From Flagellatimonas centrodinii (GTDB lineage: Bacteria; Pseudomonadota; Gammaproteobacteria; Nevskiales; Nevskiaceae), in contig NZ_CP092104.1 of NCBI RefSeq assembly GCF_016918765.2, forward strand, positions 2,046,001 to 2,110,000: 64,000 bases of DNA. The letters are read 5' to 3'. Positions 1 to 64,000 of the stretch are shown piece after piece (position 1 is the stretch's first letter; each line of letters starts with the position of its first letter). The notes beneath the pieces were generated by a model, which was given only the letters and a program-made list of their open reading frames with translations, made no database searches and was not told the DNA's origin. The translations under genes and the position numbers were made by a program.

Positions 1-225
1 CCAGACCCGCAGGTGTCCGGCGCGCTGCGGCTGCGGCGGGCTGCGGTGATCCACCTGCTCGATCTGAAGCGGTAGTCCCAGTTGCCGCGCGCGCGCCGAC
101 AACAGGGTGTGGTCGGCGACCACCCGCCAGTCGGCAGCGGCATCCTGCTGGGCGCATTGCACCACCAGATCGGGGCCGATGCCGGCGGGCTCCCCAGGGG
201 TGATCAGCAGGCGGCGCAGCCCCAT
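1..225 (-). CDS. pdxA: 4-hydroxythreonine-4-phosphate dehydrogenase PdxA (5' part, runs off the window)
   Basis: The reverse strand from 225 to 1 encodes the first 75 residues of a protein starting MGLRRLLITPGEPAGIGPDL. The TPGEPAGIGPD motif near the N-terminus is typical of PdxA, the NAD-dependent enzyme that oxidises 4-phosphohydroxy-threonine in pyridoxal phosphate synthesis. The frame stays open to base 1, so the rest lies outside the window. The ATG is 22 bases after the surA stop on the same strand. surA-pdxA is a classic gammaproteobacterial order and the two are probably co-transcribed. Confidence 0.9.
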   Translation of the reverse strand, partial: MGLRRLLITPGEPAGIGPDLVVQCAQQDAAADWRVVADHTLLSARARQLGLPLQIEQVDHRSPPQPQRAGHLRVW

Positions 226-247
226 GCGGGCCTCGGCGCCGTCGGGC

Positions 248-1552
248 TCAGGATGCGTCCGGCTGATCGCCGGTCTGCCGGTACTCAATGTAGGCCTCGG
301 CACGGAGACGACGCAGCCAGGTGTCATATTCCTCGGCGGCGCGACGTTCCTGCAGGGCCTGACGGGCACGGCCACGCTTGGCCAGTTCGGTGACATCGCG
401 GGTACGGCGGTCGACCACCTCGGCGATGTGCCAGCCGAACTGGGTCTTGAACGGCGCGCTGACCTCGCCCGGCGCCAGCGCATCGAGCTGGCTCTGGAAC
501 TCTGGATCGAACACGCCCGGTGGCTGGAACCCGAGGTCGCCGCCATTGTTCTTGGAGCCCGGATCGTCGGAGTATTCCGCCGCCAGGGCCTCGATACCTT
601 CGCCCGCCTCGATGCGGCGATAAAGTTCGCGGGCCAGCGCGCGGGCCTGATCTTCGTTGCGCAGCGTATTGATTTCGATCAGCAAATGGCGAGCCTGGGT
701 CTCCTCGACGGTCTGGCGCTCGGCGCCGCCGCGCTGGTCCACCAGCTTGATCAGATGGAAGCCGTTGGCCGTGTCGAGTACCGGGCTCAGTTCACCGACC
801 TCGAGCTGGGCGGCGGCATCGGCAAACAGCTGGGGCAGGGCATCGGCCGCACGGAAGTCGAGGTCACCGCCCTGCAGGGCCTGTTGGCCATCGGATTCGG
901 CGACGGCGATGGATGCGAAATCTTCGCCGGCGACAATTCGCTCGCGCAGGGCTTCGAGTTTGGCACGGGCCCCGTTGCGGGCTTCGGGGCTGGCGCCGTC
1001 CGGCACGCTGACGAGGATATGCGCGAGGCGGTACTCGGCGTTCGGGTTGTCCGGCTGGTTGGCGAGGAACAGATCGATGTCCTGATCGGTCACCGTGACG
1101 CGGGAGTCGACTTCGCGCTGTCGCAGGCGGTTGACCAATACTTCCTCGCGGATCTGCTCGCGCACTGCCAGATAGTCGGTGCCCTCGGCACGCAGCGCGT
1201 CGGCAAATTCGGCCAGGGTCATCTGGTTCTGCCGGGCGATATTGGTGAGCACCTCGTTGAGCTCACGGTCGTCGATGCGAATCCCGGCCTGCTGTGCCCG
1301 CTGGGTCTGCAGTCGCTGAAGGATCAGGCGTTCCAGCACCTGCGCACGCAACGCTCCCTCGGGTGGCGCGGCGAGACCGCGGGCACGAACCTGCACCATC
1401 GCCTGTTCGATGGCGCGGTCAATTTCGGTTTGCAGGATGACGCCATCATTGACAACCACGACGATGCGGTCGAGCGGGACGTTGGCCTGGGCCGGGAGCA
1501 TGACGGAAAGCAGGAGGCCGAGCAGCAGCCCGGCGGTACGGAATGGGAGCAT
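248..1552 (-). CDS. surA: Periplasmic chaperone / peptidyl-prolyl isomerase SurA
   Basis: The 434-residue protein has an N-terminal signal peptide ending near PAQA (residue 23), a SurA_N chaperone domain (about 24-165) and two parvulin domains (about 174-275 and 285-383), each opening with an R-L/H-x-L-I-L/E pattern (YRLAHILVSV and ARHLLIEIN). SurA escorts unfolded outer-membrane proteins, including LptD, across the periplasm. Length and architecture match the family (E. coli 428 residues). It lies just downstream of lptD, its best-known client, and upstream of pdxA, as in Pseudomonas and E. coli. Confidence 0.95.
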   Translation of the reverse strand: MLPFRTAGLLLGLLLSVMLPAQANVPLDRIVVVVNDGVILQTEIDRAIEQAMVQVRARGLAAPPEGALRAQVLERLILQRLQTQRAQQAGIRIDDRELNEVLTNIARQNQMTLAEFADALRAEGTDYLAVREQIREEVLVNRLRQREVDSRVTVTDQDIDLFLANQPDNPNAEYRLAHILVSVPDGASPEARNGARAKLEALRERIVAGEDFASIAVAESDGQQALQGGDLDFRAADALPQLFADAAAQLEVGELSPVLDTANGFHLIKLVDQRGGAERQTVEETQARHLLIEINTLRNEDQARALARELYRRIEAGEGIEALAAEYSDDPGSKNNGGDLGFQPPGVFDPEFQSQLDALAPGEVSAPFKTQFGWHIAEVVDRRTRDVTELAKRGRARQALQERRAAEEYDTWLRRLRAEAYIEYRQTGDQPDAS

Positions 1553-1620
1553 GGCAAGTCATTTGCACGAAGACCCCGCAAGCGTAGCACGGTGACGGCC
1601 GTGATCGCCGGGCTGCCGGA

Positions 1621-3789
1621 TCAGGGCAGGTCGGAGCGCGATGCCCCCGGCAGCAGTGCTTCCAGGCCGCCGCCGATACGGGTCAGACCTTTCAGCTCCA
1701 GCTGCAGGTAGATGCCGCTGTCATAGCGGCCGTCGGTGCTGGCGAGATAGCGACGGTAGGCCGCATTGAAGGCCCAGCAGCAGGTTTCGTAGCCGACCCC
1801 TGCGAACAGGTCGAGGCTCTGGTTGCGGGCCAGCGAGTAGCGCCAGCGGCCAACCGCATCAAAGCCGCCGAACAAGGGCAGTCGTGCCGCGATATCGCCC
1901 TGTTCCAGCAGATCCTGACGGTAGCGGTAGCCCAGCTGCAGGTCGCGGCCGCCCTCGCGATAGCGGACGGCCAAGCGGCTGCGGTCGAAGCGGCGCTGGT
2001 CCGGCGACCACTGGCTGGCAACGCTGGCGCTGATCCGTCGTGACAGCCGGTAGTCGAGGCTGGCGATGAAGTCGGTCGCCCCTGAATCCGGCAGGTCAGC
2101 GGCCGGCAGCACCACGTTGGGCGCTTCGATCCGGTAGAGCTGCCCGACGCTGGCAGACCAGCGGACTTCGCCGCTCTGCGGGTCGAGCAGGCGGCTGGTC
2201 GCCGCCAGCGCAACATGGTGGGCATCCGAGACCCGGTCATCGCCGGAGAAGCGGTTTCGGGCAAACAACTGGGTGAAGTCGAAGTCGGGCTCGCCGGCAT
2301 CGAACAGGGGCAGTTCGCTCTGGTCGCGGAATGGCACGTAGAGATAGAACAGACGCGGCTCCAGCGTCTGCAGGCCGCCACCGTCGGTAATGCGTTCGAA
2401 GCGCAGACCACTCTCGACCCCCACCGAGGGCAACGCGCGGTCGGGGGTCTGATCGCCGGTGCTGGCGTCTGAGAGTTGATAGCCGGTGTAGCGGTAGTCG
2501 ACTTCAGCAACCACATACCGACTGACCTCGTCGCGTTCGAGTCGGAGGAAGGGCCGCAGGTCGATACGCTGTCCCTCCAGCGAATCGGCACGGGCGAAGT
2601 TCACGTATTCCGAGCGGATGCCGGCGCGGGTGTTGAACAGCGAGCCCTGGGTCAGCGCCGTGAAGCGAAGTTGCGGCAGCCGTCGGTAGGGCTCATCGAT
2701 CGGCTGCAGGTTGGCGGCGATGGTCTGGTAGTCCTGTACCAATGCCAGCAGGGTGTAGGACGCGGGCGCTTGATAGGTGAGACGGGCACTGCGCTCCAGG
2801 TGGGTGATGGCCGACAGGTCGATTTCGCCACCGAGGTCTTCAAAGTACCGTTGGTCGCTGATCTCGGCAAAGCGGATATCCACCGCCAGGCGGTCATTGA
2901 TCAGCCCCCGATGTTCGGCGCGAAAATAGTCGCGACTTTCGTCGTTTTGGGTTCGGTCCTGCGGCAACACGTCGTATCCGACCAGGCCTTGCCCCTCGCG
3001 CAGCAGATAGCGCCCCTCGGTCATCATCATCAGGCCGCGATCGGACATGTAGCGCGGCGTCACCGTGGCATCGACGTTCGGTGCCAGATTGACGTATACC
3101 GGCCAGCGGGCATCGAAGCCGGTGTTGTCGGACTGGCCGATGGTGGGGAACAGCAAGCCGGTGCGGCGTTCGCCGTCGATCGGGAACTGGAAGTAGGGCA
3201 GATACAGGATCGGCACCCCGGCGAAGCGGATCCGTGCATGGCGGGCCGTGCCGAGCCCGCGCTCGTGGTCAAGGCGGATCTCGCTGGCTTCCAGCGCCCA
3301 GGTCTCGGCATCGGGGGCGCAGGTGCTGTAGCGGGCGCCGCTGAGATCGGCGTTGCCGTCCGGCGACAGGCGGAGGGTGTCTGCCCCCCCTTGCGCGGCG
3401 CGATCGGGGAGGGTGAAACGGGTGCCGAAGAAGGTACCGGTCTCGTCCGTGAGGTTGAATCGCGCCGATTCGCTGCGGATCACCAGTTCCGGGTTGCGGA
3501 ACACCGATTCGACCTCCATCCGCACCTCGTTGGCGGCCCGCTCGAACTGCAGCGCCTCGGTGCGGAACACCTTGTCGCTCTGCCGTAGCTCGACCGCCCC
3601 TCGCAGCGAGGACACCCCGTCGCGGATCAGGTCCGCATCGTCGGCGGTGAGAGTCAGCTCGGGGCTGCTGCCGAGTTCCGGGGCATCCGCCATAAGCGCC
3701 AGTTGCGGGCAGACACCCTCTGCCGCCCGGGCGACTCCGGTGACGAGCAGCAGGCCGGCGACGACCGTTCGGAAGGGAGCAGGGAGCAC
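1621..3789 (-). CDS. lptD: LPS-assembly outer-membrane protein LptD
   Basis: LptD inserts lipopolysaccharide into the outer leaflet of the outer membrane together with LptE. The protein has an N-terminal periplasmic OstA/LptA-like domain followed by a large beta-barrel rich in alternating aromatic and polar residues (about 722 residues; E. coli 784). The frame is open back to 3882, but I chose the GTG at 3789 because it places a good signal peptide (PFRTVVAGLLLVTGVARA) at the very N-terminus. The longer version would add about 30 Arg/Pro-rich residues in front. A -10-like GATTAT lies 8 bases upstream of this GTG. It is divergent from amgK and followed by surA. Confidence 0.9.
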   Translation of the reverse strand: MLPAPFRTVVAGLLLVTGVARAAEGVCPQLALMADAPELGSSPELTLTADDADLIRDGVSSLRGAVELRQSDKVFRTEALQFERAANEVRMEVESVFRNPELVIRSESARFNLTDETGTFFGTRFTLPDRAAQGGADTLRLSPDGNADLSGARYSTCAPDAETWALEASEIRLDHERGLGTARHARIRFAGVPILYLPYFQFPIDGERRTGLLFPTIGQSDNTGFDARWPVYVNLAPNVDATVTPRYMSDRGLMMMTEGRYLLREGQGLVGYDVLPQDRTQNDESRDYFRAEHRGLINDRLAVDIRFAEISDQRYFEDLGGEIDLSAITHLERSARLTYQAPASYTLLALVQDYQTIAANLQPIDEPYRRLPQLRFTALTQGSLFNTRAGIRSEYVNFARADSLEGQRIDLRPFLRLERDEVSRYVVAEVDYRYTGYQLSDASTGDQTPDRALPSVGVESGLRFERITDGGGLQTLEPRLFYLYVPFRDQSELPLFDAGEPDFDFTQLFARNRFSGDDRVSDAHHVALAATSRLLDPQSGEVRWSASVGQLYRIEAPNVVLPAADLPDSGATDFIASLDYRLSRRISASVASQWSPDQRRFDRSRLAVRYREGGRDLQLGYRYRQDLLEQGDIAARLPLFGGFDAVGRWRYSLARNQSLDLFAGVGYETCCWAFNAAYRRYLASTDGRYDSGIYLQLELKGLTRIGGGLEALLPGASRSDLP

Positions 3790-3797
3790 AGCACAGG

Positions 3798-3803
3798 ATA
3801 ATC
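3798..3803 (-). promoter_or_regulatory. Putative -10 element of lptD
   Basis: On the minus strand this reads GATTAT, 8 bases before the GTG chosen as the lptD start. It supports the shorter lptD start and implies a very short or absent leader. No convincing -35 hexamer is visible. Confidence 0.35.
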
Positions 3804-3877
3804 GGGGCCGGCGCGCAGTATCGGTAGCGCCGCCGGGATGCGCAATGCGGCAGCCGGCTCCGGGCCGCGCCGGCGCA

Positions 3878-3883
3878 TACACT
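3878..3883 (+). promoter_or_regulatory. Putative -10 element of amgK (leaderless spacing)
   Basis: TACACT is followed by exactly six bases and then the amgK ATG at 3890. This spacing would place the transcription start on the A of the start codon. No Shine-Dalgarno sequence precedes the ATG. The -35 region is weak. Confidence 0.4.
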
Positions 3884-3889
3884 ATTGCG

Positions 3890-5920
<2,031 letters not shown>

Positions 5921-5971
5921 CCGTTCCCCGACCAGCCTGCTTGTCGTCTGGGTGAAAACGACCGCTCCAGC

Positions 5972-6077
5972 GGGTTCGGGGTGTGGCCTTTCGGGACCGT
6001 TGCTGGACAGGGATGTCCAGCGACGAGCATTCCATGGACGGACTTGAGCGGGTGCCGAAAGGCCACACCCCGGACCC
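5972..6077. repeat. Long inverted repeat with nested palindromes between convergent genes
   Basis: The left arm (5972-5994) and right arm (6055-6077) are reverse complements at 22 of 23 positions. The roughly 60-base interior contains further short palindromes, GGACAGGGATGTCC and TCCATGGA. The element fills the gap between the OsmC gene and the end of fadE. It could act as a bidirectional terminator, although it has no clear T-run, or be a dispersed REP/MITE-like intergenic repeat. Confidence 0.6.
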
Positions 6078-6083
6078 GGCGCA

Positions 6084-8558
6084 CTACGCCACCCGCGCCT
6101 CGCGGGTCATCGCCACCACCTCGGCATCGCGGGCACTGAAGTCGCCCTGGATGTAGGCCGGGGTGAAGTCGTCGGTGAGGATGGCGTCGTAGCGCAGGGC
6201 GTCGTAGTGCCGCACCTGCTCCCCCTCCTCGGCACTGAGGTGGCCGGCCTTGACCGCGCTATCGATCTGCTCGCTGACCTGGTCGCCCACCAGCGCGCCG
6301 CTGCTGGCCAGCTTGTAGAACCGCAGGTAGGCCGGCTCGCTGGCCGTCAGGGCGTCGAAGCAGCGCTCCAGTCGTCCCACCGGGTCCTCCGGACCGCCGT
6401 TGCGGAACACCAGTGCGCTCAAGCGATCGCGCAGGGCACCGGGTTCCATCAGCTGATCAGCCACTTCGGCGTTGAGCGCGTCGGCCACCGGGCGGTAGGG
6501 GTTCCCCAGCGGAAACACCACCCGCCGCATCACCCATGCGGCACCACGCATCGGGAAGTTGTCGAAGAAGCCTTCGAAAGCATGGCCGATCTCGGCCAGC
6601 GCGTTGTCGAGCGCCCAGCGGGCGTGGGCCAGCTCATCGTCGCGTTGATCGTGCTCGAGGTAATAGCGAATGACCGCCGATCCCATATAGAGGTGGCTGA
6701 GCACATCGCCGAGGCGCGCTGACAACCGTTCCTTGCGCTTCAGTTCACCGCCCAGCAACCCCATCGTCATGTCGGCCACAAAGGCCAGCGAGGCACTCAT
6801 GCGTTCCAGTTGACGACCATAGTGCGCCATTGGCCCCGGGGCGGGGGCGCGTGCCAGCACGCTGCCACTGAGACCATGGGTGAGGGCGCGGACGGCGCGG
6901 TTGATCGAGAAGCCGACATGGCTGAACAGCAGCTTGTCGAACGCCGCCAGGTCATCGGCGCGCGCGGCTTCCATTTCCGGGAACACATACGGGTGGCAGC
7001 GGATGGCGCCCTGGCCAAAGATCATCAGGTTGCGGGTGAGGATGTTGGCCCCCTCCACCGTAATGGCAATCGGCGTCGCCTTGTAGGCCGTCGCCAGCGG
7101 GTTGCGCGGGCCCTGCTGCACGGCACGGCCGCTGAGCACATCCATACTGTCGTTGACCACCCGACGCATCATTTCGGTCATGTGGTACTTGGCGATTGCT
7201 GTCACCACGCTGGGGGCGCAGTGATCCACCGCCGAGGCGGTCAGCAGACGGGTCGCCTCAAGCGTGTAGGTGAGGCCTGCAATGCGCCCGGTCGCCTCCT
7301 GAACACCCTCGAACTGGCCGATGGCCACCTTGAACTGTCGGCGAATTCGGCCGTAGGCGCCGACCATGCGGTAGGACGCCTGCCCGGCGGCGGTGGCGAG
7401 TGCCGGCAGTGAAATGCCACGGCCAGCCGACAGGCACTCCACCAGCATCCGCCAGCCCTTGCCGGCCATTTGCGGGCCGCCGATGATCCAGTCGAGCGGG
7501 ATGAAGACATCCTCTCCGAAGATTGGACCATTGTGAAACGCGGCGCCGGGAAAATGACGACGGCCGATCCGCACGCCCGGATGGTTTGCCGGGATCAGGG
7601 CACAGGTGATACCGAAGTCCTGCTGCTGTCCATCACCGAGGAGACCGTCAGGATCCCGCAGCTTGAACGCCAGACCGACAACGGTGGCAACCGGCGCCAG
7701 GGTGATCCAGCGCTTGGAGAAATTGAGCCGGATGCCCAACGCTTTCTTGCCCTCGTGCTCGCCGTAGCAGACCACGCCGTTGTCGGGCATGGCGGTGGCG
7801 TCGGAGCCCACTTCCGGGCCGGTCAGGCCGAAACAGGGAATCTCATCGCCGCGTACCAGGCGCGGCAGCCAATAGCGCTTCTGCGCATCGGTGCCGTAGT
7901 GCATCAGCAGCTCGCCGGGTCCCAGCGAATTGGGCACCATTACGGTGACGGCGAGGGCAATGCTCTTGGTCGCGAGTTTGGTCACCACCGCCGACTGCGC
8001 CACGGCCGAAAAGCCGAGACCGCCATGCTCCTGCTTGATGAGCATGGCGAGGAACCCCTTCTCCTTGATGTATCGCCAGGCCTCCGGCGGCAAATCCTTG
8101 TCCTCGAACTCGATCTTCCAGTCATCGCAGAGTTGGCAGAGGGTTTCGCACTCATTGTCGAGAAAGGCCTGCTCCTTCTCGGTTAGCGCGGTGTAGCGGA
8201 AGTCGGTGAGCTGCTTCCAGTTCGGGCGACCGCGGAACATCTCCGCCTCCCACCAGACGTCGCCGGCCTCCAGCGCTTCGCGCTCGGTCGACGACATCTC
8301 TGGCAGCACCTTCTTGAAAACCGCGAAGATCGGCGCGGTGATCACGGCGCGCCGCAGCGGCCGTAGGTTGAGCAGCAGCGCCAGCGGCAGCCACAGTGCG
8401 AGGCAGAGTCCGAGCGTCAGGGGGCCGAGGGTGCCGAGCAGGAACAGGATGACCGGCGCGGCGCCGGCCGCCAGGGTCCAGATCAGCAGGGGCGCACCGA
8501 CGAAGGCGAGGGCCCAGACGGTCAGCAGCGTGACGAGAACGGCGGCGAGAATGAACAT
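6084..8558 (-). CDS. fadE: Long-chain acyl-CoA dehydrogenase, FadE type
   Basis: This 824-residue acyl-CoA dehydrogenase has two N-terminal hydrophobic segments (about residues 1-65) and the DUF1974-type C-terminal extension of FadE (E. coli 814 residues). Motifs include CFGLTGPEVGSDA and GRGISLPALA, with an ACAD core at about 130-530. It catalyses the first step of fatty-acid beta-oxidation. The start chosen is the ATG at 8558 (MFILAAVLVTLL), preceded by GGAGA six bases upstream; the longer frame into the TetR gene is non-coding. It sits 14 bases after a TetR gene on the same strand, implying joint transcription and substrate-responsive control. Confidence 0.9.
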   Translation of the reverse strand: MFILAAVLVTLLTVWALAFVGAPLLIWTLAAGAAPVILFLLGTLGPLTLGLCLALWLPLALLLNLRPLRRAVITAPIFAVFKKVLPEMSSTEREALEAGDVWWEAEMFRGRPNWKQLTDFRYTALTEKEQAFLDNECETLCQLCDDWKIEFEDKDLPPEAWRYIKEKGFLAMLIKQEHGGLGFSAVAQSAVVTKLATKSIALAVTVMVPNSLGPGELLMHYGTDAQKRYWLPRLVRGDEIPCFGLTGPEVGSDATAMPDNGVVCYGEHEGKKALGIRLNFSKRWITLAPVATVVGLAFKLRDPDGLLGDGQQQDFGITCALIPANHPGVRIGRRHFPGAAFHNGPIFGEDVFIPLDWIIGGPQMAGKGWRMLVECLSAGRGISLPALATAAGQASYRMVGAYGRIRRQFKVAIGQFEGVQEATGRIAGLTYTLEATRLLTASAVDHCAPSVVTAIAKYHMTEMMRRVVNDSMDVLSGRAVQQGPRNPLATAYKATPIAITVEGANILTRNLMIFGQGAIRCHPYVFPEMEAARADDLAAFDKLLFSHVGFSINRAVRALTHGLSGSVLARAPAPGPMAHYGRQLERMSASLAFVADMTMGLLGGELKRKERLSARLGDVLSHLYMGSAVIRYYLEHDQRDDELAHARWALDNALAEIGHAFEGFFDNFPMRGAAWVMRRVVFPLGNPYRPVADALNAEVADQLMEPGALRDRLSALVFRNGGPEDPVGRLERCFDALTASEPAYLRFYKLASSGALVGDQVSEQIDSAVKAGHLSAEEGEQVRHYDALRYDAILTDDFTPAYIQGDFSARDAEVVAMTREARVA

Positions 8559-8572
8559 GACAGGTCTCCGAT

Positions 8573-9229
8573 CTAGCAGGTTTCGGCACTCGACCGGGAC
8601 ACCGGGGTCGAGGTATCGGGGGGGCTTCGGTCGGCGCTGGTGCGCGGGATGAGGGTGCGGATCATCAGCTTGAGGTAGTCGCTGAACGCCTGCCCTTGGG
8701 GCATGGCGTCCGGCGTATCGCGGCGGATCTGCAGATTGCCCATGAAGGTTGCGTAGGCAAACAGTGCCCACTGGCGGGCACTGCCATCGTCAAACCCGAG
8801 GGCGCGGTAGCAGTCATGCAGATAACCGATGCGGCGCTCGGACACCCGGCGGACCATGTTGGCGACGGCAGGGTGGTCCTCGGCGGCGGCGATCGCCAGA
8901 TACAGGCGACCGGACCGATAGCTGGAATTGGCCGCCTTGAAGATTTTGACAATGCGCTCGTAAGGGTCTGGTTCGGGGCCGACCCGCGTCAGGATTTCAT
9001 CGGTTTCCTGCTGCTCCCAGCGCGCTAGCGCCGCCTGCAGCAGCGCCTCGCGGTTGGCGAAGTGCCAGTAGAAGCTGCCCTTGGTGACCCCCAGGCGACG
9101 GGCCAACGGTTCCACCGCCACGCTCTCGATGCCGCCCTGCGCCATGGCTTCGAGGGCGGCATCGGCCCAGTCGGTGGCAGACAGGCTCTGTCGCGATTCG
9201 GTGGCGGTAGGGGAAGGGGAGCGTTTCAT
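8573..9229 (-). CDS. TetR/AcrR-family regulator upstream of fadE
   Basis: The 218-residue protein has an N-terminal TetR helix-turn-helix (about residues 15-62, including LARRLGVTKGSFYWHFANREAL) and a divergent ligand domain. The start is the ATG at 9229, giving MKRSPSPTATESRQS; the longer frame crosses the candidate operator. Gene order TetR then fadE on the minus strand, with a perfect inverted repeat at 9258-9275, suggests it represses its own operon and responds to an acyl-CoA or fatty acid. The ligand is inference. Confidence 0.85.
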   Translation of the reverse strand: MKRSPSPTATESRQSLSATDWADAALEAMAQGGIESVAVEPLARRLGVTKGSFYWHFANREALLQAALARWEQQETDEILTRVGPEPDPYERIVKIFKAANSSYRSGRLYLAIAAAEDHPAVANMVRRVSERRIGYLHDCYRALGFDDGSARQWALFAYATFMGNLQIRRDTPDAMPQGQAFSDYLKLMIRTLIPRTSADRSPPDTSTPVSRSSAETC

Positions 9230-9257
9230 GCGGATTCGGTGGCCGGAGCTTGCTCCA

Positions 9258-9275
9258 CCATACGCTGCCGTATGG
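9258..9275. promoter_or_regulatory. Candidate TetR operator (CCATACG-N4-CGTATGG)
   Basis: A perfect 7-bp inverted repeat around four bases lies 29 bases upstream of the TetR start codon and before fadE. Position and symmetry fit an autoregulatory operator for the adjacent TetR protein. Confidence 0.6.
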
Positions 9276-9318
9276 ATGCTCGCAATTGCCAACCGGCCGC
9301 TGGCGAGCGGCGAACCGG

Positions 9319-11442
9319 TCAGTCGTTCGCCGGCGCGCGGGTGTGATGGCGCAGAAAGGCGAGGATGTCGGTTGCTTCGTCGATCCGTGCCGACAGGGGA
9401 GTGCCGGCCCCGTGCCCCGCCTGACGCTGCACCCGCAACAGGATGGGTGCGGGGCCGGTCTGGGCGTGCTGGAGGGCGGCCGCATATTTGTAGGAATGGG
9501 CCGGGACCACGCGGTCGTCGTGGTCCGCGGTGGTGATCAGCACCGGCGGGTAGCGGGTGCCCGGACGAACGCGGTGATACGGCGAATAGCGACGCAGGAC
9601 CGCAAAGTCGGTGGGATCATCCGGGTCGCCATAGTCCCCGGTCCAGGCCCAGCCAATGGTGAAGCGATGGAACCGCAGCATGTCCATCACCCCCACCGAG
9701 GGGACCGCAGCCGCGAACAGGTCGGGATGCTGATTGAGCACGGCACCGACCAACAGGCCGCCGTTGGAGCGGCCGTGGATGGCCAGTTGTTCCGCCCGGG
9801 TCCAGCCCCGATCGATCAGGTAGCCGGCGGCGGCGGTGAAATCGTCGAACACATTCTGTTTGCGGGCGCGGATGCCGGCCTGGTGCCAGGCGCGGCCGTA
9901 TTCGCCACCACCGCGCAGATTGGCCACGGCATAGACGCCACCCGTTTCCATCCACACCAGGTTGCTGACCGAGAAGCGGGGCGTCAGCGAGATATCGAAG
10001 CCGCCATAGCCGTAGAGCAGGGTCGGGTGCGGCCGGTCGCGCGGCAGATCGCGGCGATGGCTGATGAACATGGGGACCCGCGTACCGTCGCGGCTTCGGA
10101 AGAAAACCTGGCGGGTGACATAGTCAGCAGGATCGAATCCGAGGCTTTCCGGCCACAGCGGTGTCAGCGCGCCGGTATCCTCCGCCAGCACCGTGGACGG
10201 TTGGTTGAACGCGGTGTAACTGACGTACAGGCGCGGATGGTCCTGCCGCCCCTGCAGGGCGGCCACCGTGCCGGGCGCCGGCAGGGCGAGCATGCGGCGG
10301 TCGCCACCGTCGCGGTTGATGCTGACCAGTCGATGCGTGGCGTCATGCAGGTATCGAAGCACCAGGCGGTCGCCCGCGAACACGGCGGCATCCAGCGTGT
10401 CGGCCGCCTCGGCCACCAGTGTTTCGAACCGGTAGGGGCGGCGGTCCAGTCGCACCCGTAGCAGTCGGCCGCGGGCGGCGCCCTCGGTGGTAATGAAGTA
10501 CAACACCGGGCCGAGATTGCCGATGAAGTCGTAGCGTCCACGGAAGTGATCGACCAGGACGATCGGCTCGGCGTCGAGCCAGGGTGTTTCCGCGTCGTTC
10601 AGGGGCAGTACCGTGACGGCGTTCTCCCCGGCCGCACCGCGCCACAGGCTGATCACCAGGTAACGCCCATCCTCGCTGACCTGTCCGCCGATGCCCCAGC
10701 GCGGATGCTCGGGCCGCGCGTAAACCCGAACATCGTCGTCGGCTGACGTGCCGACCTGGTGAAAATGGAGCGCCTGATGCGTGAGGGGATCGAACGCGTC
10801 GGCTTCGACATCGTCTGCAGGCGGGTCCGGGTAGCGCGAGTAGAAGATGCCGCTGCTGTCGGCGGCCCAGGCCAGATCGGAGAATTTCACGCGGGACAGC
10901 CTGCCCGGGAAGTCGACACCGCGTCGGATGTCGCGAATGACGTAGGTGTTCCAGTCGGAGCCCGCTTCAGCGCGACCGTAGGCCAGGTAGCGGCCATCCG
11001 GCGAGACGCGCCAGTCGGTCAGCGCAACGGTGCCATCGTCTGACCACTGGTTGGGGTCGAGCAGCACCCGACTGTCGTCGGTGTCCAGCCGTCCGACACG
11101 CAGGACCGGCTGGTTGCGGATGCCATCGTGCTCGGTGAAGAACCATTGGTCGCCGATCACCACCGGCACATCGCGTCGGCGTTGCTGCCAGAGCGACGCG
11201 AGGCGAGTCCGCAAGGCAGCGCGCTCGGGCAGCTGCGACAGATAGCCTTCACTATGGGTGGCCTGTGCCGCCACCCAGGCCGTGGTGGCATCGCTGTCGT
11301 CTTCCAGCGCCCGGTAGGGGTCCGCGATCCCGGTGCCATCGGGTGCCGTCACGGTGGCGTCGCCGCGGGGGGCCGCTGGCGGCCCCGCAGACACGCTGCC
11401 GACACTCAACATCAGGGGCAGGGCGATGGACCAAATGCGCAC
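9319..11442 (-). CDS. Secreted prolyl oligopeptidase family (S9) serine peptidase
   Basis: The 707-residue protein has a signal peptide (IWSIALPLMLSVGSVSA), an N-terminal beta-propeller (about 70-410) and a C-terminal alpha/beta-hydrolase domain. The nucleophile motif is GRSNGG with Ser at about 559; the acid is in TADHDDRV and the histidine in GHGAG. The family cleaves short peptides after proline; the signal peptide implies a periplasmic or secreted role. The start chosen is GTG at 11442, with AGGAG just upstream (spacing short). Longer in-frame extension has no signal-like sequence. It is divergent from the OmpA-like gene. Confidence 0.87.
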   Translation of the reverse strand: MRIWSIALPLMLSVGSVSAGPPAAPRGDATVTAPDGTGIADPYRALEDDSDATTAWVAAQATHSEGYLSQLPERAALRTRLASLWQQRRRDVPVVIGDQWFFTEHDGIRNQPVLRVGRLDTDDSRVLLDPNQWSDDGTVALTDWRVSPDGRYLAYGRAEAGSDWNTYVIRDIRRGVDFPGRLSRVKFSDLAWAADSSGIFYSRYPDPPADDVEADAFDPLTHQALHFHQVGTSADDDVRVYARPEHPRWGIGGQVSEDGRYLVISLWRGAAGENAVTVLPLNDAETPWLDAEPIVLVDHFRGRYDFIGNLGPVLYFITTEGAARGRLLRVRLDRRPYRFETLVAEAADTLDAAVFAGDRLVLRYLHDATHRLVSINRDGGDRRMLALPAPGTVAALQGRQDHPRLYVSYTAFNQPSTVLAEDTGALTPLWPESLGFDPADYVTRQVFFRSRDGTRVPMFISHRRDLPRDRPHPTLLYGYGGFDISLTPRFSVSNLVWMETGGVYAVANLRGGGEYGRAWHQAGIRARKQNVFDDFTAAAGYLIDRGWTRAEQLAIHGRSNGGLLVGAVLNQHPDLFAAAVPSVGVMDMLRFHRFTIGWAWTGDYGDPDDPTDFAVLRRYSPYHRVRPGTRYPPVLITTADHDDRVVPAHSYKYAAALQHAQTGPAPILLRVQRQAGHGAGTPLSARIDEATDILAFLRHHTRAPAND

Positions 11443-11508
11443 ACGGACTCCTGGAAGGCGACGACGCTCCGGGTGCGGTGTGCATCCTGAGCGCGGATCG
11501 GCCCGTAC

Positions 11509-11514
11509 TATACT
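11509..11514 (+). promoter_or_regulatory. Putative -10 element of the OmpA-like gene
   Basis: TATACT lies about 45 bases upstream of the OmpA-like start codon. The complementary strand offers TATAGT at nearly the same place, which could serve the divergent peptidase gene. No strong -35 is visible. Confidence 0.4.
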
Positions 11515-11558
11515 CGGCAGTGCGTGGGTGGTACCTCGCGCGGCATAAGGACATTCGA

Positions 11559-12827
11559 ATGAAAAGGGAGACCCGTATGCGAATTCTTCACCTTTCCGCT
11601 CTGGCGCTGTGCCTGGCGGCCGGCGTATCACAGGCCGAAAGCGACCGCTTCTACGGCGCGCTCATGGGGCACTACGTGTTCTCTGATGATGCCCGTCCCG
11701 ATCTCGATGACGCTGGAGGTTGGTCGGCGGCCCTCGGCTGGACCCTCCCGACCGACTGGGAACGAGCGCGCATCGATATCGAGTTCAGCGGCTTCGGCAG
11801 TTACATCGATCACGAAAGCGACGCCGTCAACGACTATTTCCACGGGGTCGGGTTGGATCTTCGCTGGCGCCCCTTTGCCGGCGCCGGTGTCGATCCCTAT
11901 CTGATCGGAGGCGGCGGTGCCGTCTATGAGGACACGCAGTTCCTCGACAAGACCTTCCCGATGGTCAATCTCGGCCTCGGCATGCGCGTCGCCACGCCAT
12001 TCCGCAACATCAGCCTGCGAGGCGAGACCCGTGCTTACGGCGTCTTCAACGACCGCATCGGGGTTTTTGCCACCCCGCCAAGGGCGGACGAGGATTTTTA
12101 CGTCGACACGCGGATCTCGCTGGGGGTGGAAGTGGCGTTCAGCACCGCAGTCGCGGTCGGCGACGCCGACGATGACGGCGTGATTGATGGCCGCGACCAG
12201 TGTGAAGGCACACCGCTGGGACGCGAAATCGATGGTCGTGGGTGCCCGCTGCCGGCCGACAGTGATGGTGATGGTGTCACCGATGACCGTGATGCCTGCC
12301 CTGGTACCCCGGTCGGGGTTGCAGTGCTCAGTACCGGTTGTCCCCCCGAGCCGGTGGCCGCGATGGTGACGCCGGCGCCCGCCGCGCCGCTGGATGCCGA
12401 TGGCGACGGCGTTGCCAATACCGCTGATCGTTGCCCCGATACGCCTCGCGGCATGCGGGTCGATGCCGCGGGCTGTGTGGTGCAGCAGGTGGTGGTATTT
12501 CCCGACGTCAACTTCGAGTTCGGATCCGATCGCCTGACCCCGGGCGCCCGCAACACACTCCTCAACATGGCAGGAGGGCTCCGCGGACAGCCGACCCTCA
12601 AGCTCGAGATTGCCGGCCACACCGACGCCCTGGGAACCCAGGTCTTCAACCTCAAGCTATCGCAGAAGCGCGCGGAGGCAGTGCGTGCCTACCTGATGGC
12701 CAATGGCATCGCCGGCGATCGCCTGATGGCCAACGGGTATGGCGAGGGCAATCCGGTTGCCAGCAACGCCTCGGAAGCGGGCCGTGCCGAGAACCGGCGG
12801 GTGGAGTTCCGCGTGACCTCACGCTAA
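11559..12827 (+). CDS. OmpA-family outer-membrane protein with thrombospondin type-3-like repeats
   Basis: The 422-residue protein has a signal peptide (LHLSALALCLAAGVSQA), an N-terminal eight-strand-type beta-barrel (about 25-200), three Asp-rich repeats (DADDDGVIDGRDQC, DSDGDGVTDDRDAC, DADGDGVANTADRC) that resemble calcium-binding TSP type-3 repeats, and a C-terminal OmpA domain with the peptidoglycan-binding pattern GHTDALGTQVFN. This is OprF-like organisation: a barrel tethered to peptidoglycan. Two starts are possible (ATG 11559 and ATG 11577); each has a purine-rich Shine-Dalgarno sequence. Confidence 0.9.
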   Translation: MKRETRMRILHLSALALCLAAGVSQAESDRFYGALMGHYVFSDDARPDLDDAGGWSAALGWTLPTDWERARIDIEFSGFGSYIDHESDAVNDYFHGVGLDLRWRPFAGAGVDPYLIGGGGAVYEDTQFLDKTFPMVNLGLGMRVATPFRNISLRGETRAYGVFNDRIGVFATPPRADEDFYVDTRISLGVEVAFSTAVAVGDADDDGVIDGRDQCEGTPLGREIDGRGCPLPADSDGDGVTDDRDACPGTPVGVAVLSTGCPPEPVAAMVTPAPAAPLDADGDGVANTADRCPDTPRGMRVDAAGCVVQQVVVFPDVNFEFGSDRLTPGARNTLLNMAGGLRGQPTLKLEIAGHTDALGTQVFNLKLSQKRAEAVRAYLMANGIAGDRLMANGYGEGNPVASNASEAGRAENRRVEFRVTSR

Positions 12828-12838
12828 CCGGCCGCGAT

Positions 12839-12876
12839 GCCGCCGCCGGTGGGTCGGGTTGACCGTCGGCGGCGGC
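12839..12876. terminator. GC-rich hairpin between convergent genes
   Basis: A 10-bp stem (12839-12848 with 12867-12876) around an 18-base loop follows the OmpA-like stop and precedes the end of the opposite-strand gene. No T-run follows, so a terminator role is only suggested by position. Confidence 0.35.
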
Positions 12877-12885
12877 TGGCACCGA

Positions 12886-13323
12886 TCAGGTTTCCGGCGG
12901 TTCCTCGTCGCTGAGGCCGTCGTCGGTCTCCGCCTCATCGTCGTCGAAGTCAGCGTCGAGCTGTGCCGTTAGTCGGGCCAGCTGTTCGAGATAGCCCTTG
13001 AGGATGCGCTCGCCCATGCCCTCTTCGGTCAGCTGGTATTCGATGGCGTTGCGAAGCGCCTCGGCGTCGAAATAGCGGTGCTCCGGGTCGGTGAGTTCGT
13101 CGACCTCACCGATCTGTCGCTGCCAGTGCTCGTTGATGGTGAGCACGATCAGGCGGCTGGCATCATCGGCATCGCGCTCCACCGAGACGAAATCAAACCG
13201 GTGGGACAGGCCGTCCCAGGTCACCCACTGCTCTTCCTGGCTGTCGATCCAGGTCAGCACGGCCTCGGCATATACGGCCGCAAACTTGCGGACCTGACTT
13301 TCCTCGATATGGGTCACGCTCAT
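12886..13323 (-). CDS. Conserved-looking acidic protein of unknown function downstream of lipA
   Basis: I do not recognise this 145-residue protein. It is soluble, with no signal or membrane segment, opens MSVTHIEESQVRKFAAVYAEAV, has a Trp-rich stretch (EEQWVTWDGLSHRF) and ends in a very acidic tail (about residues 122-145, mostly Asp/Glu). It starts three bases after the lipA stop on the same strand, so it is almost certainly in the lipA operon. No function should be inferred beyond that linkage. Confidence 0.75.
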   Translation of the reverse strand: MSVTHIEESQVRKFAAVYAEAVLTWIDSQEEQWVTWDGLSHRFDFVSVERDADDASRLIVLTINEHWQRQIGEVDELTDPEHRYFDAEALRNAIEYQLTEEGMGERILKGYLEQLARLTAQLDADFDDDEAETDDGLSDEEPPET

Positions 13324-13326
13324 GGC

Positions 13327-14313
13327 TCAGGCTGCCACGGTGTGCAGCACGCCCTCGGCCTGCTGGTCGGCGTGGTAGCTGGATCGCACCATCGGGCCGC
13401 TGGCGACATGGGAGAAGCCCATTTTCTCGCCGATCACACGCAGACGGTCGAACTCGTCAGGATGAACGAACCGCGCGACCGGAAGGTGGTGACGACTGGG
13501 CTGCAGGTATTGGCCCAGGGTCAGCATGTCGACCCCATGGGCACGAAGGTCCCGCATCACCTGCTCGATCTCCTCGATCTCTTCGCCGAGCCCAAGCATC
13601 AGGCCCGATTTGGTCGGAACCGCAGGGTGCAACCCCTTGAACCGCTCCAGCAGGTCCAGGCTCCAGTCGTAGTCGGAGCCGGGACGCGCCTGGCGATAGA
13701 GGCGCGGCACGGTTTCGAGGTTGTGATTGAAGACGTCCGGGGGGGCATCACGGAAGATGGTCAGCGCCGGGTCCATGCGGCCGCGGAAATCGGGGACCAG
13801 CACCTCGATCACCAGCGAGGGCGACAATACCCGCGCCTCGCGGATACAGGCAGCGAAATGGCCGGCGCCACCGTCGAGCAGGTCGTCGCGGTCGACGCTG
13901 GTGATGACCACGTAGCGCAGGCGCATGTCACGAATGGTGCGGGCCAGCTTGAGCGGCTCGTCGGCATCCAACGGATTGGGGCGGCCGTGGGCGACGTCGC
14001 AGAATGGACAGCGACGGGTGCAGATGGCGCCCATGATCATGAAAGTGGCGGTGCCCTTGCTGAAACACTCGCCGAGGTTGGGGCAGCTCGCCTCCTCACA
14101 GACGGTGTGGAGGTCATTGTCGCGGAGGGCGGCCTTGATCCGCTGAACTTCGCTGGCATCGCCGAGCTTGGCGCGAATCCAGTTCGGTTTGCGCGGCGCG
14201 CTGACGGTGGCCTCGATCTTCACCGGGATGCGCGCCATCTTGTCGGCACCGCGAAGCTTCTCGCCCGCGATCAGCGGTGCAGGGCGGCGGGATGGCGGCG
14301 TGGGTTCGGACAT
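13327..14313 (-). CDS. lipA: Lipoyl synthase LipA
   Basis: This radical SAM enzyme inserts two sulfurs into protein-bound octanoyl groups to make lipoate. The 328-residue protein contains both cluster motifs: [12 protein letters not shown] for the auxiliary sacrificial cluster and CTRRCPFCD for the SAM-binding cluster. The C-terminal RSSYHADQ motif, carrying the serine ligand, is also present. lipB is not adjacent in this window. A TACACT -10-like element on the minus strand (14344-14349) lies about 30 bases upstream. Confidence 0.95.
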
Positions 14314-14364
14314 ACGGGGCGCACCAACTGCAAACGGACGCGTAGTGTACCGCCGTGCCCGGGC

Positions 14365-15156
14365 TCAAGCAGTGAGATGGCGGCGGACTCGCCGGGTTGC
14401 CGGCGTCGCCTCGGCTGACGGTTGCGGTTCTGCCAGACCTGGATGCAAGCGTTGGCGAATCGCCGCTTCGGCGCTGGCGGCGAGCTCGTCGCGACCCAAT
14501 TCGGGGTGCAGCGGCGGCTCGTAGAACAGGTCGAGCCACAGGTGTCGCACCCGCAACAGGCGCCAGAGGTGCCGTACCAGTTCGTCATCACCGACGAACG
14601 CGACCACCGCCGCACCGGCCGCCGGCGATCCGTATCGCAGGGTGACGGGTTGCACCGGCCGTTGGGCCTCCACGGCTGCCGAGAACAGTCGCGGGTGGAA
14701 CGGCAGGACGTCGACGCCGCGAGTCGTGGTTCCCTCCGGAAACACGGTAACGGTGCCGCCGCCTTGCAGAAACGGGGTCAACCGCGCCAGCAACGGCCGC
14801 GACCCGCCCGTGCCCCGTCGAATGTAGAAGGTGCCGATGGCATCGGCCAGCCAGCCCGCCACCGGCCAGGTTTGCACTTCAGATTTGGCAACGAAGCGGG
14901 TCGGCTGGCTGGCGATCAGGCCGAAGATGTCAACCCAGGACACATGGTTGGCCACCACCAGGTGGCCGCCGGTGCACGGCTGTCCGTGGACCCGCAGACG
15001 AATCCCCAGAATTCGCAACAGGTGTCGGGCCCAGCGTTGGCCGATACGCTCGGGCGAGAGTCGGCGGCCGCCTTCAATGCCGAGCACAACGCAGAGCAGC
15101 AACCCCAGCAGCAGATGCGCCAGCAGCCACGGCAGGCGAAACGCACGCAGGAGCAT
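14365..15156 (-). CDS. olsA: Lyso-ornithine lipid O-acyltransferase OlsA (PlsC family)
   Basis: The 263-residue membrane-associated acyltransferase has an N-terminal hydrophobic segment (residues 5-26), the catalytic NHVSWVD box (HX4D) and the FPEGTTT phosphate-binding motif of the PlsC family. On its own this could be a generic 1-acylglycerol-3-phosphate acyltransferase. The gene starts four bases after olsB, which makes OlsA, adding the second acyl chain to lyso-ornithine lipid, the more specific reading. Both genes would be driven by the Pho box at 15990-16029. Confidence 0.8.
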   Translation of the reverse strand: MLLRAFRLPWLLAHLLLGLLLCVVLGIEGGRRLSPERIGQRWARHLLRILGIRLRVHGQPCTGGHLVVANHVSWVDIFGLIASQPTRFVAKSEVQTWPVAGWLADAIGTFYIRRGTGGSRPLLARLTPFLQGGGTVTVFPEGTTTRGVDVLPFHPRLFSAAVEAQRPVQPVTLRYGSPAAGAAVVAFVGDDELVRHLWRLLRVRHLWLDLFYEPPLHPELGRDELAASAEAAIRQRLHPGLAEPQPSAEATPATRRVRRHLTA

Positions 15157-15160
15157 GATC

Positions 15161-15946
15161 TCAGGCGGCCAGTGACGTCGGTTCGGCGGCGGTGGTCTCG
15201 CGGCCGAGGAAGTGGCGGGCGTAGCGCGGATTCAATTCCGACACGTCGAGCAGCATGAAGACATCGGCGCAGTTGAAGTCGCGATCCCAGTACGGCTCGC
15301 CACAGGCTTTGGCACCCAGTGACACATAGGCCTTGAGCAGCGGTGGCAGGCGCGTCTTGTCGGTGGGGCGGTGGTCAGCGGCCGGCAGGCGGATGTAAGG
15401 CCGTACCCGTTGGTACTCCGGCGCCAGGTACTTGCCGCGAATCTGATTGAGGATGGCGTGGGCGCTGCTACCACCGTCCTCGAGACCGATGCTGGCGCAG
15501 CCGAAGCAATAGTCGAAGCCATGACCAGTGATATAGGCGGCGATGCCCTGCCACAGGGTGGCAATGGCGGCACCCCCTCGGTATTCCGCATCGACACAGG
15601 TCCGACCGATCTCCATGACCCGGCCTGGCAGACTGTCGACCATGGCGAGATCGAATTCGCCCGAGGAATAGAAGCCACCCGCGTGCGGAGCCTGATCATC
15701 GGTAAGGATGCGGGTACAGGCGATCACCTCACCACTGAGGGTGTCGCGCACCATCAGGTGCCGACAAAAGCGATCGTACTGGTCGCAGTCGATGCCGTCG
15801 CCCTTCAATTGGGCGCCGAGCTCCCCGGCGAAGATGCGATAGCGCAGCCGCTGGGTCTCAAGCACCTCGGCGGCAGTCTGCGCGAAGCTGACCTCGAAGC
15901 GGGCACGGGGCGTAGCGGTGAACGGTGATTCGACGATGGCGGACAT
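15161..15946 (-). CDS. olsB: L-ornithine N-alpha-acyltransferase OlsB
   Basis: The 261-residue GNAT-type protein has the hallmarks of OlsB/hemolysin-like acyltransferases: RLRYRIFAGELGA near the N-terminus, VMEIGRTCVDAEYRGG and a Cys-rich FDYCFGCASIGLEDGG stretch. It transfers a 3-hydroxyacyl chain from ACP to ornithine, the first step of ornithine lipid synthesis. The start is the ATG at 15946 with GGAG seven bases upstream; the longer frame runs through the Pho box. It is followed by olsA. Induction by phosphate starvation is predicted from the upstream repeats. Confidence 0.85.
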   Translation of the reverse strand: MSAIVESPFTATPRARFEVSFAQTAAEVLETQRLRYRIFAGELGAQLKGDGIDCDQYDRFCRHLMVRDTLSGEVIACTRILTDDQAPHAGGFYSSGEFDLAMVDSLPGRVMEIGRTCVDAEYRGGAAIATLWQGIAAYITGHGFDYCFGCASIGLEDGGSSAHAILNQIRGKYLAPEYQRVRPYIRLPAADHRPTDKTRLPPLLKAYVSLGAKACGEPYWDRDFNCADVFMLLDVSELNPRYARHFLGRETTAAEPTSLAA

Positions 15947-15989
15947 GACCCATCTCCGGTTGAAGATGGCGCGAACTCTATGAAGCCGC

Positions 15990-16029
15990 CATAACGCCAA
16001 CATGACGCTGTCATGACGGTTGCATGACA
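15990..16029 (-). promoter_or_regulatory. Pho box: four 7-bp direct repeats with exact 11-bp period upstream of olsB-olsA
   Basis: Read on the minus strand, the units are TGTCATG, CGTCATG, CGTCATG and CGTTATG, starting every 11 bases with 4-base spacers. This matches the PhoB binding architecture (repeats of CTGTCAT-like heptamers in 11-bp units). The block ends 43 bases before the olsB start codon; CATAGA about 10 bases downstream could serve as the -10. Ornithine lipids replace phospholipids under phosphate limitation in other bacteria, so the context agrees. Confidence 0.8.
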
Positions 16030-16068
16030 TGCGCCAAGCCGTGGGCGAGGGCCCTGTACCCGAACGCC

Positions 16069-17217
16069 TCAGTGCCCCGCTGTGGCATCAACCCCCAGGG
16101 GAAGCCGGAAAATCGGGAAGGGGCCCGCCGCCTTGACCTGCCAGGGAAGGCGGCCCAGCACCTGATGCAGCGCTGAACAGGCGATGTAGAGGTCGCCTTC
16201 GGGGCCAAAGCTGAAGCCGTCAGGCCAGCGTAGCCGGTCCGACTGCAGCAGGGTTTCCATGCGGCCATCCGGGTACAGGACGACGATACGGGAGCCTTCG
16301 GGATCCGACAGGTAGAGGCGCCCGTCGCGGTCACTGGTGAGCCCGTCCGTCACCGTCTTCGGCGCGAACCGCTGTACCCGTTGCGCCAATGCGCCCGGCG
16401 AAAGGCTGATATCGAGCAGGTCGGCCACCTGGACGCGGTACAGGGACTGCGCGGTCACAGCGCCGAAGTAGAGCCAGTAGCCGTCACGCGAAAGCGCGAT
16501 GGAGTCGACCCCCGGACGAATGCTCAGCAGCCCCAGCACCTCCATCCGCCGGCCCTGGACTCGCGGGGTGAACTGTTCGGCCGCAACCGAAAAATGGCCC
16601 TGCAGCAGGCGCCGGGCGCGTCGTTGCTGGGTGTCATAGACGATTAAGGCCGGCGTCTGGGCAAAGAAGCTGGCGTCCGCGATGAAGACGTAACGGCCGT
16701 CTGCCGACACCTGAAAATCGTTGAGGTGGGAGCCGAGACCTGCGAGCGACCGCGGGAACCGGAATTCGTGTACGACGGCACCGTTGGCAAGGCTGAAGGC
16801 CAGCAGGCGGCCAGGCTTGAGGCCGTGGCCGCCGTTGTCGAGTGTCCACAGCCGATTTTGCTGATCGACCCGTAACGACAGAACGTCGCGGAAGGCGCGC
16901 GGCTCCCCTTCGCCGGTCTGGAAGGCAAGCGTCGGAAACGGTCTCATCTCGCCGTCAACGATCTCGACCACGCTCCACGCCGGGTGTGCCTCCGGATGCA
17001 GGGTGACGAACAGTCGGCCATCGGCGGCGACGGCGATATTGCCCGGAGGTGTCGGCAGTTCGGCCACCACCTCAAGCCGCGCCGGATCGACCAACGGCCC
17101 AGGGGCAACACGCTGGGGAAAGCTGCTGCCGCCCCCGTAGCGCAACTTGACGACGGTGATGACCACCAGTCCGAGCACGAACAGCCCGGCAGCAAGGCGG
17201 GTCAACCAACGTTTCAC
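16069..17217 (-). CDS. Membrane-anchored Yellow/major-royal-jelly-protein-like beta-propeller
   Basis: The 382-residue protein has an N-terminal membrane anchor or signal (residues 5-24) followed by a six-bladed propeller resembling the MRJP/Yellow family. Visible landmarks are [45 protein letters not shown] and [16 protein letters not shown]. Bacterial members have no settled function; some resemble lactonases. The start is GTG at 17217, overlapping the rnt stop (GTGA), which indicates translational coupling to rnt. Confidence 0.75.
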
Positions 17218-17885
17218 GGCACCACATCCGCCGCGACTGTGTCGGGCTGCTGGCGGTCGCGCGCCGCTTCGTAGAGTGGGCGCTGGGCATTGACCAGCTG
17301 GCAGAACAGATCAGCGGTTTGCTCGGCGTCATACAGCGCGCTGTGAGCCGCCGCCGGGTCGTACGGCAGCCCGGCAGCGATCAGCGAGCGCGCCAGCACC
17401 GTCTGGCCCAGCGCAGCACCGGCCAGGGTGACGGTGTCGAAGACCGAGAACGGGTGAAACGGATTGCGCTTGTAGGCGGTGCGCGCTACTGCTGCGTTGA
17501 CGAAGCCGAGGTCGAAATGGGCATTGTGGCCCACGAGGATGGCCCGCTTGCAGCCGTTTTCACTGACCGCCTGGCGGATCGGCCGGAAGATCTTCTCCAG
17601 TGCCTCGCGCTCCGGTATGGCCAGTCGCAGCGGGTTGTCGACCTTGATCCCGTTGACCTCCAGGGCCGCCTTCTCGATATTGGCGCCCTCGAACGGCACC
17701 ACATGCGCAGCCACCGTCTGCGCCCGCGTCAGCTGCCCCTGCTCGTCGATGCCGAGGATCACCGCCGCGATCTCCAGCAGCGCGTCGGTTCCGCTGTTGA
17801 ACCCGCCGGTCTCGACATCCACCACGACGGGCAGGAAGCCCCGGAAACGGTGGCCGATCTTCGGTTTTGGGGCAGGCGCGTTCAT
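17214..17885 (-). CDS. rnt: Ribonuclease T
   Basis: RNase T is the DEDD-family 3'-5' exoribonuclease that trims tRNA CCA ends and matures 5S and 23S rRNA. The 223-residue protein shows the DVETGGFN exonuclease motif (Asp, Glu), [11 protein letters not shown] and the late H-x4-D motif ([12 protein letters not shown]). Length matches the family (E. coli 215). It is divergent from argG with a very compact shared promoter region; the -10-like TACACT on the minus strand is at 17913-17918. Confidence 0.93.
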
Positions 17886-17912
17886 CGTTGGGGGATACCG
17901 GCTTGGCGGGCT

Positions 17913-17934
17913 AGTGTAGCCGCGGCTCTATAAT
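17913..17934. promoter_or_regulatory. Back-to-back -10 elements of rnt and argG
   Basis: TACACT on the minus strand (17913-17918) points towards rnt, and TATAAT on the plus strand (17929-17934) points towards argG, about 40 bases before its ATG. The two hexamers are only ten bases apart, so polymerase binding at one should hinder the other. Clear -35 boxes are not visible. Confidence 0.5.
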
Positions 17935-17974
17935 ACGGGTCTTCAATTCCCTGTTCTCCGCCGGATCCTCACGC

Positions 17975-19186
17975 ATGTCAGCCATCAAGAAAGTCGCGCT
18001 CGCCTACTCCGGCGGGCTGGATACCTCCGTCATCCTCAAATGGCTGCAGGACACCTATCAATGCGAAGTGGTCACCTTCACCGCCGATATTGGGCAGGGC
18101 GAGGAACTGGATCACGTGCGACCCAAGGCAGAGCAGTTCGGGGTCAGGGAAATCTTCATCGACGATCTTCGGGAAGAGTTCGTTCGCGATTTCGTGTTCC
18201 CCATGTTCCGCGCCAATGCGGTGTACGAAGGCGAGTACCTGTTGGGCACCTCCATCGCGCGACCGCTGATCGCCAAGCGACTGGTGGAGATCGCCCGAGA
18301 GACCGGTTGCCAGGCCATCGCCCATGGCGCCACCGGCAAGGGGAACGACCAGGTCCGGTTCGAGCTGGGGGCCATCGCCCTGTGGCCGCAGGTGAAAGTG
18401 ATTGCGCCATGGCGTGAATGGGACCTCAACTCGCGCGAAAAGCTGCTCGCCTATGCGGCCGATGCCGGGATCCCCATCGCCAAGAAGAAGGATGGCGGGT
18501 CACCCTATTCCATGGACGCCAACGCCCTGCACATCAGTTACGAAGGGGGCGGGCTGGAAGATCCCTGGTGGAGCCCGGATGAAGGCGTGTGGCGCTGGAC
18601 CACCAGTCCCGAGGCGGCGCCCGAGACGGCAGAGGAGATCACCATCGGCTTCGAGCAGGGTGATGCGGTGTCGGTCAATGGCCAGGCACTGAGCCCGTTC
18701 GGCGTGCTCGACACCCTTAACGCGCTCGGCGCGAAGCACGGCATCGGGCGCCTTGACCTGGTCGAAAATCGCTATGTGGGGATCAAGAGTCGCGGCTGCT
18801 ATGAAACCCCGGGCGGCACGATTCTGCTCAAGGCGCATCGTGCCATCGAGAGCCTGTGCCTCGATCGTGAACAGGCGCATCTCAAGGACGAGCTGATGCC
18901 GCGGTATGCCACGCTGGTCTACAACGGCTACTGGTTCAGCCCCGAGCGGCAGATGCTGCAGCGGGCGATTGATGACAGCCAGACCCGGGTCAATGGTGAG
19001 GTGCGGCTGAAGCTCTACAAGGGCAGCGTTCTGGTCCTCGGACGCCGCTCGCCGGATTCCCTGTTTGACGCCAACCTGTCGACGTTTGAGGATGATCGGG
19101 GGGCGTACAACCAGAAGGACGCCGAAGGTTTCATCCGTCTGAACGGTCTGCGCCTGCGAACCGGCGCGGTGCGCGACCAACGCTAG
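17975..19186 (+). CDS. argG: Argininosuccinate synthase
   Basis: ArgG condenses citrulline and aspartate with ATP in arginine biosynthesis. The 403-residue protein carries the N-type ATP pyrophosphatase loop AYSGGLDTS near the N-terminus, and further family motifs [13 protein letters not shown] and [22 protein letters not shown]. Length is typical. The last 26 codons and the following non-coding DNA form the first unit of a 157-bp tandem repeat, so the 3' end has been duplicated without altering the complete gene. Confidence 0.97.
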
Positions 19187-19563
19187 GTTGTCCGCCAGCG
19201 CAGACGCGCCTTGCGGCCGATCCCCGGCGGTGCCGGGGCCCCTCGGCCGGGGGCACGCTGCGCACAACCAGAAGGACGCCGAAGGTTTCATCCGTTTGAA
19301 CGGTCTGCGCCTGCGGACCGGTGCGGTGCGCGACCAACGCTAGGTTGTCCGCCAGCGCAGACGCGCCTTGCGGCCGATCCCCGGCGGTGCCGGGGCCCCT
19401 CGGCCGGGGGCACGCTGCGCACAACCAGAAGGACGCCGAAGGTTTCATCCGTCTGAACGGTCTGCGCCTGCGAACCGGCGCGGTGCGCGACCAACGCTAG
19501 CTTGTCCGCCAGCGCAGACGCGCCTTGCGGCCGATCCCCGGCGGTGCCGGGGCCCCTCGGCCG
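19107..19563. repeat. 157-bp tandem repeat (about 2.9 copies) containing the argG 3' end
   Basis: Units begin at 19107, 19264 and 19421, each with ACAACCAGAAGG, and repeat with an exact 157-base period; the third is cut off at 19563. Each unit has the last 26 argG codons with stop, then a GC-rich stretch with the hairpin CCCCGGC-GGT-GCCGGGG. Copies 2 and 3 are not attached to a gene. Copy 2 differs from copy 1 at three positions, all synonymous in the argG frame; copy 3 differs from copy 1 at one base just after the stop codon. Confidence 0.93.
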
Positions 19564-19628
19564 TGATTCACGTTCAATTCAGGGCGCCACTGTCAAGGTG
19601 AGTTCGTGACTTCAGGTCACCACACGGT

Positions 19629-19647
19629 CGAGGGGCACGTCCCCTCG
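19629..19647 (+). promoter_or_regulatory. Stem-loop in the 5' leader of the BON-domain gene
   Basis: CGAGGGG-CACGT-CCCCTCG forms a perfect 7-bp stem ending 16 bases before the Shine-Dalgarno sequence of the next gene. It could shape translation or mRNA stability, or be the end of the preceding transcription unit. The rest of the gap from 19564 to 19675 shows only a second small hairpin (GTGAC-TTCAG-GTCAC). Confidence 0.4.
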
Positions 19648-19675
19648 GGCCTCCACCTGAAACAGGAGAACTGTG

Positions 19676-20014
19676 ATGAAAATGAAAACCCTCGCGCTTA
19701 CCGCCGTCCTCGGCCTCGCCGCATCCCCGATGATGGCGACGGCTGCCGGAACCCATGACGAGCCCTCGGCAATGGACCAGGCCGGCGCCTACGTTTCCGA
19801 CGCCGCACTGACCACCAAGGTCAAGGCGGCACTGGCGGCCCATGGTGAACTCAGCGCGCTGGCCATCAGCGTCGAAACCGACCAGGGCATCGTGACCCTC
19901 TCCGGTGACGTCGAGAGCGATGCCAATGCCGCGTTGGCGGAAGAAGTGGTGTCCGGACTGGATGGCGTCAAGGACGTCCACAATGCGCTGGAAGTGGACG
20001 TGCCGGCCGAGTGA
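19676..20014 (+). CDS. Periplasmic BON-domain protein (OsmY-like)
   Basis: The 112-residue protein has a signal peptide (LALTAVLGLAASPMMATAA) and a single BON domain (about residues 40-110: DAALTTKVKAALAAHGELSAL to GIVTLSGDVESDANAALAEEV). BON proteins bind phospholipid surfaces and are often osmotic- or stress-induced. I chose the ATG at 19676, seven bases after AGGAG; a GTG three bases upstream is too close to the ribosome site. It is a single gene followed by a strong terminator. Confidence 0.85.
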   Translation: MKMKTLALTAVLGLAASPMMATAAGTHDEPSAMDQAGAYVSDAALTTKVKAALAAHGELSALAISVETDQGIVTLSGDVESDANAALAEEVVSGLDGVKDVHNALEVDVPAE

Positions 20015-20044
20015 TGCGTCGTTGAAACGATCATCGTGATCGGA

Positions 20045-20076
20045 GGCTGCCGGCGATAGCGCCGGCGGCCTTTTTT
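20045..20076 (+). terminator. Rho-independent terminator after the BON-domain gene
   Basis: A 10-bp stem (20045-20054 with 20061-20070, one G-U pair) around a six-base loop is followed directly by six T residues. Confidence 0.9.
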
Positions 20077-20088
20077 GGGTCTTGCCGC

Positions 20089-20508
20089 TCAGTCCTCGAT
20101 GCGTCCGCGCAGCCGCTTGACCCGGCCCTGATGGGCCTTGCCATCGAGTCGGCGTTGACGAGACGCCCGCGTGGGCCGGGTGGGGCGTCGCGCCGGACGC
20201 ACGGTCGCCGCCTGACGCAGCAGGTCGGTCAGGCGTGCCAACGCTGCGACCCGGTTCTGTTCCTGGCTGCGGAACTCCTGTGCCTTGATCACGATCTCGC
20301 CGACGTCGGTAATGCGGTGGTCGCGCATCGCCAGCAACCGGGTCTTGACCGCCTCGGGCAACGACGAATCGCCAATATGGAAGCGCAAGTGGACGGCGGA
20401 CGACCGTTTGTTGACGTTCTGGCCGCCCGCACCCTCGGCACGGATCGCGGTGATCACCACCTCGTCGGTGGCAATCTCGAGATCGTCGGTGATCGACAAC
20501 GTAGACAC
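20089..20508 (-). CDS. arfB: Alternative ribosome-rescue factor ArfB (YaeJ), peptidyl-tRNA hydrolase
   Basis: ArfB hydrolyses peptidyl-tRNA on stalled ribosomes. The catalytic GGQ loop is intact (RAEGAGGQNVNKRSSAVHLRF), and the basic C-terminal tail that enters the mRNA channel is present (RPTRPTRASRQRRLDGKAHQ), both very like E. coli YaeJ. I propose the GTG at 20508 (about 139 residues) because it places the N-terminus level with E. coli ArfB. The frame stays open to a TTG at 20571, and neither start has a clear Shine-Dalgarno sequence. Confidence 0.88.
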   Translation of the reverse strand: MSTLSITDDLEIATDEVVITAIRAEGAGGQNVNKRSSAVHLRFHIGDSSLPEAVKTRLLAMRDHRITDVGEIVIKAQEFRSQEQNRVAALARLTDLLRQAATVRPARRPTRPTRASRQRRLDGKAHQGRVKRLRGRIED

Positions 20509-20692
20509 AGGGCCGGGCTCGGACACGGTGAAAGTGCGGGCAGTGTGAACGGTCTGGTTCGCATCGGCCAACCGGCGTGGCCGGCCTACGTCTAAAGTCG
20601 ACTGCGGATTCCGCCGCGTCAGCCGTCTTTATTTAAGGAGCACCGCAATCCGATGGCGGTGGATCGTCATCCACAGGGGCCAGGAGAGGGCG

Positions 20693-21022
20693 ATGGGGCG
20701 CGCACCCGGCAGCACCATGACAGGCACGGCATTCGACGCAGCCACCGTCGAGGCGGTGTGGCAGCGCGGGCTCCGGCTCACCGGCATGGACCCGTCCTTC
20801 GTCCGTGCCGATATCTGTGGCGCCATCATGGTGCGTGACCAATACGGTCGTTGCCGGCCGGGCGGCGTCGGCTGGGAGATTGACCATATCCAGCCGGTAG
20901 CCCGTGGCGGCACCGACGCGCTCGACAATCTGCAGCCCATGCAATGGGAGAACAACCGGGCCAAGGGTGACGACCTGCCCGGCGACTGGTCGCCGGCACA
21001 ATGGGTGGCGCGCCGCGGCTGA
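20693..21022 (+). CDS. Small stand-alone HNH endonuclease-like protein
   Basis: The 109-residue protein carries a compact HNH motif: WEIDHIQPVARGGTDALDNLQPM followed by WENNRAKGD. The His-Asn-Asn pattern is the metal-binding beta-beta-alpha fold. The upstream part (residues 1-60) includes RADICGAIMVRDQYGR, but the usual paired zinc cysteines are absent. The start ATG at 20693 has GGAG six bases upstream. Targets are unknown; such genes occur as housekeeping nucleases or as mobile-element remnants. No mobile element is visible here. Confidence 0.75.
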   Translation: MGRAPGSTMTGTAFDAATVEAVWQRGLRLTGMDPSFVRADICGAIMVRDQYGRCRPGGVGWEIDHIQPVARGGTDALDNLQPMQWENNRAKGDDLPGDWSPAQWVARRG

Positions 21023-21172
21023 ATGTCGGGGTTGCCGGGGGGCGGTCGCCACTGGTCAGAGCCGCCCGCCCTCTCGTCACGCCGCCGAGCGAATTGTGGC
21101 GATCACCGCCGATAGTGTGGCCTGGAAACCCCCGCGCCTTGCCGCAACCCACTCCCCGACGCCTCAAGCCGT

Positions 21173-24100
21173 ATGAACGATCCCCGCAGTCCCGCGACGC
21201 TGTCCGTGCATCCCAGTGCCGATGACGGACTGCGTGCCTTTGAGCACAAGGCGCGGATCGGCATCTGGTCGCTGCAGGCCAAGACCCGGACAGTCTCCTG
21301 GTCGGAGGGCATCTACCGTTTGCTGGGGCACTCCCTGAGCGAGCCGGTTTCGCTGGCGCAGTCCATGGCAGCGTTCGTGCCGGAGTCCCGTGAGCGGCTG
21401 CAGAACGCGCTCGACAACAGTCTGGCCCACGGCGTCGGATTCGAACTGGAACTCAGTGTGATCGATGCCGACGGCATCGAGCGCATCCTGCTGGTGCTTG
21501 CGGAGGCGACGTTCGAGGCGGGCGAGGTGGCCGGGCTTACCGGCCTGTTCGTTGACATCGACGCACAGCGGCGCGCCCATGATCGCTTGCTGGCCCGACT
21601 GGCAGAGGAGGAGGCGGAGCTGCGGCTCGCTCACCGTCTCGCCCGTTTGGGAAGCTGGCGGTGGGACTTCAGCTCAGCCGAGCAGGAATGGTCGCCCGAG
21701 GCCTTTCAAATTTTCGGGCGCAGTCAGGAGGGCCCGACGCCGGATATCCGCTGGCGGCATCAGCTGTATACCGCTGAAAGCGTACGCCGGCTGGACGAGG
21801 CCATTCGCTGTGCCTCGCGTGACGGCACTCCCTACGACCTCGAACTCGAGGCGCCCGATGGTAGCGGGCCGTCACGCTGGATTGCCGCGCGGGGCGAACC
21901 GGTACGTGACCAGTGCGGCACCATCATCGGCTTGCGGGGGACGGTGCAGGACATCACCGAACGTCGCCGTATGGCGCTGCAGCTGGCGTTCAGTGAAGAG
22001 CAGTTTCGAACCGCCATGGAGCAGGCGCCGATCGGGATGGCCCTGGTATCGCTGGAGGGCCGATTCATCGAGGTCAACAGCGCGTTGTGCCGGATCGTTG
22101 GCTATGCACCCGAAGCGCTGGAGGCGTTGACGTTCCAGGAAATCACCTACCCCGAGGATCTCGATGCCGACCTCGACTCGGTCCGGGAATTGCTGGAGGG
22201 TCGCCGAACCTCCTACCGGATGGAAAAGCGCTACATCCGTCAAGATGGCGTCATCGTCTGGGTCCAGTTGACCGGGTCGCTGCTGCGGACCGACACCGGG
22301 GTGCCGCGGCATTTCATCGCCCAGATCGAGGACATCACCGAGCGGCGTCTGGGACGTCAACGTCTGGAGGACCTCAGTCGGCGCCATGCGCTGGCGCTGC
22401 AGTCGGGCGATCTCGGGGTCTGGGAGTGGTCGCTCGATGCCAGCACCCTGCTGTGGGACGAGCAGATGTACGAAATCTACGGCATGCAGTCGGGCGCTGC
22501 CCTGCATCTCGAAGACTGGCAGAACGCAGTTGTACCGGAAGACCTCGCAGAGGCCGAGGCCGCACTGCGCCGGGGGATCGACGAACGCACAGAAACGCAC
22601 TTCAGCTTCCGTATCCGGCATCCGCTGCGCGGGCTTCGCTATATCGATGCCTCGCAGATCCCGGTGTTGGATGCCAGCGGCACGCCGATCAGTGTTGTCG
22701 GTGTCAATCGCGATGTCACCGAAACCCGACTGGCGCAGAGTCGTCTGCGCAGCAGCGAGGAACGGCTGCGACTGATGATGGATGCAGCGCAGGATTACGC
22801 CCTGTTCATGCTCGACCTTGAAGGGAAAGTGGTGTCATGGAACCGTGGGGCGGAGCGATTGCTGGGCTACACCGAGGCGCAGATCCTCGGGCAGTCCTAT
22901 AGCTGCCTGTTCACCGCCGATGCCTGTTCCGCCGGGGCTCCACTGGCTGCGCTGCAGCAGACATATGAGCATGGGCGGTCGGATCTGGAGGGCTGGCGGC
23001 AACGCGCCGACGGGCAGGCGATCTGGGTCAGTTGCGTGATGACGACCGTTCGCGACGACCAGGGCCGGCTCGTCGGCTACTCCAAGTTGACCCGCGATCT
23101 CAGCGCGCAGCGGACCACGGAGCGACAGCTGGCCGATGCCCATCGTCTGCGTGAGGCAATCGTCGAGGCCGCGCCTTTGGCCATCATTGCCACCGATCCC
23201 GACGGCACCATTCGCAGCGTCAACAGTGCCGCCGAGCAGATGTTGGGCTATCGGCGCGATCAGCTCATCGGTCAACACACGCCGGTAATCTTTCATGATC
23301 CCGACGAGTTGCGCGATCTTGCGGCGGCATCCCGAACGGGGTCAACGCCACAGGACCCGGGGTTCGAGGTACTTGCGCAGCTTGCCGAGCAACCGGAAAC
23401 CGTCAGCCGCGAGTGGAAATATCGGCGGCGGGATGGCACCACCCTGGCGGTCAACCTCACGCTGACACCGATTCGCGGTCGCGATGAGCGCATCACCGGC
23501 TATCTTGGCCTGGCGCACGACATCACCGAGCGCAAGCGCCGCGAGGAATACACCCGTTACATCGCCCATCACGACGCCCTCACCGGCCTCCCCAACCGGG
23601 TCCTGTTGGGCGATCGTCTTGACCAGGCACTGCGTCGCGCACGACGCAGCGGCGACCATGTCGGGGTGATGATGATCGACCTTGATCACTTCAAGCGGGT
23701 CAACGATTCACTCGGACACCAGGTCGGTGATGAACTGCTGAAGGTGGTCGCCGAGCGACTCCGTACCTGTGTTCGCGAGGCCGATACGGTCGCTCGCATG
23801 GGCGGTGACGAATTCGTCGTATTGATGCCCGATCTCAAGGACGATCCCAGCGTTCGCCGGGTTGCCGAGGCGGTGCTGTCGCGGATCTCGCGCCCGATCA
23901 CGGTCGGCCAGCACGAACTCAATGTGACGCCCAGCATCGGTCTCTGCATCTACCCCGTTGACGGCCCCAATGCCGGTGTTTTGCTGAAGAACGCCGATGC
24001 CGCCATGTACAAAGCCAAGGACAATGGTCGCGCGTGCATTCAACATTTCGATAGCGATCTCGAACTGAGCGTGATTCGCCGCATGGAGATCGAAAGCGAC

Positions 24101-24949
24101 CTGCGCCGCGCGCTCGACCGCAAGGAATTCACGCTGCACTACCAGCCACAGGTCAGCATGGTCAGCGGCCGCATCACCGGGGTCGAGGCCCTGCTGCGGT
24201 GGCACCACCCTCGCCAAGGCTGGATCTCGCCGGCCGAATTCGTGCCGATTGCCGAAGACACCGGCCTGATCGTGCCGATCGGCGCCTGGGTGATGAAAGA
24301 GGCCTGTCGTGAGGTACTGGCTTTGCAAGCGCGGTTGGGTGTCTCCCTACGTCTGGGCGTCAACCTGTCGCCGCGGCAATTCCAGCCGGGCACGCTGCTG
24401 GCGCTGCTCAGGGAAACCTTTGATGAAACAGGCTTCGAGCCCCGACAGCTGGAGCTGGAAATTACCGAAGGGGTGTTGCTCGGTAGTCTCGAAGGTGCCG
24501 AACGGACCTTGGAGGAGGTCAGTGCCCTGGGGGTGGCGGTGGCAGTGGATGACTTCGGCACCGGCTACTCGAGTCTGTCTTACATCACCCGATTCCCGAT
24601 CACCACCTTGAAAATCGACCGTGCCTTCGTCAACAAGGCGCCGGACTCGCCGCGTGATGCCGCGGTGGTACAGGCGATTCTGGCAATGGCGCGCGGACTC
24701 GATATCCAGGTCGTGGCCGAAGGCGTTGAAGACCAGCGGCAACTGGAATTCTTGCGAAATCACACCGGTGGCGGTGCGCGCGGCAGCATCGCGCTACCCG
24801 CCGACCGTCTGAGCCTGCAAGGCTTTTACTTCAGCAAGGGGTTGCCGGCCGACGCCTTGTTCGACGCCTTCAGCAGCATCGAGACCGCGGCCAGCAGCGC
24901 CCTGTTCGGGGCGTCGCAGCGCGCCCCTGCAGCGGCGATCAATACTTGA
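21173..24949 (+). CDS. Six-PAS GGDEF-EAL cyclic-di-GMP turnover protein
   Basis: The 1258-residue soluble protein has six PAS/PAC units (boundaries marked by repeated DITERR-like linkers), then GGDEF and EAL domains. GGDEF is intact (877-881) with an RxxD inhibitory site (READ) five residues upstream. The EAL domain has EALLRW (from Glu1005), LELEITE, DDFGTGYSSL, LKIDRAF and VVAEGVED, so both cyclase and phosphodiesterase chemistry look possible. Odd feature: about 13 extra residues sit between LEFLRNH and QGFYFSKG (1198-1215), where family members usually have about five. No membrane segment, so it senses cytoplasmic signals. Its 3' end overlaps the convergent redoxin gene by 11 bases. Confidence 0.93.
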   Translation: MNDPRSPATLSVHPSADDGLRAFEHKARIGIWSLQAKTRTVSWSEGIYRLLGHSLSEPVSLAQSMAAFVPESRERLQNALDNSLAHGVGFELELSVIDADGIERILLVLAEATFEAGEVAGLTGLFVDIDAQRRAHDRLLARLAEEEAELRLAHRLARLGSWRWDFSSAEQEWSPEAFQIFGRSQEGPTPDIRWRHQLYTAESVRRLDEAIRCASRDGTPYDLELEAPDGSGPSRWIAARGEPVRDQCGTIIGLRGTVQDITERRRMALQLAFSEEQFRTAMEQAPIGMALVSLEGRFIEVNSALCRIVGYAPEALEALTFQEITYPEDLDADLDSVRELLEGRRTSYRMEKRYIRQDGVIVWVQLTGSLLRTDTGVPRHFIAQIEDITERRLGRQRLEDLSRRHALALQSGDLGVWEWSLDASTLLWDEQMYEIYGMQSGAALHLEDWQNAVVPEDLAEAEAALRRGIDERTETHFSFRIRHPLRGLRYIDASQIPVLDASGTPISVVGVNRDVTETRLAQSRLRSSEERLRLMMDAAQDYALFMLDLEGKVVSWNRGAERLLGYTEAQILGQSYSCLFTADACSAGAPLAALQQTYEHGRSDLEGWRQRADGQAIWVSCVMTTVRDDQGRLVGYSKLTRDLSAQRTTERQLADAHRLREAIVEAAPLAIIATDPDGTIRSVNSAAEQMLGYRRDQLIGQHTPVIFHDPDELRDLAAASRTGSTPQDPGFEVLAQLAEQPETVSREWKYRRRDGTTLAVNLTLTPIRGRDERITGYLGLAHDITERKRREEYTRYIAHHDALTGLPNRVLLGDRLDQALRRARRSGDHVGVMMIDLDHFKRVNDSLGHQVGDELLKVVAERLRTCVREADTVARMGGDEFVVLMPDLKDDPSVRRVAEAVLSRISRPITVGQHELNVTPSIGLCIYPVDGPNAGVLLKNADAAMYKAKDNGRACIQHFDSDLELSVIRRMEIESDLRRALDRKEFTLHYQPQVSMVSGRITGVEALLRWHHPRQGWISPAEFVPIAEDTGLIVPIGAWVMKEACREVLALQARLGVSLRLGVNLSPRQFQPGTLLALLRETFDETGFEPRQLELEITEGVLLGSLEGAERTLEEVSALGVAVAVDDFGTGYSSLSYITRFPITTLKIDRAFVNKAPDSPRDAAVVQAILAMARGLDIQVVAEGVEDQRQLEFLRNHTGGGARGSIALPADRLSLQGFYFSKGLPADALFDAFSSIETAASSALFGASQRAPAAAINT

Positions 24950-25535
24950 TCGAGCAGCCGTACGGGCGGGTGCTGGCGCGGCTCACGGTCTTGCCCGCCA
25001 GCGTCTCCGCCAGGGCGGTACGGAAATAGGGCTCCGCGCGGTCGATGTCGGCCGGGTCGGCACTGGGAATGCTGTCGATCCCGCCGGCATATACCAGCAT
25101 GCCCTCCGCATTGATCACGTACATGTGCGGGGTGGTCTTGGCGTCGTAGCGGCGGCCGATCTCACCGCTGGAGTCGAACAGGACGGCGGTCGGCGCGGCA
25201 TCGCGTTCGGTGGTGAGGGCATTGGCCTCGTCCCCACTGACATGTCCCTGCTTGCCGGGCGCCGAGGAGATCACCGACAGCCATACCGCGCCGCCATCGG
25301 CAGCCATCGCCTGCAGCGACTGCATGTTGCCCTGGTAGTGCTTCTGCACGAAGGGGCAGCCATGGTTGGTCCATTCGAGCACCACGGTCTTGCCCGCAAA
25401 ATCGGACAGTGAATGCGTCTCGCCGTGGCTGTCGATCGCCGAAAAGGCAGGGGCCGGGGCGCCGATCGTGGCGGCGTGAACCAGTCCGGCGCTCAACAGG
25501 AGCGCGGCGGCGGTCAGCAGAGGGGGCAAGCGCAT
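24939..25535 (-). CDS. Exported redoxin/thioredoxin-fold protein (single-Cys GCPFVQKHY type)
   Basis: The 198-residue protein has a signal peptide (LPPLLTAAALLLSAGLVHA) and an AhpC/TSA-like redoxin fold. The active-site segment is TNHGCPFVQKHY, with one cysteine rather than a CxxC; a second Cys lies near the C-terminus (PYGCSIKY). The start is ATG 25535. It follows the DsbD-type gene by 25 bases on the same strand, so it may receive electrons from it. The physiological substrate is unknown. Confidence 0.85.
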   Translation of the reverse strand: MRLPPLLTAAALLLSAGLVHAATIGAPAPAFSAIDSHGETHSLSDFAGKTVVLEWTNHGCPFVQKHYQGNMQSLQAMAADGGAVWLSVISSAPGKQGHVSGDEANALTTERDAAPTAVLFDSSGEIGRRYDAKTTPHMYVINAEGMLVYAGGIDSIPSADPADIDRAEPYFRTALAETLAGKTVSRASTRPYGCSIKY

Positions 25536-25560
25536 GGGCAAGGGCTCCGGGTGGGGTGGG

Positions 25561-27639
25561 TCATCGGGGCGAAATGGCGTCAATCACCAGGTCGGGCGTC
25601 AGAATTTGTGGCAACACCTCGGGGTCGCCACCGGCCCGTGATACCAGATAAAGCGGCACCCCGGAACGGCCATGACGTTCCAGAACGGCCGTGATTGCCG
25701 GGTCGGCGCGGGTCCAGTCTCCGACCAGAAATGCCACCCGATGTTCCGCGAATGCGGACCGGGTCCGTTCGACATTGATGGCGACGCGTTCATTGACCTT
25801 GCAGGTGATGCACCAATCGGCCGTGAAGTCGACGAAGATCGTGCGCCCCTCGGCCCGCAGCGCTTCGAAGCGGGCATCGGAGTAGGGCTCCGCCGTCGGG
25901 TGAAGGGATGGCAGCGTCGCCTCGGCGGTTGTCGGTGACAGCGCCGGTAGCCGCAGCAAGGCGAGGGCGCCGAGGACGGCCAGCAGCGCCAGCACCCGCG
26001 CACCGCGCTGCCCGCGACCCAGCAACCACAGCGCAAAGGCGATGGCGGTGGCGCCAAGCATCAGCACCGCCATTGCCGAGGGGCCGCTCTGACGGCCGGC
26101 CACCCACACCAGCCAGATCGCCGTGACAAACAGCGGGAACGCCATCAGCTGCTTGAAGCTCTCCATCCAGGCACCCGGCCGGGGCAGCAGGCGGGCCAGC
26201 CCGGGCGCGAAGCCGATCAGCAGGAACGGACTGGCGAGCCCGAGGCCGAGCGCGGCGAACACCGCGAGCGCGGTGATGGGCGGCTGGGTCATCGCGAAGC
26301 CCAGCGCGGTCCCCATGAAGGGCGCGGTGCAGGGGCTCGCCACCACCACCGCCAAGACGCCGGTGAAGAAGGAGCCGGACAGACCCGAGGTCTGGGTCAG
26401 CGATTGGCCGAGGCCCATCATGCCGATGCCGACCTGCACCGTGCCGACCAACATCAATCCCATCGCGAACAGCAGATAGGCGAGCGCGCCGACGAACACT
26501 GGTGACTGCAGCTGGAATCCCCAGCCGATGGCCTCGCCGGCCGCGCGCAACGCCAGCAGCAGCGCGGCGACCGCGACCGTGCTGGCGATCACGCCAACGG
26601 TGTAGGCGAGCGCATGCGCTTGCCGCCGTGTTGGAGGCGTGTCCTGCGAGCGCAGCACGGATAGCGCTTTCAGCGACAACACCGGAAAGACGCAGGGCAT
26701 CAGGTTGAGGATCAGGCCACCGAGCAGCGCGAACGCGAAGACGGTTGCCAGCCCGGGGCCCGCGGACGATGTCGGCAACGCCGGGGCGTCGGTTGTGCTG
26801 ATCACAGCAGGCACGTCGCCGGGCTGGGCGCTGATCGCAAACGCCTGGTCGCGATTCCGGTCCCGGACCACCAGGACCCCGCCAACCGGTGCCACCGCCT
26901 CAACGAAATAGGGGCTCAGCGCCTGGGTCAGTCGCAGGGCACCGTCGTCGCGCGTGACTCGGGCCGGCGCCGCATGGTTCAACAGGTCATTGGCCAGCGG
27001 GAAGAAGCGGACCTCGGCGGAGGCCGGCAGCGGCAACGGCAGTCGCAGCGACAGGTCGCCGTTGGCGATCCGGTACTGCACTGGTCCGCCGGGCCACGGC
27101 TGGGGCAGCTGTGCCCGCGCTGCGGCGAATGCCGCCCCTGCTGGGGTGGCGGTGGTGGCGGCCGGGTCTACCGCCAGGGTCAGCGCCAGCCGCGCCTCGC
27201 CGGGGATGCAGACATCGGAACAGACCAACCACTTCACGTGCGCCTGAAGGGTGTGTGAGCCGCCGATGTCAGCAGGCACCTCCAGCGGCACCAGGTGCAG
27301 AGTGGTGTCGCTGTAGCCGTAGTTGGTCAACTCACCGAGCGACTCGGCATGCGGATAGGGCCAGTGAATGGGGCCGGCGGCAAACCCTGCCGGAAGAGTC
27401 CATTCGATCCGCGTGGCAAGTCCGGAGTCACCGGGGTTCTGCCAGTAGACGTGCCAGCCCGACGCCGGTGTCAGCGCCACCCCCACCCATTGTGTGCTGC
27501 CGGGGCGCAGGCCGTTGTCCTCGGCCATCAGCTCAGCACGAACGTGTGGCGCATCAACCACGGCGGTGCCGGCCCATGTGTACAGGGGGAGCAGTGACAG
27601 CAGGCCGACAGCGGCGTGGAGCAGGGAACGTGGGATCAT
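25561..27639 (-). CDS. DsbD/ScsB-type transmembrane thiol:disulfide reductase
   Basis: The 692-residue protein has a signal peptide, an N-terminal periplasmic domain (residues 20-280, with the redox pair CSDVC), an eight-helix membrane domain (about 290-560) containing the two intramembrane cysteine motifs LMPCVFPVLSLK and ASPCTAPFMG, and a C-terminal thioredoxin domain with WCITC. It carries electrons from cytoplasmic thioredoxin to periplasmic thiol proteins. The start is ATG 27639; the long upstream frame is shadow of the opposite gene. It is divergent from the DUF2845 gene by six bases and upstream of the redoxin gene. Confidence 0.9.
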   Translation of the reverse strand: MIPRSLLHAAVGLLSLLPLYTWAGTAVVDAPHVRAELMAEDNGLRPGSTQWVGVALTPASGWHVYWQNPGDSGLATRIEWTLPAGFAAGPIHWPYPHAESLGELTNYGYSDTTLHLVPLEVPADIGGSHTLQAHVKWLVCSDVCIPGEARLALTLAVDPAATTATPAGAAFAAARAQLPQPWPGGPVQYRIANGDLSLRLPLPLPASAEVRFFPLANDLLNHAAPARVTRDDGALRLTQALSPYFVEAVAPVGGVLVVRDRNRDQAFAISAQPGDVPAVISTTDAPALPTSSAGPGLATVFAFALLGGLILNLMPCVFPVLSLKALSVLRSQDTPPTRRQAHALAYTVGVIASTVAVAALLLALRAAGEAIGWGFQLQSPVFVGALAYLLFAMGLMLVGTVQVGIGMMGLGQSLTQTSGLSGSFFTGVLAVVVASPCTAPFMGTALGFAMTQPPITALAVFAALGLGLASPFLLIGFAPGLARLLPRPGAWMESFKQLMAFPLFVTAIWLVWVAGRQSGPSAMAVLMLGATAIAFALWLLGRGQRGARVLALLAVLGALALLRLPALSPTTAEATLPSLHPTAEPYSDARFEALRAEGRTIFVDFTADWCITCKVNERVAINVERTRSAFAEHRVAFLVGDWTRADPAITAVLERHGRSGVPLYLVSRAGGDPEVLPQILTPDLVIDAISPR

Positions 27640-27651
27640 GATGGTATGACA
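27634..27651. promoter_or_regulatory. Symmetric divergent start region with possible leaderless -10 hexamers
   Basis: Six bases separate the ATG of the DsbD-type gene (minus, 27639) from that of the DUF2845 gene (plus, 27646). GATCAT (27634-27639, plus) and TGTCAT (27646-27651, minus) each lie exactly six bases before one ATG and overlap the other gene's start codon. Each matches TATAAT at only four of six positions, so the promoter call is tentative. Confidence 0.3.
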
Positions 27652-28287
27652 GGCATCTGGCCTTCGGACGCCCGGAAGTGTGGCGGAGTTCCACGCGGAC
27701 TGCTGCTTTCTGTCGCGGTGTTCATGATGTCGACCGCCGGCGCGGCGCCGGCGGTCAGTCTGCGTTGTGGTTCGGCAGTGGTCCGCGAGGGCGACACCGT
27801 GATGCGTCTTCGCGCGGCCTGTGGTGCCCCGAATCACGCGCCGGCGGCCATTGCCGGCCCGTTGCCGCTTCCCCCGATCGTCGAGTGGACCTACGACTTC
27901 GGCCCGCAGAAGCTGTTGCGGCAGGTCCGAATCCGCAACGATCGCATCATCGCCATCCGCACCGACGGCTACGGGGTGCTCGGCACCGTGCCCGAGGCCT
28001 GTGGCCACACCTCGCTGCCGCGAGGGCTGTCTGCCTACCGGCTGGTGTATCGTTGCGGCGCGCCAGCGCAGCGGTCGCAGCGGCTCGTCTTGCGACCGGC
28101 GCAAGCTGGAGGAGGGATCGACATCGGCCCCCAGCAGCCAGTGGTGCTGGAGCGGTGGCAGTATTTGCGGAGTGGGTACACCCTGACAATTGGCCTGGAG
28201 GATGGACGTGTCGACACCATTGAGCTGGACCGGCGTGTTGCCGGTACTGGGGATGATGCTGATGACCAGTGGCTGCGGTATCGGTAG
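27646..28287 (+). CDS. Exported DUF2845-domain protein
   Basis: The 213-residue protein has a signal peptide (GLLLSVAVFMMSTAGAAPA) and two copies of the DUF2845 motif: LRCGSAVVREGDTVMRLRAACGAP, and a degenerate second repeat around YRCGAPAQRSQRL. DUF2845 resembles small periplasmic SmpA/BamE-like folds; no function is established. The start is ATG 27646, because upstream sequence belongs to the divergent gene. Its last 80 bases overlap the start of the DUF1499 gene in another frame. Confidence 0.75.
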   Translation: MTGIWPSDARKCGGVPRGLLLSVAVFMMSTAGAAPAVSLRCGSAVVREGDTVMRLRAACGAPNHAPAAIAGPLPLPPIVEWTYDFGPQKLLRQVRIRNDRIIAIRTDGYGVLGTVPEACGHTSLPRGLSAYRLVYRCGAPAQRSQRLVLRPAQAGGGIDIGPQQPVVLERWQYLRSGYTLTIGLEDGRVDTIELDRRVAGTGDDADDQWLRYR

Positions 28288-28663
28288 CGCCCAGTTGCGA
28301 CCCGATGGCGGACCGTTGCAGGGCTGTGCAGGTGGCCCGCACTGTGTCTCGAGTACGGCGGCGGAAGCCGGCCGACAGATCGCGCCTCTGCGGTTCACCG
28401 TCGATCCGGCGCTGGCCCAGGCGATCCTGGTGGCGCTGGTGCGTGATCAGTCGCGCGCCACCGTGATCACCGATCAGCCTGGCTATGTTCACGCCGAATT
28501 CATGACACCGCTGATGCGTTTTGTTGACGACGCCGAGTTCGTCATCCACCCGGAGGGCACCATCGACATGCGCTCGGCCAGCCGCATCGGCTACTACGAT
28601 TTTCAGGTGAACCGGAATCGCCTCGAACAGCTCCGGGCGCAGTTCGACGCCCGGCATCCGTGA
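28208..28663 (+). CDS. DUF1499-family envelope (lipo)protein
   Basis: The 151-residue protein has an N-terminal hydrophobic segment ending at a possible lipobox (LMTSGC). DUF1499 landmarks follow: HAEFMTPLMRFVDDAEFVI, the MRSASRIGYYDFQVNRNRLEQLR block and a short tail. I chose the GTG at 28208 because GGAGG lies six bases upstream; the ATG at 28202 sits directly on that site. DUF1499 proteins have no settled biochemical role. It overlaps the DUF2845 gene and precedes the DUF423 gene, giving a small envelope-protein operon. Confidence 0.75.
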   Translation: MSTPLSWTGVLPVLGMMLMTSGCGIGSAQLRPDGGPLQGCAGGPHCVSSTAAEAGRQIAPLRFTVDPALAQAILVALVRDQSRATVITDQPGYVHAEFMTPLMRFVDDAEFVIHPEGTIDMRSASRIGYYDFQVNRNRLEQLRAQFDARHP

Positions 28664-28676
28664 CCGCGGGCCGCTG

Positions 28677-29054
28677 ATGAACACCCCCTGGTTGTGGGTC
28701 GGCAGTGTCCTCGGTGGCCTTGGCGTGATGCTCGGCGCCTTTGGCGCTCATGGGCTGCGCGCCCGGGTGTCACCGGAGCGTCTTGCCAACTGGCACACCG
28801 CGACCGAGTATCACCTCATCCACGCGCTGGCACTGCTTGCCGTGGGCCTGCTGCTGCGGCAGGCGCCCCAGGCCGGTGCAGCGGCGTCCGCCGCCGGGTG
28901 GTGCTTCACGCTCGGCACGCTGGTGTTCTCGGGCAGCCTGTACCTGCTGGTGCTCAGCGACCAGCGCTGGCTCGGGGCCATCACTCCCATCGGCGGGGTC
29001 CTGCTGATCATCGGCTGGGCGTGTCTGAGCTGGGCGGCCCTGAAGACCGGTTGA
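28677..29054 (+). CDS. DUF423 (YgdD/TMEM256-like) membrane protein
   Basis: The 125-residue protein has four predicted transmembrane helices and the family signature GAFGAHGLRARVSPERLANWHTA near the N-terminus, followed by an H-A-L-A-L-L motif. It is about the size of E. coli YgdD. The role is unknown in bacteria. It starts 14 bases after the DUF1499 gene. Confidence 0.88.
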   Translation: MNTPWLWVGSVLGGLGVMLGAFGAHGLRARVSPERLANWHTATEYHLIHALALLAVGLLLRQAPQAGAAASAAGWCFTLGTLVFSGSLYLLVLSDQRWLGAITPIGGVLLIIGWACLSWAALKTG

Positions 29055-29088
29055 GCGTGCCGGCTGCGCAGCTTGCGGCGCGGTCAGC

Positions 29089-29094
29089 GACAAT
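29089..29094 (+). promoter_or_regulatory. Putative -10 element of dusB (leaderless spacing)
   Basis: GACAAT is followed by exactly six bases and then the dusB ATG at 29101. There is no Shine-Dalgarno sequence. Confidence 0.35.
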
Positions 29095-29100
29095 ACGGAC

Positions 29101-30081
29101 ATGTTCATCGGGCCCCATCACATCGTCCCGCCGGTGATCCTTGCGCCAATGGCGGGGGTGACCGACCGACCCTTCCGCATGCTCTGCCGACAGCTTGGTG
29201 CCGGACTGTGCGTCTCGGAAATGACCACCGCCGATGCAACGCTGTGGGCGACCGAAAAATCGCGACTGCGCCGGGATCATGCCGGCGAACCGGGTCCGAT
29301 CGCGGTGCAGATCGCCGGCTACGACCCACAGATGCTGGCCGCGGCGGCGCGGTTCAATGTGGCACAGGGCGCCGAGATCATCGACATCAATCTGGGCTGT
29401 CCGGCGAAGAAGGTCTGTCGCGTCGATGCCGGCTCCGCGCTGATGCGCGACGAAGCCCTGGTGGCGCGCATCTGCGAAGCCGTGGTGGCGGCCGTGCCGG
29501 TACCGGTGACGCTCAAGATGCGGACCGGTTACGACCGCCAGCACCGCAACGCGGTGTCGATTGCGCGGCAGGCGGCCGATGCCGGCATCGCCGCCCTGAC
29601 GGTTCATGGGCGCACCCGCGAGGACCAGTACGAGGGTGTCGCCGAGTACGACACCATCGCTGCGGTGAAACAGGCGGTGACCGTGCCGGTGATTGCCAAT
29701 GGTGATATCGACGGGCCTGAAAAGGCGCGAGCCGTGTTGGCGTACACCGGGGCGGATGCGGTGATGATCGCGCGGGCCGCACAGGGGCGCCCGTGGATCT
29801 TCCGTGAAGTCGCGGCCTATCTCGAGGACGGACGGACGCTGCCGTCGCCGTCATTGGCCCAGATCGGCCAGTGGCTGTTGGACCATCTGGACGCGCTATA
29901 CGCGTTTTATGGCGAAGGTCGCGGTGTCCGCGTGGCCCGCAAGCACATCCAGTGGTACTGCCAGGCAGCGCCGCAGTCGGCGGCCTTCTGGGTCGCCGTG
30001 CGACGCCTTGACGATGCCGGTGCGCAGCGACGCGCCGTCGCTGAATTCTTTCACCACCTGGGGCTGCAGCAGGCCGCCTGA
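29101..30081 (+). CDS. dusB: tRNA-dihydrouridine synthase B
   Basis: This FMN enzyme reduces specific uridines in the tRNA D-loop. The 326-residue protein has [13 protein letters not shown] at the N-terminus, the catalytic cysteine in [11 protein letters not shown], the K-M-R-T-G motif, [11 protein letters not shown] and [13 protein letters not shown]. The combination fits DusB rather than DusA or DusC. In many gammaproteobacteria dusB is followed by fis; here it is followed by gloA instead. No leader is apparent before the ATG. Confidence 0.92.
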
Positions 30082-30101
30082 CACCCGATTCGGAGTCAAC
30101 G

Positions 30102-30482
30102 ATGCGAATACTTCACACCATGCTGCGGGTCGGCGATCTCGACCGCTCCATCGCGTTCTACCATGACGTCCTGGGGATGACGCTGCGTAGCCGGCGCGAC
30201 TTTCCCGGTGGCCGCTTCACGCTGGCTTTCATGGGTTTCGAGGGTGACCCCACCGAAATCGAGTTGACCCACAACTGGGACCGTGAGGCCTACGAGCTTG
30301 GCGATGCCTACGGGCATGTGGCGGTGGCGGTCGAGGATGCCGCTGCCACCTGCGAGCGAGTGCGCGCCCGCGGCGGGCGGGTGGTCCGCGAGGCCGGCCC
30401 GATGCAGCATGGCACCACCGTGATCGCCTTCGTCGAAGACCCCGACGGTTACCGGATCGAGTTCATCCAGCGCGACTCCTGA
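30102..30482 (+). CDS. gloA: Lactoylglutathione lyase (glyoxalase I)
   Basis: GloA isomerises the hemithioacetal of methylglyoxal and glutathione to S-lactoylglutathione. The 126-residue protein matches the single-domain metal-dependent form. Ligand positions are visible: His5 ([13 protein letters not shown]), a Glu in TEIELTHNW, a His in [10 protein letters not shown] and a C-terminal Glu in GYRIEFIQ. It starts 20 bases after dusB and is probably co-transcribed. Confidence 0.93.
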
Positions 30483-30505
30483 TGCGGGCGATCGACCTCC
30501 GGCGA

Positions 30506-31351
30506 TTACGGAGGGGGGGGTCGGGCCGCCGGACCGAAGGGGTCCTCCATGCGCAGGGGGACGTCGGGATCATCGGTCTCGAGCAGTCGCAGCGTGTCCA
30601 GCGGCAGGCGCAGATCGGCCTGGTTGATGATGGCGCGCTGCGGGGCTTGCGGGAACTGCGCACGCAATGCCAGCCGTGCGGTTACCGGCGCATTGATCTC
30701 CTGATTTACCGGCAGCCGGGTCTTGATCAGGGTGTCAACCGGCGCCTGAATGGTCTGGTCGATCTCCATCGTGACCCGGCCGCGGTGACGGATGCGAACC
30801 TGATCCTTCACCGGCACCCGCAGTGACACCGGCAGGTTCATCTGCATCGGCAGCTTGGCGGTGACCGGCAACTGGCGGTAGCGTTTCACGTCCTGGAAGT
30901 TGAAATCGGCCAAGGCTTCGATGGTGGCGATGGTGTCGACCGGAATGGTGCCGTCATAGGTGATGGTGAAATCAACGGGCGCCAGCGTATCGATCTCGAC
31001 ATCGGCCGAGTAACGGCCCTGCAGCGGCAGGCTGAGGGTCTGTCGCAGCGGCACCTCGGCGGCGATCTCGCCCTGCAGCAGGATGTCGATGTTGTCGGTG
31101 ACCTCGGCAAAGCCCTCGACTTCTGCTGGCAGCGTCACGGCACCGGGAATGTTCTGGATCTGCAGGCCAATCACCAGGCGCTGGATCAGTGCCAGGCCGA
31201 TGAATGCGCCGATCACCACGACCGCGGCGCCGCCCACCCCCAGCAGCAGCCAGCGGCGCAGGCGACCCTCGGACGTTGCCGGGGACGACATCGCTGGCGT
31301 CGTGTGCGGCCAGCTGTCGGATGGCGAGCCGGCCCGTCCGCGGCGGCTCAC
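30506..31351 (-). CDS. Unknown single-pass periplasmic beta-repeat protein, paralogue B
   Basis: I do not recognise this family. The 281-residue protein has one transmembrane segment (about residues 35-57: LLLGVGGAAVVVIGAFIGLAL) followed by a long periplasmic part dominated by short amphipathic strands of the type VPL/IPV/LPV separated by charged turns. It is a clear paralogue of the gene just upstream: both contain a LP-V/I-x3-x-P-VQ/MQ region and a closing motif IIN-x-ADL-x-LPL-x-TLRL. The start is GTG at 31351, overlapping the preceding stop (GTGA); an ATG 20 codons later is possible. It is last in the DUF4282-DUF1302 operon. Confidence 0.7.
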   Translation of the reverse strand: MSRRGRAGSPSDSWPHTTPAMSSPATSEGRLRRWLLLGVGGAAVVVIGAFIGLALIQRLVIGLQIQNIPGAVTLPAEVEGFAEVTDNIDILLQGEIAAEVPLRQTLSLPLQGRYSADVEIDTLAPVDFTITYDGTIPVDTIATIEALADFNFQDVKRYRQLPVTAKLPMQMNLPVSLRVPVKDQVRIRHRGRVTMEIDQTIQAPVDTLIKTRLPVNQEINAPVTARLALRAQFPQAPQRAIINQADLRLPLDTLRLLETDDPDVPLRMEDPFGPAARPPPP

Positions 31352-32115
31352 GGCGAGGTCTCGTCCGGGGTCGCTGGCGCATCGGCGTCATCGTCCTTGA
31401 GGCCGAGCCTGAGGGTGCGCAGCGGCAGGGTCAGGTCGGCATAGTTGATGATGATGTCCAGCGGCTCGGGAGGCAGTGTCACCTTGGCCTCCAGCGGGGT
31501 CAGCACCGGCACGTTGAAGGTGCCGCTGATCGGCACGTCGGCCTTGATTTCGGTTTTCAGGGGCACCACCAGGTCGTCCCGCAGTTTCGCCCGCACTGGC
31601 GAACGCACCTTGATCCGCACCTTCTGGTCGACCGGAATCAACAGATCGATCGGCACGGTGGCTTGCACCGGAACCTTGCCGCGGATCGGCAGCTTGTGCC
31701 AGTCACCGAGGAAATTGGCGTCGATCACGGTATCGATATCAAGCACCTGATCGATGGTGATGGTGTCACGCACCCGCACATCCAGCTTGAGTGGGATATC
31801 GTCGTCGAGTTCCACCATCAGGTTGAGGGTGTCCCGGACCGGAATGGTCACCAGCTGGTCGACCGGTACGGTGGTGTTGACGGTCTCGTCGAGACGAATC
31901 TGCAGGTTCTTGAGAATCTCGGCGGTGATCGGCAGGTCGTCGGGCAGCGTCACCTTGGCCGGCTGATCGGTCAGCAACAAACGGGCGTCGACGTTGCGGA
32001 ACACCCACAGCGCGACCAGTGCGCCGCCGAGCACGGCGCCGAGCAACAGGACCCCGAGCAGAACCCAGGTGGCGTAGCCGCGCTGGCGGCCGGCAATGGT
32101 GCGATCAGAAGTCAT
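31348..32115 (-). CDS. Unknown single-pass periplasmic beta-repeat protein, paralogue A
   Basis: The 255-residue protein has an N-terminal membrane anchor (about residues 14-36) and a periplasmic part made of repeated strands such as VPVDQLVTIPVRDTL, IPLKLDVRVRDTI and VPIDLLIPVDQKVRI. The period is about 12-24 residues and there are no cysteines. It is paralogous to the next gene along its whole length, indicating tandem duplication. The start is ATG 32115, overlapping the DUF1302 stop by 11 bases. An extended beta-structure bridging the periplasm is a possibility, not a known function. Confidence 0.72.
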   Translation of the reverse strand: MTSDRTIAGRQRGYATWVLLGVLLLGAVLGGALVALWVFRNVDARLLLTDQPAKVTLPDDLPITAEILKNLQIRLDETVNTTVPVDQLVTIPVRDTLNLMVELDDDIPLKLDVRVRDTITIDQVLDIDTVIDANFLGDWHKLPIRGKVPVQATVPIDLLIPVDQKVRIKVRSPVRAKLRDDLVVPLKTEIKADVPISGTFNVPVLTPLEAKVTLPPEPLDIIINYADLTLPLRTLRLGLKDDDADAPATPDETSP

Positions 32116-34291
32116 AGGACACCGCCAGGGCAATGAGGTCACGGTCTTTCAGGGTGTTCTGCCGGCCGCCGCCGCCGAAGCGGGCGTACTGCAGGTTGAA
32201 GCTGAAGTTGCCGTATTTCGCTTCGAGATTGTTGAGCATGATGGTGCGGCCCTCCAGATGGTTTTCCGCCAACCCCGGGGCCACGCCCTCGATGTCGTGC
32301 ACCATCACGATCAGCGGGCGCAGCGACAGGCCACTGACCATGACGTTGTTGTAGAGCAGCAGGACGCCGGCACGGTAACCCCAAGAGAAGGCAGTGACGA
32401 ATTGGCCGGTCTCCTGAATCGGGTTGATGAGCAGGCCGTTGCCGGTTTCGGCAATGCCGGGCGAGGCATGGGTGCTGGTGCCGGGCGCCTCGAACTGGGC
32501 GACCGAGGTGTGCGGCAGGTCCGGCAGGTAGATGCCATCGAGTTCGAACAGCAGGCCGAACTGGTCGGCGCCGAGGACCTGGCCCGCCGCCCAGATTCGC
32601 AGGAAGCTGGCCGAGGCCTGCCACAGCGGCATGCGCTCGTAGCCGGCGATATAGCTGTTGGGCGCGATTTCGCCCGGTGTGCCACCACGATAGGCGGTGA
32701 GGAAATCGGGGATCGCCAGCTGCGAGGCAGCCAGGGTGGCCGGGCCGAGGTCGGCGGGGTCCAGCGGGCCGCCGGGGAGGGTGAGCGCCGGCAGCAGGGT
32801 CAACAGGCTGCCGGCGACATCGGTCACCGGGTTTTCCGGAATGATGGTCAGCGTGTTGCGCGGGAAGGCCGGCTGAAACGCGGCGAACAGCAGGTCCTCC
32901 AGATCGACCTGCACCGGGAAGTTGGGGCGATACGACAGCTCCATCTGCCAGGCGGCGCCGAAGCCATCGCCGATCAGGCTGGCGCCGAACATGCGGATGT
33001 CCTCGGCGTAATCGAGGAAGTAGCGCGCACTGTCGAGTGGCAGTGCATCGAAATCGGTCCCCGGTGTATCGACGCCGGGGATGCCGCAGTCGCTGAGGAA
33101 CTGCACCAGATTGGTGGTATCGCGATTGTTGGCATTGCCCTCGCGACGGGTGCAACTGGCGTCCGTCGCGAAGACGCTGACCGACGGCAGGCGGCTGTGG
33201 TAGTTGGCAGCGAACAGGCCGAGCTCGATGCCACTGCGGTCGAAGAAGTGGTAGACCGCCAGGCCATACTGACCACGATCCGAGGGTTCCCGGTTTGGCG
33301 CGCGTGCCGCCGAGAAGCTGGTGGCCGATACCAGCCCGAGCAGCGAGTTCGCCGGCGTCCCCTGCAGCAGCGGGTCTTCCGGTGTCTTGCCGAACGGCAG
33401 CACCACGGTTTCGTTGGGCTCGACCTCGTTGCCGGCGTCGAAGAAGGACAGCAGCGACCCCTTCGCCGGAAAGCCGAAGGGCAGCCATTCGAGCTGGTAG
33501 AACGCCTCGAAGGTGGTGCTCTCGAACAGGTCGCCTGCCAGCACCAGCATGTTCTGCGGCAGGTAGAGCTCGAACAGCTCGGCACCCGGCCGCACCAGAT
33601 TGTTGAGGTCGGCCGGGTTCACCACATTGATGCTGGTGGCGATGCCGAAGGCGCTGACCCCCCAGTTGAGCAGCTGCCGTCCGAGTTTGACGTCGAGCAG
33701 CCGTTTTCCGGGCAGCTCGAAGGTGGTTTTGAGGTAGAGGTTGCGGAGGGCGAATTCCTCGCCGACATCGCGCTCCGCCTGTTTCGACCGGGGGGTCCTG
33801 ACGAAGCTGCCGGTGCCCGGACCGGGCGTGATGATCCGGTTGGGGTGGGTCTCGTCGAAGCCGTGGTTCACCGGGTCGAAGAAATAGATGGCAGAGGCCT
33901 CGAGGCTGTAGTCGCCCCAGTCCACCGACAGTCGCGGCGACCATTTGGCGGTGGCAGCGGCAATATCACCGCGGTCGTAATTGAGGTTGCCGTCATCGAT
34001 GTTCGATGACAGCCCGCCGGGCGCCGCGAGAAAGCGCTCATTCGGGGCGGTATCACCCTCGCTCAGACCGATACAGTTGTCGGCGCTGCAGAGGTCGCGG
34101 TTGCCCGCCACGCTGGCCTTGCCGATGAGGTTGACGTCACGGTCCTCGACGCGCCAGGCGGCACCGATCGACACCGTGTTCTGCAGGGAAAAAAGTGGAC
34201 CATTGTCACCGCCAGGCTGCCAGTCGATGGCGTGACCCGGGCTGGCGATCAGCAGCAGTGCTGCCGTCAGCAGACGCTTTTGCGCGCTCAT
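32105..34291 (-). CDS. DUF1302-family outer-membrane protein
   Basis: The 728-residue protein has a signal peptide (RLLTAALLLIASPGHA) and the DUF1302 pattern: SLQNTVSIGAAWRVEDRD at the mature N-terminus, LSVDWGDYSLEASAIYFFD, KLGRQLLNWG and a long series of beta-strands ending in Phe (VSYDF), typical of outer-membrane barrels. DUF1302 proteins often sit with LolA-like or RND genes and are suspected envelope lipid or hydrophobic-substrate exporters; the function is unproven. The start is ATG 34291 with GGAGA upstream, overlapping the DUF4282 stop (ATGA). A large antisense frame over this gene is non-coding. Confidence 0.85.
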   Translation of the reverse strand: MSAQKRLLTAALLLIASPGHAIDWQPGGDNGPLFSLQNTVSIGAAWRVEDRDVNLIGKASVAGNRDLCSADNCIGLSEGDTAPNERFLAAPGGLSSNIDDGNLNYDRGDIAAATAKWSPRLSVDWGDYSLEASAIYFFDPVNHGFDETHPNRIITPGPGTGSFVRTPRSKQAERDVGEEFALRNLYLKTTFELPGKRLLDVKLGRQLLNWGVSAFGIATSINVVNPADLNNLVRPGAELFELYLPQNMLVLAGDLFESTTFEAFYQLEWLPFGFPAKGSLLSFFDAGNEVEPNETVVLPFGKTPEDPLLQGTPANSLLGLVSATSFSAARAPNREPSDRGQYGLAVYHFFDRSGIELGLFAANYHSRLPSVSVFATDASCTRREGNANNRDTTNLVQFLSDCGIPGVDTPGTDFDALPLDSARYFLDYAEDIRMFGASLIGDGFGAAWQMELSYRPNFPVQVDLEDLLFAAFQPAFPRNTLTIIPENPVTDVAGSLLTLLPALTLPGGPLDPADLGPATLAASQLAIPDFLTAYRGGTPGEIAPNSYIAGYERMPLWQASASFLRIWAAGQVLGADQFGLLFELDGIYLPDLPHTSVAQFEAPGTSTHASPGIAETGNGLLINPIQETGQFVTAFSWGYRAGVLLLYNNVMVSGLSLRPLIVMVHDIEGVAPGLAENHLEGRTIMLNNLEAKYGNFSFNLQYARFGGGGRQNTLKDRDLIALAVSYDF

Positions 34292-34704
34292 TCGGTTCTC
34301 CGGCGCGGCTTCCAGAACTGGATGCGCGGGAGGTCGGAGGCGATGTCGCCGGTTTGCCCCTCGATGCGGTGGGCGATGAGGATGACGTCCTCGATCGCGC
34401 TGGCCAGTCGGAAGATGGCTACGCACAGCTCCAGCAGAATACGGATCAGCAGGCTGATGCCGACGAACTGTGCCGGTCCCAGCAGCAACAGCCACAGCAG
34501 GCCCGGCAGCGCGCCTTCGCTGAAGGCCTCGATGACCCGATAGAGTGCGCTCAGGGCAGCGAGGCCGACGCCGAGCAGGAACAGCATCGGCACCACCCGC
34601 GTCGTGGCGTAGCGTTCGAAGCTCGGATCGAAGATGGCGCGCAGCGTGTCGCGCGCAGTCGACAGGCGCCAGGCCGCCGCCGGGGTGTCGTCGGGTTCCG
34701 TCAT
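34288..34704 (-). CDS. DUF4282-family membrane protein
   Basis: The 138-residue protein begins IFDPSFERYATTRVVP after a short polar lead, then has two transmembrane helices (about residues 40-58 and 66-90) and the LIRILLELCVAIFRLA segment typical of DUF4282. The function is unknown. The start is ATG 34704 with a strong GGAGGAG site. It is the first gene of the minus-strand operon and overlaps DUF1302 by four bases. Confidence 0.8.
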   Translation of the reverse strand: MTEPDDTPAAAWRLSTARDTLRAIFDPSFERYATTRVVPMLFLLGVGLAALSALYRVIEAFSEGALPGLLWLLLLGPAQFVGISLLIRILLELCVAIFRLASAIEDVILIAHRIEGQTGDIASDLPRIQFWKPRRRTE

Positions 34705-34745
34705 GCTCTCCTCCCACTGCAGAAGGTCTGCGATTACCGCGGCCT

Positions 34746-34798
34746 TCGATTTGTTGTCAGGTTTCAGTGAAACAGTACATGATGTTGCGACAAATCGA
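34746..34798. promoter_or_regulatory. Inverted repeats in the divergent DUF4282 / DUF4393 intergenic region
   Basis: TCGATTTGT (34746-34754) and ACAAATCGA (34790-34798) are perfect 9-bp inverted arms. Between them lies a second perfect palindrome, GTTTCA-G-TGAAAC (34761-34773). The region is visibly AT-richer than its neighbours and must hold the promoters of both operons. No regulator gene is adjacent. Confidence 0.5.
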
Positions 34799-34840
34799 AT
34801 AGTGAAATCATTCCACCCGGGGATGGAAGGAGAGGCGCGC

Positions 34841-35674
34841 ATGCGCAAACCAAAGGTGGTGGAGCCTCGCGGCATGGCGCGGATACTGGCCGCACTGCCC
34901 GGGCCGAAGGGCGAAGCAGGGGGAGGTGCGATCAGCCTCGCGGGACGTCTGGCGGATGCGGCACGGCAACTGCCGGGCGCCGATCTTGCCGAGGCGCAAT
35001 TGCGTCGTGCAGAGCAGCGGCTGCTGCGCGAACTCAAACAGCGCATGGCGGCGGTCGATCCGGCACCGACGGGGGGTGATGCGCGTGTGCCCGCGGATGG
35101 CGCGGTGTCGCGCACCTTCGTGATTCCCCTGTTGCAGTCGCCGCGGCGCGTACTGGAGGAGCTGCTCGAGCGGTCGCAGACGCAAACGCGCGACCAGGCC
35201 TTCGATGACTTCTATTCGGTGTTGCTGAGCGAACTGGTCCCGGACGAAGCCCGGATGCTGGCGCTGCTGTCGGATGGCGAGCCGCAGGCGATCCTGCATG
35301 TCGGTGTGGGGGCGCCGATCGGCCCGGTGCGGCGTCTGGTGGCCGAAAATTTTGCCGGTTTCGGCCGCGCCGCCCAGGTCAAGTTGCTGGAACACATGCC
35401 GCTGTACATCGAACACCTCAAGGCCTTGCGTCTGGTTGAGGAGCAGCCCGAGGTGGCGGCGCTGGAAGTGAAGTACCAGATTCTCGAAGGCCTGCGGGAG
35501 GTCCGAGACGCCGAAGCGCAGGCACGGCGTGCCAGCCGCCAGTCGGTGCGCCTGGTACGGCGGAGCCTGCGATTGTCACCGCTGGGCGATCAGCTCTGGC
35601 GCGCCTGCGTGGCGCCGGAAGCCGCGCCGCGTGCAGGGTTCCGGCTCACAGAACACAACAACGACACACCATAA
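34841..35674 (+). CDS. DUF4393 (Abi-alpha)-like protein
   Basis: The 277-residue protein lacks a signal peptide and membrane segment. A central region resembles the DUF4393/Abi-alpha family: FVIPLLQSPRRVLEELLERSQ, then DDFYSVLLSELVPDEARMLALLSDGEPQAILHV and a helical C-terminal half ending RRSLRLSPLGDQLW. Abi-alpha was named from an abortive-infection gene, but most chromosomal members are uncharacterised. The start is ATG 34841 with GGAG eight bases upstream; an ATG at 34823 is possible. It leads the plus-strand operon. Confidence 0.65.
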   Translation: MRKPKVVEPRGMARILAALPGPKGEAGGGAISLAGRLADAARQLPGADLAEAQLRRAEQRLLRELKQRMAAVDPAPTGGDARVPADGAVSRTFVIPLLQSPRRVLEELLERSQTQTRDQAFDDFYSVLLSELVPDEARMLALLSDGEPQAILHVGVGAPIGPVRRLVAENFAGFGRAAQVKLLEHMPLYIEHLKALRLVEEQPEVAALEVKYQILEGLREVRDAEAQARRASRQSVRLVRRSLRLSPLGDQLWRACVAPEAAPRAGFRLTEHNNDTP

Positions 35675-35687
35675 GGGGAGACACATC

Positions 35688-36977
35688 ATGTTCGCCGCCG
35701 CCTGGGCTGATTTCACACTCAATATCTGGCTGTACCTGTCGATGCCGATCACCAGTGGCGTGGTCGGCTTCGTTACCAATGTGATTGCCCTGAAGATGAT
35801 GTTTCACCCGCTGGACTTCGTCGGCATCAAACCCCCCTATCTCGGCTGGCAGGGCATCGTCCCGCGCAAGGCCGGCAAGATGGCCAGCATTGCCTGCGAC
35901 ACCATCGTGCCGCGATTGGTCAGCGAGCGGGAGATCTTCGATCGCCTCGATGTCAATCGGGTCGCGGAGGAGATCGAGGCGCCGATCGTCGAGTTGGTGG
36001 ACCAGATTCTCGAAGAGCTGATGATCGAGTACGAACCCACCATCTGGGAGTCGCTGCCGATTGCCGCGCGCACACTCATTGCCAAGCGGGTGAAGGATGA
36101 TGCGCCGGAGGTGGTGGCGGCGGTGATGGGCGAGCTCAAGGACAATGTCGAAAGCATCTTCGACCTGAAGGACATGGTGGTGTCGACGCTGGTGCGCGAC
36201 AAGGCCCTGATCAACCGCATCTTTCTCGAAACCGGCAAGAGCGAGTTCCGCTTCATCGCCAATTCCGGATTCTACTTCGGGTTCCTGTTCGGGATCATCC
36301 AGATGATCGGCTGGAGCTTCTACAAGGCCGACTGGCAGTTGCCGCTGTTCGGGCTGCTGGTGGGCTATGCCACCAATGTCATCGCCCTGCACATGATCTT
36401 CCGGCCGCAGGCGCCGGTGCGATTCGGCGCGGTGGTGGTCCACGGGCTGTTCTTCAAGCGACAGAAAGAGGTCTCGCGCGACTACGCCCGGTTGATCGCC
36501 GACGAGATCGTCACGCCGTCCAACATCATCGAATCGGTGCTCAAGGGCCCCTACGCCGACCGCGTGTTCAACATGATTGCCAAGCATGTGAAGAAGGTCA
36601 TCGACGATCAGTCGGGGTTGGCGCGCCCATTCGTCGCCTGGACCGTGGGTACCCGGCGCTACATCGACATGAAAGCCGCTGCCGCCACCCGCATCGTGCA
36701 GCACCTGCCGGCCGCTACCCGCAGTATTGATCGTTATGCCAAGGAAGCGATGGATATCGCCCAGACCCTCGCCAGCCGCCTCGAGGTACTGCCACCACCG
36801 GAGTTCGAGGGCATGCTGCGGCCCGCGTTCAAGGAAGACGAATGGATCCTGATTCTCGTCGGTGCCGTCCTCGGGCTGTTGGTCGGGGTGGGGCAGCTGC
36901 TGCTGTTCACGGTGCTGGCCAAGGCGCCTGCCACCGTCGCTGCAGTGTCGGCCCTGGTGGGTGCAGGAGTGGCATGA
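35688..36977 (+). CDS. DUF445-family membrane protein
   Basis: The 429-residue protein begins with a membrane segment and carries two copies of the DUF445 hallmark: GVVGFVTNVIALKMMFHPLDF, with GWQGIVPRKAGKMA following, and GLLVGYATNVIALHMIFRPQAP in the middle. A C-terminal hydrophobic helix is present (ILVGAVLGLLVGVGQLLLF). The family (E. coli YjiN is a relative) has no proven role. AAGGGGAG lies seven bases before the ATG. It overlaps the next small gene by four bases. Confidence 0.85.
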   Translation: MFAAAWADFTLNIWLYLSMPITSGVVGFVTNVIALKMMFHPLDFVGIKPPYLGWQGIVPRKAGKMASIACDTIVPRLVSEREIFDRLDVNRVAEEIEAPIVELVDQILEELMIEYEPTIWESLPIAARTLIAKRVKDDAPEVVAAVMGELKDNVESIFDLKDMVVSTLVRDKALINRIFLETGKSEFRFIANSGFYFGFLFGIIQMIGWSFYKADWQLPLFGLLVGYATNVIALHMIFRPQAPVRFGAVVVHGLFFKRQKEVSRDYARLIADEIVTPSNIIESVLKGPYADRVFNMIAKHVKKVIDDQSGLARPFVAWTVGTRRYIDMKAAAATRIVQHLPAATRSIDRYAKEAMDIAQTLASRLEVLPPPEFEGMLRPAFKEDEWILILVGAVLGLLVGVGQLLLFTVLAKAPATVAAVSALVGAGVA

Positions 36978-37174
36978 CCACCGGCACGCTGCTGATGCTC
37001 CTGTTCAGCGCCGTGGTCGGAGGGGTGATCGGCGTCTGGCAGGCGCGGCGACGCGCCCGGCGGGTGGTGGCGGAACGCATTGCCGCAGCGGTCGAGGCGC
37101 GGCTGCTGGAACGGTACGGGCGACGCCCTGGCGCGGTATCTCCTGATCGTCGCGAGGCCGGAACAGGGCGCTAG
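36974..37174 (+). CDS. Small single-pass membrane protein
   Basis: The 66-residue protein has one N-terminal transmembrane helix (LLMLLFSAVVGGVIGVW) and a strongly basic cytoplasmic tail (QARRRARRVVAERIAAAVEARLL). Its ATG overlaps the DUF445 stop (ATGA), and the next gene starts two bases after its own stop, which argues that it is a real translated gene. No family recognised. Confidence 0.7.
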   Translation: MTTGTLLMLLFSAVVGGVIGVWQARRRARRVVAERIAAAVEARLLERYGRRPGAVSPDRREAGTGR

Positions 37175-37176
37175 CG

Positions 37177-37983
37177 ATGATGCCCTGGCGTATCGCCTTC
37201 ATCGGGCTGGCCCTGTCGACCGGAGCCGCCGCAGCGGCGCCGCTGTCCGAACGGATGCAGTGCATTCGCGACAATTTGCCGGACCGTTGGGTGGCGCGCA
37301 TGTCGGTGCAGGCCGTCGATGTGGGCGGCGGTGAGACCACGCATACCCTGGTCTACGCCGACCGGCGCCAGCCGGCGGCGCGAACGGTGGAGACCAGCGT
37401 GCAATTTCTCGCCCCCGAATCCCTGCGGGGGGTTGCGCATCTGTATCGGCAACGCGGAGACGACCGTCAGCAGTACAGCTACCTGCCGGTGATCGGCAAG
37501 GTGCGCGAAGTGACCGGGGCGGCGGTGCCGGCAGCAGTGCTGGAGGGGGTGCCGGGTCTGGCAGATCTCGAAGCGCTCTGGCGCTGGCCAGAGCGGGCGG
37601 CGATCAGTCTCGGCTCACCGGGGCAGGCTGATGGGCACGCGGTGCAGGCCGTGCGTGCCAACCGTCGGGTCGGCGAGGGTGATGCGGCCGGCTTCGAACG
37701 CTTCGAGGGGCAACTCGATCTGCGAACCTGCCTGATCACCGAGGCGCGGCTCTATGCCGTGGATGGCACCTTGCGGCAGTCGATGCGGGTGGATCGGCGT
37801 AGCCTGCAGGCCTTCGGTCCGCGCTGGTTGCCGCGGCGTATCGAACTGCTGCGCACGGCGGATGGCGGGCGTGCCGTGGTCACCCTCGATGCCATTCGGA
37901 TCGACCCGCCCTTTCCCGATGCCAGCTTTGATCCCCGACGATTCCACCAGGCACCCCTGGCAGTCATGCTGACACCCCGATAA
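37177..37983 (+). CDS. LolA-like outer-membrane lipoprotein-sorting family protein
   Basis: The 268-residue exported protein (signal: IAFIGLALSTGAAAAA) resembles the LolA/LppX-like superfamily sometimes annotated as outer-membrane lipoprotein-sorting protein. Visible features are VETSVQFLAPESLRGVAHLYRQ, the D-D-R-Q-Q-Y-S-Y-L-P segment and a late DAIRIDPPFPDASFDPRRF block. These folds carry a lipid in a half-barrel. Family members often accompany DUF1302 and RND exporters. The assignment is by sequence pattern and context only. Confidence 0.65.
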   Translation: MMPWRIAFIGLALSTGAAAAAPLSERMQCIRDNLPDRWVARMSVQAVDVGGGETTHTLVYADRRQPAARTVETSVQFLAPESLRGVAHLYRQRGDDRQQYSYLPVIGKVREVTGAAVPAAVLEGVPGLADLEALWRWPERAAISLGSPGQADGHAVQAVRANRRVGEGDAAGFERFEGQLDLRTCLITEARLYAVDGTLRQSMRVDRRSLQAFGPRWLPRRIELLRTADGGRAVVTLDAIRIDPPFPDASFDPRRFHQAPLAVMLTPR

Positions 37984-37986
37984 ACA

Positions 37987-38013
37987 GCGGCGGCCGCAGG
38001 CGCGGTCCGCCGC
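37987..38013. terminator. Hairpin between convergent LolA-like and acyl-CoA dehydrogenase genes
   Basis: GCGGCGG (37987-37993) pairs with CCGCCGC (38007-38013). No T-run follows, so it is a possible but unproven bidirectional terminator. Confidence 0.3.
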
Positions 38014-38023
38014 CGGCAGCACT

Positions 38024-39217
<1,194 letters not shown>

Positions 39218-39254
39218 TACCAATGCTCCATGGATGAGCGGAAGTCAGGCACGG

Positions 39255-39284
39255 GTTATAGAGCCATGGCGCTTTATACGTCAA
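39255..39284 (-). promoter_or_regulatory. Sigma-70-type promoter of the acyl-CoA dehydrogenase gene
   Basis: On the minus strand TTGACG (39284-39279) and TATAAC (39260-39255) are separated by 18 bases, giving a start site about 30 bases before the ATG. An inverted repeat GCTTTAT/ATAAAGC (39271-39277 and 39290-39296) brackets the -35 box and may be an operator. Confidence 0.65.
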
Positions 39285-39319
39285 TGTTGATAAAGCATCG
39301 GCTGTTAAGGAAAGAGGTC

Positions 39320-40114
39320 TTACCGAACTGCGGGATGCAGGGGCGGCCCGAAGCCGTCGATGCGCAAGACGAACAGGCGCGGCCAACACTTGCCGGTGAC
39401 TAGCAGGAGACCTCGGCGAGCGTCCCAGGCGATGCCGTTGAGCACATGTTCGCGCTCCCGGAAGTCGGGCGGCGGTTCGAACCGGGCGCGCAGTTCCGAC
39501 AGGTCGAGCCAACTTTCGACCTGCCCGCTTTGGGGGTCGATGATGGCAATGCGGTCGGTCATCCAGACGTTGGCGAACAGCTTGCCGTCGATGAACTCCA
39601 ATTCGTTGAGGCGGGTCACCGGGCGGTCGCCGTCACGCACCCGAACGGCGCCGATCGGCTGCCCGGACTCAGGGTCGAGACGACGCAGAAGTTCGCTGCC
39701 GTCGCTCATGAAAAGTTGCGCGCCATCGGTCGTCAGTCCCCACCCTTCGCCGCCGATTGCGAAACTCTTTTCACGCTCGCCGTCGAGGTCGTAGACGAAG
39801 CCGACACCGGCTCTCCAGGTGAGCTGCCAGAGGCGCTCCCGGAGGACCGTTATGCCCTCCCCGAAGAACCTGTTACCGATCGGTATCGACGGTTTTACAC
39901 GCGTGCCGTCTATGGTGCTGAAATGTAGCTGTGACGTGCCATATCCACCGGTCGACTCGATCAGGGTGTCGTCGTGGAGAACCAGTCCCTGGGTGAAATC
40001 GCGAACGTCATGCGGGTGGCTTTCGACAATCGAGTAGGCACGTGTCGGCGCCGCCGCCGAGGCGGTCGGCACGGGGTTCGACAGGGTCAGAATGAGGGCG
40101 ATCAGAATGCGCAT
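39320..40114 (-). CDS. Exported glutaminyl-peptide cyclotransferase (plant/bacterial type)
   Basis: The 264-residue protein has a signal peptide and the beta-propeller glutamine cyclotransferase fold, with family landmarks FTQGLVLHDDTLIESTGGYGTSQ, FFGEGITVLRERLWQLTW, RVRDGDRPVTRLNELEFIDGKLFANVW and HVLNGIAWD. It converts N-terminal glutamine to pyroglutamate, stabilising exported peptides. It is a single gene; the strand and spacing do not tie it to a neighbour. Confidence 0.88.
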   Translation of the reverse strand: MRILIALILTLSNPVPTASAAAPTRAYSIVESHPHDVRDFTQGLVLHDDTLIESTGGYGTSQLHFSTIDGTRVKPSIPIGNRFFGEGITVLRERLWQLTWRAGVGFVYDLDGEREKSFAIGGEGWGLTTDGAQLFMSDGSELLRRLDPESGQPIGAVRVRDGDRPVTRLNELEFIDGKLFANVWMTDRIAIIDPQSGQVESWLDLSELRARFEPPPDFREREHVLNGIAWDARRGLLLVTGKCWPRLFVLRIDGFGPPLHPAVR

Positions 40115-40247
40115 GGCGGGCTCGAGAATAGATCACTGTTGCTTTTTTTAAGGCGCATCAGTAGAACGTCAAGTCCATGGAACTTCTGATGCCGTTTCCA
40201 TCGCACACGCGGGCGTTCCGCGATCGACGTACACGGAGGTGAGTGAC

Positions 40248-40907
40248 ATGGCGAGTACCCCTGATTTGACTGATCAGATGATGGCAGTTCCGGCGGCAGA
40301 TGCCCCGGCCGCAGCACCCAAAAAAGCAGCCGCGAAGAAAAAGGTAGCCAAGAAGCCGGCGGCCAAAAAAGCAGTTGCAAAGAAGCCGGCCGCCAAGAAG
40401 GCCGCAGCGAAAAAGCCCGCAGCAAAGAAGGCAACGGCGAAGAAGCCCGCAGCAAAGAAGGCAACGGCCAAGAAGCCGGCGGCGAAGAAGGCTGCGGCCA
40501 AGAAGCCGGCGAAAAAGGCTGCCGTGAAGAAAGCGGTTGCCAAGAAGCCGGCGACGAAGAAGGCTGCGGCCAAGAAGCCGGCGAAGAAGGCTGCTGTGAA
40601 AAAGGCGGTTGCCAAGAAGCCGGCGGCGAAGAAGGCTGCGGCCAAGAAGCCCGCCAAGAAGGCTGCCGTGAAGAAGACTGCAGCCAAGAAACCAGCCGCC
40701 AAGAAGGTTGCCGCCAAAAAGCCGGCCGCCAAGAAGGCGGTGAAGAAGGTGGTCAAGAAGGTGGCCGCCAAGAAATCGGTGAAGAAGGTCGCCAAGAAGG
40801 TTGCGGCCAAGAAGCCGGCGGCCAAGAAAGCGACTGCCAAGGCGACCAAGGCCGTAAAGGCGGTGGTCAAGAAGGCCAAGTCGGCTGCCAAGGGCAAGAA
40901 GAAGTAA
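40248..40907 (+). CDS. AlgP/histone H1-like Lys-Ala-Pro repeat protein
   Basis: After a short acidic start ([20 protein letters not shown]) the 219-residue protein consists of about 35 near-repeats of [10 protein letters not shown] and KKAV motifs, with a final [19 protein letters not shown]. Composition is almost only Lys, Ala, Pro and Val. This resembles AlgP (AlgR3) of Pseudomonas and bacterial H1-like proteins, which bind DNA and compact or regulate it. The start ATG at 40248 has GGAGG eight bases upstream. The DNA repeats are prone to length variation. The antisense frame is a repeat artefact. Confidence 0.88.
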
Positions 40908-40959
40908 GCGTCTTCCGCAGTCCCCGGAGGGCGGCTACGTCCCCGGGGCTGCGGACCGT

Positions 40960-40965
40960 TACACT
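40960..40965 (+). promoter_or_regulatory. Putative -10 element of yicC
   Basis: TACACT lies 33 bases upstream of the yicC ATG. Between the histone-like gene and this site is a GC-rich hairpin (CCCCGG 40922-40927 with CCGGGG 40943-40948) without a T-run. Confidence 0.4.
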
Positions 40966-40998
40966 GACGCAGGTTCTTCCGACGAGTCACGTGTAACC

Positions 40999-41865
40999 AT
41001 GATCCGCAGCATGACGGGCTACGCCCGAGTCGAACAGCAGACCCCCTTTGGCCGGATCAGCTGGGAAATGCGGTCAGTCAACCACCGCTATCTCGACATC
41101 GGCTTCAAGCTGCCTGAAGAATTCCGTTCGCTTGAGAACGACCTGCGAAATGCCGCGGGCGCCCAGTTGTCGCGCGGCAAGGTGGAGATCTCGCTGCGGT
41201 ACAGCCGCGAGTCGGCCACTGCGACCGCCCTGCAACTCGACACCGAACGCCTCGCACACCTGCGCGATGCCCTCGACGCCGTCGGTGGTTTGATGGGGCC
41301 AATGGGTGTACCCGATCCGCTACGTCTGTTGGCATTCCCCGGTGTCGTCCGCGCCGAGCAAGCGGATTTCACGCCGCTGATCGCCGCCGCGCGTGAAGCG
41401 TTTGATGCCCTGTTGGTTGACTTCAGCGATACCCGCGAGCGGGAGGGTGAGCGCCTACAGCAGTTTCTGCTGGCGCGGTGTGACGAGTTGCTTGCACAGG
41501 TCACTCGGGTCCGGGACCGCTTTCCGGACGTTCGCGCGCAATGGCTGGATCGGTTGCGCGCCCGCTGTGGTGACCTCGGCGTCGACGTTGAGCCCGGACG
41601 CCTGGCCCAGGAAGTAGCACTGGCCGCCTCACGTCTTGATGTCGAAGAGGAGCTGTCGCGGTTGGAGGCGCATGTCACCGAAGTTCGCAAGATATTCAAG
41701 CGCAAGGAAGCGGTGGGGCGGCGGCTCGATTTCCTGATGCAGGAGCTCAATCGCGAAGCCAACACCTTGTCGTCGAAAAGTCAGGATGCGGACATGACCC
41801 GGTGCGGCGTCGACATGAAAGTGTTGATCGAGCAGATGCGCGAGCAAGTGCAGAACATCGAATAG
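40999..41865 (+). CDS. yicC: YicC-family endoribonuclease
   Basis: The 288-residue protein has the YicC N-terminal motif MIRSMTGYARVEQQT, then SVNHRYLDIGFKLPEEFRSLE, and the DUF1732 C-terminal block (GRRLDFLMQELNREANTLSSKSQD). YicC is an RNase implicated in small-RNA turnover in E. coli. The family is often next to gmk; here gmk lies 12 kb away, indicating a rearranged order. Confidence 0.9.
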   Translation: MIRSMTGYARVEQQTPFGRISWEMRSVNHRYLDIGFKLPEEFRSLENDLRNAAGAQLSRGKVEISLRYSRESATATALQLDTERLAHLRDALDAVGGLMGPMGVPDPLRLLAFPGVVRAEQADFTPLIAAAREAFDALLVDFSDTREREGERLQQFLLARCDELLAQVTRVRDRFPDVRAQWLDRLRARCGDLGVDVEPGRLAQEVALAASRLDVEEELSRLEAHVTEVRKIFKRKEAVGRRLDFLMQELNREANTLSSKSQDADMTRCGVDMKVLIEQMREQVQNIE

Positions 41866-41966
41866 GCAGCTGCCGGGTCCGGCGGCTTTTCTCTCGTGCG
41901 GGCCACCGCGGTCGGAATGTCGCTGCGCCGCCTTGACACTCGGTAGCCCGGAGCGTACCGTTCAAA

Positions 41967-41984
41967 AAATGACAATTGTCATTT
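41967..41984. promoter_or_regulatory. Perfect 18-bp palindrome upstream of the cytochrome/catabolic operon
   Basis: AAATGACAATTGTCATTT is self-complementary over all 18 bases. It lies in the 271-base gap between yicC and the three-haem gene, about 150 bases before its ATG, and is much more AT-rich than its surroundings. It looks like a dimeric repressor operator. The rest of the gap shows no gene and no clear -35/-10 pair. Confidence 0.6.
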
Positions 41985-42136
41985 AGTGGGATGTCAGGAC
42001 CGGCCGATCAGCGTGATCCTGGCGGCGGCACGACAGCACGGGTATCGGGGTCGCGGACGAGCGTCGACAGACCCTGGACCTCACAGTGGCGGGCGGTGAC
42101 ACGGCATCAGACCGGGCGCCGCTCAGGAGGGACAAC

Positions 42137-44659
42137 ATGCGCAAGATTTGGGCGGGGACACGGCATTTCGGCTGGCTGTTGGTTTTGACGGCACTGGGTG
42201 TGGGTGGATGTGCCGGCGACTACAGCGGGCTCGGCGATGAGGGCCTCGGCGGTGGGCAACCGCCGCAGTCGCGGAGCATGGAGGCGCATTTTGACGAGCG
42301 CGTGGGGCCGACCTTGGCCCACTGCCGCACCTGCCATGTGCCCGGCGGCATCGCTGACGTGGAGGATGGCGACGACTTCATGCTGTCCCCCAACAGCGGA
42401 CAGGACTTCGACAACCTGGTCGCCAGCTGGGAGCGGCTGGGTGGCAATAACCCGACCTCGCGCATCCTGTTGATGGCGTCCGGACAGGAGACCCCGCACA
42501 GCGGCGGCGCACCCTGGCCGGTTGGCAGCGCGGCCTACAACAACATGGAGATTCTGCTGAAGTGTCTGGCCGATCCGGCTGGCTGCAGCGATTACCTGGC
42601 GGGCGGCGTCGTCACCGGCGCGCTGTTGCCGCTGCTCGGATCGAAGCGGGCGCGGCACGTCTGGCAGACCTTCTGCGAAGGGGCGGACGGTCAATCGCCC
42701 CAAGCGGACACTGCACGGCTTCCGGTGGACCCGCGCACCCTGATTCAGCCGGGTGTGAACGCTGATCGGGCCGTTTACTACAACGCCTATTGGGAGGATT
42801 GCCACGTCAACCTGACGGATGACCAGCAGCAGCCGCGGACATGTGGCGAGTTCCGTCAGCGCCGCGATCGCGGATTCCACTTTCTGCAGGACGAACTCTC
42901 CGCCGACGGTGGCATCACCGGCATCATGACCGCCGAAGAGCACAATGCCACCTGGCAGAAGTGGGGGCTTGATGAGCGGCCCGACAATTTCGACGAGATG
43001 GTGATCCTGCGCTACGGCCTCAATCCAGCGCCGTTCGACAATCCCTACCCGCTGCCGGGCGAGGACCCCACCACCAACGACGGTGGTTCCGGGCAGCTAC
43101 CGTTGGGCCTGCGGCAGATCAAGGATGAGACCGGGCAGTGGACCGGCACCATCGGACTGGGCGCCTGCTTCGCCTGCCACGGCGGCAGTATCGGTGACAA
43201 CAGTGACCCGCACGCGGTCCTCGGTGTGGACAACCTCGGCCTGGGCAACAACAACTTCGACACCCTGATGTTCGCTCGCGACGGCATGCCGACGGCGGGT
43301 ACCGCGCTGGCGCCGCTGCTGCCGCCGGTGGACGCGCTGACGCTGTTCAATATCGGCATCAAGCAACGCGGCCAGAACAATGCCGTTGGGGCTTTCGAAC
43401 TGTTGATCACCTTGCTCGACTTCGACACCCTCGGGATCAACCCGGATCCGGTGAAAACCCTGATTGGCCCCAGTGGGGTCATCGATCAGTCTCACCCACT
43501 GGCCCATACCCAGGACACGCCGGCCTGGTGGAACTTCGGTTCGCGGTCGCGCAAGTTTTTCGACGCCGGTGTCTCGGTCGACAGTACCCGCATCATCATG
43601 GCCGCGGGCCCTGCCAGTATCGGCACCCTCATGACCCTCAGCGGCGAGCCCTACCGCGAGCGGGTCAAGGCCTATGACCTGGATGTCGCCAACTACTTCC
43701 TGTCGCTGGCATCGCCGCCATTTCCGGGGGAGATCGATACCGCGTTGGCCGAGCAGGGGGCGGTATTGTTTCATGGCATGGACCTCTGGGCCGATCCGGG
43801 CAACGCCGGCCGAGAGCGCCCGCTGGGTGGCAATGGATCCTGCGCGTCTTGCCATGGCGCCTACTCGCCACGCTACGTCAATGATCCCGCCTTCCTGCAG
43901 GACCCGATGCTCGAGGGTGTGGCGGGACATATCGTGCCGCTGGATGTGATTGGTACCGACCCGGCGCGCTCCGACATGCTCACCCCGACTCTGCGCCAGC
44001 GCTGGGCCACCACCTACTGGGGTTACAGCGACAACACCCCGGGCTGGGTGGCGCCTGGCGACAAGGACCCGGTGACCGAGTTGCTGGATGATCTGCTGCC
44101 GCGTGCCACCGACACCCTGCAGCCGCCGCTGGCGCGGCCGGTCGGCGCCTGCGAATGGGAGCAGGGCGTGATCGGCTACCAGGCACCGCCGCTGTACGGG
44201 ACCTGGGCCACGGCGCCTTATTTCCACAACGGCTCGGTACCGACGCTGGATGCGGTGCTCGACTCTTCGAAGCGGGTGCCGATCTGGCAACGGCAGTTGC
44301 AGACCCTGGGGCCGGTCACCGGCTTCGACCAGAGCCTGTCACGTGCCTATGACTTCGAAGCCGTCGGCTGGAAACACACGGCGCTCGACTGCAGCGATAT
44401 TCCCGGCTCGGCACCGTTCAATTGCAACCCGCTGAACGATGACGGCCCGTCTCTGGTGCAATTGGTCACCAATTTCCTCAACCAGGCGGTCGCGCTTAGC
44501 GGGATCGTACCGCTGCCGGACCTGTCACCCGAGGGCTTCGACAAGCGGCTGGTGTTCGACACCCGCATTCTCGGTAATGGCAACGGGGGGCACGACTTCA
44601 GTGACGTCTTGACCGAGGCCGAACGCAAGGCCGTCATCGAGTATCTGAAAACGTTGTAG
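42137..44659 (+). CDS. Three-haem c-type cytochrome lipoprotein, RoxA-like
   Basis: The 840-residue protein has a lipoprotein signal (LLVLTALGVGGC, Cys25) and three CxxCH haem-binding motifs: CRTCH (63-67), CFACH (344-348) and CASCH (569-573). The C-terminal half resembles the RoxA/RoxB rubber-oxygenase branch of the cytochrome c peroxidase superfamily (NGSCASCHGAYSPRY and YQAPPLYGTWATAPYFHNGSVP). RoxA has two haems, so the N-terminal motif is extra. The start ATG has AGGAGG six bases upstream. It is the first gene of an operon with an acyl-CoA dehydrogenase and an enoyl-CoA hydratase. Substrate is unknown; a peroxidase-like role is the alternative. Confidence 0.75.
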   Translation: MRKIWAGTRHFGWLLVLTALGVGGCAGDYSGLGDEGLGGGQPPQSRSMEAHFDERVGPTLAHCRTCHVPGGIADVEDGDDFMLSPNSGQDFDNLVASWERLGGNNPTSRILLMASGQETPHSGGAPWPVGSAAYNNMEILLKCLADPAGCSDYLAGGVVTGALLPLLGSKRARHVWQTFCEGADGQSPQADTARLPVDPRTLIQPGVNADRAVYYNAYWEDCHVNLTDDQQQPRTCGEFRQRRDRGFHFLQDELSADGGITGIMTAEEHNATWQKWGLDERPDNFDEMVILRYGLNPAPFDNPYPLPGEDPTTNDGGSGQLPLGLRQIKDETGQWTGTIGLGACFACHGGSIGDNSDPHAVLGVDNLGLGNNNFDTLMFARDGMPTAGTALAPLLPPVDALTLFNIGIKQRGQNNAVGAFELLITLLDFDTLGINPDPVKTLIGPSGVIDQSHPLAHTQDTPAWWNFGSRSRKFFDAGVSVDSTRIIMAAGPASIGTLMTLSGEPYRERVKAYDLDVANYFLSLASPPFPGEIDTALAEQGAVLFHGMDLWADPGNAGRERPLGGNGSCASCHGAYSPRYVNDPAFLQDPMLEGVAGHIVPLDVIGTDPARSDMLTPTLRQRWATTYWGYSDNTPGWVAPGDKDPVTELLDDLLPRATDTLQPPLARPVGACEWEQGVIGYQAPPLYGTWATAPYFHNGSVPTLDAVLDSSKRVPIWQRQLQTLGPVTGFDQSLSRAYDFEAVGWKHTALDCSDIPGSAPFNCNPLNDDGPSLVQLVTNFLNQAVALSGIVPLPDLSPEGFDKRLVFDTRILGNGNGGHDFSDVLTEAERKAVIEYLKTL

Positions 44660-44697
44660 CGGGTGGCGAACACCCCCTTTCTTTGACCGAGGTGACA

Positions 44698-45837
44698 ATG
44701 CAGCGCAGGCCGCTGGATACCGAAATGGCGATGTTTCAGGACGCCGCCCGAAAGTTTTTTCAGACCGAGATCCGCCCTCACGGCGAGCGCTGGCGGGAGG
44801 CCGGCATCGTCGACCGCGAGGCGTATGGCAAGGCGGGGGATGCCGGCTATCTCTGCATGTGGGCCGATGAGGCCTATGGCGGCCTCGGCATCAAGGACTT
44901 CCGATACGAGCAGATCCTGATCGAGGAAAATGCGTTCCATGGCGACCCGGGATACTTCATCACCCTGCACAGTCGTCTGGTGGCCCCCTACATCGATCAT
45001 TTCGGTACCGAAGCACAGAAGGCGCGCCTGCTGCCGGACCTGATCTCCGGCGCCAAGATTCTCGCCATCGCCATGACCGAACCGGATGCCGGGTCCGACC
45101 TGGCCGGCATGAAGTCGCGCGCGGTGGAGTCGGGCGATCACTGGGTGCTCAATGGCACCAAGACCTACATCTCCAACGGCATCCTCGCGGACGTTGTGAT
45201 CGTCGCCGCGCGCACCGACCCCGACAAGCCGCACGGCGTCACGCTGTTCCTGCTCGAACGTGGCATGCCGGGCTTCGAGCGGGGGCGCGTGCTGAAGAAG
45301 ATGGGAATGAAGTCGCAGGACACCGCCGAGCTGTTCTTCCGCGATGTGCGGGTGCCCAAGGCCAACGTATTGGGGCAGGTCAACCGCGGGTTTCAGCATC
45401 TGATGCAGGGCCTGGCCGAGGAGCGGTTGATCGCCGCCTGCGGCAATGTCGCTGCAGCCCGCGTGGCGCTCGACGTGACCCGCGAGTTCGTCCGCAACCG
45501 CAAGGTCTTCGGCAAACCGCTGTCGACCCTGCAGAACACTCGATTCAAGCTTGCGGCGCTGGATGCCGAACTGGACATCGCCCAGGTGTACGTTGACCGC
45601 TGTGTCGAGCAGCACAACCTGGGGCTGCTCGACCCGGTGGATGCCGCGCGTGCCAAGCTGTTCAGCAGTGAGCTCAACGGGCGCATGGTCGACGAGGGGG
45701 TACAGCTGCACGGCGGTGCCGGGTACATGGACGAGTACCCGATCTGCAGGCTCTACCAGGACGAACGTATTCATCGCATTCTGGCCGGGACCTCTGAAAT
45801 CATGAAAGAGATCATCGCCCGGAACATTCTGGATTGA
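44698..45837 (+). CDS. Acyl-CoA dehydrogenase of the RoxA-like operon
   Basis: The 379-residue flavoprotein has IAMTEPDAGSDLAGM, GTKTYISNGILADVV, GRVLKKMGMKSQDTAE and the C-terminal LHGGAGYMDEYPICRLYQD motif. It oxidises an acyl-CoA to the 2-enoyl-CoA. The ATG at 44698 with GAGG five bases upstream is preferred over a TTG at 44683. It starts 38 bases after the cytochrome gene and ends four bases before the enoyl-CoA hydratase gene, so these two form the first two steps of a beta-oxidation round. Confidence 0.9.
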   Translation: MQRRPLDTEMAMFQDAARKFFQTEIRPHGERWREAGIVDREAYGKAGDAGYLCMWADEAYGGLGIKDFRYEQILIEENAFHGDPGYFITLHSRLVAPYIDHFGTEAQKARLLPDLISGAKILAIAMTEPDAGSDLAGMKSRAVESGDHWVLNGTKTYISNGILADVVIVAARTDPDKPHGVTLFLLERGMPGFERGRVLKKMGMKSQDTAELFFRDVRVPKANVLGQVNRGFQHLMQGLAEERLIAACGNVAAARVALDVTREFVRNRKVFGKPLSTLQNTRFKLAALDAELDIAQVYVDRCVEQHNLGLLDPVDAARAKLFSSELNGRMVDEGVQLHGGAGYMDEYPICRLYQDERIHRILAGTSEIMKEIIARNILD

Positions 45838-45841
45838 GCCG

Positions 45842-46645
45842 ATGAGCGAGACCTCGGAACTGCTCTGCCACGTCGATGACCGGGTGGCGATCCTGCGCCT
45901 CAACCGTCCGGCGTCACTCAATGCCCTGACGCCCGGTCTGATCGGCGCGCTGCACGCGGCGCTGGATACGGCCGCCGAGGATGATGCGGTGGGCGCCATT
46001 CTGATCACCGGGGAGGGGCGCGGCTTCTGTTCCGGCGCCGATCTGACCGCCCCCGACGCGCAACCACCACGGGACGCCGCTGGCTTGCCTGATCTGGGTG
46101 CTGCGCTGGCGCAGGGCTACAACCCCCTGATCCGGCGCATGCAGTCGCTGCCGAAGCCGATCGTCGTGGCCGTAAATGGCATGGCGGCGGGCGCCGGGGC
46201 CAGCCTGGCACTGATGGCTGACCTGACCATCGCCGCGCGGTCAGCCAGTTTCCTGCAGGCTTTCGTCAACATCGGCTTGGTCCCTGACGCCGGGGGGACC
46301 TGGGTGCTGCCGCGAAGGGCGGGGCGTCAGCGGGCGATGGGGCTGGCGATGCTTGGCGACCGACTGTCGGCGGAGATGGCGCGCGACTGGGGCCTGATCT
46401 GGTCGGTGGTGGACGACGAGGTGCTGTTGACCGAAGCCGAAGCGCTGGCGCGGCGGCTTGCACATGGGCCCGGTGTGGCGCTGGCAGGTATCAAGCAGGC
46501 ATTGCTGGCGGCCGACCACAATAGTCTGTCGGCACAGTTGGATCTGGAGGTCACCCTGCAGCGTGACTGTGGTCGCAGCCGCGACTTCGCGGAAGGCGTC
46601 AGCGCCTTCATGCAGAAACGTCCCGCCGCGTTCAGGGGGTGTTAG
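45842..46645 (+). CDS. Enoyl-CoA hydratase/isomerase family protein
   Basis: The 267-residue crotonase-fold protein has GRGFCSGADL and the oxyanion-hole region VNGMAAGAGASLALMADLTIAA. At the usual first-Glu position it has VNIGLVPDAGGTWVLPR with Asp near the second acid, like PaaG-type isomerases and hydratases, so hydratase versus isomerase activity is unclear. It is the third gene of the operon. The opposite-strand TetR gene ends 52 bases downstream. Confidence 0.88.
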   Translation: MSETSELLCHVDDRVAILRLNRPASLNALTPGLIGALHAALDTAAEDDAVGAILITGEGRGFCSGADLTAPDAQPPRDAAGLPDLGAALAQGYNPLIRRMQSLPKPIVVAVNGMAAGAGASLALMADLTIAARSASFLQAFVNIGLVPDAGGTWVLPRRAGRQRAMGLAMLGDRLSAEMARDWGLIWSVVDDEVLLTEAEALARRLAHGPGVALAGIKQALLAADHNSLSAQLDLEVTLQRDCGRSRDFAEGVSAFMQKRPAAFRGC

Positions 46646-46697
46646 CGTGAGGGTCCGGACGGGTACATCGGACGCGGCGCGGACCCGCAAGCTGGGG

Positions 46698-47324
46698 TCA
46701 GTCGGTCCGGCGCACGTAGGGTTCCAGAAATCCGATCATCGCCGCCACCGCCGCATCGCGGTAGGGCGGGGTGATACGGCCATGCTCGAACCACGACCGG
46801 CGGAACACCGCGGTGCCGATATCGGCTGCAAGTGTGGTGACATCCGGCGGTGCCGCCGGCAGGTCGCGAGCCTGCGACCAGATGCCGCGGATGAAATCGC
46901 CCAGGCGTTTGTTGGTCTGTTCATGGGCGCGCAGACTGGCGTCGGATGCGCCGCCGCCGAGCAACAGCAGGCTGGCGACCGGCTGGTCGTTGTAGAACGC
47001 GGCCGCATGATCGGCGACCAGACCGATGCCGCCGCGCCAACCGACCGCATGCAGCGCGTCCAGTTGTGCGCCGAACATGGCCTCCAGTGCCGACAGATGG
47101 CGCGATGCCAGCTCTCCGAGCAGGGCATGCGGTGTCGGAAAGTAGGCGTAGACACTGCCGCGGGTGTAGCCGAGGCGCTGCGCCAGAACCGGAATCGAAA
47201 ATGCCGAAAGCCCGCCGTCTCGAAGCACGCATTCGGCCTCCTCGAGGATACGTTCGAAGCGTGCTCGGGCGCGTTGCTGGGTCGGACGTCGAGCGACGTC
47301 GAAGGGGTCATGAGTGTCCGGCAT
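46698..47324 (-). CDS. TetR/AcrR-family regulator next to the catabolic operon
   Basis: The 208-residue protein has an N-terminal helix-turn-helix (about residues 20-65: ARARFERILEEAECVL, then LAQRLGYTRGSVYAYFPTPHAL) and an all-helical ligand domain. It is convergent with the enoyl-CoA hydratase gene and divergent from tlpA. A palindrome (47333-47346) directly upstream of its ATG may be its operator. Whether it controls the RoxA-like operon is inference. Confidence 0.83.
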   Translation of the reverse strand: MPDTHDPFDVARRPTQQRARARFERILEEAECVLRDGGLSAFSIPVLAQRLGYTRGSVYAYFPTPHALLGELASRHLSALEAMFGAQLDALHAVGWRGGIGLVADHAAAFYNDQPVASLLLLGGGASDASLRAHEQTNKRLGDFIRGIWSQARDLPAAPPDVTTLAADIGTAVFRRSWFEHGRITPPYRDAAVAAMIGFLEPYVRRTD

Positions 47325-47332
47325 GCGCGGCA

Positions 47333-47346
47333 GAATACCTGTATTC
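47333..47346. promoter_or_regulatory. Candidate operator GAATAC-CT-GTATTC at the TetR start
   Basis: A perfect 6-bp inverted repeat around two bases lies 9 bases upstream of the TetR start codon and 34 bases before the TlpA-like start. Position fits autorepression and could also affect the divergent tlpA operon. Confidence 0.45.
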
Positions 47347-47380
47347 AGCCCGCCGGCGCCGGCGTGCCGGGAAGGTCGGC

Positions 47381-47890
47381 ATGAACATGTGGCGAGGGTC
47401 TTCGTTGCTGATGGCGGCGCTGCTGCTGTTGCTGGTCGCAGGTGCCGCGCGGGCGGTGCGCCCCGGAGAGGCGGCGCCGGTCATCGAAGCCCCGATGGCC
47501 GACGGCACGGTGCTGTCGTTGTCGCTGCTGCGGGGGCAGGTGGTGTATGTCGACTTCTGGGCCTCATGGTGCACCCCCTGCCGTCAGGCCCTGCCGGCCC
47601 TCGACCGTCTCTTTGGCCAGTATCGCGACCAGGGGTTCTCGGTGTTGGCGGTCAATGTCGACCGCGAGCGTACCGCCGCATTGCGGATGCTGCAGCGGTT
47701 GCCGGTGCGCTACCCGGTGGTGTTCGATCCCGACGGCCACTGGCCGCAACGCTATGCCCTGCAGGGCATGCCGTCTGGCTACCTGATCGACCGTGATGGA
47801 CAGGTGATCCTGGTGAAGACCGGCTACCGCGCCAAGGACCTTCCGCAGCTGGAACGGGCCATTCAACATGCATTGGAGGAAACCCGATGA
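47381..47890 (+). CDS. TlpA/ResA-like periplasmic thioredoxin
   Basis: The 169-residue exported protein has a signal peptide (SSLLMAALLLLLVAGAARA) and a thioredoxin fold with the active site WASWCTPCRQALPALD. Family members reduce disulfides in periplasmic proteins, for example in cytochrome c maturation. It is the first of four tightly spaced genes (TlpA, DUF4266, DUF3570, ApbE) and overlaps the second by ATGA. The cluster suggests it keeps a cysteine-bearing partner reduced; the DUF4266 tail GCGC is an obvious candidate. Confidence 0.88.
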   Translation: MNMWRGSSLLMAALLLLLVAGAARAVRPGEAAPVIEAPMADGTVLSLSLLRGQVVYVDFWASWCTPCRQALPALDRLFGQYRDQGFSVLAVNVDRERTAALRMLQRLPVRYPVVFDPDGHWPQRYALQGMPSGYLIDRDGQVILVKTGYRAKDLPQLERAIQHALEETR

Positions 47891-48105
47891 ATCCAACCGT
47901 CCGTATCACCCTCTCGGCCATGGTGATGATCGGCCTGGGTGGCTGCGCCGCGGTGCAGCCCTGGCAGCGCGGGGATCTGGCGCGCACCGAGATGGCGCTG
48001 GACCCTGATCCACTGCTGTCGTCCTATCGCCAGCATGTCGAGTTCAGCAAGGAGGCGGCCAGCGGTGGCGCCACGCTGGGCGGTGGCGGCTGTGGCTGTA
48101 ACTGA
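47887..48105 (+). CDS. DUF4266 lipoprotein
   Basis: The 72-residue protein has a lipobox signal (MVMIGLGGC, Cys20), a short body with PWQRGDLARTEMAL and HVEFSKEA, and a Gly/Cys tail GGATLGGGGCGCN typical of DUF4266. The function is unknown. The segment SGGATL (59-64) recalls the S/T-G-A-T flavinylation motif recognised by ApbE, but with an extra Gly. It is translationally coupled to the TlpA gene. Confidence 0.85.
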   Translation: MNPTVRITLSAMVMIGLGGCAAVQPWQRGDLARTEMALDPDPLLSSYRQHVEFSKEAASGGATLGGGGCGCN

Positions 48106-48115
48106 GCGAGTGACC

Positions 48116-49288
48116 ATGAAACGTCGACCCCCATCGCTGGGCGCCCTGACTGCGGCCGCGCTGGCGCTCCCTGGGCTGGCCGCTGCACAGACCGAGATCC
48201 AGGCGGATTATCTCTATGCACACTACCGCGAGGGCGATCTTCCGGCGGCGCGCGCCGCCAGTGGCCAGGGCAGCGACCGCTATGAAATCGATACACACCT
48301 GATCCGCCTTGCCGGCGAGCGTGACGAGCACTCGCTGACGGCCAGCCTGCTCTACGAAACCATGAGTGGGGCTTCTCCCTGGTGGGTGCAGCCCGGCGCC
48401 GATGGTCAGCCAGTCCAGGTGATGAGCGGTGCCAGCATTCGCGAGGAACGGATCGACCTCGACGCCACCCTCACCACACCGGTCCGCGGTGCTGAGCTTG
48501 GCGCCACTCTCGGCTACTCACACGAGGACGACTACGAGGCGGTCAACGGCGGCGTCGAGGCGGAATTTACCCCCGAGTCCGGGCCGCGGACCTACAGCCT
48601 CGGACTTGGCTATTCCTACGACCGGATCGACCCCACCATCGGCGCCAGCAGCGCCGACGTGATCGATGATGCAGATCGTGACAGCGTCAACGTTTATGCC
48701 GGCAGCACCTGGGTGATCAACCCGCAGACCCTGGTACAGGGTGCGCTCAGTTTCAGCCTGCAGGATGGCTATCTCTCCGACCCGTACAAGCGGGCATTTC
48801 TGACCGACATCGCCAACACCGTGCGCGATCGCCGACCCGAGAACCGCCGACAGTGGTCACTGAGCACGCGGCTGCGGCACTTCGTCCGAGCGGTCGGTGG
48901 CGCGTTTCATGTCGACTACCGATTTCACCGCGACGACTGGCGGATCGAATCGCATACCCTCGAGCTGGCCTGGCACCAGACACTGGATCCCTCGCTGCGC
49001 ATCAGCCCTTCGATTCGCTGGTACAGCCAGTCCCAGGCCTATTTCTATGCGCCGTTCTACGGCAGCCTGCGCGACGATGGACTGGCGTCGTCAGACTACC
49101 GGCTGTCACCCTACGGGGCCCTGTCATTTCGCCTGGACCTGCGCAAGGTGGTTGACGACTGGCTGCTCGGCGGCGGGGTGGAGTGGTACGAGGCCTCGAA
49201 GGACTACGCGCTGGGGTCGGTGAAAGTCGAGAATCCGGGGCTGATCGACTACCTCAATGTCACCGTGCGCCTCGGGCGCCGCTTCTGA
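48116..49288 (+). CDS. DUF3570 outer-membrane beta-barrel protein
   Basis: The 390-residue protein has a signal peptide and a long run of beta-strands with aromatic girdles, with DUF3570 landmarks YLYAHYREGD near the start, RYEIDTHLIRLAGER, SASIREERID-like barrel strands and a C-terminal LRLGRRF ending in Phe, as expected of Omp85-inserted barrels. The family regularly sits with DUF4266 and ApbE genes; the role is unknown. It is followed four bases later by the ApbE gene. Confidence 0.85.
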   Translation: MKRRPPSLGALTAAALALPGLAAAQTEIQADYLYAHYREGDLPAARAASGQGSDRYEIDTHLIRLAGERDEHSLTASLLYETMSGASPWWVQPGADGQPVQVMSGASIREERIDLDATLTTPVRGAELGATLGYSHEDDYEAVNGGVEAEFTPESGPRTYSLGLGYSYDRIDPTIGASSADVIDDADRDSVNVYAGSTWVINPQTLVQGALSFSLQDGYLSDPYKRAFLTDIANTVRDRRPENRRQWSLSTRLRHFVRAVGGAFHVDYRFHRDDWRIESHTLELAWHQTLDPSLRISPSIRWYSQSQAYFYAPFYGSLRDDGLASSDYRLSPYGALSFRLDLRKVVDDWLLGGGVEWYEASKDYALGSVKVENPGLIDYLNVTVRLGRRF

Positions 49289-49293
49289 GCGGC

Positions 49294-50217
49294 GTGAAGG
49301 CCGCTTGCGCAAACGTCTTCCGTTTTCACCGACTGGGGGGTCCCTGCGTCCTCCATCTCCACGCCGCCGATGCGAGCGCGCGACAGGCAGCCGCCGCCGC
49401 CGACGTGGAGCTGCAGCGGATCGAGGCCAGATTCTCGCGCTACCGCCACGACAGTATCGTCAGCCAGATCAATGCCTCGGCCGGCGATCCCGCCGGCATC
49501 GCGGTGGATGACGAGACCGCTGCCTTGCTCGACTACGCCGCTGCCGCCCACCACGAAAGCGGAGGCGCCTTCGATATCACCTCCGGGGTGCTGCGCCGGG
49601 TCTGGGATTTTCGTGCCGCGCGGGTGCCCAAGCCCACCGAGGTCGAGGCGCTGTTGCCTTTGGTGGGCTGGCATCGGCTGCATTGGCAACGCCCTCGGCT
49701 GGTGCTGCCGGAGGCCGGCATGGAGGTCGATTTCGGCGGCTTCGGCAAGGAATACGCTGCCGACCGTGTCGCCGCCCTGTTGCTGGAACGCGGCATCCGC
49801 CATGGTCTGGTGGACCTGGCCGGCGATATCCGGGTGCTGGGGCCGCACCCGGACGGTCAGCCGTGGCAGATCGGACTCCAGCACCCGCGTCAGGCGGGTG
49901 CGATTGCCCGCATTGCCTTGCGTGAGGGGGCGGTGGCGTCCAGTGGCGACTATGAGCGCGGCTTCGAGGTGGACGGGCAGCGCTACTGCCACATTCTCGA
50001 TCCCCGCAGTGGATGGCCGGTGCGGGGGCTGGCGGCCGTCAGCGTGGTGGCTGACCAGTGCCTGATTGCGGGCACCGCCGCCACCACCGCCATGTTGCTG
50101 GGCCCCGAGGCCGGGCGGGACTGGCTGGCGGCGCTGCAGCTGCCGCATCTGTGCGTGGCACCTTCGCTGGCCGTCCACAGCGCTCCCGCCGGGCTGTTCG
50201 CGACAACCCGGCCGTGA
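49294..50217 (+). CDS. FAD:protein FMN transferase, ApbE family
   Basis: The 307-residue protein shows ApbE motifs: RFSRYRHDSIVSQIN, the metal/FAD region VDFGGFGKEYAADR, SSGDYERGFEVDG and HILDPRSGWPVRGLAAVSVVA. It would attach FMN covalently to Ser/Thr of a partner. The only plausible start is GTG at 49294 just after the DUF3570 stop, and it lacks a recognisable signal peptide or lipobox, unlike most ApbE proteins, which work in the periplasm. Either the enzyme acts in the cytoplasm or the start has been missed. Confidence 0.83.
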   Translation: MKAACANVFRFHRLGGPCVLHLHAADASARQAAAAADVELQRIEARFSRYRHDSIVSQINASAGDPAGIAVDDETAALLDYAAAAHHESGGAFDITSGVLRRVWDFRAARVPKPTEVEALLPLVGWHRLHWQRPRLVLPEAGMEVDFGGFGKEYAADRVAALLLERGIRHGLVDLAGDIRVLGPHPDGQPWQIGLQHPRQAGAIARIALREGAVASSGDYERGFEVDGQRYCHILDPRSGWPVRGLAAVSVVADQCLIAGTAATTAMLLGPEAGRDWLAALQLPHLCVAPSLAVHSAPAGLFATTRP

Positions 50218-50349
50218 CCGGCCGCGGCAACCGGCCGTGCATACTCCGGGCGATGCGGCGGTCGGTACTGGTCGTGTCGGATTGCGGCAGAATTCCGCCT
50301 TTGGACATGCACGTCGTCCGCCTGCATGCCGCCACCCTGGAGTTCCCTG

Positions 50350-50787
50350 ATGGACGCTGCAACCCTATGTCTTCTGGCCACTGGCCTGTTCTTTTTGAAT
50401 GGCATGCTCACCGGCGTCTGGAAGTATGTCGCCATGGCCCGGAGCGACACCGCCACCGCGCCGGTGTATGTCGACATCGCCCACCGTACCTCGCTGATGT
50501 ACGCCTTCTCCGCCCTGGTGCTGCACGCCTTCGTGCCGTACTCGCCGCTGGGTCCGGTCGGGACGCTGTGGGCCGCCGGTATCCCGCTGCTGTTCTTCGC
50601 ACTGGCGATCGGCACCTATGTGCTGCACGGGATCCTGCGCGACACCGACAACCAACTTCGCAAGCCGTATGTTCTCGGACGGGGCCGTGTGCCCGGCGTG
50701 TTGCTGCACGGTTTCATGTGGGCGTTGGTGCTGGGCGAGATCGGCGGTTTTGCGATTCTCTTCTGGGGGTTCCTGCAGGGCCTGTGA
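50350..50787 (+). CDS. Unknown four-helix membrane protein
   Basis: The 145-residue protein has four hydrophobic helices (about residues 3-20, 45-62, 70-90, 113-138), one with the sequence MYAFSALVLHAF. I do not recognise the family. The ATG at 50350 has GGAG seven bases upstream. It is separated from apbE by 132 bases and precedes the WYL regulator by 10 bases. It may share the regulator's operon. Confidence 0.65.
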   Translation: MDAATLCLLATGLFFLNGMLTGVWKYVAMARSDTATAPVYVDIAHRTSLMYAFSALVLHAFVPYSPLGPVGTLWAAGIPLLFFALAIGTYVLHGILRDTDNQLRKPYVLGRGRVPGVLLHGFMWALVLGEIGGFAILFWGFLQGL

Positions 50788-50797
50788 GCGCCGGCAG

Positions 50798-51766
50798 ATG
50801 AACTTCTTCGACCGCGTCCTGCAACTGCACGGCATCCTGCGCGACCGGCGTCTGCCGGTGCCGCGTGAGGAGCTGCAGACGCGACTCGAGTGTTCCCGCG
50901 CCACCCTCTACCGTCTGGTCGAGAAGCTGCGCGACGAGCTGGGGGCGCCACTGCGCTACGAGAAAGGGCGTGGCTATTGCTACGACCGCGAGGCGCCGCA
51001 GTTCGATCTGCCGGGGCTGTGGTTCACCGCTGAAGAATTGACCGCGCTGCTGACCTTCGAGCAACTGCTGGAGAGCGCCGGGGCCGGCATGGTCAATGAA
51101 GCGCTGGCGCCGCTGCGCGACAAGGTACGGGCGCTGCTCGGCAATCCCGCGGCCGGCCTGCCGGACTGGAGTCGACGGCTGCGCATCCTCAGCCAGGCGG
51201 CTCGGCCGGCCGGCCCGTGTTTCGCCACGCTGGCATCGGCGTTGGCGCGACGGCTGCAAGTGACCATCGTCTACCGTGCCCGCAGCGATGGCGACACCGA
51301 AACCCGGCGCACGGTGTCGCCTCAGCGCCTCACCCGCTACCGCGACAACTGGTATCTGGATGCCTGGTGCCACTGGCGCCAGGGTCTGCGCTCGTTCTCG
51401 GTCGACCGGGTGGCGAATGCGGAGCTGCTGCCCGAAGCGGCGCGGGAGTGCAGCGATGCCGAACTGGATGCCGAGTTGGCGGCCGGCTACGGCATTTTCG
51501 CCGGCGCTGCGGTGGCTGAGGCAGTGCTGCGATTCAGTGCCGATGCGGCACGCTGGGTGTCAGCCGAACAATGGCATCCGCGCCAGCGCAGCGCCTGGGA
51601 TGCGGACGGTGGCTATCGGCTGTGGCTGCCCTACAGCCAGCCCGACGAGTTGCTGCGGGACCTGCTGCGCTTTGCCGGCGAGGTGGAAGTCCTGGCGCCC
51701 CCCGCGCTGCGGGCAGCCGTTCGGGCAGCGCATGCGCGAGGGGCGGCGCAACACGCCCCCGACTGA
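50798..51766 (+). CDS. HTH-type WYL-domain transcriptional regulator
   Basis: The 322-residue protein has an N-terminal winged helix (about 1-62, LECSRATLYRLVEKLR) followed by a WYL domain (about 145-225: TVSPQRLTRYRDNWYLDAWCHWR) and a C-terminal WCX-like extension. WYL proteins often sense nucleic-acid or nucleotide ligands and regulate defence or DNA-repair genes. An inverted repeat 3 bases after its stop (51770-51786) precedes the HIRAN-like gene. No clear Shine-Dalgarno sequence, but the coding potential is strong from the ATG. Confidence 0.88.
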   Translation: MNFFDRVLQLHGILRDRRLPVPREELQTRLECSRATLYRLVEKLRDELGAPLRYEKGRGYCYDREAPQFDLPGLWFTAEELTALLTFEQLLESAGAGMVNEALAPLRDKVRALLGNPAAGLPDWSRRLRILSQAARPAGPCFATLASALARRLQVTIVYRARSDGDTETRRTVSPQRLTRYRDNWYLDAWCHWRQGLRSFSVDRVANAELLPEAARECSDAELDAELAAGYGIFAGAAVAEAVLRFSADAARWVSAEQWHPRQRSAWDADGGYRLWLPYSQPDELLRDLLRFAGEVEVLAPPALRAAVRAAHARGAAQHAPD

Positions 51767-51769
51767 GCC

Positions 51770-51786
51770 GTCTCATGGAATGAGAC
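51770..51786. promoter_or_regulatory. Inverted repeat GTCTCAT-GGA-ATGAGAC before the HIRAN-like gene
   Basis: Two perfect 7-bp arms around three bases lie between the WYL gene stop and the next gene, 45 bases before its ATG. It could be a WYL-protein operator controlling the HIRAN-like and rmuC genes. Confidence 0.45.
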
Positions 51787-51831
51787 ACCGTGCCGATAGC
51801 GTGGGGGCCCTACCGACGTCAGGAGCCCGCC

Positions 51832-52200
51832 ATGTCCCGTCTTGCCGCTGTGATTGTCTTGGCCAGTCTCGCCATCACCCCGCTCACCGCCTGTCTGGCT
51901 GGAGAGCCGCAAGCGTCCATCATTGCACCGCTGGAACAGGTGGCCTCGCATCCCGGACGCGCGTTGTTGCCGGTGCTGCAGCCCGGCGATCCGGTGCGGC
52001 TGGTGCGTGAGCCCGACCACCCTTTCCAGCCGGGCGCGGTGGCGGCCTACTGGGGCGAATTCAAGCTCGGCTACCTTCCCGCCGCGTTGAGCGGTACGGT
52101 GTGCAGTGGCTGTGCGGAAGGCGAGGTGCCGGCTGCACGGGTTTCGGCAGTGGCCGGGCAGGGCGTAGCGCTGGAGTTGCTGCACCGACGGGCCTCATGA
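51832..52200 (+). CDS. Exported HIRAN-like domain protein
   Basis: The 122-residue protein has a lipoprotein-type signal (LASLAITPLTAC, Cys21) and a segment matching the HIRAN-domain pattern: VRLVREPDHPFQPGAVAAYWGEFKLGYLPAAL. A CSGC pair follows. Cytoplasmic HIRAN domains bind DNA ends; an exported version is unexpected, so the function is open. The ATG at 51832 has AGGAG six bases upstream. Neighbours are a WYL regulator and rmuC. Confidence 0.7.
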   Translation: MSRLAAVIVLASLAITPLTACLAGEPQASIIAPLEQVASHPGRALLPVLQPGDPVRLVREPDHPFQPGAVAAYWGEFKLGYLPAALSGTVCSGCAEGEVPAARVSAVAGQGVALELLHRRAS

Positions 52201-52220
52201 CAACAACATCTGGAGCGTGA

Positions 52221-53612
52221 ATGAGTGATCTCCTGGGGCATCCTGTCTGGGTGCTGCTGAGCGGCTTGCTGCTGTTGGCGGTGGTCGCCCTGGTGCTACG
52301 CGGATTCCGCCTGCAGCGGGCGCTGGAGGCGGCCAGGCACGCACACGCCCAGGCCGCGGCCGCGGCCGCGCGGGTGCCCGCCTTGGAAGCGTCGCTGGAG
52401 GCACAGCGTGCAGCGCAAGGGCAGGCCGAGCGCGAGCAGGCGCGGCTGCAGGCCGAGCTGGCGGCCGCCCAGCGCAACGCCGACGAAAAGCTGGCGCTGC
52501 TGCAGGACACCGAGCGTCGCTTCGGAGAAGCATTTCAGGCGCTGTCTGCACAGGCGCTGGAGAAGAACAATGCGGCCTTCCTGCAACTGGCCAACGAGAG
52601 CCTCAAACGGTTCCAGCAGGGCGCCGAGCACGACCTCGGTGCGCGCCAGAAAGCGATTGAAGCGTCGCTGGGTCCGGTGAAGGAGAGCCTGGGCAAATTT
52701 GATGAACGGGTGGCGGCGATGGAGCGCCAGCGCGAAGGGGCCTATCAGGGGTTGCGGGAGCAGTTGCGGCAACTTAGCGAACACCAGCTGCCGCGGTTGC
52801 AGAGTGAGACCCAGGCGCTGGTGAAAGCCCTGCGGCAGCCGCAGGGGCGTGGCCGCTGGGGTGAACTGCAGCTGCGGCGGGTGATCGAAATGGCGGGCAT
52901 GGTGGAGCACTGCGACTTCACCGAGCAGACCAGCGCTACCAACGACGAGGCCCAGCGGCAGCGACCGGATGTGGTGGTCCGACTGCCGGGCGAGCGGCGT
53001 ATCGTGATCGATGCCAAGGCGCCAATCGACGCCTACCTCAGCGCGCTTGAAAGTGAAGACGACATGACCCGGCGCGACCACCTGCGACGACATGCGCTGC
53101 AGTTACGGCAGCAGATCAAGGCCCTGGGCGACAAGCGCTATTTCAGCCAGTTTGATGACACCGTCGATTTCGTGGTGCTGTTCGTACCCGGCGAAGCCTT
53201 CTTTTCGGCCGCCCTGGCCGAAGACCCGTCGCTGTTCGACGAGGCCACCGACCGACGGGTGATGCTGGCCAGCCCGACCACCCTGATCGCCCTGCTGAAG
53301 GCGGTGGCCTATGGCTGGCGTCAAGAGGCGGTGGCGCGCAGCGCACAGGACATCGCCGCGCTCGGCAAGGAACTGGCCGAACGTCTGGGGACCTTTTCGG
53401 AGCATCTGGTGAAAGTTGGCAATGCCCTCGGGACCGCGGTTCGGCATTACAACGGGGCGGTCGGCTCGCTGGAGACCCGCGTGTTGGTGTCGGCACGGAA
53501 GTTCGAGGCGCTGGGGGTCGGCGGCGGTGACCCGCTGTCGCGACCGGAGCCGGTGGGGACCGCGGTGAGGCCACTGGCCGCACCGGACCCCGGCGAGGGC
53601 GACAAGGACTGA
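52221..53612 (+). CDS. rmuC: DNA recombination protein RmuC
   Basis: The 463-residue protein has an N-terminal membrane helix (residues 6-25), a long coiled coil (about 30-110, Ala/Glu/Arg-rich) and the RmuC nuclease-like domain (QPQGRGRWGELQLRRVIEMAGM, RPDVVVRLPGERRIVIDAKAPIDAYL). The PD-(D/E)xK-like Asp-Ala-Lys is visible in IDAKAP. RmuC limits inversion between short repeats in E. coli. It starts 20 bases after the HIRAN-like gene. Confidence 0.92.
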   Translation: MSDLLGHPVWVLLSGLLLLAVVALVLRGFRLQRALEAARHAHAQAAAAAARVPALEASLEAQRAAQGQAEREQARLQAELAAAQRNADEKLALLQDTERRFGEAFQALSAQALEKNNAAFLQLANESLKRFQQGAEHDLGARQKAIEASLGPVKESLGKFDERVAAMERQREGAYQGLREQLRQLSEHQLPRLQSETQALVKALRQPQGRGRWGELQLRRVIEMAGMVEHCDFTEQTSATNDEAQRQRPDVVVRLPGERRIVIDAKAPIDAYLSALESEDDMTRRDHLRRHALQLRQQIKALGDKRYFSQFDDTVDFVVLFVPGEAFFSAALAEDPSLFDEATDRRVMLASPTTLIALLKAVAYGWRQEAVARSAQDIAALGKELAERLGTFSEHLVKVGNALGTAVRHYNGAVGSLETRVLVSARKFEALGVGGGDPLSRPEPVGTAVRPLAAPDPGEGDKD

Positions 53613-53632
53613 CGGCGATTGCGGCCATGGCG

Positions 53633-53638
53633 GATAAT
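53633..53638 (+). promoter_or_regulatory. Putative -10 element of gmk (leaderless spacing)
   Basis: GATAAT is followed by exactly six bases and then the gmk ATG at 53645. A longer frame begins at 53627 but would place the hexamer inside the coding sequence. Confidence 0.45.
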
Positions 53639-53644
53639 CCAGCC

Positions 53645-54283
53645 ATGAACGAGGCCCCCGTCCCTGGATCCCTGGTGATCGTCTCTGCCCCCAGTGGCGG
53701 CGGCAAGACCAGTCTCACGCGTGCGCTGGTGCCTTACCTGGCACAGCGTGATGTCCGTGCCACCCTGTCGGTGTCGTACACGACACGGGCCATGCGGGCC
53801 GGCGAGGTTGACGGTGAGCACTATCACTTCGTTGATGTGCCGCAATTCCGGGCGATGATCGCAGGTGACGCTTTTCTCGAGCATGCCGAGGTGTTCGGGC
53901 GCCACTACGGCACCGGTCGCGCCAGCACGGATGCGCTGCTGGCGGCCGGTGTCGACGTCATGCTCGACATCGACTGGCAGGGCGCCCGTCAGGTCCGGCA
54001 GCGCGCCGAGGCGGTGACCTCGGTGTTCATCCTGCCGCCCTCGCTGGCGGAACTGGAGCGGCGGCTGCGCGGGCGTGGTCAGGACAGCGACGAGGTGATC
54101 GCACGGCGCATGCGCGAGGCGCGCTCGGAGATCGCCCATTACGACGAGTACGACCATCTGATCGTCAACGAGGACTTCGAGCGGTCGCTGGAAGCGCTTG
54201 CCGCCATCTTCCTCGAGCGGCGACAGCGGCAGGCGATGCAACTGCGGGCGCATCCGGGTCTGATCGACCGGCTGCTGGCATAA
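53645..54283 (+). CDS. gmk: Guanylate kinase
   Basis: Gmk phosphorylates GMP to GDP. The 212-residue protein has the P-loop SAPSGGGKTSL, the GMP-binding SVSYTTRAMRAGEVDGEHYHF region and DIDWQGARQVR. I chose the ATG at 53645 because this matches the family N-terminus and the -10 spacing. It begins the gmk-rpoZ-spoT block. Confidence 0.93.
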   Translation: MNEAPVPGSLVIVSAPSGGGKTSLTRALVPYLAQRDVRATLSVSYTTRAMRAGEVDGEHYHFVDVPQFRAMIAGDAFLEHAEVFGRHYGTGRASTDALLAAGVDVMLDIDWQGARQVRQRAEAVTSVFILPPSLAELERRLRGRGQDSDEVIARRMREARSEIAHYDEYDHLIVNEDFERSLEALAAIFLERRQRQAMQLRAHPGLIDRLLA

Positions 54284-54349
54284 CGTCGGGCGACCCGGTA
54301 TCCTCTGCGGTCTTTCGGCGCCCTGCCGACCCCGAAGCTGAGGATTTTC

Positions 54350-54613
54350 ATGGCCCGCGTCACTGTAGAAGACTGTCTGGACAAGATTCCCAACCAGTTT
54401 GACCTCACGCTGGTCGCGGCCAAGCGTGCCCGCCAGTTGGCGCGTGGCGCCGATGCCCGCATGCCCTGGGGCAACCACAAGTCGACGGTGCTGTCGCTGC
54501 GCGAAATCGCCGAGGGTCTGACCGACCGGGCGGTGCTCGAGGAGCAGGACCTGCCGGCAGTGCAGCAGCCGAAGATGGAACTGGAAGCGCTGGACCCGTC
54601 GTTCGACGCCTGA
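54350..54613 (+). CDS. rpoZ: RNA polymerase omega subunit
   Basis: The 87-residue protein begins [31 protein letters not shown], the conserved omega N-terminus, and ends in an acidic tail. Omega stabilises RNA polymerase and forms one ppGpp binding site, which suits its place just before spoT. A terminator follows at once, but spoT has its own promoter-like sequence. Confidence 0.96.
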
Positions 54614-54634
54614 GCGCTCCGAGGTTCTGAAAAG

Positions 54635-54656
54635 CCCGCCTGACGGCGGGTTTTTT
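54635..54656 (+). terminator. Rho-independent terminator after rpoZ
   Basis: CCCGCC-TGAC-GGCGGG is followed directly by six T residues. It separates rpoZ from spoT, whose promoter lies 31 bases further on. Confidence 0.85.
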
Positions 54657-54686
54657 GTGGGCGTCTTGCCGGCCGCCGGAACTCCA

Positions 54687-54692
54687 TATACT
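54687..54692 (+). promoter_or_regulatory. Putative -10 element of spoT (leaderless spacing)
   Basis: TATACT, five of six consensus bases, is followed by exactly six bases and then the spoT ATG at 54699. No Shine-Dalgarno sequence is present. Confidence 0.5.
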
Positions 54693-54698
54693 CGGTCC

Positions 54699-56861
54699 AT
54701 GGAATTGCCCGTCATCCAGCGCATCAGCACCGTGTTCCGGACCCAGCGGGCCGAACGTGAGTTCGGCATCGAGAGTCTTGGCCGATTGCTGGAGCAGTAC
54801 CTGCCGGACGAACACATTGAAGAGGTGCGGCGCGCCGCAACCTTCGCACGGCAGATGCATTCGGGGCAGAGCCGCTCCTCCGGCGAGCCCTACATCTATC
54901 ACCCCCTGGCCGCAGCCCGCATCCTCGCCGAGATGCGGATGGATCACACCACCCTGATGGCGGCGATCCTCCACGATGTCATCGAGGACACCGGCATCTC
55001 GAAGGAGTCGCTGGCACTGGAGTTCGGCAAGGATGTCGCCGAGCTGGTGGACGGCGTCTCCAAGATCGACAAGATCGAGGGCATGAGCCGCACCGAACGG
55101 CAGGCCGAGAGCTTCCGCAAGCTGCTGCTGGCGATGACCCAGGACCTGCGGGTGATTCTGGTGAAGCTGGCCGACCGCATGCACAACATGCGCACCCTCA
55201 ACGCCATGGCGCCGGACAAGCGCCGTCGCATCGCCCGCGAAACCCTCGATATCTATGCACCCATTGCCCAGCGTCTGGGCATCCAGGCGATCCGCACCGA
55301 ACTGGAGGATCTGGCCTTCGCCAACCTCTATCCGAACCGCTACGGCGTGCTGGCGCGGGCGGTACAGGGCCAGTTGGGCGATACCAAGAAGCTGATCAAG
55401 GAAGTCGAGTCGCGGCTGTCCACCAGCCTGCGCGAGGAAGGCATCGGCGCTTCGGTGGTGGGGCGCGACAAGAACATCTACAGCATCTATCAGAAGATGC
55501 GGAAGAAGAAGCTCAAGCTGCTCAAGGTAATGGACCTGCTGGGCTTCCGGGTGATTGTCTCGAAAGTTGATGATTGCTACCGGGCCCTGGGGGTCATCCA
55601 CCATGTCTACAAGCCGGTGCCGGGGGAGTTCGACGACCATATCGCCAACTCCAAGGCCAATGGCTACCAGAGTCTGCACACCACCTGCATCGGGCCGGGT
55701 GGCCAGAAAGTGGAGGTGCAGATCCGCACCCGCGACATGCATCACATCGCCGAGAGCGGCATCGCCGCCCACTGGCAGTACAAGCTGGGCGGCGGTGGCG
55801 GCCCCTCGGCGCCACAACTGCGTGCGCGCGAATGGCTCAACAGCCTGTTCGACACCTACGGCGGTGCCGGCGCGCTGGACTTCGTCGAGAACGTCAAGGT
55901 CGACCTGTTCCCGGATGAGGTCTACGTCTTCACTCCCAAGGGCGAGATCCGACGCCTGCCCAAAGGCGCCACACCAGTGGACTTCGCCTATTCGGTTCAC
56001 TCCGAATTGGGTAACCGCTGTGTCGCCGCACGAGTCGACGGACACCTCGAGCCGCTGTCGACGCCCCTAAAGCATGGACAGACGGTACAGGTCATCACTG
56101 CCCGGCACGCACGTCCCAATGCGGCCTGGCTGAACTTCGTAAAAACCGCCAAGGCGCGATCCGCGATCCGCGTGTTCCTCAAGAACCAGCATGAAGACGA
56201 GGCAATTCGCCTCGGTCGCCGTTTGCTGGAAATTGCCCTGCGTGAACTCCACGTCAATCTGGCGGTGCTCAAGGATGAGCCGCGCTGTCAGACCGTGTTG
56301 CGGGCCTTCTCGCTGGGTGACATGGAGGAGTTGTATGCCTCCATCGGCACCGGCGCACGATTGGCGCCGCTGGTGGCCCGGCACTACCTGCCCGACGGCC
56401 ATGCCGACCGCGCAGCAACCAGCCAGGCGGCGCCGCTGGCGATCGAGGGCACCGAGGGCCTGGTGCTCGACTACGCACGCTGTTGCCGACCGATTCCCGG
56501 AGACGATATCCGGGGCCATGTGAGCATGGGCCGCGGCATCGTGGTCCATCGTATGGATTGCCGCCACGCCAAGGGCCGCCCGCAAGACTGGGTGCCGCTG
56601 ACCTGGGCCGACCACTATCAGGGCGACTATCTCGCCGAAGTCAGGATGAAGGCGCTCAACAAGCGCGGGCTGCTGGCCAGCGTGACCGGCGAGATCGCCC
56701 AGGCCGAAGCCAGCATCGAGAATGTGCAGATGCCCGAGGATGTCGGCGGCGATGTGGTGGAGACCCGCTTTATCCTGTCGGTGCGCGATCGCGTCCATCT
56801 TGCACGCGTGATCCGCCGCCTGCGGCGGGTCGACTCGGTCGAGCGCGTTTACCGTCCCTGA
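54699..56861 (+). CDS. spoT: Bifunctional (p)ppGpp synthase/hydrolase SpoT
   Basis: The 720-residue stringent-response enzyme has an HD hydrolase domain (about residues 40-190; [12 protein letters not shown] and [14 protein letters not shown]), a synthetase domain (about 230-350; [13 protein letters not shown] and [15 protein letters not shown]), a TGS domain ([23 protein letters not shown]) and a C-terminal ACT domain. The intact HD motif marks it as SpoT-like and bifunctional rather than RelA. Order gmk-rpoZ-spoT matches E. coli. The start is ATG 54699. Confidence 0.94.
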
Positions 56862-56886
56862 TTCCCTGTCCATCCCGAAACGTCCC

Positions 56887-57267
56887 ATGAAAAAGCAGAT
56901 CATCCAGACCGACCATGCGCCGGCCGCCATCGGTACCTATTCGCAAGCCGTCCGGGTGGGCGATACGGTTTATCTCAGCGGTCAGATTCCGCTGGACCCG
57001 ACCACCATGGAACTGGTCAACGCCAGCATCGATGAGGAGATTCACCAGGTCTTCCGCAATCTTGCCGCCGTGGCCGAGGCGGCAGGCGGCAGTCTTGCCG
57101 ACCTGGTGAAGCTGAACGTGTTTCTCACCGATCTTGCCCATTTCGGCCGCGTCAACGAGATCATGCGCGGCTATGTGCCGGAGCCGTTTCCGGCGCGGGC
57201 CGCCATCGGTGTGGCCAGCCTGCCGCGCGGCGCCCGGGTGGAGGCCGACGCCGTGCTGGTGGTGTAG
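56887..57267 (+). CDS. ridA: RidA-family enamine/imine deaminase
   Basis: The 126-residue trimeric enzyme hydrolyses reactive 2-aminoacrylate. It has the YjgF signature [13 protein letters not shown], the [17 protein letters not shown] helix and the conserved Arg in [13 protein letters not shown]. It lies 25 bases after spoT; its stop overlaps the recG GTG start. Confidence 0.93.
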
Positions 57268-59351
57268 TGCCGAAAAAGCCGGCACCGCCGCCACTGACGC
57301 TGGAGACCGCGGTCACCTTTCTCAAGGGCTGTGGCCCGCAGGTTGCGCAACGGCTCGCCCAGTTGGGCATCGAGACGGTGGCCGACCTGCTGTTGCACCT
57401 CCCCAGTCGCTACGAGGACCGGCGCCACTGCACCACCTTCAGTGCTTGGGCCGATGGTGCCGAGGGTGTGTTCCGGGCCCGGGTGCTGCACAGCGAGGTG
57501 CGGTTTGCGCCGCGTCGCAGTTTGCGGGTGTTGGTGGAAGACGACAGCGGCACCGCCCTGCTGCGCCTGTTTCACTTTCATCCCAACCAGCAGACGCTGT
57601 TGGCGCCGGGACGCTGGGTGCAGGGCTTCGGTACCGGGCGGATCACCCGCGAGGGGCTGACGTTTGTCCACCCGACGTTCGAGGTGGCCGACAGCGCCGA
57701 CGCGTTTGTGCTGGAACCGCACCTCACGCCGGTCTATCCCACCACCCAGGGGCTGGCACAGCCACGGTTGCGCAGCCTGGTGGAGCGCGCCCTGGCCGTG
57801 GCGGCGGAGGACGCCGCGTTCCAGCAGCCGGTGCCCGGCATTGATGGCCCGGAAACGTTGGCGGCACTGAACCAGCTGCACCGGCCGACGGCGGACGATG
57901 CCATCGTTGCATTGGCGCGCTTCGAGCACCCCGCCCAGCGGCGATTGATTGACGAAGAACTGCTGGCCCATCAGCTGAGCCTGCGTTGGCTGCGGCGTAC
58001 CTTGCAGCAGCGGCCGGCGCCGGCGATCGGCGCCCTCGCCGAGGCCCAGACGGCGTTGAGCGCCGGCCTGCCGTTCGCCCTCACCGGCGCGCAGCAGCGG
58101 GTGTTGACGGAGATCGGCCACGACCTTGAACAGCGCCGACCGATGCTGCGTCTGGTGCAGGGCGATGTCGGTGCCGGCAAGACCCTGGTGGCGGCGGTGG
58201 CGATGCTGGCGGCGGTTCGGGCCGGGTTTCAGGCGGCATTGATGGCGCCGACCGAGCTGCTCGCCGAGCAACACGCACGTAGCTTCCAGACCTGGTTCGC
58301 GCCGCTGGGGATCGAGGTGACGCTGCTCACCGGCCGTCTTCGCAAGAAGGAGCGCGACGCCGCGCTGGCGCAGCTGCAGGCGGGTCATAGCGGCGTGCTC
58401 GTCGGCACCCATGCGCTGTTCCAGGATGAGGTGCGGCTGGCTCGGTTGGGCCTGTTGGTTATCGACGAACAACATCGCTTCGGAGTGCAGCAACGGCTGG
58501 CCTTGCGGGACAAGGGGCCCGAAGGCCTGACGCCGCACCAGCTGATCATGAGTGCGACGCCGATCCCGCGCACCTTGGCGCAAACCGTTCACGCTGACCT
58601 GGACATCAGCGTGATTGACGAGTTGCCGCCGGGACGCACGCCGGTACGCACGGTGGCGATGTCCAACAGTCGCCGCAGCGAGGTGTTCGCCCGCATCGGC
58701 GAGGTCTGCGCGCAAGGGCGTCAGGCCTACTGGGTCTGCACCCTGGTGGAGGTGTCGGACCAGCTCGAGGCGCAGGCCGCTGAAGAAACCGCCGCGCAGC
58801 TGCGGGAGGCGCTGCCGCAACTGCAGGTGGGCCTGGTTCACGGTCGCATGCGTGGCGAGGACAAGGAGGCGCAGATGCGTGCGTTCAAGGAGGGCCGAAC
58901 GCAGCTGCTGGTGGCGACGACCGTGATTGAAGTGGGTGTCGATGTCCCCAATGCGTCGATCATGATCATCGAGAATGCCGAGCGACTCGGCCTTTCGCAG
59001 CTGCATCAGTTACGCGGTCGGGTGGGGCGGGGCAGTGTCGAGAGTCAGTGCGTGCTGCTGTACCAGCCTCCGCTGTCGGAGATGGCGCGTGCGCGGCTCG
59101 GTGTCATGCGGCAGAGCAATGACGGTTTTGTCATTGCCCGCACCGATCTCGAATTGCGCGGACCCGGTGAGCTGCTCGGGCGGCGCCAGACCGGGCTGGT
59201 GGGACTGAAGATCGCCGATCCGGTGCGCGATGCCGCGCGGGTCGCCCGCCTGCAGCCCCTGGCGGACGAGCTGCTGGCAAGTGCGCCGACGGTGGCGCGA
59301 AGGTTGATCCGCCGATGGGTCGGCGATTTCGACCGCTACGGCCAGGTCTGA
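57267..59351 (+). CDS. recG: ATP-dependent DNA helicase RecG
   Basis: RecG remodels stalled replication forks and Holliday junctions. The 694-residue protein has an N-terminal wedge domain (about 1-250), Walker A GDVGAGKT, the DEQH box VIDEQHRFG, SATPIPRTLAQT and the C-terminal QLRGRVGRG motif. GTG start at 57267 overlaps the ridA stop, so translation is probably coupled. Length is typical (E. coli 693). Confidence 0.95.
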   Translation: MPKKPAPPPLTLETAVTFLKGCGPQVAQRLAQLGIETVADLLLHLPSRYEDRRHCTTFSAWADGAEGVFRARVLHSEVRFAPRRSLRVLVEDDSGTALLRLFHFHPNQQTLLAPGRWVQGFGTGRITREGLTFVHPTFEVADSADAFVLEPHLTPVYPTTQGLAQPRLRSLVERALAVAAEDAAFQQPVPGIDGPETLAALNQLHRPTADDAIVALARFEHPAQRRLIDEELLAHQLSLRWLRRTLQQRPAPAIGALAEAQTALSAGLPFALTGAQQRVLTEIGHDLEQRRPMLRLVQGDVGAGKTLVAAVAMLAAVRAGFQAALMAPTELLAEQHARSFQTWFAPLGIEVTLLTGRLRKKERDAALAQLQAGHSGVLVGTHALFQDEVRLARLGLLVIDEQHRFGVQQRLALRDKGPEGLTPHQLIMSATPIPRTLAQTVHADLDISVIDELPPGRTPVRTVAMSNSRRSEVFARIGEVCAQGRQAYWVCTLVEVSDQLEAQAAEETAAQLREALPQLQVGLVHGRMRGEDKEAQMRAFKEGRTQLLVATTVIEVGVDVPNASIMIIENAERLGLSQLHQLRGRVGRGSVESQCVLLYQPPLSEMARARLGVMRQSNDGFVIARTDLELRGPGELLGRRQTGLVGLKIADPVRDAARVARLQPLADELLASAPTVARRLIRRWVGDFDRYGQV

Positions 59352-59394
59352 GCGGCAGCCGCGCACGGCCGCCGCCCGCCTGCCCGCGACCGGA

Positions 59395-60249
59395 TCAGGT
59401 TTTCTGTGAGGCCTTGAGGGCCTCGGCCAGGCCTTCGATATGCAGTGACCGCTGTGGGAAGGGGATCTCGATGTCCTCGGCGTCGAACACCAGCTTGATG
59501 CGCTCGGTGAGATCGCAGCGGGTGCCCCACCAGTCGCTGGACTTGGTCCAGCCGCGGAAGGCGAAGTTGACCGAGTTGTCGGCCAGCTCCTTCACCTGCA
59601 CGGTGGGCGCCGGCTCCGGCAGGATGCGGTCTTCTTCGGCCAGCATCTTTTCCAGCAGTAGCTTCGCCTTGCGCAGGTCCGAGCCGTAGCCGATGCCCAC
59701 CGTCAGATCGATGCGACGGGTCGGCAGTGCCGAGTAGTTGGTGATGGTCTGGGTGGTGATGTTGGAGTTCGGCACGATCACCACCTGGTTGTCGAGTGTC
59801 TTCATCGTCGTATGGATGATCTTGACCTCATCGACCACCCCCATGGTGCCGCCGATCTCGACGAAATCACCCCGCTTGAACGGCCGGAAGATGATGAGGA
59901 TCACGCCGGCGGCAAGGCTGGACAGCTGCCCCTGCAATGCCAGACCGATGGCCAGTGCGGCGCCGCCAAGCACGGCTGCGGCCGAGGTCGTGTCGACCCC
60001 GAGGTGCCCCAGTGCCGAAATGATGACGATGGCGAGCCCGACGCCGTACAGCACGTTGGAGAGGAAGCTGGCGAGGGTCTCGTCAGTGTTGGCACGACGC
60101 ATCATGCGTCGCAACAGGGCGATGAGACCCTTGATCACCCATTTGCCGATGAAGAAGGTGGCCAGTGCGGCGACCACGTTGAGGACCAGGGGTAGGCCAG
60201 TGGCGACCAGCGCCTCGGTGTCGGACAGGCGATCAAGCAGTTCAGTCAT
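59395..60249 (-). CDS. MscS-family mechanosensitive channel
   Basis: The 284-residue protein has three membrane helices; the third is the Gly/Ala-rich pore helix (AAAVLGGAALAIGLALQGQLSSLAAG), followed by the beta-domain (RPFKRGDFVEIGGTMGVVDEV, PNSNITTQTITNYS). It opens under hypo-osmotic stress to release solutes. Length is like E. coli MscS (286). Confidence 0.92.
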   Translation of the reverse strand: MTELLDRLSDTEALVATGLPLVLNVVAALATFFIGKWVIKGLIALLRRMMRRANTDETLASFLSNVLYGVGLAIVIISALGHLGVDTTSAAAVLGGAALAIGLALQGQLSSLAAGVILIIFRPFKRGDFVEIGGTMGVVDEVKIIHTTMKTLDNQVVIVPNSNITTQTITNYSALPTRRIDLTVGIGYGSDLRKAKLLLEKMLAEEDRILPEPAPTVQVKELADNSVNFAFRGWTKSSDWWGTRCDLTERIKLVFDAEDIEIPFPQRSLHIEGLAEALKASQKT

Positions 60250-60372
60250 GAAAATCCCTTTAGCAGTCGTGGGAATGGAACACGGGGGGACAGGGTCGCA
60301 AGAACGCTTCGCAATTTCAAAGGCTGAAGCGCTGCCAGCGCCGTGGGCGCTGAATGTCCGCCCTGAAATGCG

Positions 60373-60406
60373 ACAGCCCCCGCCCGTTGCGACGGGTGGG
60401 GGCTGT
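60373..60406. terminator. Strong 15-bp hairpin between the MscS and DUF4399 genes
   Basis: A 15-bp stem (60373-60387 with 60392-60406, one G-U pair) around TGCG lies just after the DUF4399 gene in its direction of transcription. No T-run follows on the minus strand. An AT-rich stretch (60407-60450) separates it from the DUF4399 stop. Confidence 0.5.
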
Positions 60407-60440
60407 GATTAATTATAAACAATTAAAAAGTTAATCAATT

Positions 60441-60932
60441 TTATTTAACAACGATCGTGATCGTTTTCGATGTCACTGGCGGTTGATGCGGCTGATGTTT
60501 CCAATCGCCCAACACCAGTTGCAGGGTATGTTTTCCGGGGGCCAGCTTGACCGTGGTTTCGGTCTGTCCGCCGCCGAAGTGCACCACCTGCTCACTGGCC
60601 GGCAGGGGCTGGCCGAGATTGACGGTGGGGTTGTCGATCAGCAGGTGGTGATGGCCGGTGTTCTCCTGGTTCACCCCCGCCGGGGCCACGCCCATGTTGC
60701 GCAGGCCGAAAACCACCTTGACCGGGTTGCTGACGGTGGCGCCGTCGCGTGGTTCGAGGAAGTACACCTCGGCCCCGGTCGGGGCCGGCTGCGCCAGGCC
60801 CAGTTCGGTTTCCATCTTCTGGCTGGCCTGTTTGCCGGCCTGCTGTTTCAGCGACTCTTTCCAATCGGCAGTGGCGAAGCCGGGGAGGGCGAGCGTGAAG
60901 GCCAGTGTGATGGCGAGCGGGGTCTTGCGCAT
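60441..60932 (-). CDS. DUF4399-family exported protein
   Basis: The 163-residue protein has a signal peptide (LAITLAFTLALPGFATA), a coiled 25-residue linker and the DUF4399 domain (YFLEPRDGATVSNPVKVVFGLRNMGV, ENTGHHHLLID, GKHTLQLVLGDW). Its conserved His-rich motif GHHHLLID suggests metal binding, unproven. It is monocistronic. Confidence 0.85.
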   Translation of the reverse strand: MRKTPLAITLAFTLALPGFATADWKESLKQQAGKQASQKMETELGLAQPAPTGAEVYFLEPRDGATVSNPVKVVFGLRNMGVAPAGVNQENTGHHHLLIDNPTVNLGQPLPASEQVVHFGGGQTETTVKLAPGKHTLQLVLGDWKHQPHQPPVTSKTITIVVK

Positions 60933-60998
60933 GAAGAGCTCCGTAGGGTCAGGTGAATCTAAGGGACCCCGAGATTAGGGGATCGTTCGTCATGCGGC

Positions 60999-61004
60999 TA
61001 TACT
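60999..61004 (+). promoter_or_regulatory. Putative -10 element and long leader of rhlE
   Basis: TATACT lies about 229 bases before the rhlE ATG, and no other gene is visible between them. The leader holds small hairpins such as GCACC-TCCGGT-GGTGC and GCGACG-CAA-CGTCGC. A long leader is reminiscent of cold-induced helicase genes. Confidence 0.4.
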
Positions 61005-61232
61005 CGCGCCGCCGCAAGCACCTCCGGTGGTGCCTGATGGCCTGGCCGCGCGACGCAACGTCGCCTGGCCCGTACCCCAACCCATCGCCTGAACCGGTGC
61101 CCCTCTGACGAGCGGGCGCGGGCGTACAGGACCTCAGGACGGCACGTTCGCCCGGTGGTTCCTCGCCTGCAATCGTGGCGCGGAATGACTTCGCAAGTGC
61201 CTCCTCCGGTCCGCTCTGGAGTCAATAGACAC

Positions 61233-62558
61233 ATGTCGTTTTCTGAACTGGGACTGCACGAGTCCCTGATGCGCGCCGTGGCGCGCGAGGGCTACACCAC
61301 CCCGACCCCGATCCAGGCCAAGGCCATCCCCCAGGTGCTGGCAGGCGGCGACGTCCTGGCGGCGGCGCAGACGGGAACTGGCAAGACGGCGGCGTTCACC
61401 TTGCCGATCCTGCACCGCTTGGCCGAACAGGGCATCGAGCAGGGGCGGCGTGCTCCGCGGGTGCTGGTGCTGGTACCCACCCGTGAACTGGCTGCCCAGG
61501 TCGGCGAGTCGGTTGCCACCTATGGACGCGATCTCACCCTCAAGCACGCGGTCATCTTCGGAGGTGTCGGCATCAATCCGCAGATCGATCTGCTGCGTCG
61601 CGGGGTCGATATTCTGGTCGCCACCCCCGGGCGTCTGCTCGACCTCGCCGGTCAGCGCGCTGCCGACCTGTCGAAGATTCAGACCCTGGTGCTGGACGAA
61701 GCCGACCGCATGCTCGACATGGGGTTCATGCCCGATATCAAGCGGGTGCTCAAGCTGCTGCCGGCGAAGCGGCAGAACCTGCTGTTTTCCGCCACCTTCT
61801 CGCCCGACATCCGCAAGCTCGCCGAAGGGCTGCTGCACCAGCCGGTGAGCATCGACATCGCGCCCCGCAATGCGGCGGCGGAAAGCGTCGGTCAGCGGGT
61901 GGTCTATGCCGAGAAGGGCGACAAGCCGGGCCTGCTCGGCTTCATGATCTCGCGCGGCAACTGGCAGCAGGTACTGGTCTTCACCCGCACCAAGCATGGT
62001 GCCAATCGTCTCTGCGAGCGCCTGATCAAGGACGGTCTCAGCGCCGCCGCGCTGCATGGCAACAAAAGCCAGAATGCGCGCACCAAGGCGCTCGCCGGGT
62101 TCAAGACCGGTGAGGTGCGGGTGCTGGTGGCGACCGACATCGCAGCCCGAGGGATCGACATCGACGAGCTGCCGCACGTCATCAATTTCGAGCTGCCCAA
62201 CGTGCCCGAGGACTACGTCCATCGCATCGGACGCACCGGTCGTGCCGGCTTGACCGGCGAGGCGCTGTCGCTGGTGTCGCGTGAGGAGTTCCCGCTGCTG
62301 AAGGACATCGAGCGGCTGATCAAGCGGCAGATTCCGGTGTTCGAGGTGGAGGGCTATCAACTGTCACCGCCGGGCCAGGCGCCGAAGGAAGAACCGCGCC
62401 CGCCGCGGCCACAGCAGCGACGTGGTGGCGGCGGTGGCCGCCCGGGCGGTGGTGGTGGCGGGCAGGGGCCACGCAGCGGGCGTGGCGGCCGCGGCGGCGC
62501 GCCGAAGAGCCAGAAAAGTGCAGAGCACCTGATGGGCAAGTCGCGCAAGGTGCATTGA
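61233..62558 (+). CDS. rhlE: DEAD-box RNA helicase RhlE
   Basis: The 441-residue helicase starts [28 protein letters not shown] (Q motif) and has [12 protein letters not shown] ([14 protein letters not shown]), SAT and [10 protein letters not shown], followed by a Gly/Arg-rich RNA-binding tail ([17 protein letters not shown]). RhlE remodels RNA during ribosome assembly and cold growth. The start is ATG 61233; the frame extends to a GTG at 61155 but the family N-terminus begins here. Confidence 0.93.
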
Positions 62559-62593
62559 GCCGGACCGACGCCGTGCCAGCACCGTGGAATCGA

Positions 62594-62625
62594 CGGGCAT
62601 GCCTTTCCGGGGCATGCCCGTTTTT
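62594..62625 (+). terminator. Rho-independent terminator between rhlE and rpiA
   Basis: CGGGCATGCC and GGCATGCCCG form a 10-bp stem around seven bases, followed by five T residues. It terminates rhlE transcription before the convergent rpiA end. Confidence 0.9.
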
Positions 62626-62627
62626 CG

Positions 62628-63290
62628 TCAGGCGTTGAAGACTTCGGCGCCGTCTGCGCTGCCGATGATCAGCAGATCTGCCGGACGATGGGCGAACAGG
62701 CCCACGGTGACGACACCGGGAATCTGGTTGACGGTGGTTTCCAATCCCACGGGGTCGAGGATGCGCAGGCCGCGCACGTCGAGAATGAGATTGCCGTTGT
62801 CGGTGACCACGCCCTCGCGCCAGACCGGATCGCCCCCCAGTTTCACCAGCTCGCGGGCGACAAAGCTGCGGGCCATGGGGATGACTTCCACCGGCAGCGG
62901 AAAGTTGCCGAGCACCTGCACCTGTTTGGAGGCATCGGCGATGCAGATGAAGCGCCGCGAGGCGCCGGCGACGATCTTTTCGCGGGTCAGTGCGGCGCCG
63001 CCACCCTTGATCAGGCGCAGATGCGGGTCGGCCTCATCGGCGCCATCCACGTAAATCGACAGGGTGCCGGCATTGTTGAGATCGACCACGGGGATCCCCA
63101 GGGCCTTCAGCCGTGCGGTGCTGGCGTCGGACGAGGAGACGGCGCCGGGGATGTCGTCCTTGCGCTCTGCCAGCAGGTCGATGAAAAAATTGACGGTAGA
63201 GCCGGTTCCGACCCCGAGCACTTCGCCGGGGACGAGATGGTCGAGGGCGGCGCGGGCCGCGTGCTGTTTGGCGAGATCTTGCGGGTTCAT
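62628..63290 (-). CDS. rpiA: Ribose-5-phosphate isomerase A
   Basis: RpiA interconverts ribose-5-phosphate and ribulose-5-phosphate in the pentose phosphate pathway. The 220-residue protein has the substrate loop [41 protein letters not shown] and a C-terminal [11 protein letters not shown] segment. It overlaps the upstream YggS-type gene stop by four bases on the same strand. Confidence 0.95.
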
Positions 63291-64000
63291 GACGGAGTTC
63301 CAGGAGGCGGAGGGCGAGCGGGACGTGAGCCGAACAGGGCGGTGCCAATTCGCACCCAGGTGGCCCCTTCGGTGATGGCGGCCGGATAGTCGTCGGACAT
63401 GCCGGCGGACAGCGTGTCGAGCGGCAGGCCATCGGCCTGCAGCGACTGCAGCAGTTGGCGCAGCCGGGCGAACGGCGCCCGTGCATCGTCACCGGGCTGC
63501 AGCGCCGCCGGCAGGGTCATCAGGCCGCGCAGGCGCAGGCCGGGCAGGCGGGCGACGGCGGCACACAGCCCCGGCAGCGCCGCCGGCGTACAGCCGGACT
63601 TGCTGGATTCGCCCGACAGATTGACCTGAACACAGACTTCGAGCGGGGCGTGCGTCGCCGGGCGTTGCGCGGACAGCCGCTGGGCAACCTTCAGACGGTC
63701 AATGCTGTGAACCCAGTCGAAGCCGGCTGCGACTTCCGCGGTCTTGTTGGATTGCAGCGGGCCGATGAAATGCCAGGTCAGTCCAAGGTCGCGCAGGGCG
63801 TCCATTTTCGGCAGGGCCTCCTGGACGTAATTTTCGCCGAAATGGCGTTGGCCAGCCTGCGCCAGAGTGCGCACCTCATCGGCGCTGCGGGTCTTCGACA
63901 CCGCGATCAGCCCGACCGACTCTGGCCTACGCCCGGCAGCGTTGGCGCAGTCGCGCAGGCGGCCACGCAGGTCGGTCAGTCGGGCGCGGTAGTCGGGCAT
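63287..64000 (-). CDS. YggS/PLPBP-family pyridoxal phosphate homeostasis protein
   Basis: The 237-residue protein binds PLP through the lysine in [13 protein letters not shown] and has the conserved [31 protein letters not shown] and [25 protein letters not shown] segments. It buffers cytoplasmic PLP. The ATG lies exactly at the window edge (64000), and the N-terminus [15 protein letters not shown] matches the family, so it is probably complete. It is translationally coupled to rpiA by ATGA. Confidence 0.9.

Follow-up and report, generated by a model that had tools for sequence, protein, structure and literature searches.

Control of aminolipid synthesis by PhoB has been described or predicted in several bacteria, and PhoB-regulated olsB is, as a mechanism, already known and not new. 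The olsB of A. baumannii has a putative Pho box before it and is strongly up-regulated at low phosphate, and aminolipids there are reported to be PhoR-dependent (PMC11828411). For Burkholderia sensu lato, 21 of 43 genomes were predicted to carry a Pho box before an olsB homologue, and a refined matrix is stated to find olsB Pho boxes in 43 of 43, the authors' data not being shown (PMC7814305). P. aeruginosa has predicted Pho boxes before the plcP-agt1 and agt2 operons and is described as making ornithine lipid under the same stress (PMC8528852); in V. cholerae, PhoB is reported to control OlsF, a different ornithine lipid synthase (PMC12186959). According to a further report, the gene for PlcP, a phospholipase C that serves lipid renovation, often has a Pho box (PMC4796936).

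The DNA analyzed here (the window, a whole stretch of 64,000 nucleotides from Flagellatimonas centrodinii) carries a predicted tandem Pho box before an olsB-olsA pair. A Pho box is likewise predicted before A. baumannii olsB, but the olsA of that organism is described as lying elsewhere, outside phosphate control (PMC11828411), whereas here olsA stands directly behind olsB, and the four-unit array is a feature of the window's olsB. Burkholderia sensu lato shares the predicted Pho boxes before olsB; unlike the present organism these are beta-proteobacteria, their boxes were sought with an 18-bp matrix, and 5 of the 21 species are reported to make ornithine lipids constitutively (PMC7814305). 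What is new is the conservation of the array across Nevskiaceae and its link to an uncharacterised glycosyltransferase. In the literature searched, no paper joined Solimonas, Nevskia or Nevskiaceae with "ornithine lipid", and the Pho box predicts phosphorus saving by a membrane-lipid swap in this family of environmental bacteria.

The olsB-olsA locus and its predicted promoter

The features are given below in the direction of transcription, with their basis in parentheses.

16023..16029, minus strand: Pho box unit 1, TGTCATG (sequence, pattern scans, family column profile)
16012..16018, minus strand: Pho box unit 2, CGTCATG (sequence, pattern scans, family column profile)
16001..16007, minus strand: Pho box unit 3, CGTCATG (sequence, pattern scans, family column profile)
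15990..15996, minus strand: Pho box unit 4, CGTTATG, where the family profile is closer to TTCAACG (sequence, family alignment)
15975..15980, minus strand: predicted -10 hexamer TAGAGT, starting 16 bp after the start of unit 4 (family profile, E. coli phoA spacing)
15954..15957, minus strand: putative ribosome-binding site GGAG (sequence)
15161..15946, minus strand: olsB-type N-acyltransferase, PF13444, Acetyltransf_5 (profile matches)
14365..15156, minus strand: olsA-type O-acyltransferase, PF01553, Acyltransferase, 4 bp after olsB (profile matches)
13327..14313, minus strand: lipA, lipoyl synthase, 51 bp after olsA (profile match, spacing)

Read along the minus strand from 16029 to 15990, the four 7-bp units are joined by the spacers CAAC, ACAG and TTGG, in that order, and recur with an exact 11-bp period. 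They are close to TGTCAT, as in the E. coli consensus (CTGTCATNNNNCTGTCAT, as printed in PMC11828411). The array begins 39 bp past the stop of the preceding same-strand gene and its 3' end lies 43 bp from the likely olsB ATG. A search for GTYAT four times at period 11, with three mismatches or fewer, matched the window only at this array (in three overlapping registers); 100 dinucleotide shuffles of the window gave a mean of 0.01 matches, and no shuffle reached 3. Across the whole genome (3.6 Mb), YGTCAT three times with zero mismatch is found in only two places, the olsB array and a site before a pstS-type gene, at C1:2492156 (C1 coordinates refer to the window's own genome, beyond the window as well). 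With up to three mismatches the genome scan returned 25 rows, of which 4 are registers of one array, that of olsB, against 3 rows for the reversed pattern. The first-pass annotation had described the four units, their order, coordinates and period, and had placed them just before two ornithine-lipid-type genes; the re-read sequence and the pattern scans bear out the former, and the olsB- and olsA-type family matches downstream bear out the latter.

The spacing of the putative promoter resembles that of known and sister Pho promoters. The array would overlap the -35 region, and TAGAGT, identical to TATAAT at 4 of 6 positions, begins 16 bp after the start of the last unit, with transcription predicted to start near 15968. 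In the E. coli phoA promoter (NC_000913.3), TATAGT begins 16 bp after the start of the second unit; that promoter shares with olsB the 11-bp-phased units and the distance of the -10 from the last of them, but has two units where olsB has four. The organism's own phoX and phoB genes each have TAGCCT 16 bp after the start of a unit, the third in phoX and the second in phoB. Its olsB, plcP-like and glycosyltransferase promoters, the latter two discussed below, all have a hexamer at +49 relative to the first unit of an 11-bp-phased array; this hexamer is TACCCT for the glycosyltransferase, at the same distance as in olsB, and is poor (CACCCT) for the plcP-like gene. At the pstS-type promoter the fit of the hexamer varies with the unit that is taken as the last. 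A sigma-70 consensus scan gave no promoter at the olsB array, as expected if PhoB replaces the contact at -35.

Translation of olsB likely starts at the ATG at 15946, which has GGAG 7 bp upstream; an ATG also stands at the matching position in relatives, among them the loci L002 and L003. A start at 16030, given by the program's open reading frame call, was rejected, as it overlaps unit 1.

Downstream, an OlsB-type GNAT acyltransferase gene adjoins one for an OlsA-type acyltransferase. The best NCBIfam match of OlsB is L-ornithine N-acyltransferase (161 bits, cut-off 350) and that of OlsA is lyso-ornithine lipid O-acyltransferase (141 bits, cut-off 300), and neither protein passes the curated cut-off of an NCBIfam equivalog model. 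Names of the models suggest that they were built for two lineages, so that the low scores are compatible with activity and do not exclude it. The product is most likely an ornithine lipid, judging by these family assignments. Among 31 named loci of relatives, olsA lies behind olsB in 30, the exception being a burkholderial contig with 39% identity, and lipA is found farther along the same strand in 25, not always adjoining olsA. Since no terminator-like site was found between 12800 and 18000, and lipA lies 51 bp behind olsA, read-through from the olsB Pho promoter into lipA is possible; lipoate synthesis would then be tied to phosphate stress.

Elsewhere in this part of the window, positions 19103-19573 hold three tandem 157-bp copies; identity to the first copy is 97% for the second and 94% for the third. 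They begin within the 3' end of an argG-like open reading frame (17975-19186, named from its sequence) and extend past its stop, as though the gene's end had been tandemly copied.

Conservation in the family, PhoB-PhoR and sister sites

Of 58 family genomes, counting that of the window, 55 encode OlsB. Upstream of olsB, a period-11 three-unit array reached p<=0.05 against dinucleotide shuffles in 54 of the 55 regions and p<=0.01 in 46 (p values are per sequence and uncorrected, with a floor of 0.005, and the sequences are related, hence not independent). The mean best score was 15.7, against 11.5 for shuffles and 11.6-12.9 at nine other periods. Place and geometry of the array are kept in 53 of the 55 olsB-bearing genomes, representing 12 genera, at 131-160 bp before codon 20. 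In one genome (G030) olsB has no clear array at the usual place (p 0.11); in another (G034) there is a significant match, but it lies at the margin of the scored region, a long way from the common position.

The genus-weighted profile of 53 aligned regions is approximately YGTCAY, nTTCAY or nGTCAY, nGTCAY, TTCAAC and TTCATAGAGT, with several unit columns near 2 bits (L114 and L118 were left out of this column profile, and L094 was shifted by one unit by hand). The -10 hexamer, though outside the scored units, is conserved as well, with T at 100%, A at 99% and T at 99% (genus-weighted, 53 of 55 regions aligned), and TANA[GT]T stands at the -10 place in 45 of the 53. A control with the same scoring was run on named relatives, which include Solimonas, Nevskia, Hydrocarboniphaga and Polycyclovorans, the last placed in Nevskiaceae by NCBI. 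Scores of at least 15 were reached by 24 of 30 olsB upstream regions, by 0 of 30 upstream of olsA and by 0 of 25 upstream of lipA (L031, L174 and L175 left out). The array is thus kept before the same gene in relatives.

A cognate PhoB and PhoR are both encoded in the genome. PhoB (C1:3224574-3225245) scores 347 bits against the TIGR02154 cut-off of 296, and PhoR, whose gene adjoins, 379 bits against the TIGR02966 cut-off of 334; both fall below the cut-offs of the respective PRK models (304 against 471 for PRK10161, 358 against 390 for PRK11006). The DNA-binding domain of PhoB matches that of E. coli PhoB (1gxp) at 4e-42, and a 22-residue stretch differs by one change, D to E. A PDB search with PhoB at E 1e-60 gave no match; the search at 1e-20 gave full-length MtrA (2gwr) as the best by E-value, followed by three E. 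coli PhoB DNA-binding domains.

Arrays akin to that of olsB precede pstS, phoX, phoB, the plcP-like gene and the glycosyltransferase gene. The zero-mismatch site at C1:2492156 precedes a PstS-type gene that heads a cluster of a phosphate-selective porin and PstC-, PstA- and PstB-type genes, the PstC match being just under its cut-off. The phoX gene (486 bits to PF05787) has a weaker upstream site, with 3 mismatches, and the phoB box was spotted by eye in the upstream stretch and is absent from the rows of the genome scan. Architecture, promoter geometry, conservation in the family, the PhoB-PhoR pair and these sister sites together support the proposal, made in the first-pass annotation, of a PhoB-type Pho box at olsBA.

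The genome has further sites near other genes. The neighbors of the TGTCAT/ATGACA sites at C1:836446-841387 (L037, L044-L046) encode an OmpR-type regulator and a multicopper oxidase; the sites at C1:836446-836505 and 841360 are probably not Pho sites, and the group is probably a copper response box instead. At C1:2509522 (L041) a gene for a TonB-dependent receptor, possibly a phosphate-starvation outer-membrane receptor, stands behind a two-mismatch Pho-like site, and at C1:1412665 (L049) an open reading frame of at least 470 amino acids with no Pfam or NCBIfam match stands behind a three-mismatch one.

Proposed mechanism and alternative readings

The four units very probably form a tandem Pho box by which PhoB would drive olsB-olsA under phosphate starvation, leading to a phosphorus-free membrane lipid. 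From sequence we infer PhoB binding and activation, the head group, and the replacement of phospholipids. In the process envisaged, PhoB would be phosphorylated by PhoR during phosphate starvation, and PhoB dimers would bind the direct repeats head to tail across the -35 region, recruiting RNA polymerase to TAGAGT at 15980-15975 to produce the olsB-olsA transcript. The amino acid that OlsB would then N-acylate is most likely ornithine, and addition of the second acyl chain by OlsA would yield the phosphorus-free membrane lipid.

A different reader of the array is conceivable: another OmpR-family regulator that uses 11-bp direct repeats might bind there, and olsBA would then answer a different signal. 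CreB, for example, recognizes TTCAC direct repeats; unit 2 is TTCAT or TTCAC in many relatives, and the genome encodes further OmpR/PhoB-like regulators. However, none of 24 matches in the genome passes the cut-off of the CreB model, the best of the 24 is PhoB itself, and CreB was rejected as the reader on this ground; the sister arrays before phoX, phoB, the pstS-type and the plcP-like genes likewise speak against a regulator other than PhoB. We regard such a regulator as highly unlikely. The same may be said, more strongly, of the view that the repeats reflect chance or a purely structural 11-bp phasing, with olsBA expressed constitutively. That the 11-bp phase runs on into the -10 block (CTTCATAGAGT) would fit a structural repeat, and some Burkholderia with predicted olsB Pho boxes are reported to make ornithine lipids constitutively (PMC7814305). 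Against this, 0.01 matches are expected per window by chance, the array is kept in 12 genera with several near-invariant unit columns, and no such repeat was seen before olsA (0 of 30) or lipA (0 of 25) in the named relatives; we give this view almost no credence.

Another alternative concerns the product and is compatible with the Pho-box explanation, the two not being mutually exclusive. Here the box would be right and the lipid another, the OlsB-type enzyme acylating lysine, glutamine or some other amino acid. The family scores of OlsB and OlsA under the curated cut-offs leave room for this, the A. baumannii OlsBA pathway is reported to give both ornithine and lysine lipids (PMC11828411), and a glutamine lipid has been described in Rhodobacteraceae (PMC6298996). 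The best NCBIfam matches of both proteins are nevertheless ornithine-lipid enzymes, and we consider a different head group unlikely, though with a real chance of being correct.

A plcP-like gene and an MJ1255/VC2487-type glycosyltransferase

PlcP is an LpxH-like metallophosphoesterase distinct from LpxH. In the window's own genome such a gene, at C1:998096, is preceded by a three-unit array (one mismatch in the genome scan; score 18/18). It scores 45 bits against the LpxH model, and true LpxH, encoded elsewhere, scores 240 bits; by this description the gene at C1:998096 is a putative plcP. Within the family, plcP-like upstream regions reached p<=0.05 in 37 of 54 cases and p<=0.01 in 29 (G007, G009 and G013, with weak or fragmentary matches, were left out). 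Fourteen of the 17 misses sit in a single genus (g6), in which only 3 of 17 regions reach p<=0.05. When the open reading frames close behind plcP were grouped by BLAST to look for a conserved neighbor, 6 of 30 loci had a second plcP-like copy there, and no glycosyltransferase was common to the loci. These six family genomes (L126, L127, L131, L133, L141 and L146) carry the second copy directly behind the first.

The glycosyltransferase belongs to PF13528, and its best NCBIfam match is the MJ1255/VC2487 family, under that model's cut-off. The genome's own copy (C1:1726207-1727277, L183) lies outside the window, directly behind a three-mismatch site at C1:1727328-1727355 that was already in the genome scan before the gene was identified there. 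Of 58 family genomes, 54 have a PF13528 glycosyltransferase. Their upstream regions reach p<=0.05 in 48 of 53 cases and p<=0.01 in 42, five missing p<=0.05, and the mean score is 15.9 against 11.3 for shuffles (G002, at a contig end, was left out). Five such regions from bacteria of other families were scored as well: 4 reach p<=0.05, and the fifth, at L237, misses (p 0.24).

The four genes are found together in several arrangements. In G034, plcP points in one direction and glycosyltransferase-olsB-olsA, in that order, in the opposite one. In G030, plcP-olsB-olsA stand in a row, plcP without a clear box (p 0.73), and the glycosyltransferase is divergent. In G169, from another family, olsB-olsA diverges from a run made up of the glycosyltransferase and plcP, and each side is preceded by its own array: that of olsB scores 17/18 (p 0.002) and that of the glycosyltransferase 14 (p 0.014). 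The plcP at L233 lacks a separate box (p 0.16), as would be the case if it were co-transcribed with the glycosyltransferase ahead of it. The genes plcP, glycosyltransferase, olsB and olsA thus gather in distant bacteria under apparent Pho boxes. Among 229 genomes across the class, the glycosyltransferase (E<=1e-30) is present in 6 and plcP (E<=1e-40) in 64, and 5 have both (Fisher p 0.007, and 0.02 once the window's own genome is excluded, in a test run after the clusters had been noticed); the sixth glycosyltransferase-bearing genome, G095, 81% complete, has no plcP at E<=1e-40.

It is reasonably probable, with considerable room for doubt, that Nevskiaceae and at least one distant gammaproteobacterium possess a three-part, PhoB-controlled system of lipid renovation composed of a PlcP-like protein, the MJ1255/VC2487-type glycosyltransferase and OlsBA. 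In such a system the PlcP-like phospholipase C would remove phosphate from phospholipids, the glycosyltransferase, whose acceptor would be diacylglycerol, would convert this to glycolipid, and OlsBA would supply an amino lipid. PlcP-Agt renovation is similar in that Pho boxes are predicted both for plcP and for the glycosyltransferase genes (PMC8528852, PMC4796936), but the array-bearing glycosyltransferase here is of the MJ1255/VC2487 type (PF13528), a type tied to no lipid-renovation role in the literature searched; the two papers there that carry one of the family identifiers sought have titles on subjects other than lipid synthesis. The link could explain how PlcP-made diacylglycerol is used where plcP stands alone, and the common box and gene cluster suggest a testable function, diacylglycerol glycosylation, for a family named after two example genes. 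G034 also encodes, at L175 2394-3269 and thus near its cluster of plcP, glycosyltransferase and olsBA, another OlsB-type acyltransferase (PF13444), which is distant from OlsB at 33% identity.
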